Positions 1 through 38,009 are shown, counted from the stretch's first letter. The stretch is DNA of 38,009 nucleotides from Candidatus Methanorbis basalitermitum (GCA_031287415.1 JAITSY010000012.1:1-38009); one strand, 5' to 3'. A program made the numbers and translations. The notes: generated by a model not told the origin, from the sequence alone.

Positions 1-21
1 AATGGGGAAACACCGGTTCAT
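1..21 (-). CDS. Start of a minus-strand gene running off the window (partial)
   Basis: An ATG on the minus strand at 21 opens a frame reading MNRCFPI before the window ends. It is preceded by a GGAG ribosome-binding-like motif about 8 nt upstream and by a good TATA-like box about 46 nt upstream. Only seven codons are visible, so the product cannot be recognised. The call rests on the promoter, RBS and start spacing alone; it may be a chance ATG. Confidence 0.35.
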
Positions 22-66
22 GTTCAGTTCTCCACTTAAACAGCCTTATTATTTACGCGTGGCGAG

Positions 67-76
67 TATTTATAAT
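67..76 (-). promoter_or_regulatory. TATA-like box, minus strand
   Basis: The minus strand reads ATTATAAATA, a strong archaeal TATA-box match. A transcript would begin about 25 nt further on and give a leader of about 20 nt before the ATG at 21. It is assigned to the partial gene that leaves the window. Confidence 0.4.
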
Positions 77-310
77 CTTCTGATCGGTGGTGGATCACAT
101 CAGACAGGAACCGGCACAAAATGTGCAGGCACCCGCGAACTAAGAAGCACCACGGAGAAGGAATCCCGTGGGACTGCCCAAGAAGCGAGGGCACAGCCGA
201 ACAAATCTCACAAACGTCAAAGGGACTATGAGGTAACAACGTATGATACAGACATATTTATATCAAACATATTTTCGTTTCATTGTTCGGTTCAGAGACG
301 GTGCTCAAAA
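77..310. other. Intergenic stretch, no supported gene
   Basis: Open frames here have no recognisable protein features. The stretch contains small inverted repeats (for example CACGG...CCGTG near 151-170) resembling the hairpin modules seen elsewhere in the window. An isolated TATTTATATC box at about 251-260 on the plus strand has no gene after it. It separates the divergent partial gene at the window edge from the 3' end of the smc-scpA operon. Confidence 0.5.
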
Positions 311-349
311 TAATTGTGAAAAACTGCAAAAATTTTGAGAAAATTAACC
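311..349 (-). terminator. T-rich 3' end of the smc-scpA operon
   Basis: Directly after the scpA stop the minus strand is T-rich, with several TTTT/TTTTT runs, as is usual for archaeal intrinsic termination. No strong stem is needed in archaea and none is seen. Confidence 0.5.
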
Positions 350-1114
350 TTATTTTTCATTTATTGTTGCATAAATCTCAGAAATAACCACCAACAAATC
401 ACCAAAAAACTCATTTTGCTCCAGCTCGACCAGACCATCCTGCATTAGAAACAGGCAGGGAATATACACCTGATACAGTGGCCAGCGCAACGCTGACATC
501 AGTTCATACAGCGACACGCCTGGGTTCCGCGCATCAGGATGTTCGCAGACGATCGCATAGATCTGCTGTGCCATTGCATCGTAGGCCTCATCATGTGCGA
601 TGCCCACCACGTCCATCGCGTCTACGTCCATCGCGTCTGGTTCCGGAAACGTTTTTTCATCAGAATTTACGGATTTTTTCCTGCGCTGACAACGGCGATC
701 CGCCCTCTCCGCTAACTGGAGCTGGGCAATCAGATCATACAGCGTCACTGGGCGTTTGCGCGCATCCTTGCGCTTGATCCGGCGTTCAATCTCACGTTCA
801 AGCATTTCAATCGGACCAAGAGCGCGCGCCGTAACTGTATCCTCAGAGAAGGGATCTGCATCTCTTGCAAATGGATCTTCATCAGCGAACTCCTCTTTTT
901 CCTGCTCTTGCGGTGCGTCCAGATACTCGGATTTCATCCGGAGAAGCACTGATGAGTAAAACAACGTCCGTCCCGATATGCGGAGATCCAGTTCACAACG
1001 GCGCTCCAACTCGCCAAGGAATCGGTCTGTCACCTCAACAATATCAATGTTCCACGGATCGATCTCTCCGCATTCTACCATCTGCACCAGAAATTCTATC
1101 GGCTCCTCAGACAT
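350..1114 (-). CDS. scpA: Segregation and condensation protein A (kleisin ScpA)
   Basis: 254-residue kleisin that would bridge the SMC heads in chromosome condensation and segregation. The N-terminus (EEPIEFLVQMVECGEIDPWNIDIVEVT...) is the classic ScpA SMC-neck-binding segment. It is followed by a conserved LRISGRTLFYSSVLLRMKSEYL-type helix, an acidic linker (residues about 68-95), and a C-terminal winged-helix region (about 180-254) that would contact the SMC head cap. The ATG lies inside the last codons of smc (8-nt overlap), indicating translational coupling. A short in-frame duplication, DAMDV twice, lies in the linker near residue 160. No ScpB gene is seen in the window. Length is typical for archaeal ScpA. 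Confidence 0.93.
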   Translation of the reverse strand: MSEEPIEFLVQMVECGEIDPWNIDIVEVTDRFLGELERRCELDLRISGRTLFYSSVLLRMKSEYLDAPQEQEKEEFADEDPFARDADPFSEDTVTARALGPIEMLEREIERRIKRKDARKRPVTLYDLIAQLQLAERADRRCQRRKKSVNSDEKTFPEPDAMDVDAMDVVGIAHDEAYDAMAQQIYAIVCEHPDARNPGVSLYELMSALRWPLYQVYIPCLFLMQDGLVELEQNEFFGDLLVVISEIYATINEK

Positions 1115-4100
1115 TCGCCTTCACGCCCGTGACAAGTGTACTCTTATCCGATCGAATAGTCACCCCCATCATTCTGTCAGCCGCCTCGATCATCGGCTTT
1201 CTAAGGGACACTATCACGAACTGGCTGAAGGAACACAGTTCTCGAACCATCTGGGAGATGCGGTCCACATTCACGCCGTCAAGTGACATGTCTACTTCGT
1301 CGAATGCATAAAAGGGTGCGGGCATGTACCGCTGTATTGCAAAAATAAACGACAATGTTGTCAGCGATTTCTCGCCGCCGGACATCATGTTCAGCCGGTG
1401 CACTTCTTTGTCGCGCGGCCGCACCTCAAAGGTCATGCCTCCGAGGAAAGGATCCTCCTTATTGTCCAACACAAGGTGGCCGGAACCCATAGTAAGGCGA
1501 GAAAATATGTCTTGGAAGTTGGTATTGATCGCATTGTAGGCTTCCATGAAGGTATCAAATTTCATTTTGGCAAAACTCTCTATGCGTTCAAGCAGCGCCT
1601 CGCGTTCGCGGGAGAGCACATTCTTTCTTTCAGTTCGCTCCCTGGACTTGGCCGCGGCTTCGTCATACTGTTCGATTGCAAGCATGTTGACTGCGCCAAG
1701 TTTTCGGATGGCGCGCTCGGTTGTCGCAATGCCTTCCTCAATCTCATCCATCGAGAGCGTGCACTCAACCATATCGGTAACACTGCCACGAGTCTCCCTG
1801 ATCAACGCTGATACGGCAGCTGCTTTTTCATCGAGAGCCACTATCTGCATGTGGCATCGCTCAATTTCGGATGAAAGGGAGAGAAGACGGGCCTGAGATT
1901 CATCAACTTTTGCCTGCACTGCAGCACGTTCATTTCTCAAAACCTCCAATTGACCGGTGAAGGATTTCTGTTTTTCTTCAAGGGCAGCAACTGCTGTGTC
2001 TGCCATATCGATCTGTTGATTACACACAGTGATCTCTTCGTCGAGTTTCGTATTTTTTTCATCAAGCGCGTCCTTGTCGGCTACTCGTTCTTCAAGGCGT
2101 TTCTTGAAGTACTGGCGTTCACGGTTCACATCAGCAAGATCAGCTTCTTTGGTGTCAAGGTGGCGTTTGGTGTCGTCTGCTTCGCGTTGTGCCTTCCGAA
2201 GCTTTTCGGTTAGAAGAGTAAACTCCGATTCATCAAGGGCACTGCGAAGTTCGGTGAAACGATCGTTCATGCCGCTGATGAGATCAGTGAGTCCGTCCTG
2301 CCAGATCTCAAGCTCGGCAACTTTTGCAGAGACTTCAGCCGCATCATGCTCAATTCTGGTGAGCAAGCCGTTGAGGGCAAGCTCTTCGTCAACAATTGAA
2401 TCAAGACGACGGTTGCACTCGGCAAGAGTCAGTTCAAGTTTGGTTGCCACAGCATCAAGCTCGCGTTTTTCGGCTCGCAGTCCGTCGGCAACCGCTTTGT
2501 TACGGGATTCGGCTGCCGTCAAATCGGCTTCCTCACTTTTCAGATCAGAGAGTTGGGCAGCGATTGCGGCAGATTCTTTGTCAACGGCCGCACCAAACCC
2601 ACGCATGTCTTTGCGGATGGATCCACCGGTCATGGCACCAGCTTTCTCCAGCAGCTCGCCACCCAGGGTGACCATACGAAATCTGCCCATGAGCCTCCTG
2701 CCTGCTTCAAGGGTTTCAACAACGACTGTCTGACCGAAGACAAGGCTGAAGGCATTGCGGTATTCCTCGTCAAACTCGACAAGGTTAATAGCGTAGTCAA
2801 CGACACCACTTCCGGCGAGCGGCGGCAGCGGTACAGGAGGCTTGATTTTGTTTAAGGGCAGGAGGGTAACCCGGCCAAGTTGCTCTTCTTTGAGATATAG
2901 GATGGCGTCGGATGCAGTCTGATCTGTGTTGGAGACAACATTCTGCAATCGGCCGCCTGCGGCAATGTTGAGAGCGGTGGTGTATTCGGGCGATACTTTT
3001 CCAAGCCGAGCAATGGTTCCATAGATACCAGACATATCCAGAACCGCAGAAATGGCGCGGTTTGATTCAGCAGATACCTGCTGCTGGGCTTCAAGCCTCA
3101 TCATCTTCTGGGTCAGCCGCTGGATCTCTTCGCGGATAGATTCACGCAATCTGCGGCAGGACATCATAGATCGGTCGGCTTCGCCGATCTGTTTGTCAAA
3201 GAGGGATTTTTTCTTCTGATTTTCTGCAAGAGCAGATTCATGGGCGTCGATATCGGCCTGCTTTTCAGCACGTTCATCGGCAAACTTGGCCTGTTGCCGC
3301 TTCATCCGGTCTGTCTCTTGGGCGCGGATGCGGCTGCGCTCAATGATGCCGTCGCGCTCGGAGAGGATGGATGATCGCTCAGCCTTCTTTTCATCGATCT
3401 GTTTCATGAGGGCGATGAGTTCGGCCTGGGCGCCTTGGGAATTTTTGCTCTTTTTGTCCATCAATTCCTGGACCTGATCGAGGACTTTTTTCTGAGACTC
3501 ATATTCCATGGCAAGATTTACCCGATCAATCTGGAGCTGGCGGAGGTCCTTGTTTTTAGCGATAATTGCATTTTCGAACTTCTTCATGTCGATGAATATG
3601 TTGTTCTGGGAGTTGAGATTGGCGTCCTTTTCCTTTTTGAGGCGGCCAATGGTCTGCTCGGCAACACGGATGTTGCCGCGTTCGGCTTCGAGGTTGGCGA
3701 GGAACTTGATATATTCGGGGCCACTTTTTTCAGATATCTGTTTGTCGATGTCTTTGACTTCTTCGATCCGGCAGTCGCGTTCGTTGGTTTCAAGGGCTGC
3801 AAAATCGTTAATCCGCGCAAGTTCGGTTTCCTGATCGGTTTTGGCAAGGGCTATGGTGGAGAGATCGCGTTCCAATCCACGGAGTTGGGCAGTCCGATGG
3901 GCAGCGTGGAAGTAGTCGCGTTCACTCTGCAATATCTGGTATTTGATGGCACCTTCTCGGGCGTCTTTGAGTTCTTCGATCCGGACTGCAAGGTCGGCGA
4001 GCAGGAGTTCTTCTCGTTCGATTCTTGCCAAGACCTGTTCGAGTTCGGCGATGGCCTGCTCTTTTCTGGTATCGAACTCGGCGACCCCGGCGATTTCATC

Positions 4101-4550
4101 GATCATTTTTCTGCGATCGAGATCGTTCATTTCCATGATGCGGGTAACATCACCCTGCATGACGACGTTGTATCCGTGCGGTTTGATGCCATATTTGGAA
4201 AGATATGCCAGTACATCGGCCTGGGTGCAGAGCTGTTCGTTGAGGTAGTAGTGGCTGTAGTAGCCGCTTCGAGTTCGTTTGATTCTCCGTCGGATTTTGG
4301 TTTCGTCGGAGAAGGTGAGGGTTACTTCTGCGGTGTGCTTGCCAGAGATATTGTTGATGAGGTCGGTGAGCTTTTCGGCACGGAGAGAGCGTGCACTCGA
4401 GAGGGATAATACAAAGAGTATTGAGTCGATAATGTTACTTTTTCCCGAACCGTTCGGACCGGAAATTACCGTGAATCCTTCACAGAAAGGAATTTTAGTT
4501 TTTCGAGAAAAAGATTTAAAGTTATCGATGTCGACCTGTACGATGTGCAC
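1107..4550 (-). CDS. smc: Chromosome segregation ATPase SMC
   Basis: 1,147-residue SMC protein, full length. The N-terminal head has Walker A GPNGSGKSNIID at about residues 32-43. Long heptad coiled coils run either side of a hinge at roughly residues 500-640 (starting near SGIYGTIARLGKVSPEY, with a Gly-rich segment around MTGGS). The C-terminal head carries the ABC signature LNMMSGGEKSLT and Walker B FYAFDEVDMSLDG. It forms the ATP-driven ring that organises the chromosome with the kleisin encoded immediately downstream. It follows the coiled-coil gene by 15 nt, so the three genes are probably one transcript. No frameshift or missing catalytic motif is seen. Confidence 0.97.
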   Translation of the reverse strand: MHIVQVDIDNFKSFSRKTKIPFCEGFTVISGPNGSGKSNIIDSILFVLSLSSARSLRAEKLTDLINNISGKHTAEVTLTFSDETKIRRRIKRTRSGYYSHYYLNEQLCTQADVLAYLSKYGIKPHGYNVVMQGDVTRIMEMNDLDRRKMIDEIAGVAEFDTRKEQAIAELEQVLARIEREELLLADLAVRIEELKDAREGAIKYQILQSERDYFHAAHRTAQLRGLERDLSTIALAKTDQETELARINDFAALETNERDCRIEEVKDIDKQISEKSGPEYIKFLANLEAERGNIRVAEQTIGRLKKEKDANLNSQNNIFIDMKKFENAIIAKNKDLRQLQIDRVNLAMEYESQKKVLDQVQELMDKKSKNSQGAQAELIALMKQIDEKKAERSSILSERDGIIERSRIRAQETDRMKRQQAKFADERAEKQADIDAHESALAENQKKKSLFDKQIGEADRSMMSCRRLRESIREEIQRLTQKMMRLEAQQQVSAESNRAISAVLDMSGIYGTIARLGKVSPEYTTALNIAAGGRLQNVVSNTDQTASDAILYLKEEQLGRVTLLPLNKIKPPVPLPPLAGSGVVDYAINLVEFDEEYRNAFSLVFGQTVVVETLEAGRRLMGRFRMVTLGGELLEKAGAMTGGSIRKDMRGFGAAVDKESAAIAAQLSDLKSEEADLTAAESRNKAVADGLRAEKRELDAVATKLELTLAECNRRLDSIVDEELALNGLLTRIEHDAAEVSAKVAELEIWQDGLTDLISGMNDRFTELRSALDESEFTLLTEKLRKAQREADDTKRHLDTKEADLADVNRERQYFKKRLEERVADKDALDEKNTKLDEEITVCNQQIDMADTAVAALEEKQKSFTGQLEVLRNERAAVQAKVDESQARLLSLSSEIERCHMQIVALDEKAAAVSALIRETRGSVTDMVECTLSMDEIEEGIATTERAIRKLGAVNMLAIEQYDEAAAKSRERTERKNVLSREREALLERIESFAKMKFDTFMEAYNAINTNFQDIFSRLTMGSGHLVLDNKEDPFLGGMTFEVRPRDKEVHRLNMMSGGEKSLTTLSFIFAIQRYMPAPFYAFDEVDMSLDGVNVDRISQMVRELCSFSQFVIVSLRKPMIEAADRMMGVTIRSDKSTLVTGVKANV

Positions 4551-4565
4551 TGGCTGCTCCGAACG

Positions 4566-5270
4566 TTAGCGGCGTTTTTTGAAGCTGTCCATTTCGATGT
4601 CGTCGTCAGAGGCTTCGATGACGGTGTCTGAGTCTGTGCGAATTGCCGCAGAGCACGAGACATGGCCTGGATTATAGCCGGTACCGGCGATGATGACGCT
4701 GTGATCGCTGGTTTTTCTGCGTTTCTGGATGGTGCCGTCGGGCTGCATGACATACTCGAACTCACCTGCTTTGAGCTGGTCGATGGGGACATCTGATTCA
4801 GGAGCAGGCGTTAGTTCCGGGGCCGGCACGGAGACCGCATGGCGAGAAGTTCCAGTGCGCGGGGCGGTGCCCCGAAGTTCTTTGTCGGGCTCTGCGATTG
4901 GGCGTCCGCTGGTGAAAGCGCGGGGCAGTACCTGATGCGATGTTACTGCAGGGGAGGAGTTCCCGGCTTGTTCTGGCGTTACTTCTGATTTTTTTTGGCA
5001 AAAACGGGATTCTGCATGGATTTTTGACTGGCCAACGCGCATGTCCTCGAGCTGTTGGGAGAGTTTGCGGGTGACGGATTTGAGGTCAAGTATTTCTTCG
5101 GTGAGGCCTTTGACCATTGCTTCGAGTTCGCGAAATCTTCGCGCGAGTACATCAGTGTTTTCTGTTTTTACGGGAGTTGCAGTGGTTTCTGCACCTGTGT
5201 CGTGTTTGAGGTTCATTTCACGTTCCTGCGCGGCAAGTTCGTGTTCTAAAAATTTCATTCTGGTATCCAT
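4566..5270 (-). CDS. Coiled-coil protein of unknown function, first gene of the smc operon
   Basis: 234 residues, not assigned to a named family. Residues 1-100 are predicted coiled coil: charged heptads starting MDTRMKFLEHELAAQEREMN, and a second block around RFRELEAMVKGLTEEILDLK. The middle is low-complexity and Pro/Thr-rich. The C-terminus is acidic, then ends with a basic KKRR tail. It lies 15 nt upstream of smc, so a role in DNA organisation or SMC loading is a reasonable inference from position only. The ATG has an AAGGAAG-type ribosome-binding motif about 9-15 nt upstream and a possible TATA box (CTTATAGAATA) near 5320-5332. Confidence 0.8.
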   Translation of the reverse strand: MDTRMKFLEHELAAQEREMNLKHDTGAETTATPVKTENTDVLARRFRELEAMVKGLTEEILDLKSVTRKLSQQLEDMRVGQSKIHAESRFCQKKSEVTPEQAGNSSPAVTSHQVLPRAFTSGRPIAEPDKELRGTAPRTGTSRHAVSVPAPELTPAPESDVPIDQLKAGEFEYVMQPDGTIQKRRKTSDHSVIIAGTGYNPGHVSCSAAIRTDSDTVIEASDDDIEMDSFKKRR

Positions 5271-5824
5271 GAGAACAATTACTTCCTTGTGAATTAATCA
5301 ATACGTCTTTCAGTGCCTATTCTATAAGAGATTTGCGCCTCGAGCCAGAGAAGACGTGACGGTCGGCAAAGTGAAAGTCGGCATTAGTTGCACCGACTCT
5401 GATAGAGAAGTTGGTCGTATTCTGCTGCCATGCAACTTAGGCTGTAATCCCAAGACGGTGTAGGGATGCGATCATCTCTCTCATCCATTTCACTCTGCTG
5501 CTATCCGGTCCAAATCTCAGGGTCGTCGTTTCAATGCCAGCGTCCCCCTAGCACTTCGGGTGCATTCGCAGAAACGTCCCTGCCCCACGTTCATTTTAAA
5601 CGACGGTGCGTTGTGGCGAGAGGCAGGGGCGATGGTTAATCTTCGTATTCGGGAAGGACCGCGGATTTCCCGAAGGGGTTGTGAAAAATGTGGGGTGAAG
5701 CCCCCTCATCCCCTTTTGGTAGAATGCTTTTGTCGCAAAGCCAAAGGCTTCACAGCCCAGCAGAGGCGCCCTCGTTGCTATTGAATAAGAATACCACGCC
5801 CGTGTGATGGAGGATTATTTATAG
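5271..5824. other. Non-coding mosaic stretch upstream of the smc operon
   Basis: About 550 bases without a supportable gene. The right strand start for the smc operon (leader and TATA-like box) occupies roughly 5271-5335. At 5421-5437 there is half of the hairpin module ending CTGCCATGCAAC found elsewhere. Several short G/C-rich palindromes follow (5555-5720), including GGGG...CCCC pairs near 5693-5716. A GGAGG ribosome-binding motif at about 5809-5813 belongs to the truncated ATPase that follows. Confidence 0.5.
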
Positions 5825-6070
5825 ATGAGTGACAGAAATTTGATATATCTTGATGTCATGATGAAAGCTCCTGCGTCTGTTCCCAGGATTGAATCTCTCA
5901 AGATGCAAAATTATCGTGCTTTACACGATCTTGAGTTGAAGTGGATAAAACCGTTCACGGTTTTTCTTGGTCCAAATGGCATTGGCAAATCGACTATATT
6001 ATCTATCGAAATTATCAGTTTGAATGGGAACTGTTCTTCAAATCTGAAATATGACTGCCTATCTCAATAG
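5825..6070 (+). pseudogene. N-terminal fragment of an AAA/OLD-type ATPase
   Basis: The frame starts MSDRNLIYLDV after a GGAGG ribosome-binding site. It contains RIESLKMQNYRALHDLELKWIKPFTVFLGPNG followed by IGKST, which is the first beta strand and Walker A (GPNGIGKST) of ABC/OLD-family AAA ATPases that occur in defence and DNA-repair systems. Similarity stops at about position 6009 (residue 61), exactly where the dispersed palindrome-TATA element begins. The rest of the frame (IISLNGNCSSNLK...) is encoded by that element. Such ATPases are normally 350 or more residues, so only the first sixth remains; no downstream remainder is visible. Confidence 0.75.
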
Positions 6071-6124
6071 AAAGTGACGATACATATATATATATATATA
6101 TATAACCACTAAAACCAATAAATC
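6010..6124 (+). repeat. Dispersed palindrome-TATA element, copy 1
   Basis: Begins AATTATCAGTTTGAATGGG and contains the hyphenated palindrome TTTGAA-n3-GAAC-n-GTTC-TTCAAA. Then come a conserved CAATAGAAA block, an AT-only stretch (a TA-dinucleotide run at about 6084-6105) and an AACCAATAA block. Two more copies lie at 26376-26478 (plus) and 24736-24841 (minus). It cuts the reading frame of the ATPase fragment, so it arrived by insertion or marks a recombination border. Confidence 0.8.
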
Positions 6125-6185
6125 AGTTCATTGTTTTTAATCTCTGACGGATATGAATACTATACATACCAACTCCCGATATAAG

Positions 6186-6243
6186 TTACATGGCAGCGGA
6201 AGCCGCCGCCATACAATGCACACCTCTATTGAGGCGTGCAGCT
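6186..6243. repeat. Hairpin modules A+B
   Basis: Module A is an inverted repeat with arms TTACATGGC.GCGG and CCGC.GCCATACAA. Module B follows directly: TGCAC.CCTC - TATT - GAGG.GTGCA, nine paired bases with one mismatch. The same A+B order recurs at 35252-35315 and, more diverged, at 16381-16491. Confidence 0.75.
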
Positions 6244-6331
6244 TCTCCTTATACCTTGCCGAAACTTGTCGTCATGGTGTCTGCCCATCAGTATCACAAA
6301 AACTCTCGCCGCAGACGCAAACATCGTTTAT

Positions 6332-6583
6332 TCACGAAATCACACGCAATTTGTGGCTTATCCGCGACGATACCCCATCGAAAGAAAAACATCCCCGCCA
6401 CCATACGATCATCAGAGGGCAGACAAGTTCCAGTGTGAGACTGTTACCGGTAATCATTGGGATAACCGCACTGAGCGCAAAGCCAATGCACAAGAGCGTT
6501 CCAAGTTGCAATTGCCAGTTCGAGTCTGCGGATTTATATCTATTTATTATTTGGATACCATCAGAATAATACATGTCACCCAA
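6332..6583 (-). CDS. Possible small membrane protein, or remnant of one
   Basis: 83-residue frame with one clearly hydrophobic span (LCIGFALSAVIPMITG and LVCPLMIVWW). It has no convincing ribosome-binding site and no recognisable family. It lies in repeat-rich DNA next to a truncated gene, so it is more likely a decayed fragment or chance frame than a working gene. Confidence 0.2.
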   Translation of the reverse strand: MGDMYYSDGIQIINRYKSADSNWQLQLGTLLCIGFALSAVIPMITGNSLTLELVCPLMIVWWRGCFSFDGVSSRISHKLRVIS

Positions 6584-6842
6584 GGACAGGTGATACTAAC
6601 TCCCGAACATTTCTCCTCATATCTTGCTGAGATAGGAAGGCAGGAGACAAAAAAACTGAAAAGCTCTTATTGAAGGCAACGGATAGGTGCATCAAAGAGA
6701 GACAAGATCTCGAATGGGGAAGGCGATACTCTTTTTCCCCTGTCACACTGGTGCACATGTGCGGGAACACGGGTTTCTTTTGTTCGGATTTTTTTGCAAA
6801 CCGCACATATTCATGTATTTCACCACCCAATACTACTCCAGC

Positions 6843-7358
6843 ATGAGAATCTATATATACGGAGAAAAAGTCCTCGCAGACACTGCACAACCAGTTGGCG
6901 TAATAACGTCGGAGCTGTGCAGTCTCCTGAACGAAATGGTGCTATTTATGCGGGATAAACACGGCGTCGGCCTCGCCTCCCCACAAATAGGGGTGTCGCA
7001 GCGGTTCTTTGTCATGGATGCGGGCGGCAAAGTCCGTAAGGTCATCAATCCGGAGATTCTTTCCTTCGGGAACTCCACCGCCGAGATGGAAGAGGGCTGC
7101 CTTTCCCTGCCAGGTATCTCGATGCGAGTCAGACGATCGAAACGGATCGCCGTCCGGTATCAGAACGAAACTGGAGAGACTGTTAGGGAAGAGCTGAAGG
7201 ACTACCCGGCACGAGTATTTCAGCACGAATTCGATCATCTAAACGGCATTCTGTTCGTGGACCGCATTGCACAAATTGCCAGGCGGATGGTGATCCGCGA
7301 TCTGGAGCGGCTCGCCAAAAAAACCGAGGAAGTGAAGTATGAAGCTGCACGCCTCTGA
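6843..7358 (+). CDS. def: Peptide deformylase
   Basis: 171-residue deformylase, counted from the ATG at 6843 (MRIYIYGEKVL); the frame is open further upstream but without family similarity. All three metal-site motifs are present: GVGLASPQ (motif 1), EEGCLS (motif 2, metal Cys) and QHEFDH (motif 3, HExxH). In bacteria the enzyme removes the formyl group from initiator Met. The next gene encodes the matching formyltransferase, an arrangement standard in bacteria. Archaea normally start translation with unformylated Met, so the pair suggests transfer from a bacterium. The last codons (EAARL) come from the hairpin module lying across the junction with fmt, so the original C-terminus probably ended near VKYE. 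Confidence 0.92.
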   Translation: MRIYIYGEKVLADTAQPVGVITSELCSLLNEMVLFMRDKHGVGLASPQIGVSQRFFVMDAGGKVRKVINPEILSFGNSTAEMEEGCLSLPGISMRVRRSKRIAVRYQNETGETVREELKDYPARVFQHEFDHLNGILFVDRIAQIARRMVIRDLERLAKKTEEVKYEAARL

Positions 7359-8328
7359 TAGAGGTGTGCGGCAACCCCAGCAAGGCACTTTGCAGCGCGT
7401 CCTCTTTATGGGAACCTCTGCCTATGCGGTGCCGGCTCTTGAGGCGATTGCAACCTGCCTGAAAATCGCCGGTGTCGTGACACGCCCGGACAAACCAAAC
7501 CGGCGGGGGAATAAGATTGCTTTCTCACCAGTGAAGGAGTTCGCCTTATCACACGGCATTCCAATATTCCAGCCGGAATCCATGAAAGACCCAATGCTCT
7601 ACGCCGAATTTGCCGCCCTTAGGCCGGACATCTGCGTGGCAGCTGCGTTTGGCATGATGATTCCCGATGAGATCATTCAATTGCCGAAGTACAAAACGAT
7701 CAACATCCATGGATCCCTTCTGCCCCACTACCGCGGAGCGGCGCCGATACAGCATGCGATACTAAACGGCGATACGGAGACAGGCGTGTCGGTCATGTAC
7801 ATCACCCGCGAACTGGACGCGGGCGATGTGATCCTCGCAAAATCTCTGCCGCTCGGGCAGGATGAGACATTCGGAGAGGTTCACGACCGACTTGCACAGC
7901 TAGGTGCTGAAGCAGTTCTTGAGGCGCTGGATCTGATTGGGTGTGGGCACAGCGTCTGCACTGTTCCGCAGGATGCAGCAAAGGCAACATATGCACCATC
8001 AATTACCAAGGAGGAATGCGTTCTGGACTGGTCACTGCCCACAGGCATGATTCACAATCGCATTCGGGCTCTGTCACCAACCCCTTGCGCCAACACGAGG
8101 ATGCCTGACAAAAAACTCCTAAAGATTTATCGGAGCGAGCTGGTGCCGGGAAATTATGCGGGAAAACCCGGCGAGGTCGTAGATGTGCTGAAGAAAAAGG
8201 GACCGGTGGTGGCGACAGGGACAGGGGTGATCTGTATTGTGTCGGCAAAACCGGAGGGAAAGAGGGAAATGCCAGGATTTGAACTGGTGAACGGGCATTA
8301 TCTGGCGACAGGCGAGCTGCTGGGCTGA
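7339..8328 (+). CDS. fmt: Methionyl-tRNA formyltransferase
   Basis: 329 residues from the ATG at 7339, about the usual bacterial length. Family similarity begins at RVLFMGTSAYAVPALEAI (residue 20 on). The first 19 residues are encoded by a repeat, so the true start may be the TTG at 7390 (AAGG lies 4-5 nt upstream) or the GTG at 7366. The catalytic region INIHGSLLPHYRGAAPIQ has the Asn and His of the formyl-transfer site, and LDAGDVI supplies the Asp. A C-terminal OB-like domain follows (about 210-329). It uses 10-formyl-tetrahydrofolate to formylate Met-tRNA in bacteria. In a methanogen the formyl donor and substrate are open questions; sugar formyltransferase activity is possible but the gene pairing with def argues for Met-tRNA. 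The 3' end overlaps the convergent next gene by 31 nt. Confidence 0.9.
   Translation: MKLHASDRGVRQPQQGTLQRVLFMGTSAYAVPALEAIATCLKIAGVVTRPDKPNRRGNKIAFSPVKEFALSHGIPIFQPESMKDPMLYAEFAALRPDICVAAAFGMMIPDEIIQLPKYKTINIHGSLLPHYRGAAPIQHAILNGDTETGVSVMYITRELDAGDVILAKSLPLGQDETFGEVHDRLAQLGAEAVLEALDLIGCGHSVCTVPQDAAKATYAPSITKEECVLDWSLPTGMIHNRIRALSPTPCANTRMPDKKLLKIYRSELVPGNYAGKPGEVVDVLKKKGPVVATGTGVICIVSAKPEGKREMPGFELVNGHYLATGELLG
7344..7396 (+). repeat. Hairpin module B plus GCAAGG motif at the def-fmt junction
   Basis: Module B: TGCAC.CCTC - TGATA - GAGG.GTGC, starting at 7346. It is followed by CAACCCCAGCAAGGCACTTT, the AACC(C)AGCAAGGCA block also found at 24168 and 26207. It supplies the last codons of def and the first codons of the longest fmt frame. 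It is one of only two module-like copies found inside coding sequence. Confidence 0.75.
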
Positions 8329-8780
8329 CCCCTTTCCCGGAAGCCTCCCGGGATAGTGTGGGCACTGGGCTGCAAGCCGATCGTTTCGAACGCCGCCATC
8401 ACTTCGATCTCCGGCATTTCTTTTCGATAGAATAAATGTGTTGGACAGCTGCAGTCCGAACACCCGAACTGTGGCACGCCTTCTCCACCGATGGTCGCGG
8501 CAAGCAGGCATTCAAGATCACTTTTCGTTTTTGCACACACCACCCGGCGAAGCAGGATGCAGTCTGCTTCCATCAGATAATCGATATGCCATTTGGGTTT
8601 CCGGTACTGCTTGCAGTAAAACCGGATGTGACGGGATACTCGGGAAAGACCACCAGAACCAAGAGCCGAACCGATATACAGATACCAGCCGAGAACGAAG
8701 CAACGGGGCCCGAGCGCCCCGACGCAGACTGCCACTGGTGCGATGCACTCAAGTATCAGGCAGTAAACCCCATTATCCAT
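8298..8780 (-). CDS. DUF123 / GIY-YIG-like family protein
   Basis: 160 residues. It has the family signatures GxYCLILE at the N-terminus, GWYLYIGSALGSGGLSRV..RH, KWHIDYLM, and the C-terminal metal-like cluster GCSDCSCPTHLFY. DUF123 is a GIY-YIG-related domain common in archaea, sometimes fused to endonuclease III; nuclease activity is inferred, not shown. The tail after HLFY (about 45 residues) is unusually long and reads through DNA that overlaps the fmt 3' end. It begins inside the last codons of the downstream hydrolase gene (8-nt overlap region), so the two overlap tail to head on the same strand. Confidence 0.85.
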   Translation of the reverse strand: MDNGVYCLILECIAPVAVCVGALGPRCFVLGWYLYIGSALGSGGLSRVSRHIRFYCKQYRKPKWHIDYLMEADCILLRRVVCAKTKSDLECLLAATIGGEGVPQFGCSDCSCPTHLFYRKEMPEIEVMAAFETIGLQPSAHTIPGGFRERGQPSSSPVAR

Positions 8781-9375
8781 ACTTCATTACTTCGAACTTT
8801 GTAAGCAGAACGTCCCGCATAGCCCCGGATGGAACGGGGATCTCATGGCCGCCCCACAGGGAATCGACGAAAAGCTCTGCGAGTTTGTTGATCGATGCGG
8901 CAAGTTCCACATAGCTGCCGGTAGGGAGGTCGGTTCTACCGCATGATCCCTGCGGGAAGAGTGTGTCTCCGGTTATTAGTGCACCGTCCTCTTCACGGTA
9001 GAGGCAGATGCTGCCTCTTGTGTGGCCCGGGGTGCAGAGGACAGTAAAATCACCGATTCGTTCACGCTCCATGAGGGGTTCTGCCGAAATATCGGGAGAA
9101 TGCCCGCCGAAATGATGTGCAAGCGAGAGCGCATCATCGGAAAGAAAGGCAAGGTCTCCTGCACCGATGAAGACCTGAGCCTCGCAGAGGTCAGAGAGAG
9201 CACTGACATTTGCCATGTGATCGAAGTGACCGTGGGTGAGTACAATTGCTTCGATCTGCTCCTTATAGGGAGCGACCACCGCCTCAGATTGTGCCGCGTC
9301 GACAAGAATGCTGCTGCAGACATAGGAATTTGCGCGCCAGCCGGTCTCCTGCAGCCAGTGAATAGGTTCACTCAT
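8773..9375 (-). CDS. Metallo-beta-lactamase-fold hydrolase (glyoxalase II-like)
   Basis: 200 residues from the ATG at 9375 (MSEPIHWLQETGWRANSYV). The frame stays open 30 codons upstream, but those codons lie in repeat DNA and lack similarity. Metal ligands are visible in THGHFDH, CTPGHTRGS and ITGDTLF. The small single-domain form is typical of hydroxyacylglutathione-hydrolase-like enzymes; the substrate cannot be told from sequence. It probably shares a transcript with the downstream DUF123 gene, which starts inside its 3' end. Confidence 0.88.
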   Translation of the reverse strand: MSEPIHWLQETGWRANSYVCSSILVDAAQSEAVVAPYKEQIEAIVLTHGHFDHMANVSALSDLCEAQVFIGAGDLAFLSDDALSLAHHFGGHSPDISAEPLMERERIGDFTVLCTPGHTRGSICLYREEDGALITGDTLFPQGSCGRTDLPTGSYVELAASINKLAELFVDSLWGGHEIPVPSGAMRDVLLTKFEVMKYG

Positions 9376-9819
9376 ACAGTATAATGAATCAGGAAGACAA
9401 ATGAGAGTTTCGCATGCATGCTGGACAACCCAGCAAAGCCTTCTGCTTTGCAACTGTTTCCCCAAGGACGGAGGAAAGGATTCCTCCTCTGTTGAGGAAA
9501 GATTCGATCAAACTGCTTCCACCATGATAAACGGCTATTTCTGTTCGGCGATTTACCCTGCATCTGCTGCACCACAAGCAGTCTTCTACTGCTGCAAGCA
9601 TTCCGCTTGCAGCGTTGCAGGGTAACCGGGTTCTGCCGCCAGCAACTCAACCGCATTTCTGCTCATGCACGGACAGAGCTGCAGATTTTCGTGTTTGCGC
9701 ATTCCAGTTTATACTCGTGCGGTCAGTGCGTCCTCTTTCTCGCATCCCTTGAGGAAAATCATCAGTATCGGTTGATATTCCCGCAAAAATGTCGGCCACA
9801 TGGCTCCGTGTCCAGACAA
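9376..9819. other. Non-coding stretch with structured hairpins
   Basis: No supported gene. It contains GCAAAGC-CTTCT-GCTTTGC (9433-9451), GGAGGAA-AGGA-TTCCTCC (9470-9487) and the larger folded element at 9553-9625. Frames crossing it have no protein features. Confidence 0.55.
9553..9625. repeat. Multi-stem hairpin element (about 73 nt)
   Basis: A perfect 10-bp outer stem (TTACCCTGCA with TGCAGGGTAA) encloses two strong hairpins. AGCAGT-CTTCT-ACTGCT lies at 9577-9593 and GCTGCAAGC-ATTCC-GCTTGCAGC at 9591-9613; a weaker GCTGC...GCAG pairing precedes them. The two inner hairpins share three bases and so compete. The 9-bp hairpin is module C, also seen near 17111-17124, 34370-34386 and 34459-34475. 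Confidence 0.7.
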
Positions 9820-10590
9820 TTACAAGTACCCAAACGGCATTCCAATGACCTGCGACACCACCATGACAACACAGAGAGCCGTGGCGATAATCGGGATGTG
9901 CAGCAGATAGATATCCAGCAGATGCCTGCCAACGAAGGCCAGGGATCTGCCGATGGTACCCGCATCTGGTATGAGAAACCTGCATTTTCCCGCAGGATAC
10001 AAAACCGATCCTGCCGCCACACCAAACTGCATCACCCCTGTCCACGGAAACAGCGGGAAATAATCACGCGGATAGTACATCCCCTCCTGCAAAACTCCCA
10101 GTGGCAGGAACTGCCACTGGCCAGTATGTACATTTTCAGCATCTCTCCTGCCTCGATGAGGGACGTTGCTGAAATACCATTCCATTTGCCGAATCGCAAA
10201 AATGGAAGACAGAAGATCATCGACAAGCCCATCATCTGCAAAAAGTTGAACAGAATGTAGTGGCCGTCATCGACGAAAAAAAGACTGCAAGCGACCCGAC
10301 AGCCGCAATCACAACACCGACCAAAAAAATCTGCACCCCGCGCTTGAGAATCGCCAAATGACACTCATGCTTTGAGACAGTTCCCATTCGCCCGTACCGC
10401 AGCACCAGTGCAGTCCCTGAGATCACCGCAAAGATGCTCATACCAATGGGAATGTAGCGGCAAACTCATAATACCACTCCACCGTGAGGCACATGTGGAA
10501 GATAACCATCAAAGAGATGATGTGAAATACCACCATGCCAACAAGGGCAATTCCTCTAATCGCATCCACCTCCCAATAGACCCATCCATT
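9820..10590 (-). pseudogene. Frameshifted DUF1624/HGSNAT-like acyltransferase membrane protein
   Basis: Minus-strand fragments in three frames together resemble the heparan-alpha-glucosaminide N-acetyltransferase-like (DUF1624) membrane family. These are EVDAIRGIALVGMVVFHI (about 10577-10523), SIFAVISGTALVLRYGR (10441-10390), AGEMLKMYILASG, PLFPWTGVMQFGVAAG, and a C-terminal RHLLDIYLLHIPII. Frameshifts lie near 10442, 10300 and 10150. The original start is not clear. The family has several membrane spans and transfers acyl groups across the membrane. The gene cannot make the whole protein as it stands. Confidence 0.75.
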
Positions 10591-10717
10591 GATTTTTTGT
10601 TGGTACAGTCAGATAATCTCTTTTGTGCTTGCAGCGAGCATTTATTGCAAAGTCAGAGGCCTTGCGGATTTTGGTGTATTCCATGATGACCTCTGCTAAA
10701 AACCACACACGTCACGC

Positions 10718-10735
10718 AAAAAACAAGAAAAAAAG
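10718..10735 (-). terminator. T-run terminator after the ech operon
   Basis: The minus strand just past the echF stop reads ACTTTTTTTCTTGTTTTTTG, two T-runs separated by CTTG. This fits archaeal intrinsic termination at the end of the six-gene operon. Confidence 0.6.
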
Positions 10736-11125
10736 TTATTCCTCGTTCCCGTGTTCTTTTTTTGGTTTTTTCGGTCTCACATACGTAATCTCAAACGTTT
10801 CCGTCCCCCGTTCATCGGCGGTAACAGACGCTGAGTACGCAGTCCCCAGCGACACCGCGTCGAAGCTGCACAGTTCCACGCACTGGTTGCAAATAACACA
10901 CCGGAATCGGTCGATCGTCCACAGCTTTGCCACACGATCCACCGTGATAGCCTGCGACGGACAGCGCTTCACACAGATCGTACAGGACGTGCACTTCGAC
11001 GGATCAAACACGATGTGCCCGCGGGTCGCGTCAAAGTATCGTGCCGGCTCCGCTGGAAACGTCGTCGTTACCGGTTTATTGGAAAGCTGCTTCAGGATAG
11101 TTTTTAGCATCTTCATCGCCCTCAT
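10736..11125 (-). CDS. echF: Ech hydrogenase, two-[4Fe-4S] polyferredoxin subunit EchF
   Basis: 129 residues if it starts at the ATG at 11125, whose ATGA overlaps the echE stop; the ATGs at 11116 and 11110 are alternatives. Two complete 4Fe-4S motifs are visible: CTSCTICVKRCP and CVICNQCVELC. This subunit passes electrons between ferredoxin and the hydrogenase small subunit at the cytoplasmic face of the membrane. The C-terminus is a charged tail (KKPKKEHGNEE). It is the last gene of the operon. Confidence 0.93.
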   Translation of the reverse strand: MRAMKMLKTILKQLSNKPVTTTFPAEPARYFDATRGHIVFDPSKCTSCTICVKRCPSQAITVDRVAKLWTIDRFRCVICNQCVELCSFDAVSLGTAYSASVTADERGTETFEITYVRPKKPKKEHGNEE

Positions 11126-12204
11126 CTCTCCATACAGCCGATACATGGGTCAATCGTCAGCACAAGCTGCGGCACATCCGCAAGTTCTGCTCCTGCAAGC
11201 ATCACAACCAGAGACGGAAGGTTTGTCAGTGTCGGTGTTCTCACACGGAGCTGTGCGAGATACTTTGTTCCATTACCGCGGAGATAATGCACCACCTCAC
11301 CGCGAGGCTGCTCAGACCTGCTGAAATACTCGCCATCCGGATTACCCTTCACCGTAGTCGCGATATCACCATCTGGCATCGCCACAATGATTTTGTGAAT
11401 TAGGTCTGCGGACTGGAACAGCTCTTTGCACCGCACTTCACAGCGTGCATAGCCGTCACAGCCGCTCGTGGTCACCGGCTTAACCCCGATATCGCCGTAT
11501 GCCAGATACCCTGAGGTCCGCACATCCATCGCAAGACCAGAACCGCGGGCAACCGGACCAACCGCACCGAGATTGTACGCGTCGTCCGGTTTGAGGATGC
11601 CTTTGCCGACCAGACGCTTTTTCAGCGTATAGTCGGAGAGAAATACCTTCGTCATCTCTTGCATCTCGGTCTCGATATCATCAAGCCGCTTGTCCATACC
11701 AGACAAAAACTCGTTTGACACATCGCGGCAGACACCACCCACCTTGCAGGCACCCTGAATCACGCGGCCGCCGGTGGTTGCCTCAAACTCGTTTAAGATA
11801 GACTCACGGATCTTCCAGGCATTGTAGAACAGACTCTCAAAGCCGAGAGAGTCAGCAAACAAACCAAGCCACAGCAGGTGGCTGTGAAGACGCGAGTACT
11901 CGCCCCACATCGTCCGCAGATAATTCGCACGGGCCGGAATCTCAATGTCCATCAGCCCCTCAACTCCCTGACAGAATGTCGATGAGTGCGTGAAACTGCA
12001 GATACCGCAAATTCGTTCTGCAAGATACACGAAATCCGCATACTCGCGGCGGTCCACCAAACTCTCAAGGCCGCGGTGCACGTAGCCAATGGAGGGTATC
12101 GCCTCCACCACAAACTCATCCTCAACCACCAGATCCAGATGAATCGGCTCAGGCAGCACCGGATGCTGCGGACCGAACGGAATGACGGTCCGTCTTCCAG
12201 TCAT
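11122..12204 (-). CDS. echE: Ech hydrogenase, NiFe large (catalytic) subunit EchE
   Basis: 360 residues, homologous to NuoD. Both NiFe-ligand cysteine pairs are present: ERICGICSFTHS near residue 63-72 and DPCIGCMER at the very C-terminus. That makes it an active hydrogenase rather than a complex I subunit. The sequence stops three residues after the last ligand Cys (MER), so little or no C-terminal peptide is left for a maturation protease to remove; this is worth noting. It catalyses ferredoxin-linked H2 formation or uptake. The start overlaps the echD stop by ATGA. Confidence 0.96.
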   Translation of the reverse strand: MTGRRTVIPFGPQHPVLPEPIHLDLVVEDEFVVEAIPSIGYVHRGLESLVDRREYADFVYLAERICGICSFTHSSTFCQGVEGLMDIEIPARANYLRTMWGEYSRLHSHLLWLGLFADSLGFESLFYNAWKIRESILNEFEATTGGRVIQGACKVGGVCRDVSNEFLSGMDKRLDDIETEMQEMTKVFLSDYTLKKRLVGKGILKPDDAYNLGAVGPVARGSGLAMDVRTSGYLAYGDIGVKPVTTSGCDGYARCEVRCKELFQSADLIHKIIVAMPDGDIATTVKGNPDGEYFSRSEQPRGEVVHYLRGNGTKYLAQLRVRTPTLTNLPSLVVMLAGAELADVPQLVLTIDPCIGCMER

Positions 12205-12632
12205 AGTACATCCTCCTTTGCAGCGTCCGCAGGTTTTTGGTTTGCTCTCTTTCCCCCATCAGAAGTCACTTTGGTGATTTTTGGTGCGGGCGCCTCCTTC
12301 TTTCTGAACGGATACGGAACCGCGGCTCTGATGAATGTCCCCCCAAAATCAATCGTCATGCCGGTGAATGTGAACCCATAAAGATCATGAATTTCATTTT
12401 CGTACACAAACGCTCCTCCATAAAATGCGCCGATGGATGGAATGAGCTCCCCTTCCGGCACCGTCATCCGGTAATGTCTGAGATCATTGTCCTTGGCAAA
12501 CGAGTAAGTAATATCATACTCTTCGGTCACAGCAGTGCACGTAATCACCACAAGCCTCCAGCCTCTGGTCATCATGTCTACCGCCGCTTTCGCGATGTCT
12601 GCAAGGGACACAGAGATAATTTCCATTGTCAT
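12201..12632 (-). CDS. echD: Ech hydrogenase subunit EchD (NuoC-like)
   Basis: 143 residues, NuoC/30-kDa-like. The recognisable core is EYDITYSFAKDNDLRHYRM, followed by PSIGAFYGGAFVYENEIHDLYGFTFTGM. The C-terminus is Lys/Ala-rich (KKEAPAPKITK...), longer than the core domain needs. It is a soluble subunit connecting the catalytic subunit to the membrane arm. ATGA overlaps occur at both ends. Confidence 0.93.
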   Translation of the reverse strand: MTMEIISVSLADIAKAAVDMMTRGWRLVVITCTAVTEEYDITYSFAKDNDLRHYRMTVPEGELIPSIGAFYGGAFVYENEIHDLYGFTFTGMTIDFGGTFIRAAVPYPFRKKEAPAPKITKVTSDGGKRANQKPADAAKEDVL

Positions 12633-13069
12633 TTTGCACCTCCGTTATCGAATAATGCACGCTTTTTCTCCAAAACACCTATTGCCTTGACCACACCTTC
12701 GATCAGCGCTTCGGGCCTCACCGAGCAACCAGGCACATACGCATCCACCGGTATGATTGTGGCAATGCCACCAGACACATTGTAGCAGTCACGGAACACG
12801 CCACCGGACGCTGCGCATATCCCGACTGCCACAACAACCTTCGGTTCGGGAATCTGATCGTAGAGATTTTTCAGAACTTCCTTGTTCTGCTCATTCACGC
12901 TGCCAGTCACAACGAAAATATCTGCATGCGCCGGGTTGCCGGTGTTGATGATGCCGAAGCGCTCCACATCGTACAGCGGCGTCAGTGCCGCGAGGATTTC
13001 AATATCGCATCCGTTGCAGCTGCTCGCGTTGTAGTGCAAAATCCAGGGGGATTTTTCTGCAGAACTCAT
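12629..13069 (-). CDS. echC: Ech hydrogenase, small FeS subunit EchC (NuoB-like)
   Basis: 146 residues from the ATG at 13069 (MSSAEKSPWILHYNASS). This start has GGAGGTG just upstream and an ATGA overlap with echB; the longer frame to 13159 is rejected. Cluster ligands are CNGCDIE near residue 18-21, a Cys in VVAVGICAASGG, and a distal VPGCSVRPE Cys. These are the four ligands of a proximal [4Fe-4S] cluster of the N2 type. It carries electrons between EchF and the NiFe site in EchE. Confidence 0.95.
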   Translation of the reverse strand: MSSAEKSPWILHYNASSCNGCDIEILAALTPLYDVERFGIINTGNPAHADIFVVTGSVNEQNKEVLKNLYDQIPEPKVVVAVGICAASGGVFRDCYNVSGGIATIIPVDAYVPGCSVRPEALIEGVVKAIGVLEKKRALFDNGGAK

Positions 13070-13935
13070 ACAACACCTCCATAGACGCCAATCACCGCAA
13101 TGTTTGCAACAGCAAAAATAACAGTTATAATCCACAGGCTCTTCACTGTCATCTTCCACGTTACCCGCGGGAACAGATTGTCCATCAGAACCTCAAGGAA
13201 GTAGCAGACGACAACAGCAGCGACACCGAGGATAGGGGCTCCTGCAAAAAACAGGAACATCAGTGCAAGGATGATAATCGTCTCATACCAGTGAGCAACT
13301 TCCACTTTCGCAAGCGTTCTGCCAGACAACGACGAAGTCACGCCCTTCACCAGCTCCTGATGGGCATGGTGCGAGGTAGCAATATCGAACGGAGACTTCC
13401 GCAGCTTCAGGGTCAACACCGCAAAGAGGGCCAGGAACACACCCGGCAGAGACAAAATCGCTGGAACGGTTTTGCTCAGAATCTCTGCGACGAAGAAACT
13501 TTCTGTTACCATGAAAAACCCTACTGCAAGGAGTAGCAGGACAGGTTCTGCGACCATCACACCGATCAGCTCCCGTTCAGCACCGACAATTGAGTAGGGG
13601 GCGTTTGCTGCATATGCAGCAAGAAGCAGGAAGGTATGCGCCAGCGCTAGCGCAAACACCACCAGCAGGAGATCACCGCCGGAAAACAGAATCACGCCCG
13701 AAAATGCAATCAGAACCAGGTATCCACTAGTAAAGATAACCTCGACTGGATTTGCAAACGCCCGCTCTTTGTGCCAAAGCTTGTCGATGTCATAGAATGG
13801 CTGAAGGATCGGCGGGCCGCGCCTGCTCTGCATGCGTGCCGTAAGAACACGGTCAACACCGAAAATGAGTCCTCCAAGAATCGGCGCCAGGAAGAGGAAC
13901 ATGACAGCTCCTCCAATTGCTGACATCAGATTCAT
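13066..13935 (-). CDS. echB: Ech hydrogenase, membrane subunit EchB (NuoH-like)
   Basis: 289 residues from the ATG at 13935, where GGAGGTGAT lies about 5 nt upstream and the ATGA overlaps echA. About eight hydrophobic spans are visible. Family marks are DRVLTARMQSRRGPPILQPFYD near the N-terminus (the loop that meets the catalytic module), GAERELIGVMVAEPVL, and KLRKSPFDIATSHHAHQE. It is the membrane anchor linking electron transfer to ion pumping. Confidence 0.95.
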   Translation of the reverse strand: MNLMSAIGGAVMFLFLAPILGGLIFGVDRVLTARMQSRRGPPILQPFYDIDKLWHKERAFANPVEVIFTSGYLVLIAFSGVILFSGGDLLLVVFALALAHTFLLLAAYAANAPYSIVGAERELIGVMVAEPVLLLLAVGFFMVTESFFVAEILSKTVPAILSLPGVFLALFAVLTLKLRKSPFDIATSHHAHQELVKGVTSSLSGRTLAKVEVAHWYETIIILALMFLFFAGAPILGVAAVVVCYFLEVLMDNLFPRVTWKMTVKSLWIITVIFAVANIAVIGVYGGVV

Positions 13936-15872
13936 AGCATCACCTCCAGAAATGCCAGCGCAAACAGGATGATGATGAGGGTTATCGAGATCACCCAAGA
14001 GGGCCTCATCAGCACCTCTTCGCCGCAGTACTCTACCATATAGTAATTCGCGGACTTTGCCTCTTTGTAGACGCCAAGCGATCCGCGGAATCTGCCGTAT
14101 TCATCAACACCACGGCCTGATAGGTAGGGCGAAAGTGTTCTGCCGGGCACATGTCCGAAGTGCGCCGCTGTAACGAGAATCGCAAGGATCACAAACATGA
14201 GTACGATCATCAGCAGATTGTCAAAGACCAGGATCTCCATCGAATCGCTGTATTCTTTGTAGATAGACGTCAGATATGGATCAATGAACAGATAGATTAT
14301 AAAGAAAAACCCTACGCTGCAGATGAGCGTCAGAACGCCTGTTCCGATAACCGAGATCTTTTCGGACACGCGTAGCAGTGTTTCCGGCGCTGCTGGACGG
14401 TTCATGCGCATAAACAGCTTGCCGAGCCACTTTGTCCAGAAAAAGAGGGTGAATGCACTGCCGAACGCAAGCAGGATCACACATGCCCAACCAAACGGCA
14501 CCGACAAAAACGCCACGAGGGCTGCCCATTTGGCTATCAGCATGCCAAATGGTGCAAGATACATGCCGCAGATACCGATGACCATCATAGTAGCAAGCAG
14601 CGGAAGCCGCACCAGAAGCCCGTCCATATCTTCAATGTCCCGGCTGGAAATTCTGTGTTCAACAGCTCCGACACACATAAAGAGGAGACCCTTTGCAACT
14701 GCGTGAAAGATAATCAGAAGAATTGCGGCCATCACCGATTCCGGGGTTCCGATACCCGCACAGGCGGTGATGAGACCAAGATTTGCAATTGTTGAGTAGG
14801 CAAGAACCTTCTTTGCGTTGCTCTGCGAGATGGCAAGTGCCGAAGTGACGAAGAAGGTGAAGGCGCCTATGAAAGCAAGCATAATGCCCACCATGGTGTG
14901 GGAGAAGATCGGGGAGAAGATAACTAGGAGGTAGACGCCTGCCTTGACCATGGTACTTGAGTGCAGCAGGGCAGAGACCGGGGTCGGCGCAACCATTGCG
15001 CCGGTAAGCCAAGTGGAAAAGGGCATCTGGGCTGCTTTGGTGAGGCCCGCGATAGCGATGAAGGCAGCGGGAATGGTGAGGGCGGTCATATCGGGGTAGA
15101 TGATGATATTGGAGATGCTTAGAAGATGTGCGCCACTTGGTTCAATTTCCAGGAGGCAGATGATGGCAAGGGTGAATGCGATGCCGCCAATAAGATTCAT
15201 CCAGACGGCACGGAAGGAGTTAGTGACGGCTTCTGGGGTTTTAGAGTAGCCGATTAAGAGAAAGGAGCACAGCGTGGTGACTTCCCAAAAACAGAGGATC
15301 CACATGAGGCTGTTTGAGAGGACGATGCCGAACATCGCGGAGAGGAAGATGAAAAGCATAGCAAAGAAGTACGGTTTCCTTTCCGGAATTTCGGCGTGGT
15401 GGTGATGGTAGTCTTTCATGTAGCCGAGGGCATAGACACAAATAAGCGTGCCGATGATGCCGATAATGAGAATCATGACAGCGGTGAGATCATTTACGAT
15501 GAAGGTTGTGGCAACGCTGACTGAATCTGCATAGAAAAGCTCGATGATACCCACAAGGGCAAGCTGGATGAACCCAAGAATGGCGGGAAGTACCCTCAGA
15601 TATTTTATGGAAAGACCGATGATTGCAAGAGCTATGATCAGTTCGACGATACAGAGACCGAGGTTGATCTCTTTGGCACTGACCAAGTCAATTGCTATCG
15701 GCTTAGTCCATGCTGCCCACGTGAGGTACAGAGATGTGCCGACGATTACTGCCGACGTGGCACCGACGATACAGTCACGGATGGCATCCCTGTTCTGAAC
15801 CGCAAGCAGTGTCGCGGCGAATAGGGGTACGAGCAGCAATATGAGGATGGCTGTAAGGTTCTGCGTGTACAT
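13932..15872 (-). CDS. echA: Ech hydrogenase, ion-pumping subunit EchA (NuoL/MrpA-like)
   Basis: 646 residues, with some 15 or more membrane spans. The antiporter-like core contains a Lys/Glu-bearing segment FCFWEVTTLCSFLLIGYSKTPE-type, then GLTKAAQMPFSTWLTGAMVAPTPVSALLHSSTMVKAGVYL. That last segment has the Lys and His residues conserved in proton channels of this family. The His-rich loop DYHHHHAEIPE at about residue 155-165 is in the family position for a cytoplasmic loop. It is the first gene of the operon and is preceded by its own promoter. It couples ferredoxin oxidation to H+ or Na+ translocation. Confidence 0.96.
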   Translation of the reverse strand: MYTQNLTAILILLLVPLFAATLLAVQNRDAIRDCIVGATSAVIVGTSLYLTWAAWTKPIAIDLVSAKEINLGLCIVELIIALAIIGLSIKYLRVLPAILGFIQLALVGIIELFYADSVSVATTFIVNDLTAVMILIIGIIGTLICVYALGYMKDYHHHHAEIPERKPYFFAMLFIFLSAMFGIVLSNSLMWILCFWEVTTLCSFLLIGYSKTPEAVTNSFRAVWMNLIGGIAFTLAIICLLEIEPSGAHLLSISNIIIYPDMTALTIPAAFIAIAGLTKAAQMPFSTWLTGAMVAPTPVSALLHSSTMVKAGVYLLVIFSPIFSHTMVGIMLAFIGAFTFFVTSALAISQSNAKKVLAYSTIANLGLITACAGIGTPESVMAAILLIIFHAVAKGLLFMCVGAVEHRISSRDIEDMDGLLVRLPLLATMMVIGICGMYLAPFGMLIAKWAALVAFLSVPFGWACVILLAFGSAFTLFFWTKWLGKLFMRMNRPAAPETLLRVSEKISVIGTGVLTLICSVGFFFIIYLFIDPYLTSIYKEYSDSMEILVFDNLLMIVLMFVILAILVTAAHFGHVPGRTLSPYLSGRGVDEYGRFRGSLGVYKEAKSANYYMVEYCGEEVLMRPSWVISITLIIILFALAFLEVML

Positions 15873-15915
15873 AAAGTATCAGTCTCTTTCAGGATTATAG
15901 AAAATAGAGAGTGAT

Positions 15916-15925
15916 AAGTATTTAA
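15916..15925 (-). promoter_or_regulatory. TATA-like box of the ech operon
   Basis: The minus strand reads TTAAATACTT within GATTAAATACTTATC, about 45 nt before the echA ATG. It predicts a leader of roughly 20 nt. No operator-like palindrome is visible next to it. Confidence 0.5.
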
Positions 15926-16380
15926 TCTATCTAATTCATTTCCCGCAGCTGGCGGTGGTTTGTTCCAGCCTTTCCCGTTGGTGGGTGTCGATGCCACGAA
16001 ACTGCTGGACTTTTCTGCGGATACGAGAAAATTATCAGGTTTTGATCTGTGTCCAGACATGCACCTTGGAAAATGCAGGGAGATTTTGCAGCGTATTCCG
16101 CTTCCCGATACCTTTTTTCAAAGAGGGCATGGATGACTAGATTGATGCTGAAGGCGGTTTCCCAATGCAGATGTCTGGTGCGACCGAGGAAATCTGGGAT
16201 GGCAGGTGGTATCTCGGGTTCGTTCTGAGGGACTATTTCAGATCCGATGATTGGTTAGCGGTGAATATGGCGGGGGCGGCGTTTCCTCTTCGACTGCCGA
16301 GAGCTGTTTTCAGACGGCATAGGTTTTTGAGGTTAAATAGACCAGGCATCTTTTCCGACTATCCACGATTGACAGAATAA

Positions 16381-16491
16381 GTTGCATGGTAGCGGAACCC
16401 ACTGGCCATATGCAATGGCTGCAATCTGAAAGATTACAGCGGTGCACGTGTTCCACGTGCAACCCCTGCACACCTCCATAAGAGACGTGCA
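16381..16491. repeat. Hairpin modules A, palindrome, B
   Basis: A diverged module A (GTTGCATGGTAGCGG...CCATATGCAA, 16381-16416) is followed by GCTGCAATCT...AGATTACAGC (about 16420-16441). Next is the palindrome GTGCACGTG-TTC-CACGTGCA (16442-16461), and then module B, TGCAC.CCTC...GAG.CGTGCA (16468-16491). Confidence 0.7.
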
Positions 16492-17015
16492 GCTCACCCC
16501 GCTTTTGCCTTGGCAGGTTCCGCGCCGGCATCATCAAGGGGGTGGTATAATACATAAGGTGGTAAGAGGCCCCAGTATCGGGTAGACACAGGAAAAACAG
16601 CCTTTGGTGCAACAAAGCGAAAACTCGGAAACTGGAAACAGTCGCGCAGAGCTTTACGAACTCAAATCATATATTGAAATTGAACAAAACAAGGAGACAA
16701 AACGAAGAAGATTTTTTTTGGGTATCACCGGAATTACGCAGATTACATCCTGCTATGCGGGATGCGCAGCTGCTGAAACCTCGAAGTACACTTACGAGAA
16801 TGAACTCAATGAGTATTTCCTAAATTCCACACCAGCATGAGTGAGATAAGATGATCAGAAACAAAACTTGCTGATTTCTCGCTTCCCGACGGCAGCAAGG
16901 GGCAAGCAGTGCGTGGAACACGGAAGTACGGTACGAATTGCAAGTAACATGCGACTACAGGATCGCGGAAGGATACAGCCAGTCAGCATACTGTACAGAC
17001 ACCATAACCCGGTGC

Positions 17016-17047
17016 CAATGGGGTGTAGGTACAATGGGGTGTAGGTA
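17016..17047. repeat. Tandem 16-bp direct repeat, two units
   Basis: CAATGGGGTGTAGGTA occurs twice, head to tail with no spacer and no mismatch. It may be a recent slippage duplication inside the repeat-rich interval. Confidence 0.85.
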
Positions 17048-17080
17048 ACTATCCCATAAACTCAGTACACCACTGTAATG

Positions 17081-17188
17081 CCATGCTTTCCAGCATGGGT
17101 TGGCTACAATCGTTCCGCTTGCAGCGCCATTGCAAGGCAGGGAGACAAGTGTCTCGCCAGATGCGCTGTCGTTCCGCTGCCATGCAAC
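17081..17188. repeat. Cluster of hairpins with modules C and half A
   Basis: CCATGCT-TTCC-AGCATGG lies at 17081-17098 and a diverged module C (CGTTCCGCTTGCAGC) at about 17111-17125. The near-perfect hairpin GAGACA-AG-TGTCTC (17142-17155) is followed by GCCAGA. Half of module A ending CCGCTGCCATGCAAC is at 17174-17188. A similar order (module C, ACA..TCTCGCCAGA, module C) recurs at 34370-34480. Confidence 0.7.
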
Positions 17189-17224
17189 TAACAAACTTTG
17201 GAATAGACCCTAACGAATGAAATT

Positions 17225-17790
17225 ATGCGTGAAATAATCAAATCAAACAAATCTACTACCGCAATCCATACCATGAACATGATGGTGGCAGCAGGGATCA
17301 TACTGCTCATTGCCACTTGTGGGCCGACTATGGCGGAATTAAAAAACCCAATCTATCCACCAGACTACACGCCATTTCCGAAAGACGATTGCCCCACAAT
17401 GATGCGATCGGCTGTTAGAGGTTTATGTGGAACGACTACAGCGATTTGGGAGTGCGATGCTATTCCATCGGCATTCTGCCAGACGGTAGCCTTGATTATA
17501 AATACCCCATCCATGAAGGACCCAACACGACCGGCAACCACGTTATCCCGCAGTCTATCTCTACTGCTATGTTGATGGCAACCTCAATACGAAAAATTGG
17601 GAAATCCGAGCACAGGGCGCAGAAACCAACATCGATGCTGACGGCAACGTAAGAAACAGGGGTCATTATGAAAAGGACAAAGAATACCCGTCATCACCTC
17701 CGGGTGGTGTATCCCACCAAGTGGTAGAAAACAGGCAAGACATGGGGCGAAGCTGCAAATGTGTGCCGTACCGCAGAAAACCGCGAACAA
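17225..17790 (+). pseudogene. Frameshifted gene for an unrecognised exported protein
   Basis: Three frame blocks read on in order. The first starts at 17225 with a hydrophobic signal-like segment (MNMMVAAGIILLIATCG) and then AELKNPIYPPDYTPFPKDD. The second (17425 on) reads NDYSDLGVRCYSIGILPDGS and YPIHEGPNTTG. After a shift near 17545 the third reads YLYCYVDGNLNTKNWEI, ADGNVRNRGHYEKDKEYP, ending at TAG near 17792. No family is recognised. Aromatic-rich, Asn/Gly-rich blocks suggest a small extracellular beta-rich protein. At least two frameshifts separate the blocks. Confidence 0.55.
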
Positions 17791-17821
17791 TATAGCGGAG
17801 AGCCTCCAATGATACTCTCAG

Positions 17822-18681
17822 GTGACATTCAGTCCGGCACAGGTTTGCGTCAAAATCGGAAAAACAGGCAAGTCCAAGTGCTGCCTACCGGCAGGCAACA
17901 TGGTTCGTTCATGCCTTCCTCGCGGTGGCCTATATCGCAATGGGTGCGGCTCTTGCGACGATTGGTTCTACCGGTGTTGCAGATATTCTTGGAACAGGCC
18001 TCTCCCAGGTGATTCTTGGTTGTTTGTTCCCGATTGGTTTAATTCTGGTCATTTTCACGGGTGCCGAACTGTTCACCGGTGATGCAATGTTTGCCCCGAG
18101 GGCAGTGTTTCAGGGTCATGCAACGCTGAGGCCTGATATCTCTATGGGTTGTAGTGTACATCGGTAACCTGGTTGGTTCGATCTTTATGGCAGTCCTTGT
18201 CAGTTACGGTCCGTACACTACCCTGGACGCAACAACGGGTGCTCTCGCTGCCACCACATTTGGAACCCGCGCGATTACCATTGCAATAGCAAAGGTTTCC
18301 TACTTCGGTCCGCTGGGCATTCTTTCCGTTTTCCTCAAAGGAATGCTTTGTAACTGGCTCGTGTGCCTTGCTCTGTTCCTCAGTCTTGCCGCCGATGATG
18401 TTATCGGAAAGATGGTCGGCGTCTGGTTCCCGACCATGGCCTTCGTTGTCAGTGGATTTGAACACGGTGTGGCAAACATGTACTTCATCCCAGCAGGCAT
18501 CATCACGAACATGATTGCAAACGGTTCGGCCAACCCCACGATCCTGAACTGGGGTACGATGTGGACGAACAACATCATATGGTCTACGCTGGGAAACATC
18601 GTTGGCGGGGCTGTCTTCATGGCAGTGATCTATTACTACTGCTACAGAACGGAGATCTGTGCACTCTACAAAACCACATGA
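17822..18681 (+). pseudogene. fdhC: Formate/nitrite transporter (FdhC-like), disrupted
   Basis: Blocks in order are FSPAQVCVKIGKTGKSK (GTG start at 17822), WFVHAFLAVAYIAMGAALATIG, GLILVIFTGAELFTGDAMFAP, VYIGNLVGSIFMAVLV, and KGMLCNWLVCLALFLSLAADD to the C-terminus. Together they give a full-length FNT channel of about 280 residues with six spans. The frame is lost twice. A 22-bp stretch at about 17880-17901, with palindrome CTGCC-TACC-GGCAG, is extra. A second shift, with apparent loss of bases, lies at about 18110-18150. An intact FdhC takes up formate for methanogenesis, so another copy elsewhere in the genome would be expected if formate is used. Confidence 0.85.
17880..17901 (+). repeat. 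Small palindrome interrupting fdhC
   Basis: Holds CTGCC-TACC-GGCAG followed by GCAACA. Removing these 22 bases restores a continuous frame from KTGKSK to WFVHAFLAVAYIA, as expected for an insertion. A similar CCTGCC-TGC-GGCAGGG occurs at about 24205-24217. Confidence 0.55.
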
Positions 18682-18786
18682 TATTGCAGAGCTGCGCTTT
18701 CTCAATCCGTCTCCGGTTGTTTTCTTAAGTTGCACCGACGACGACGATACATGGCCAGGCCTTGTTTACTGCTTGCGCAGATACGT

Positions 18787-18815
18787 CGGCGCAACCTCTA
18801 TTAAAGGCGTGCAAC
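18787..18815. repeat. Hairpin module B (diverged)
   Basis: GCGCAACCTC-TATTAAA-GGCGTGCAAC is a weaker version of module B. It sits exactly at the 3' limit of the decayed OB-HD exonuclease gene and may have removed its last codons. Confidence 0.5.
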
Positions 18816-19782
18816 ATCCGCCAGAGATCCCTCTTCTGCCACATAGAAGACAGCGAACTTGCACTATCCGACAGATTAACGAGCCAGGCCTCGGTGATCA
18901 AAGGCATGAGATTCCCATAGACGCCGTGATGTGACTGAACAATGTGGCGATGCTGCAGGAGTTGCGGTACGGAGATAAGATTTTTTTGTACGCATCGATG
19001 AACATGATGCCCATGGCGATGTGCTCAATTAAATTGTCGGTATCGTTTGTTACATAGCTGTAGCCGACTTTGTCGAAGCAGAAAATATTCCCGATGTCAT
19101 GCAGGACTGAACCGGCAATGACCATGTCGCGGTTGATCTCGATCCTGGGCATCGTCTCAACAAAATTCAGGACAATTCTTACAGTCTCGAGCGAGTATTC
19201 GCAGAGACCACCGATGTATTCATGATGGCGGCAGGACATTCGTAGAATCTGTTGTCCATACAGCAGGAGACAAACAGCTGGAGATCACTGTCTGCAATGC
19301 CTGCAACGATCCTCTGAATCTCGACAGCGTTACCGCTGATGTCTGCTGGTGTGAGGAGGACCTCGGTTTCCTACATTGGTCTGAGGAAAACAGGCCCCAT
19401 GAGCAGTGAAGTCAAGAGTATCAGGAGAGTCAAAAAAGACATACAATTTGCCGTTCTGGTTTGTTTTTCCGACGCCGGGTATCGCACACACCATGCCAGT
19501 CTTCATCGCACGGGCTGCTTCGGCAGCTTTGTCGCCGTAGGCCTTGTATTCGAGGATGCCGGTGCGGTCGGCAATCGTCCAGTGGACAAACTGTTCACCA
19601 TGTTTGATGCGGATATCAGAGATCCTGACAAGAAAAAGAGAAAAAACTTCCGTTTCATTCCCATTCAGTTCTGCATAGAGGCTTTTTTCCCATGGATATT
19701 TCCGTAGATAGATATGGAAGGCCGGAAAATAAATAGTTGTAGGCTGGAAATCAACTTCGCAAACCCTCGAAAAAACACGCAT
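18816..19782 (-). pseudogene. YhaM-like OB-fold plus HD-domain 3'-5' exonuclease, frameshifted
   Basis: The OB-fold block (about 19700-19400) reads VFSLFLVRISDIRIKHGEQF and WTIADRTGILEYKAYGDKA. The linker (19375-19240) reads EVLLTPADISGNAVEIQRIV. The HD domain block (19239-18930) contains RHHEYIGGLCEYSLETVRI and AGSVLHDIGNIFCFDK, with the metal-binding HD present. The C-terminal block (from about 18930) reads GNLMPLITEAWLVNLSDSAS. Shifts lie near 19370, 19230 and 18930. The total, about 300 residues, matches YhaM/CBF1-type exonucleases that trim RNA or single-stranded DNA. It lies 58 nt after the TPR-ATPase gene on the same strand. A TATA-like ATTTATTTTC is present near 19725-19735. Confidence 0.75.
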
Positions 19783-19839
19783 GATCTTCTTTGCAGGGGA
19801 CTGGGACTAATCGTAGTACGCGGGTTACGTATAGGCCGG

Positions 19840-22800
19840 TCACCAACTGACCTCCATCACCGCTTTCTCCTCCACCTTCAAGGAGAGGTCATTCTCCGTT
19901 GGCACAAACGCGTACTTATCCATAGGATTGTAGGGGTCATATAATGCACACTTATCCAGAACATCCACAAACTCACGGAGGTAGAGACGCGGTACCACAT
20001 CAACGCGGCCACCAAATCTGCCCGTTACCCGTTCGATCATCGCTCTGGTGAACCGGATCGAGACCCGGGTCTTGTCAACCTCGGAGTATGCCTCGGTGTA
20101 GATCTCGATGACCCTCCGCGAGACCACCTCCAACTTCTTTACATCAAACTTGAGCAGAACTATCTGGGTCTGCATCGGATTAGAAAATCCATCATCGGCT
20201 ATCATACCGATGCGGTCGTACAGCGGAGGCAATGATCTGATGCCTTTTGCACTGTCAAAGAATGCCGGCGTTCCGGCAAACAGGAAGAAGCAGTTCGACA
20301 GCTCATTGCGGTCGATCATATTGCCGGAAGTTAATGTATCCCCTCGCCCTCTGCGGACGGGCGAACACCAGGGCTATCTCCATCTCATCAAAGTTCACGA
20401 GAAGGCCTGCGTAACCTGCCTGCACGATGATGTGCACAAGACCATTCAAGAATGCAAGGGCGTCTCCTTCTGTGACCACTCCTTTGAGTCCCGCCCGCGC
20501 TTTAAACGTTCGTCCAACTGTCTGTTCGCCTGAGATCCAGCCGACCGCTGCCTGGCCTGTGGTGAAGTCTCCTTTGTTGTTTGCCTGATAGTAGGTCCGA
20601 AGCGCCGCCGCAAAACCGGAGTTCGTGCCGCTTACCCGCATCAGCACTGCCTCTATCTCCTTTGCAGTCAGATCGGCAAATGCCGGATCGTTTTCATCTA
20701 TGCCAGTACTGATCAGCCGGTCCTCGATTCCGTAAATCCACGTGTCAATGATACTTTTGAGGGCATGGGTCTCCATCGGTGTCGTAAGGCCTGCGCAGAT
20801 TCTCGCAGACACCGCCTGCAGTTTTTGTGCAGGGCATATCTGGTGAGAGCACCACATGGCTGGTCACAAACTTTGCAGCAAGAGCTATCTCAATCGCACG
20901 CGATATCAGAAATGTCTTGCCTGAACCGTACTCACCGCGGACAAACTTGCAGTCGGCATGCCCAGTCCCGACGAATGCAAGCTGGGAGAGGATAACTTTC
21001 TCCTCGGTTGCAAGGCCCACTGCCAGTCTCCCGAGTCCTGACTCCGGCACCGTTCCACGGCGCAGGGCATTGATAATCGCAACGCTTTCCAGACGGCGTC
21101 CGTCTCGTCCGACCCCATTATTCTCCGGTATAGCCATAAATCTCCCGCGGTCGCCGACGCCACGTTTTTCAATAATTGTCACACCCTTTTCTGAAGCCTT
21201 CATTAAGATGCCATTCATAATGCCGTTTACGCGGCGGGTATTCAGAATAGACCGGAAATCCATCTCGGTTGCCGTGTGATGTTCCCGCAGGAAAGCAACT
21301 ATTTGCTGTTCACGTTCATCGAGATCCAGAAGATTTGCAGCTGGGACAGGCCCTTTTACATCGGCATCAGATTCCAGCCAGACGTTTTTTCCAGAAGTAC
21401 TGGCCTTTCGGCAAGTGCCCGGTCCTTTGTCTGGGCGAGGAGCTGCATGAAATCCTCAACCTTGATGGTCACAGGGTAGCAGGGTATCACGTCAAGGCCG
21501 AACAAGCAATGCCACTTGCACTCCTCGTAATCCTGTCGTTCAAGGGCGTCACCTGCCGCATACAGAAGACCGACAGCGAGCATCTCGCGACCATTGGAGG
21601 AGAGCTTTTCCAGAACAGAGATCAGGCGTGCAAGCACCACCTCCATGACCTTCTGGATACGGTACATGGCTTCTTTACCGCCGAGAACCTCGCCTGCGGC
21701 AAATTCGAGGTCTGCTACGCGAGTGATGTTTGTTAAGATGTAGCGGATGACAGTTTCACACTCACGATCCTGGTCAAGGCGTTTGAGAAATGCTGCATAT
21801 GCAATGCCGCCATGGATGTAGTCAGCACGGTAGGCACGGTAGTACCAGTCCCGTGCCTGCATACAGGCATGGGCTTCTTCGTAGGCGGCACCGATCTGCG
21901 TTAAGCAGACATCGGTCGGATAGGAAGAGAGAAGTACACTGATGACTCCCGCAACCTCTTCTTTGCTGCGGACCGAGTCAAGGAAGGCCTTGAATCGGGT
22001 GATGACCAGCTCCTGCATTGTGCGATCGGCAAACTCGGCATCTTTTCCACACTCCTCAGCTATCAACTGCCGATAGATGATGTTCGCCTCGTCGCGGTTG
22101 CCGGTCCGGAAAACAAGTTCGGCCTCAAGCAGCCAGTAGACTGGATCGGATCTGTTTTGCAGGAGAAGACTGAGTTCATAGCGGGCTGCATCACAATAGC
22201 CAAGAAGCTTTTCGAGCAGGACAAAGGAGAACCGTATCTTGGCGACCTCATCGTCGTCAAGCTGTTCCTCTTCGAAACTGTCGAGAGCTGAACGGTAGGC
22301 GCTTTCGGCAGCTTCAGGGTCAAGAGCCGCAAGAGCTTCCAAGTCGAGACGAAGATACACGATATCGCGGACGATATTCCAGCCGCGGAGGGCGGCGGTC
22401 ATCGCCTTTTGATACTCCTTTGCGGCAAACAGCGCCTCCACATACTCGGGAGAGAATTCGTCTTCGCCGAAGTTCTGGGCATGCAGTGCAGCAGCCTCTT
22501 CCGGCTCACCGACCGCGGTGAGGGTCTGCATGAGTTTTCTGATATCCGTCGGGTTAGAACCGAACCGCACAAGGGTGCGGAGAGAGGGGATGGCGCCGCG
22601 GAGATCATTTTTTCCAGAAGCAGACGTGCGTAGCTTTTGAGTGCCTGGCGGTTCTCCGGATCAAGGATGAGGGCGGTTGCGTACTCGGAGACATCATGTT
22701 CGTCGCTAGTCTTTTCCATGACATCAGCAAGGTAGCTGTGCAGATACGATGATCCTGGCATCAGCTGTATGAGATCGCGGAGCAGAGATCCGGCGGTGTC

Positions 22801-22959
22801 GTACTGGCCGGTCTGGGCATAACTGCGGGCGGCAAGCAGCAGAAGGGCCGGGTCACCCGCTCCGGAGACAAGGCTGATGACATCGGCAAACTTTCCAGCA
22901 TGAAAAAGCTGCATAGCCTGGTCAAGTGCAGGAGCAGGACGGGATAATTCGTTTGCCAT
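19840..22959 (-). pseudogene. TPR-repeat plus DUF2791 (BrxD-like) P-loop ATPase, frameshifted
   Basis: Read as one gene from the ATG at 22959 (MANELSRPAPALDQAMQLFHAGKFADV), this spans about 1,040 residues. Residues 1 to about 530 are TPR-like helical repeats. Residues about 530-1,040 form an ATPase of the DUF2791 type found in BREX BrxD: EREQQIVAFLREHHTATEMDF (winged helix), Walker A RGEYGSGKTFLISRA, VVLSPDMP, LVNFDEMEIAL (Walker B-like), and NCFFLFAGTPAFFDSAKGIR. The frame changes four times: near 22605 and 21390 in A-runs, and near 20835 and 20315. No in-frame product of full length can be made unless the shifts are assembly errors. It lies 4 nt after the DJ-1 gene. I infer the fusion because the reading continues across the A-run shifts; two adjacent genes is the alternative. 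Confidence 0.75.
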
Positions 22960-22963
22960 TGAA

Positions 22964-23476
22964 TCATGCGAGATTTGTGAGGATGGCATCGGCGAATGCT
23001 TGCGAGTCCCGTGGCATTTTTGCGGTGACAACTTTTCCTGCGACGACGACCGGCTCGTTAACAAGGATGGCCCGGTCCAGCTCAAGAATTCGGCGGGATG
23101 CGGGCGTGTCAAAAGCGGTCACGTTTTTTCCGGCAAGAAGTCCGGCTTCTGCGAAGACCACCGGGGCGAGACAGATGGCAGCAGTGAGTTTTCCACTGCT
23201 GCCGATTTTATTTGCGATATCTATCAGCTTTTCACATCTCCAGAGATAGTCCTGACAGCCGATACCGCCGACGACAACAAGCCCGTCATACTCGTCTGGG
23301 CTGACATCATCGAAGGCAAGATCGGACTCGACAATCTCCCCGTGCATGCCATAGCAGGTGCCTTTAATGGTCGAGGCGGTTACGCAGGTTATACCTTTCT
23401 CCTCGAGGGCAGATTTCGGAACAGTGTATTCCTGATCTAAGAACCGGTCTGGAGCTATGGCTAAAAGAATCTTCAT
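22964..23476 (-). CDS. DJ-1/PfpI-family protein
   Basis: 170 residues, intact. The family core is MKILLAIAPDRFLDQEY at the N-terminus, DYDGLVVVGGIG-type (residues about 60-72), and the nucleophile elbow AAICLAPVVFAEAGLL with the conserved Cys near residue 100. PADSRR-type helices and a C-terminal QAFADAILTNL helix follow. Members act as deglycases, proteases or redox-stress chaperones; the exact role cannot be told. It is the only intact gene of the minus-strand cluster that continues into the TPR-ATPase and OB-HD genes. Confidence 0.9.
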   Translation of the reverse strand: MKILLAIAPDRFLDQEYTVPKSALEEKGITCVTASTIKGTCYGMHGEIVESDLAFDDVSPDEYDGLVVVGGIGCQDYLWRCEKLIDIANKIGSSGKLTAAICLAPVVFAEAGLLAGKNVTAFDTPASRRILELDRAILVNEPVVVAGKVVTAKMPRDSQAFADAILTNLA

Positions 23477-23655
23477 GTGTATTTTGTATGGTTGTGGGAG
23501 AGATTAAGGATTTTGGCTCCGACTGACCACTATATTCATATCTGCTCCATCAAAACAAATTACATATCAGTATTGCAGGAGATCACTGCAAAATACATAT
23601 GAAAATTGCATGGAACACCTCTATTGAGGCGTGCAGCTAACGCAAAGATCTCCCC
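23477..23655. other. Intergenic stretch with DJ-1 leader and hairpin module
   Basis: Holds the presumed promoter of the DJ-1 gene (weak TATA-like ATGAATATAG on the minus strand near 23532-23541). A fused half-A/B hairpin module follows at 23606-23637. Confidence 0.45.
23606..23637. repeat. Hairpin module: half A fused to B
   Basis: TTGCATGGAA (the left end of module A) runs directly into CACCTC-TATT-GAGGCGTGCAGC (module B with its first bases lost). It shows that modules recombine or delete internally. It lies just upstream of the deleted DUF4143-type ATPase. Confidence 0.7.
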
Positions 23656-24170
23656 ATGAACCGACACAGATATCACCCGCAACTTGTCCACTGGAAAAGC
23701 CTGCCGTCCAAAAAACCGTTCCTCCTCCGAGATGTCCGTCTGTGTGGAAAAACATGGCTTCTCAAACAGTTCGGTAAAGAACACTTTGCCGACACCGCCT
23801 ACTTCAACTTTGAAGGAGAGAGTCCCTCGCATATGCGAGGAACCATTAACGGAGAATTATGTTCTCGCCGAACTGATCGCGACAAATATCCCGCAGATCA
23901 TTTTCTGGAAGTCTGGCAACCGGGCGAAGGTGGATTTTGTGGTGCTGTTCGGGGTGGCTATTGTTCCTGTCGAAGTCAAGACGGCATAGAACACCCGGCC
24001 AAAAAATCTGGCCCGTTGCCGAGGAGCTGTATCATTCAGCGCTTGCAGTAAAGATAAACCTCTCACGGCTCCGTATAACAAATATGCCGGAGGGAACGCT
24101 GCTGGAACTGCCATTGCCACCCATCTGGCGACTGAATGGATTTGTGAAAGAACTGACCGACACTCCGTAA
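23656..24170 (+). pseudogene. DUF4143/AAA_14-type ATPase remnant with internal deletion
   Basis: The N-terminal block NRHRYHPQLVHWKSLPSKKPFLLR, then CGKTWLLKQFGKEHFADTAYFNFEGE, is the start of the AAA_14 P-loop (Walker A degraded). It jumps at about 23830 to the C-terminal DUF4143 block EPLTENYVLAELIATNIPQI, FWKSGNRAKVDFVVLFG and VPVEVKTA (nuclease-like fold). After another shift it ends with SLARYR-like KINLSRLRITNMPEGTLLELPL. Some 250 central residues are missing. These ATPases are mobile, abundant archaeal genes of unclear role. Confidence 0.8.
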
Positions 24171-24256
24171 ACCAGCAAGGCAACGGAACCTCACCTGCCT
24201 GCGGCAGGGCAGATGCCAGCAGAACAGTCCCTCAACATTCCGCTGCTTCACAAATA
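24165..24256. repeat. Hairpin-module mosaic between two pseudogenes
   Basis: Contains AACCAGCAAGGCAACGGAAC (also at 26207 and, varied, at 7370 and 36397), the palindrome CTGCC-TGC-GGCAG and ATTCCGCTGCTTCAC. It fills the whole gap between the DUF4143 remnant and the restriction-subunit remnant. Confidence 0.6.
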
Positions 24257-24713
24257 TTAGAAGATACTTTTCACGAGGTCCTTTACCTCACCAAAAGGAT
24301 ACACGCAGTTTGATCTCGTATCATTTGTTTCATAAATTATGTAGTAAAGATACTTACTGCCAGCTGTAGTCTGCCAAGTACATCCTAATTTTGCTTTGTC
24401 GTTGCTGTCTTCATTTCGTAGAGGGTCATCCTTTGTATCAATGAGGATTATTTTGCCGCTCTTTGTCTTTACGATGGAGTCCGAGTAGTGGTTAATTAAA
24501 TCCAGTTATGAAGAACTCCTGCTTTTCCAGACTTCTATGCCACCACTCAACATTTTCCAGTGAGGCAATCTCTAATATTACCTTACGTTCGAAAGCGCTC
24601 ATGCTCCCCCTATCTGATAGAGGGATTTTAAGATGTTTTCCTCTCCATTCTGAATGGAAATATTCCAGTTTTAATAAGAAAGTGTGCTTACAGACGAGCT
24701 TTTCCAGAGTCAT
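24257..24713 (-). pseudogene. C-terminal remnant of a type III restriction (Res) subunit, frameshifted
   Basis: The first block (24713-24494) includes ENVEWWHRSLEKQEFFITGF. After one extra A in TTTAATTAA the frame resumes as INHYSDSIVKTKSGKIILID, TKDDPLRNEDSNDKAKLG, and SKYLYYIIYE to the stop at 24257. This is the endonuclease domain at the C-terminus of type III Res/DEAD helicase proteins (D...D-x-K nuclease motif, here SDS..IDTK). The helicase part is absent. The remnant sits just downstream of dispersed-element copy 3, so the deletion ended at or near that element. Confidence 0.8.
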
Positions 24714-24735
24714 TGGGCTATCTGAATTAATTATC

Positions 24736-24841
24736 TGACTTACCAGTTTAAGAGATAATATACAAATGTTTCGTCGTTTTCTATTGAAATAGACAGTTAA
24801 ATTTCATATTTGAAGAACGGTTAAAATTCAAACTGATAATT
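24736..24841 (-). repeat. Dispersed palindrome-TATA element, copy 3
   Basis: The minus strand begins AATTATCAGTTTGAATTTTA, then CCGTTCTTCAAATATGAAAT, TTCAATAGAAAACGACG, the TATA-like TTTGTATATTATC, and TGGTAAGTCAG. It is the most diverged copy: its GGGAAC arm has become TTTAAC, so the palindrome is partly lost. It lies 23 nt upstream of the remaining Res frame. Confidence 0.75.
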
Positions 24842-25074
24842 CTATTATATAATAATAAACAAAATTATTTTTTAATTAAAGATAGATAAATTTTCCCAAC
24901 GGTCGGTCTTTTCGCCGATGCCTCTGTCAAGAGACCAACCGACTCAGTGAAGGCAGGATACAGCTTCGGCTGCAGGTATACATATAAGGGGCCTGCACGA
25001 AGGCGTGGGACTTCTCCAGCGGTGTCATCGGCTACATGACCCTGTGGGCCAAATTGACCCCGGAGGAACAGTGA

Positions 25075-25674
25075 CTCCGGGGCGACCAAAGAACCACCAG
25101 CGGCACCACAAGTATCCGAGAGTAGCGCGAGAGAGTGGTCATCCGCCATTGCCGCCACCCCGCAATCAGCAGCGCCTGCCAGTGTTCAATCCCGAACAAC
25201 CAGACAAGCACAATACTGATTGCCGAGTACTTGCCGACCAGAGACACAAGAGACACCAGAATGCCGATCACCGCAGACAGCGTCCGAAGCTCGCGGTTGT
25301 TCTCATATTTGGTGGCGAAGTAGTCCTCAAGTGTCACGATTCCCTGTTTTTCCAATCACATTCAGTTTTGATCCAAAGAACACCATGCAGAATACCGTAG
25401 AGAGCGGTACAAATATCTGATCCCATATGCTTGACCAACCGTACGTATATCCCATGCAACTGCCCCGATAAACGTCACTCCGCTGCAGATGGAGGTGATC
25501 AAAAGCAGTACAAATACCCAGAATCTAAGGTTTTTTCACTGCGAAAATGTAGTCTTCTGTATTTTTGATCTTCTTTGCCACCCCAACCCCAATACCGATC
25601 AGGAAGATGAAGTACGCCACAATCAGAAGAAGAGCAATCCACGTATCAGCTGTCCAGTTCAATAGCTGTTCCAT
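25075..25674 (-). pseudogene. Sodium:solute symporter (SSS family), N-terminal part, frameshifted
   Basis: Starts MEQLLNWTADTWIALLLIVA (25674), then FLIGIGVGVAKKIKNTEDYI and a stop after FAVKK. Further blocks follow in other frames: TFIGAVAWDIRTVG, GYTYGWSSIWDQIFVPLSTV, TLEDYFATKYENNRELRTLS, and VGKYSAISIVLVWLFGIEHW. These are the first four to five spans of an SSS-family transporter of about 500 residues. The C-terminal half is missing. The gene is divergent from the phosphomevalonate dehydratase subunit. Confidence 0.8.
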
Positions 25675-25694
25675 CCAAGCACCCCCGGAAAATT

Positions 25695-25714
25695 GTAACC
25701 GAAATTTTCGTTAC
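25695..25714. promoter_or_regulatory. 20-bp palindrome between divergent genes
   Basis: GTAACCGAAATTTTCGTTAC has eight of ten base pairs matched about its centre. It lies just upstream of the TATA box for the plus-strand gene and 21 nt from the start of the divergent symporter remnant. A transcription-factor operator or TFB-recognition site is possible. Confidence 0.4.
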
Positions 25715-25717
25715 CGG

Positions 25718-25725
25718 ATTTATCG
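25718..25725 (+). promoter_or_regulatory. TATA-like box for the phosphomevalonate dehydratase subunit gene
   Basis: GATTTATC lies about 27 nt before the ATG at 25749. That predicts a nearly leaderless transcript, or a leader of about 50 nt if the GTG at 25797 is used. Confidence 0.45.
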
Positions 25726-25748
25726 GTAGTTACGGGATAAGAATATTA

Positions 25749-26189
25749 ATGGTTTTGCGGGGCTTTTATGTAGGATCATTTCCATACAATGTCAGCGTGA
25801 TCTTGAAAGGCCGCAGAATCTCCAAGGGCACCGACTCCGGCGAACTTCTCTGTACTGATACGCCCATTTCCTTCCTTGGTGGCGTGGATGCAGCAACCGG
25901 TGTGATCGTCGACAAAAAACACCCTCTGTACGGGCGGTCTGTCGCAGGCAAAGTTTTTGCATTTCCGTACGGTAAAGGATCTACTGTAGGATCCTATGTC
26001 ATCTATGGACTCGCCAAAAACAAGATGGCACCTGCTGCAATCGTCAACACCGAGTGCGAGACCATCATCGCAATCGGCGCCATCATCTCCGGAATTCCAC
26101 TGGTCGATCAGCTGGACGGTGATGTCTCCAGACTTGCCGGAACTGTCACCGTCAACGGTGACACAGGCACGGTATCAGACACAGAATAG
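25749..26189 (+). CDS. Phosphomevalonate dehydratase small subunit (aconitase X swivel domain, DUF126)
   Basis: 146 residues from the ATG, or 130 from the GTG at 25797 (VILKGRRISKG). The latter matches the family start better, and codons 1-16 look unlike the family. Core motifs are DTPISFLGGVDAATG, FPYGKGSTVGSYVIYGL, NTECETIIAIGAIISGIPLV. With the large aconitase X subunit it dehydrates 5-phosphomevalonate to trans-anhydromevalonate 5-phosphate, in the archaeal isoprenoid route. The large subunit, often adjacent, is not in the window. It is intact among decayed genes, consistent with an essential role. Confidence 0.9.
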   Translation: MVLRGFYVGSFPYNVSVILKGRRISKGTDSGELLCTDTPISFLGGVDAATGVIVDKKHPLYGRSVAGKVFAFPYGKGSTVGSYVIYGLAKNKMAPAAIVNTECETIIAIGAIISGIPLVDQLDGDVSRLAGTVTVNGDTGTVSDTE

Positions 26190-26204
26190 ATAGCCCCTCC
26201 TGCA

Positions 26205-26302
26205 TGAACCAGCAAGGCAACGCAGAACGGCTTTAATGTACCTACAAGTGACGTGCGACTCCGTTGCATCGCATAGCTGCAAAGAGAGAGAGAGAGAGAG
26301 AA
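26205..26302. repeat. Hairpin-module fragments and AG-dinucleotide run
   Basis: AACCAGCAAGGCAACGCAG (26208-26226) is the same block as at 24168. Then come short module-A-like pieces (CGTTGCATCGCATAGCTGCA) and a run of nine to ten AG units at 26283-26302. Confidence 0.6.
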
Positions 26303-26375
26303 CTGGGCGCGCCGAGATGCACACAGTTTCAAAAATGCTTATAAGAGATTGTGTCCGCGGAGCAGATTACTACGG

Positions 26376-26478
26376 AATTATCAGTTTGAATGGGAACAGT
26401 TCTTCAAATCTGAAATAGAGCAGTCTGTTTCAATAGGAAAAACAAAATATTTATATATAATAACTATAACCAATAAGT
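26376..26478 (+). repeat. Dispersed palindrome-TATA element, copy 2
   Basis: AATTATCAGTTTGAATGGG, AACAGTTCTTCAAATCTGAA, CAATAGGAAAAAC, then a very good TATA box (ATATTTATATATAATAAC) and ATAACCAATAA. The left 45 bp differ from copy 1 at one position only. No gene follows on the plus strand; the convergent trmJ ends 20 nt away. Confidence 0.85.
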
Positions 26479-26480
26479 CC

Positions 26481-26496
26481 GAAGAAAAAAAGCTGA
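26481..26496 (-). terminator. T-run terminator after trmJ
   Basis: The minus strand reads GTCAGCTTTTTTTCTTC directly after the trmJ stop. The seven-T run fits archaeal termination of the gatCAB-topA-trmJ operon. Confidence 0.6.
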
Positions 26497-26497
26497 C

Positions 26498-27241
26498 TTA
26501 CCAATCTCCATCCAAGTACTCGCGTCCCGCATCACCATGGGCCGTACCAGGATGCTTGAGATGCCACTCGGTACGGCGGAGAATGCCGTGAATGGTACTT
26601 GCTTCCCGGGCCGTCAGATTGAGTCTCCCCAGTATCCGCCTGGCAAGGAGAATCGTAGTCTCTCGTTTCTCAACTGGATGGACTATCCCTCCCAGGAACC
26701 GCTCGATGTGGGCATAGAGTGCATCCATCTCCACACGACTCGCCAACAGGTACTCGCCCCGCGGCAGATGGGCAAGTTCATAGCAGACCACACCGACTGC
26801 ATGGGAGATGTTCATGATCGGATACTCAGCAGCAGTCGGGATGGTACAGACAATGTCGCAGCGGCGGATCTCATCGTTGTTCAGCCCCCAGTTTTCCCTG
26901 CCGAACAGAACAGATATCTTGCCGTCCACATTTTTGATCATCTCCCGCAGTTCTGCCGGAGCGTAGTATGGCATCCGCATCGGATTTGACACAGATTTGG
27001 AAAGACCTCCGGTCGTGGCAGCCACCAGACTGCTGCGCGCAAACACTTCGTCAAGCGTGAGAATCTCTGCCGCTACAAGAACGTCATTCGCGTGTGCTGC
27101 CCGTGCGGTCGCCTCCACCGTCATCTTCGGCGGGTTGACAAGAACCATGCTGTGAAACCCAAAATTCTTCATCACTCGGGCGGCAAACCCGATGTTTCCT
27201 TCGTAGAGCGGCTCCACGAGCACGATATCTATCTGCGGCAT
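26498..27241 (-). CDS. trmJ: SPOUT-family RNA 2'-O-methyltransferase (TrmJ-like)
   Basis: 247 residues. The N-terminus is IDIVLVEPLYEGNIGFAARV, followed by NFGFHSMVLVNP. The knot region is FGRENWGLNNDEIRRCDIVC, then PIMNISHAVGVVCYELAH, the AdoMet-binding deep trefoil. An alpha-helical C-terminal extension (about 170-247) fits TrmJ, which methylates position 32 of tRNAs. The start is 3 nt after the GGGP synthase stop. It is the last gene of the operon. Confidence 0.9.
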   Translation of the reverse strand: MPQIDIVLVEPLYEGNIGFAARVMKNFGFHSMVLVNPPKMTVEATARAAHANDVLVAAEILTLDEVFARSSLVAATTGGLSKSVSNPMRMPYYAPAELREMIKNVDGKISVLFGRENWGLNNDEIRRCDIVCTIPTAAEYPIMNISHAVGVVCYELAHLPRGEYLLASRVEMDALYAHIERFLGGIVHPVEKRETTILLARRILGRLNLTAREASTIHGILRRTEWHLKHPGTAHGDAGREYLDGDW

Positions 27242-27244
27242 TTA

Positions 27245-27928
27245 TCATCTGACCGCTGTTACCGTTTCCTTCAAGATTGCGGGGCCTGCCTCATAGACTG
27301 CGTTTCCGACGACGATGGCATCGGCATATTGTCCCATCTCCGCAGCCATCTCCGCGGAGTCAATGCCGCCGCCATAAAAAACTTGAATGTTGTCTGCCGC
27401 CTCGCTGACGGCTTTGGTGACAGCAGGACTGCCGTAAATTCCGCTGTATTCGATATAGAAGACCGGCATATGATAGTACTTCTCGGCAACGAGCATGTAT
27501 GCAGCGACCTCTTCGGGGGCGAGATCGTATTTGGCATGAGTCAGCTTTCCAACCGAAGAGGCAGGATTCAGGACCACGTAGGCCTCGCCAATCACCTTCT
27601 CCCAGACAATGTCAAAGTGCTGTGCCCATTCTTTATGCAGGCCAGTAATAAACATCGGATTGGCGGCATTGAAAACAGTCGGCACGAACACGAGATCCAT
27701 ACCATCGAACCGTGCACCGGTCGGGTCAGCAGGTTCAACGACGACAGGCAAACCGGAGTCGCGAACCTGATCATAGAGGGCCGCAAGTTTATCCGGCGTT
27801 ATGTCCAGTGTTCCCGACAGCATCAGAACATCCGTTCCGCTCGCCGCAATTTCTGCAATCGCACCATCCTCCAGAATCTTGTCGGGATCGAGTTTGGTAA
27901 TATGCCTCCAGTCTTTCCAGTTTGTCAT
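27245..27928 (-). CDS. Geranylgeranylglyceryl phosphate synthase (PcrB family)
   Basis: 227 residues from the ATG at 27928, which overlaps the topA stop as ATGA and has AGGTG upstream; the GTG at 27937 is an alternative. It is a TIM barrel of the GGGPS family: [11 protein letters not shown] (start of strand 1), [33 protein letters not shown], and the phosphate-binding [10 protein letters not shown] with [14 protein letters not shown]. It joins geranylgeranyl diphosphate to glycerol-1-phosphate, the first committed step of archaeal ether lipids. This is one of the clearest archaeal marker genes in the window. Confidence 0.93.
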
Positions 27929-30735
27929 TTTCCACACCTTTTTTTGGCGTTATTTTTGTATTCGGCAAGCTGTTCCCGATCGATACCGGTCCGATGGGAA
28001 AGCGCTGCAACTGCGGTCCTCTTCAGCAGTTCACAGCTGTACACACCAGCAAACCCAAGGGAGGTCAGCACCTCTGGCTCGATCTCAAGAGGCGCCAGGC
28101 TTGCGATGCCCTCCTCAAAGATTGCCTTGCTGAATGATTGCGGCGAATCAGCTCCGATCTGTTTTGCGACTAGTTTCTGGTGTTTGCAGATGGTGGTGAC
28201 TGAGGCACCGGTCGCAAGAGCAAGCCCTGCTGGATGCGCCGCAGCGAAGGTCTGCGGGTCCTCGTATCCTGCGGCGACGTACTTTTTGAGGGTAATCATC
28301 GGGACGCCGTACGCTGTCATCTTTGCGATGTTGGCGGACCTCCTTGCTTCAGTGAGGAGGAGGTCGGCCTCGGCCTCGGTGAGCCCGGCATTCATGATGT
28401 CACTTTTTCTGGCTTTTGCCAGACTGACAATGTCCACGATACCCTTACTGAAGAAGGCGGCACTGATTTTGGAGTGTCCTCGACCGCGCCGCGGGACGAC
28501 ATGGGCGGATATGAACTTTTTGAGTTCAGTACGTTTGCGCAGCTGCACAAGGACGGTAGCTGCGTCAGCTATCATCTGCTCCGCCTCGGACATGGTGATT
28601 TTCAGCCGCGTCATCAGTTCGTTAGCTGACATTCCTGCAAGCTCGGAGATGGCATAGATGTGAGCGCTGTTGAGCTTTGCAATACCTGCTTCGATCATGC
28701 CTGGCAGCATTTTAAAAGCTTCGGCATTGGTCTTGATGTGGGAGCAGAGTGGACATCCGATCTTCCATGCAGGAGCGCCTTTGCGGAGCAGCTGGACATG
28801 GTTGAGCTGATGGATGGAGCATACTTCGTTCGTCCTAACCGCGTTGCCCCATGTTGCCGGGGGGAGGCTTGTGTTGAAGGTGCAGTCCGGATAACCAGAA
28901 CAGCCGATGAATTGAGAGCGGCCGGCACGGCGGATTCTTAGCATCTGGCCGCAGACTGGGCATGGCCCGACAGTTTGTTCTTCTTTAGTGCGGTCTACAA
29001 GGTCCTGACCGATTGCCTCCTGATTTTCTTCGAGATCGTCGAAGATGGCAGACAGCATTGCCTTGGACTCAATGAGGACGGTGTTCATGATTTTGGTGCC
29101 GGCAGCAATCTCTTCCATGTGCTCTTCAAGCATTTTAGTCATCGTGGGAGCGATGATAGTCCCCGCGAACTGTTCCAGCGATTCGGTGACCGCCCGACCG
29201 ACGATGGTCGGCTTCATGGGGTTGCCTTCGATGTATTTCCTGCCCATAAGTTTACTGATGACTTCATGGCGCGTACTTTTGGTACCGAGGCCAAGCTCTT
29301 CCATTTTCTGAATAAGTCTGCTCTGGGAGTAGCGTGCAGGCGGTTGCGTCTTTTTCTCCTCACAATTTTTGCCGATGAACGTAAGTTTTTCACCGATGAT
29401 AAACTCTGGAAGAAAAGTCTCTTCTGCTTTGCTGTACGGGTACACCGTACGCCATCCTAGGACAGCGAGCCGTCCGCCGGTGATGGTATACGGCTCAGCA
29501 GCCGCTGCCATGTTGACCTTGATGGTTTTCCACTCGGCATCCGGAGAGAGGGTAGCAAAAAACCGACGGACAATGAATTCATAGAGTTTCCAGGTGGCGT
29601 CGTCGCCGATTTCTTCGCGGGTGCCTTTAGAGGTTGGATAGATAGGAGGATGGTCGGTCGTCTCCTTTTTCCCGCGGGTTGGTACTTTCCGCAGGTGCTC
29701 CAGTACCCACACTGCATCCTGCTCAAACGCGCTGCCGGCAAACATCTTGAGAGGCAGACGAAGGTTGAGGCTTTTAGGGTATACGGTGTTGTCGGTACGT
29801 GGGTATGAGATAAAACCTCGCATATAGAGATCTTCTGCCTTGTTCATCGCGGAAGCTGCGGAAAGGCCAAGCAGGCCTGCACCAACAATGAATGCGGTGG
29901 TGTCAAGGGGGGTTGGGGCTTTGTCGATTTTTTTGCCGGCGAGAATCTCGGTGACAATTACGGGCTCGTGGGTTGCGGCAAATATTTTGTCAGCCTCGGT
30001 TTTGTCGGTGAACCGGCCATGAATATGGCGGGCGGTGATCCTTTCTCCTGTTTTTTCGGTGGTTAAGGTAAGCATCCAGTACTTTTCCGGAACAAAATCT
30101 TCGATCTCTCTCTCTCGGTCAACAATCATGGCAAGAGTCGGACTCTGTACGCGGCCTACAGAGAGGATGCTGTCTGCACCTCGGTGGGCTGCGATGGAAA
30201 GGAACCGCGTGAGCGAAGCTCCCCAGATGAGATCGATGATCTGACGGGTCTCTCCGGCGGCTGCGAGGTTGAAATCAATGGTCTGCGCTTCGGAGATGGC
30301 TTGGGTGAGGTCATCTTTGGTGATTGCGGAGAAGCGTGCCCGGTCGATTTTTACATCCGGATTGACGGTACGAACAAGCTCAAAGGCCTCCATGCCGATA
30401 AGCTCTCCCTCGGTGTCGTAATCGGTTGCGATAGTGACACGGTCGGCTTTTTTGGCGTGTTTCTGCATCAGGGCAACGATCTTTTTTTCGGTGGGGTGTT
30501 TTTCGATGCCGGCACTGATGAGGGAGCGAGGAGGATGTTCTTCGCTCCGCCAATTGCTGTAGCCTTTGATGAAGTCAAGCTCAACCACGTGGCCTCGCAG
30601 TCCCATAACAGTTGTATCGCCGAAAATGTACTCGATTGCAGTCCCGTCACGTTTGGTGTGCACTTTCTGTTTCCCAGCAAGAAATGCTGCGATACGTTCT
30701 GCAACTAGATTCTTTTCGGCGATGATCAGGTGCAT
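27925..30735 (-). CDS. topA: DNA topoisomerase I (type IA)
   Basis: 936 residues. The Toprim domain starts [15 protein letters not shown] and has the metal residues Asp105 and Asp107 in [25 protein letters not shown] follows, and the active-site Tyr311 is in [11 protein letters not shown]. Two zinc-finger-like segments follow at about 620-690 (CPVCGQ...CSGYPDC; CSIHQL...CPLCSH). Residues about 705-936 contain a series of helix-hairpin-helix-like repeats ([37 protein letters not shown]). This long HhH tail is more extensive than in a minimal topoisomerase I. It relaxes negative supercoils. It starts 3 nt after gatB. Confidence 0.95.
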
Positions 30736-30738
30736 TTC

Positions 30739-32172
30739 TTACTCTCCTATGAGTTCTGCAACCATTGCATGGATTTCCCGCGGCTCGGATTTCCCTTTGG
30801 TTTCTTTCAGGACTTGGCCGACGATGAAGTTGAGGGCGCCTTTTTTTCCGGCTTTATGGTCAGCGATGGCCTGATGGTTGCTGGCCAGTGTCTGCTCGAC
30901 GATAACACGAAAGGAGCTGCCATCTTCGCGGGAGAGACCAAGACGCGCGACAATCTGCGCGGGAGTCTCAGTTCTGTCTCCGGCATACAGATTGTCGAGC
31001 CAGACACGGAGAACCTCGACGCCTGCTTTGTCGGTTATCGTTTTGCTGCGAACGAGGGAGATGAGGTTCTTGAACTCCTGAGCGCGGGTGGTAACGGTTT
31101 CAAGGGCCATGCCGCGGTAGTTGAGTTCACCAATGAGGATGTCTGCAACCCAGGAGGCGGCGACTGTTGCGCCGACATCAACGATCCCTTCGTAAAATTC
31201 AGCAAGCCGGAGATCGCCAGTGATGGTTCGTGCATGGCCGACGGCGATGCTGTACTGCTGCATGAACCGATCACGACGTGCGTCAGGAAGCTCAGGAAGA
31301 GCAATTGTTTCAACCCAGTCAGCAACGCGGATGACCGGCAGATCGGGTTCGGGGAAGTAACGGTAGTCTGTCGCAGTTTCTTTGGATCTTGCACTGGAGG
31401 TGGTTCCTTTTCTTTCCTGGAAGTGGCGAGTTTCTCGAGCAATGGTTCCACCACGGCGGATGAGGTTTTTCTGGCGGGTTATCTCAAAGGTGAGCGCTTT
31501 TTCGACGCCTTTGTAGGAAGAGATGTTTTTGATCTCAACCCGTTCGTGGCCTCTAAAGGAGATGTTGGCATCAACACGGATGGATCCATCCTTTTCGGGA
31601 TCGAAGACGTCGAGGTATTCGAGGGTTGCCCTCAGTTTGCTTAAAAGGCGCCTGGCTTCTTTTGGAGAGGAGAGTTCGGGTTCGGTGACCATTTCGATAA
31701 GCGGAATGCCGGACCGGTTGTAGTCGACGAGGGTGTAGTGGCCGCGTTCTTTGCTGCCCATGTGGACGAGTCTGCCGGGATCTTCCTCGACGTGGATTCG
31801 GGTTAAGCTGACAATTTTTGGATTTCCTGCGTCGTCTTCGATTTCTATGTAGCCGCCCGTTGCAAGTGGGCTGTCGCCCATCGTAATCTGGTAGGCTTTA
31901 ACGAGGTCGGGATAAAAGTAGTTCTTTCTGCAGAATTCTCCTTCTTTGGTGAAGGTACAGTTGAGGGCCTTTGCGACTCGGAGGGCAAACTCAATGGCAT
32001 TTTTGTTGAGGACGGGGAGTGCGCCGGGAAGTCCAAGACAAACGGGGCAGACGTGGGTATTGGGGGCATCGGCACGGAAATTTGCGGAACAGCCGCAGAA
32101 GAGTTTGGATTTTGTGTCAAGCTGACAATGAACTTCTAGTCCGATGATAACGTTCGTTTCTTCATCTGCCAT
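30739..32172 (-). CDS. gatB: Asp-tRNA(Asn)/Glu-tRNA(Gln) amidotransferase subunit B
   Basis: 477 residues, full length. The N-terminus is NVIIGLEVHCQLDTKSKLFC. Zinc cysteines are CGCS...CPVCLGLPG. Other marks are FCRKNYFYPDLVKAYQIT, RIHVEEDPGRLVH and LVDYNRSGIPLIEMVTEPEL. The C-terminal helical and YqeY-like tail domains (about 300-477) bind tRNA. It activates the Glu or Asp on misacylated tRNA by phosphorylation. It begins immediately after the gatA stop (TAAATG). Confidence 0.97.
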   Translation of the reverse strand: MADEETNVIIGLEVHCQLDTKSKLFCGCSANFRADAPNTHVCPVCLGLPGALPVLNKNAIEFALRVAKALNCTFTKEGEFCRKNYFYPDLVKAYQITMGDSPLATGGYIEIEDDAGNPKIVSLTRIHVEEDPGRLVHMGSKERGHYTLVDYNRSGIPLIEMVTEPELSSPKEARRLLSKLRATLEYLDVFDPEKDGSIRVDANISFRGHERVEIKNISSYKGVEKALTFEITRQKNLIRRGGTIARETRHFQERKGTTSSARSKETATDYRYFPEPDLPVIRVADWVETIALPELPDARRDRFMQQYSIAVGHARTITGDLRLAEFYEGIVDVGATVAASWVADILIGELNYRGMALETVTTRAQEFKNLISLVRSKTITDKAGVEVLRVWLDNLYAGDRTETPAQIVARLGLSREDGSSFRVIVEQTLASNHQAIADHKAGKKGALNFIVGQVLKETKGKSEPREIHAMVAELIGE

Positions 32173-33450
32173 TTAGATAGCCTCTTCGTATGCGAGCGCT
32201 GCATTTAGGAGATCATCTTCACCAAACATTCTGCCCATAAGCTGAAGACCCACGGGCATGCCGTGGGCGGTTCCGCAAGGGACCGAGATTGCGGGTATGC
32301 CGGCGATATTAACCGGAACGGTGAGAATGTCGGTCTGGTACATCTGCAGGGGGTCGGCGATCAGTTCGCCAAGTTTAGGTGCGACGTTGGGCATAGTAGG
32401 ACCTGCAAGGAGGTCGCAGTCGGTGAGGACACGGAAGAAATCGCGGCGGATGAGCTGTTTTGCGTGCTGTGCTTTGACATAGTATTTGCCGTAGTGACCT
32501 GCCGAAAGGGAAAAAGTGCCGAGAAGTATTCTTCTGCGGACTTCGGGGCCGAAGCCCATTTTACGGACGCTGGTGTAGGCGTCGTGCCAGGGAAGGTTCA
32601 TTTCTGGTTCGGGGCCGTATCTGACGCCATCAAACCGGTCAAGGTTGGAGCTTGCCTCACATGTGCAGGTGACGTAGTAGGCGGCCAGGGCGTACTGCAG
32701 GGAGGGCAGTGAGACTTCGCGGATTGCGGCCCCAAGGTCTTCGAGTCTGTCGATTGCTGCGGTGACGGCAGCTGCGACGTGCTTGTCAACGCCTTCACCG
32801 AAGTATTCTTTGGGGACACCGACGATTTTTCCTTTGATGCCTGCGTAAAGGCCGGTGAGGTCATAGGGTTTGCTGACGGAGGTTGAATCACGACTGTCGT
32901 GTCCGGCAATGACACTGAAGAGTTTTGCGGTGTCGGCAACATTTGCTGCCATGGGGCCGATCTGTTCAAAGGAGTTGGCATAGGCGATTAAACCGTAGCG
33001 GCTGACGCGGCCATAGGAGGGTTTGAGGCCAACGATGCCGCAGTAGGATGCGGGGCAGCGAATGGAGCCGCCGGTGTCGGAACCGAGCGCCATGGGGACT
33101 AGGCCGCCTGCAACTGCTGCTGCAGAACCACCGGAGGAACCGCCCGCCACGCGGGTTACGTCACGAGGGTTTAAGGCGGGACAGAACGCGCTGTTTTCGG
33201 TTGTGGTTCCCATGCCGAACTCGTCCATGTTCGTTTTTCCGGCGATGGTGGCACCAGCAGCTTTGAGGAGTTCTACTGCGTGGGCGTCGTAGGGAGGGAT
33301 GTACCCTAGGAGAATTTTGGAAGCGCAGGTTGTGGGGATGTTTTTTGTGGAGATGTTGTCTTTTACGGCGACGCGGATGCCTGAGAGCGGCCCCGAGACG
33401 GAGGAGGATATTTCGATTCTGGAGAGAAAGGCGTTGTATATGTCCGGCAT
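32173..33450 (-). CDS. gatA: Asp-tRNA(Asn)/Glu-tRNA(Gln) amidotransferase subunit A
   Basis: 425 residues, amidase-signature family. The catalytic Ser-cisSer-Lys triad is visible: Lys30 in GIRVAVKDNI, cis-Ser near 105 in VAGGSSGGSAAA, and Ser129 in GSDTGGSIRCPA. It frees ammonia from glutamine and channels it to GatB. About 50 residues shorter than bacterial GatA, as in several archaeal forms. One nucleotide separates it from gatC. Confidence 0.97.
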   Translation of the reverse strand: MPDIYNAFLSRIEISSSVSGPLSGIRVAVKDNISTKNIPTTCASKILLGYIPPYDAHAVELLKAAGATIAGKTNMDEFGMGTTTENSAFCPALNPRDVTRVAGGSSGGSAAAVAGGLVPMALGSDTGGSIRCPASYCGIVGLKPSYGRVSRYGLIAYANSFEQIGPMAANVADTAKLFSVIAGHDSRDSTSVSKPYDLTGLYAGIKGKIVGVPKEYFGEGVDKHVAAAVTAAIDRLEDLGAAIREVSLPSLQYALAAYYVTCTCEASSNLDRFDGVRYGPEPEMNLPWHDAYTSVRKMGFGPEVRRRILLGTFSLSAGHYGKYYVKAQHAKQLIRRDFFRVLTDCDLLAGPTMPNVAPKLGELIADPLQMYQTDILTVPVNIAGIPAISVPCGTAHGMPVGLQLMGRMFGEDDLLNAALAYEEAI

Positions 33451-33451
33451 T

Positions 33452-33721
33452 TTAAATCACCCTTGGGGCGCGGATGTAGCCGTCTTCGGGGTTGTGGGAG
33501 TTTCGGAGGACGTCTTCCTGCGGGAGAGAGGTGCTGACGTTATCTTCACGGAAGACATTGACAAGCGGGCGCTCAAGAACATCGTCTGCAGAAAGGGTGT
33601 CGAGGATATCGAAGTATTCGAGAATTGCGTTGAGCTGTTCGGTGAAATTGCCGAGTTCGGACGTGTCAATGCCGATGTCGGCAAGTTTTGCTGTATGAAG
33701 AACTTCGTTTTTAGAGACCAT
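33452..33721 (-). CDS. gatC: Asp-tRNA(Asn)/Glu-tRNA(Gln) amidotransferase subunit C
   Basis: 89 residues. It has the typical VSKNEVLHTAKLADIGIDTS N-terminus, FTEQLNAILEYFDILDTLSA, then a DVLERPLVNVFREDNVSTSL tail. It wraps around GatA and stabilises the GatAB interface. It is the first gene of the six-gene operon gatC-gatA-gatB-topA-GGGPS-trmJ. The start may be ATG or GTG near 33721; the minus-strand sequence gives ATATGGTCTC, so the ATG is used. The promoter is not obvious. Confidence 0.93.
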   Translation of the reverse strand: MVSKNEVLHTAKLADIGIDTSELGNFTEQLNAILEYFDILDTLSADDVLERPLVNVFREDNVSTSLPQEDVLRNSHNPEDGYIRAPRVI

Positions 33722-34509
33722 ATTTCTGCGACCTGTGGAATAGTAGTTAAGTGATGATGTTGTTTTGGGTAAAAAGAGTTACTACTCTGAGATGAGGATG
33801 GATCAGTTTTTTAGGAGGAACAAGGTGCGGAGGCATCTACAAAAAAGCAGGCTTCGGAAAAGAACATGCATAAATTTCCGAAGTTCACGGACACAGCGTT
33901 AGACTTAACAATGGTGCAGCTGTCTCCAAAATGCTGACCGTATATTTGATTCAACTCGTATTGCCGTCTATATCGATTTTCCACCGAATTGTAAAGTTTC
34001 CGATCAGAAAATGTACTTCTGCACTCTGAGGATCTTCTACCCGACGTGAACGGTCTGCATGGCGTCAGCAGCCGCGTGGGAGACTCCAACAGCGACTGCA
34101 CAGCAAGGCCCCGCGTCCACCAAGTAGCAGGTAGTCCCCGATGATAGTTCGCATTTTTGTCTCTCGGTGGACGGTATCCATCGCATACATAACGGAGATT
34201 GGTTCCTCCCTTTTTAATTCTCCACCCCAGCATATGGGGTTAAGCAGTGACCAATTCGTTCAGCACCCCGTCCTCGTACACCTATAGGGTGAGGCTGCAC
34301 ACACCTCGGATATAGGTTACGCCGACACAGGCGGCGGCGTACCGTGGTTATCACGTGGAACACGGGCAATGCTACAAGCGTTCCGTTTGCAGCCATGGCA
34401 GGGCCACAGATTCCTTGCATCAGGTGACACAGCAGGACAAACATCTCGCCAGAGATCTGCAAGCGTTCTGCTTGCAACGGGTTCCGTTATCCTGCAACTC
34501 TTTGTCTTT
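33722..34509. other. Non-coding stretch between gatC and speD, repeat-rich at its right end
   Basis: About 790 bases. Upstream of gatC no clear TATA box is seen. 33740-34200 holds no recognisable protein on either strand; the minus-strand frame at 33811-34233 lacks family features. From about 34230 the DNA consists of hairpins: CCCCAGCATATGGGG-like at 34223-34239, diverged module B at 34293-34313, and module C copies. Confidence 0.5.
34290..34500. repeat. Cluster of hairpin modules (B, C, ACA..TCTCGCCAGA, C)
   Basis: Diverged module B (CTGCACACACCTCGGATATA) is at about 34295. Module C, ACAAGCG-TTCCG-TTTGCAG, is at 34370-34390. Then comes ACAAACATCTCGCCAGAGAT (34439-34456). A perfect GCAAGC-GTTCT-GCTTGC lies at 34459-34475, followed by AACGGGTTCC. 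The block order resembles 17105-17190. Confidence 0.65.
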
Positions 34510-34926
34510 TTAGATTGTGCGGAAGAATACGGTGGTATTCATCGCTTTTGCGCCAAAGAATTTTTTGCAGAACTCAGATGCCACGGTCGGCGGATAGCCC
34601 TTGCAGCTAAAGATGTCGATGTAGGCTGCGTTGGTTGCATTTGCGAAGTGTGCGGAGAGAAGCGAAGTCTCGATTAGCTGAGTCATTGAATATCCAGCGA
34701 CACGGTCGCAGGGGCCGAAGTGGATAATCTGTGGTTCACCAAACCGGTGCATCTCGATGAGGTCTGCAAGCCTGAGCACGAACTCATGGATTTTATCTGC
34801 ATCCCGAATGGTTGCAGGATCACAGTCCTTGAGATCGATTGAGGTACAGAGACCCCAGCAGTTCTCTTCCTTATACTTTGCAATGACTTCCTGGTCGGTC
34901 ATTCCATTTGCTACCATTTGTTTCAT
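34510..34926 (-). CDS. speD: SpeD-family pyruvoyl decarboxylase (AdoMet decarboxylase-like)
   Basis: 138 residues from the ATG at 34926; the frame is open a further 22 codons upstream with no ATG, so the start is uncertain. Core: CWGLCTSIDLKDCDPATIRD, GEPQIIHFGPC, VAGYSMTQLIETSLLSAHFA, NAAYIDIFSCKGYPP and a short C-terminal strand TTVFFRTI. The IETS segment sits where SpeD proenzymes cut themselves at a Ser to form the pyruvoyl cofactor, so self-processing looks possible. It makes decarboxylated AdoMet for polyamines. Some homologues decarboxylate arginine or ornithine instead, which sequence alone cannot exclude here. Confidence 0.85.
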   Translation of the reverse strand: MKQMVANGMTDQEVIAKYKEENCWGLCTSIDLKDCDPATIRDADKIHEFVLRLADLIEMHRFGEPQIIHFGPCDRVAGYSMTQLIETSLLSAHFANATNAAYIDIFSCKGYPPTVASEFCKKFFGAKAMNTTVFFRTI

Positions 34927-35018
34927 TTCTGGGTCTTCTCCATACTTCTCAAAGCCCCGGTCACACTCATATTTATGCTGCCCCGGTACTTTGGATGAAA
35001 ATAGGTTCGTTTGTACCT

Positions 35019-35026
35019 ATTTAAAT
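35019..35026 (-). promoter_or_regulatory. TATA-like box upstream of speD
   Basis: ATTTAAAT within CATTTAAATAGG, about 95 nt upstream of the speD ATG, predicts a leader of about 70 nt. The leader contains a partial inverted repeat (GGTACAAAC...; ...AGTACC). Confidence 0.5.
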
Positions 35027-35340
35027 GTTCTGTATAAAAAAAGCTCTGAAAAATTGTTAAAAGTTACTTTTACGGATTTTATTTGCTCGAATTTGATATT
35101 TACGAGTTATTTACAGGTAAATTCGAATTTTGAACTATTATATGCCTTAAATTAAAAATCTGCTGGATTTTGCGTGAATAAAAAATTCAGGGGTTCAGGG
35201 GCGGTGCGCCCTCCTGCTGTTTATAAAGGATTATGTCTGCATATTATCATAGTTGCATGGCAGTGGAACACGCTGCCATGCAATGTACGGCACACTTCTA
35301 TCAGAGGTGTGCAGCATATGCAGTGGAGTCAAAATTGCCA
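35027..35340. other. AT-rich stretch then hairpin modules, no gene
   Basis: 35030-35165 is very AT-rich. A TTTATAAAGG box at 35220-35229 (plus strand) is followed only by repeat DNA. The frame 35233-35544 is encoded by the modules and the antisense of the next gene, and is rejected. Confidence 0.5.
35252..35315. repeat. Hairpin modules A+B
   Basis: Module A: TTGCATGGCAG...CTGCCATGCAA, an 11-bp perfect stem at 35253-35283. Module B: GGCACACTTC-TAT-CAGAGGTGTGC at 35289-35312. It is the best-preserved A+B pair in the window and lies just past the 3' end of the peroxiredoxin operon. Confidence 0.8.
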
Positions 35341-35523
35341 CTACAAAAACTCAAACGCTGCCAGAACCTCGGCAAACTCTTTTCTGCGGAAGGGATTGAT
35401 CTCTGGATTGTACTTGTCACGAAGATCGCGGAACGCTTTTGCCGTTGTCGCAAAATCCGATCCCACCGGAACACCAAGAATTGTATACATCATCTCGGCC
35501 GTCATCATCTCAACCATACTCAT
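35341..35523 (-). CDS. Small J-domain-like protein lacking the HPD motif
   Basis: 60 residues. The sequence MMYTILGVPVGSDFATTAKA, then FRDLRDKYNPEINP and FAEVLAAFEFL, follows the DnaJ J-domain pattern (YxILGV..., AFR.LA.KYHPD.NP, F..I..AYE.L). The HPD tripeptide needed to stimulate Hsp70 is NPE here. The start has CAGGGAGT about 5 nt upstream. It lies 40 nt after the peroxiredoxin gene on the same strand. An adaptor without Hsp70-stimulating activity is a possible role; the family call is by pattern only. Confidence 0.6.
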   Translation of the reverse strand: MSMVEMMTAEMMYTILGVPVGSDFATTAKAFRDLRDKYNPEINPFRRKEFAEVLAAFEFL

Positions 35524-35563
35524 TACTCCCTGGTGGTAACTTGAGGCAAAGAGGGGAGGGGAT

Positions 35564-36253
35564 CTACAGATCCCTCATCAAAAGATACCAGGTCTTTTTG
35601 TCAGGATCGGTGATCTTTTCGCGTTCTTCCATTCCTGCTTGCGTCTTTGGTGCTGGGGCAATAACTTTATCCCCAGGCTGCCAGTTGGCCGGAGTTGCAA
35701 CGCCGTGCATGTCGTTCACCTGAAATGCATCAATGACACGGAGAATTTCGGGGATGAATCGTCCTATAGTCATTGGATAGTTGATCATTGCACGAAGGAT
35801 ACCTTTTGGATCAATGAAGAACACCGCGCGGCAGGTAACCGTCGTACTCATCGCCGGCTGAATCATGCCGTAAAGCGAAGCAATGTCTGCATTCAGATCC
35901 GCGATAACCGGGAACGGCACATGAACACCCAGCTTTTCCTCAATATCCCGCATCCATGCGAGGTGGGAGGAGGAGCTGTCAACAGACAGGCCAATTAAGG
36001 CGACGCTCCTCTTTTCAAACTCGGGATAGGCTTTGGAAAACGCAACGAACTCTGTTGTGCAGACCGGAGTAAAATCTGCAGGGTGGGAGAAAAGAACAAC
36101 CCATTTTTTGTCCTTGAAGTCGGAAAGCTTGATCTCACCATGAGTCGTTTCTGCGATAAACTCTGGGGCAGGCTCTCCGAGATGGGGCATCTCACAGTAG
36201 AAGTCGCCGCATCCGCAGTCATCATCGCATGTACAATCGCATTCGTCACACAT
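35564..36253 (-). CDS. Peroxiredoxin (Prx6/AhpC-like) with a Cys-rich N-terminus
   Basis: 229 residues. The peroxidatic Cys65 lies in PADFTPVCTTEF, with the active-site Arg in VTCRAVFFIDP (about residue 140). The C-terminal domain has NDMHGVATPANWQPGD and WYLLMRDL, as in archaeal Prx6. It reduces peroxides; the partner reductant is unknown. Unusually the first 20 residues hold seven Cys (positions 2, 5, 7, 9, 13, 15, 20) among Asp/Gly, a metal-binding-like tail absent from standard Prx6. The extra C-terminal Cys pair of some archaeal Prx6 is missing. The start has AAGGTG about 9 nt upstream. Confidence 0.93.
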   Translation of the reverse strand: MCDECDCTCDDDCGCGDFYCEMPHLGEPAPEFIAETTHGEIKLSDFKDKKWVVLFSHPADFTPVCTTEFVAFSKAYPEFEKRSVALIGLSVDSSSSHLAWMRDIEEKLGVHVPFPVIADLNADIASLYGMIQPAMSTTVTCRAVFFIDPKGILRAMINYPMTIGRFIPEILRVIDAFQVNDMHGVATPANWQPGDKVIAPAPKTQAGMEEREKITDPDKKTWYLLMRDL

Positions 36254-36530
36254 TTTGTGGTTTCACCTTACCTTGTCTATTGGACTCACTACTGAATAAG
36301 TGTTCGGATAGCGACACAAAACTGGATTTTGCTTGAAAAAGCGTTTTGAATTATCTATTTGTGTACCAGGAAGCTTGATGCGAGGTTGGTGGATGAACCA
36401 CCAAGGCAATAGAATCCAGGCGGGAGCCCCTGTCCCAAAACGGGACGTACGGCAAAGCTGTTCTGAGTGCAATAGAGTCCTGCGCTTCCATTTCCTCGCC
36501 TGGCTGCAATGCCAAAGGTTCCGCAGAATA
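36254..36530. other. Intergenic stretch with hairpins
   Basis: Upstream of the peroxiredoxin gene and past the 3' end of the aldolase gene. It contains two hairpins at 36386-36446 and a possible weak TATA (AACACTTATT on the minus strand near 36293-36303). No gene is seen. Confidence 0.5.
36386..36446. repeat. Two hairpins of the module type
   Basis: TTGGTGG-ATGAA-CCACCAA (36386-36404) includes AACCACCAAGGCAA, related to the AACCAGCAAGGCAA block. GTCCC-AAAAC-GGGAC is at 36432-36446. Confidence 0.65.
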
Positions 36531-37091
36531 TCAGTATTTTTGCCAAGGTTTTGTATAGAGAAGTACTTTACAGCAGTGTTCGGCAAGAGATGTGAAGAGA
36601 TATGCCTGGTCCATGTCTTTTCCTGCGGCAAAGGTTCCATGACCGCGTGCAATCACCACGTTTGCGTTTTTGAGGTGGCTCGCCACGGTGTCTGCAAGCT
36701 CCTGCGTTCCCGGTGCATCGTCAACGACAGTAATAGTTGGCGCAAGCAATTTTCCCTCGCTATCAACAGCCGCGATCTCACTGCCGCAAAGAAGAGATAG
36801 TGCTACTGCGTGAACCGGATGGGCATGGACAACCGCCCGATGCTCTGGAACTTCGTTGTAGATTGCAGTGTGCACCCGCCACTCGCTAGATGCACCTGGG
36901 GTGACCCTGCCATTTCCAGGCATGAAAACAATCTGGGCTGGATCTGCATCAAGATAGGAGCCGGTACAGGTGATGAAGTAGCCGCCGTTGTGCCTTATGC
37001 TCATGTTTCCGAAGTTTCCACCGACAAGATGTTCCTCAAACAACCGTCTTCCGATACGGGAAAAGTCGGTAAAGAGGGTCTGGTCATTCAT
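36531..37091 (-). CDS. Class II aldolase/adducin-family protein (FucA-like)
   Basis: 186 residues. Motifs of the zinc-dependent class II aldolase family are GGNFGNMSIR, YFITCTGSYLD, SSEWRVHTAIY (catalytic Glu), VVHAHPVHAVALS (two zinc His), and VIARGHGTFAAGK (third His). Related archaeal enzymes include fuculose-phosphate-type aldolases of sugar and cofactor routes; the substrate cannot be told here. It has no close partner on the same strand. The ATG at 37091 fits the family N-terminus. Confidence 0.88.
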   Translation of the reverse strand: MNDQTLFTDFSRIGRRLFEEHLVGGNFGNMSIRHNGGYFITCTGSYLDADPAQIVFMPGNGRVTPGASSEWRVHTAIYNEVPEHRAVVHAHPVHAVALSLLCGSEIAAVDSEGKLLAPTITVVDDAPGTQELADTVASHLKNANVVIARGHGTFAAGKDMDQAYLFTSLAEHCCKVLLYTKPWQKY

Positions 37092-37925
37092 ATGCAGAGT
37101 ATATGTTTTGTATTCTCCTAAAGAAACCGGTAAGAGATGGGGCGAAATGGATCGCTCTGCTACAATGGATCAGGATCGTGCTGGTCCGTTTCTGGAAGAT
37201 GGAGATTTGCGAGGAATGGATTCCCGCATCGAATGGCTGCAGAACTCGATCCTCGGACGGTACGTTGATCGGGCTATGGATTCTTGATTTTTACGCATGA
37301 GATCTCTTGCGATCTGGTCTGTCAGAACCCACAAGACAATGGAACCTCGCGGAGAAAGCTTTATCCGTCGTGCTGGTTTTGTTCTGTACTCTGGCCGCTG
37401 AAATGGCGATTTGCCAGAAAAGTACCCCACCCGGTGCGTTTCTCCCGTATCTGAATCCGATCCGACTGTATGCAGCGGACGGCTTGATGGAAACCGTGCG
37501 GGTCTTGCTTCCCAACGACTTTGTCGTATTCGAGCCAACGGGTTGCCTGATGGACGAAGAAGTTCTGAAGGTATTCCATGGATGCATGATGGTACATGCA
37601 GTACAAACCGCGCTTAATCAAAGCCCACAGTGATAGGACGCGCGATTTGCTGTCTAATTTCGCTATGGCAACGTTCACGTGTACTCGGATGTTCTCTTTT
37701 TAACGTTCAACCGACCGGTTTTATCCAGTACCTACCTTTTAATTCAAGTGTGTTAAAGAGAAAAGAGCCTGCGTGGGTAGCTGAACCATGCGCCGCATAT
37801 TTGGGAAAAAGAGGGTCTGCGTTTTTTCGGAAAAAGAGATTACCAGGGTTTTTCCGGGATTTGCTGCGCCTACCTGACATCAGGCTGGCCGAGGTCCCCC
37901 TGGTCCCTCTTGGTGGTTCACGCAG
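37092..37925. other. 830 bases without a confident gene
   Basis: Several overlapping plus-strand frames (37147-37287, 37307-37633, 37630-37929) lack known families. Hairpin-like bits are few. It separates the aldolase gene from the 3' end of a surface-protein gene. Confidence 0.45.
37307..37633 (+). CDS. Possible hypothetical protein with one membrane span
   Basis: 108 residues with a hydrophobic stretch (ALSVVLVLFCTLAAEMAI) at residues 19-36. A mixed region follows (NPIRLYAADGLMETVRVLLP; DFVVFEPTGCLMDEEVL). There is no clear ribosome-binding site and no family is recognised. It might be a fragment of a decayed gene. Confidence 0.25.
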   Translation: MRSGLSEPTRQWNLAEKALSVVLVLFCTLAAEMAICQKSTPPGAFLPYLNPIRLYAADGLMETVRVLLPNDFVVFEPTGCLMDEEVLKVFHGCMMVHAVQTALNQSPQ

Positions 37926-38009
37926 TTAGTGTCTGCGGAGTATGAGAGCGGCTACTGCACCAAGGCCCGCCAGTGCCCCGAGTGCACCAAAGCCTGGTGT
38001 CTTGGTCGG
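37926..38009 (-). CDS. C-terminus of a PGF-CTERM surface protein (partial)
   Basis: The last 27 residues of a minus-strand gene whose 5' part lies outside the window. They read PTKTPGFGALGALAGLGAVAAL and then ILRRH-stop. This is the tripartite PGF-CTERM signal: Thr/Pro-rich linker, PGF, hydrophobic span, basic end. Archaeosortase A recognises it to anchor lipid-linked surface (S-layer type) proteins in archaea. The identity of the main domain is unknown. Confidence 0.75.
   Translation of the reverse strand, partial: PTKTPGFGALGALAGLGAVAALILRRH

Follow-up and report, generated by a model that had tools for sequence, protein, structure and literature searches.

The question raised by positions 18816–23476 of the window (the whole 38,009-nt stretch of Candidatus Methanorbis basalitermitum DNA that we analyzed, GCA_031287415.1 JAITSY010000012.1:1-38009) is whether a block of minus-strand genes located there constitutes a hitherto undescribed system and, if so, what such a system does. 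The original prediction had described three minus-strand genes in a row, the middle one encoding a single very large TPR-DUF2791 protein, with remnants of other defense-type genes nearby. The genes are real and in the predicted order, but the block comprises four of them, TPR and ATPase being encoded separately. A DJ-1/PfpI-family gene (22964–23476, minus strand; 170 aa; PF01965, E=2e-37) is intact and forms the upstream neighbor of three pseudogenes on the same strand. These encode a TPR-winged-helix protein (21141–22960), which a profile matches in pieces at 22609–22959, 21380–22612 and 21141–21389 in differing frames; a BrxD-family AAA+ ATPase of the ORC/Cdc6 type (19840–21137), recognizable as PF10923/BrxD over the pieces 20820–21137, 20321–20836 and 19843–20322 (E 2e-30 to 2e-39); and a predicted OB-HD YhaM-like exonuclease (18816–19692; 313 aa in relatives). 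In the window copy of the latter, the HD region is changed, with CEYS in place of CEHT and HDIGN in place of HDIGK, and the C-terminal part is gone. Homology places the start of the OB-HD gene near 19692, so that about 150 nt, rather than the 58 nt proposed earlier, separate it from the ATPase gene. Outside the system lie, on the plus strand, a broken formate/nitrite transporter gene (fdhC-type, PF01226; 17925–18681) downstream and an AAA_14/DUF4143-like ATPase remnant with an internal deletion (23656–24170; the DUF4143 part is a by-eye reading) upstream. Neither is a recognized defense gene.

In the relatives examined, the TPR gene (~607–615 aa) and the ATPase gene (~430 aa) are both intact and usually overlap slightly, the TPR reading frame typically ending just inside the 5' end of the ATPase ORF (an overlap of about 20 nt in Methanocorpusculum). 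A 1-nt deletion near 21146, found in the window copy only, merges the two frames at this junction and accounts for the apparent reading of 1,040 residues; a TPR-ATPase fusion is thus ruled out.

The assignment of the ATPase as BrxD-like held. It scored 438 bits against PF10923, 404 bits against the PADLOC BrxD profile and 399.6 bits against the NCBIfam BREX_BrxD profile (NF033438), above the equivalog cut-off of 350, and the P-loop GSGKT and the Walker B DE residues are conserved in relatives. The closest Foldseek matches of its predicted fold (pLDDT 84) were ORC/Cdc6 AAA+ proteins, with BrxC among the best PDB matches, albeit with weak E-values (best E 0.003). The ATPase therefore resembles archaeal Orc1/Cdc6 and ORC proteins in fold class, but it does not belong to them by sequence, and it shows no winged helix of its own; one is carried by its TPR partner. 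The TPR protein (pLDDT 90) is predicted to form a TPR solenoid (residues 5–512) followed by a C-terminal winged helix (residues 542–607), its most conserved part. Foldseek matched this model to generic TPR proteins only (OGT, Naa15, Ctr9, Ski3; query TM-score <=0.41). No sequence relatives with solved structures were found for either the ATPase or the winged helix, the TPR protein had no TerB match in a profile search, and comparison of its winged helix with TerB_C by hhalign detected no homology (probability about 0).

We then surveyed 150 Methanomicrobiales genomes from six families (f1–f6), with counts made by hand from tables. The TPR gene was present in 32 of 33 genomes of f1, 12 of 12 of f4 and 33 of 33 of f6, and the ATPase gene in 30/33, 12/12 and 33/33, respectively, the gaps in f1 being incomplete genomes; f2, f3 and f5, with 72 genomes in total, contained neither at full strength. 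In the families that carry them (Methanocorpusculaceae, Methanofollis and Methanoregulaceae), practically all genomes have the two genes next to each other, without exception among the loci at which both could be called. Scanning 84,980 species genomes yielded 71 named TPR loci, all in Methanomicrobiales (Methanocorpusculum, Methanocalculus, Methanofollis, Methanoregula, Methanolinea) or labeled only Euryarchaeota, and a wider sample of the phylum contained no full-strength TPR protein in other orders. The neighbors are housekeeping genes, with pyrG, guaAb and a thioesterase gene upstream and hisD or uvrB nearby, contrary to the defense-type surroundings that had been proposed. The pair thus shows none of the patchy distribution, horizontal mobility or defense neighbors expected of a defense island; a mobile origin was rejected given this setting and the lack of TPR matches in plasmids, phages and viral contigs. 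Values of dN/dS between relatives are mostly 0.01–0.07, indicative of strong purifying selection, and the distribution indicates vertical inheritance. Separate TPR and ATPase genes with housekeeping neighbors are the very arrangement that the original prediction had named as evidence against itself, and this is largely what the relatives display.

The better candidate partner lies outside the window. In BREX type 2, BrxD is tightly paired with BrxHI, and helicase loading has been proposed for this dyad (PMC12839542). A search with a BrxHI profile (PDLC02503) recovered a helicase of ~700–750 aa, mostly at 490–560 bits, in all three families that carry the TPR-ATPase pair, whereas the best matches in the other three families were only Lhr (~365 bits), apart from two Shango helicases. 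The helicase is of the BrxHI type (521–558 bits for BrxHI vs 352–407 for SngC) and falls in a clade that includes neither Lhr nor Shango helicases. In trees, the TPR-associated ATPases form one clade with BREX BrxD (91/99) and the helicases another (100/100); Shango sequences lie outside both. The helicase gene occupies a locus separate from that of the ATPase in each of the 20 genomes inspected, never adjoining BrxD and in many cases lying beside thioredoxin/purF. G022, a genome that is 78% complete, encodes BrxHI without TPR or ATPase, perhaps due to incompleteness. On a species tree built from SMC with outgroups, which replaced a poorly resolved Lhr marker tree, about two changes suffice to explain the presence pattern. 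Independent co-occurrence events at the family level are therefore few, placing significance out of reach for a sign test on the co-distribution; the window genome adds one further joint loss to the family-level pattern. BrxHI appears to be the best functional partner of TPR and BrxD.

Taken together, these observations point to a BrxD-BrxHI dyad that belongs to neither BREX nor Shango, is accompanied by a TPR protein and has become fixed in three methanogen families. We consider it quite probable that the dyad and the TPR protein make up one module. The chances are about even that the window holds a decaying copy of such a core, vertically inherited Methanomicrobiales module, that is, the TPR-winged-helix protein and BrxD, with BrxHI encoded elsewhere. 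As to how it might work, family membership and co-distribution point, with slightly less than even confidence, to helicase loading: the TPR-winged-helix protein would serve as an adaptor, binding DNA and partners and bringing in BrxD; BrxD would oligomerize on DNA with ATP and load or switch on BrxHI, a Ski2/Lhr-related helicase, and BrxHI would unwind or remodel DNA or R-loops. We lean, by a little, toward a role in genome maintenance rather than defense, since nearly all members of these families carry the genes, which are vertically inherited, constrained and dispersed; maintenance taken over from a defense-type ATPase-helicase dyad is the most likely role. More specifically, and tentatively, a BREX-2-type dyad of bacterial kind could have gained a new TPR-winged-helix subunit and become dispersed core machinery for genome maintenance, a helicase loader of defense origin fixed by vertical descent.

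The known systems closest to this module are BREX type 2 (phage growth limitation, Pgl) and Shango. With the former it shares an ATPase that groups with BREX BrxD and a BrxHI-type helicase in the same genomes, but here ATPase and helicase occupy separate housekeeping loci, a TPR-winged-helix partner is present and inheritance is vertical. The 25 genomes searched from the genus to which the window belongs contained no PglZ (PF08665), two control genomes being positive; no PglX/BrxC core was detected among the recurrent neighbor genes at the locus; and a 2026 survey reported no archaeal type-2 BREX (PMC12839542). In Shango, a TerB-ATPase-helicase system, a large protein is likewise encoded directly upstream of a PF10923 ATPase and a BrxHI-like helicase belongs to the set, but in the present module TPR and a winged helix take the place of TerB, the helicase gene is non-adjacent, and neither ATPase nor helicase belongs to the Shango clade (100/100). 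A literature search found no prior description of TPR-BrxD, and no text on DUF2791 in archaea. The set thus appears to be undescribed, as had been predicted, although the fusion, the link to a nuclease and the defense-island context that came with that proposal were not supported, so that the initial interpretation as a whole is partly supported. Few parts of BREX are as poorly understood as BrxD and BrxHI, and a lineage that has retained the dyad alone, without PglZ and under strong purifying selection, offers a minimal natural system for the dyad's own role; it also cautions that a BrxD annotation implies neither BREX nor a defense island. Separately, accessory Shango-type TerB-ATPase-helicase loci occur as extra copies in some Methanomicrobiales genomes, sporadically distributed, and on a plasmid of the haloarchaeon Halocatena salina (loci L191–L197 and L248). 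A Deinococcus plasmid (L060, 3981–17224) carries tandem pairs of BrxD-like ATPase and BrxHI-like helicase genes beside repeat proteins, another non-BREX dyad, with no PglZ annotated in that stretch.

The same module could, alternatively, be a constitutive, vertically fixed antiviral system in which the TPR-winged-helix protein would detect or bind incoming DNA, BrxD would load BrxHI and the helicase would block viral replication, as is assumed for Shango or BREX-2. We regard this as rather unlikely, yet a serious rival to maintenance, because the close relatives of the ATPase and helicase are defense components (BREX-2, Shango) and because Shango, with its analogous order of large protein, ATPase and helicase, inhibits phages (PMC10250203). 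Furthermore, identity between families is lower for the TPR protein (~35%) than for the ATPase (~55%), a faster divergence such as a sensor might show, and loss from a genome undergoing reduction is consistent with dispensability. Against immunity stand the near-universal, vertical distribution outside islands under very low dN/dS, the dispersal of the genes over two housekeeping loci with no nuclease or methylase partner, and the lack of any trace of the TPR gene in plasmids, phages or viral contigs. If maintenance is the true role, a defense module would have been adopted as archaeal core machinery; if defense is, the module is an unusually stable, vertically fixed one.

A further alternative, which we consider distinctly unlikely, dispenses with the helicase: TPR and BrxD would be a complete two-protein ATPase machine, for example in STAND-like signaling or in transcription control through the winged helix, and the co-distribution of BrxHI would reflect merely shared ancestry. 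Strict adjacency is indeed limited to TPR and BrxD, with BrxHI at another locus, and the BrxHI link rests on few independent events. This reading is countered by the BrxD-BrxHI dyad known elsewhere (PMC12839542), by the single clades that the ATPases and the helicases each form, and by the window genome itself, where the decay of TPR and BrxD is paralleled at the syntenic helicase site: BrxHI is reduced there to a relic of ~36 codons beside three undamaged upstream genes (about 80% identity).

The decay bears directly on what the window contains. Alignment to the closest relatives revealed about nine coding indels (1, 2, 8 and 10 nt) in ~4 kb at the locus, distributed over the TPR, ATPase and OB-HD genes, which bears out the earlier report of frame breaks in the large gene and the nuclease gene. 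One might take these frame changes for assembly or sequencing errors in genes that are in fact intact, given that the window genome is a 1.16-Mb draft, 74% complete, and that the broken copy retains a low dN/dS (0.03–0.08). This is very unlikely: ~14.4 kb of housekeeping ORFs in the window, including SMC, ScpA, TopA, GatA/B and Ech-type subunits, contain zero frameshifts vs ~33 expected at the locus rate, and sequencing error as the sole cause would have to explain the 8- and 10-nt deletions, the altered HD residues and the deletion of BrxHI at its syntenic place. Given the contrast in indels and the altered HD residues, the disruptions most likely represent real pseudogenization, and the low dN/dS suggests that it is recent; TPR, ATPase, OB-HD and BrxHI have, on these alignments, all been lost from this genome. 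Lhr is frame-broken as well, in pieces of 83–90% identity in three frames (contig C13, L203 3574–5343), so that decay extends beyond TPR, BrxD and BrxHI, and the joint loss may be general. Between 15900 and 26500 of the window, the formate transporter gene is split and the AAA_14/DUF4143-like ATPase gene deleted inside, while housekeeping genes remain open. Such selective gene decay suggests a reducing, perhaps host-associated Methanocorpusculum genome.

The most improbable account is the one first proposed, a sense-and-degrade operon of DJ-1, TPR-ATPase and OB-HD with the nuclease as effector: these genes do adjoin in many Methanocorpusculum, and OB-HD adjoins the ATPase gene also in Methanofollis, but OB-HD is missing from f6 genomes that have TPR and ATPase, is present in f2 and f5 without them, and is found at a distance of kilobases in Methanocalculus (f1); in two Methanocorpusculum species (G003 and G008) it maps to a different part of the genome. 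Thus, when co-occurrence is followed across relatives, TPR and ATPase stay together and OB-HD dissociates, which excludes it as an obligate partner. The OB-HD protein does share the OB plus HD architecture of the 3'-5' exoribonuclease YhaM, its best solved relative (E 9e-19), with similarity spanning nearly the full length, but at 83.3 bits vs a family cut-off of 460 it is a distant archaeal relative, and it is unlinked to the TPR-ATPase pair order-wide. DJ-1 was likewise excluded as an obligate partner; it adjoins TPR only in Methanocorpusculum, and elsewhere a glycosyltransferase or giant PAS kinase gene intervenes. In Methanofollis (L043–L046), the intervening gene encodes a multi-PAS histidine kinase of 1,600–1,850 aa.
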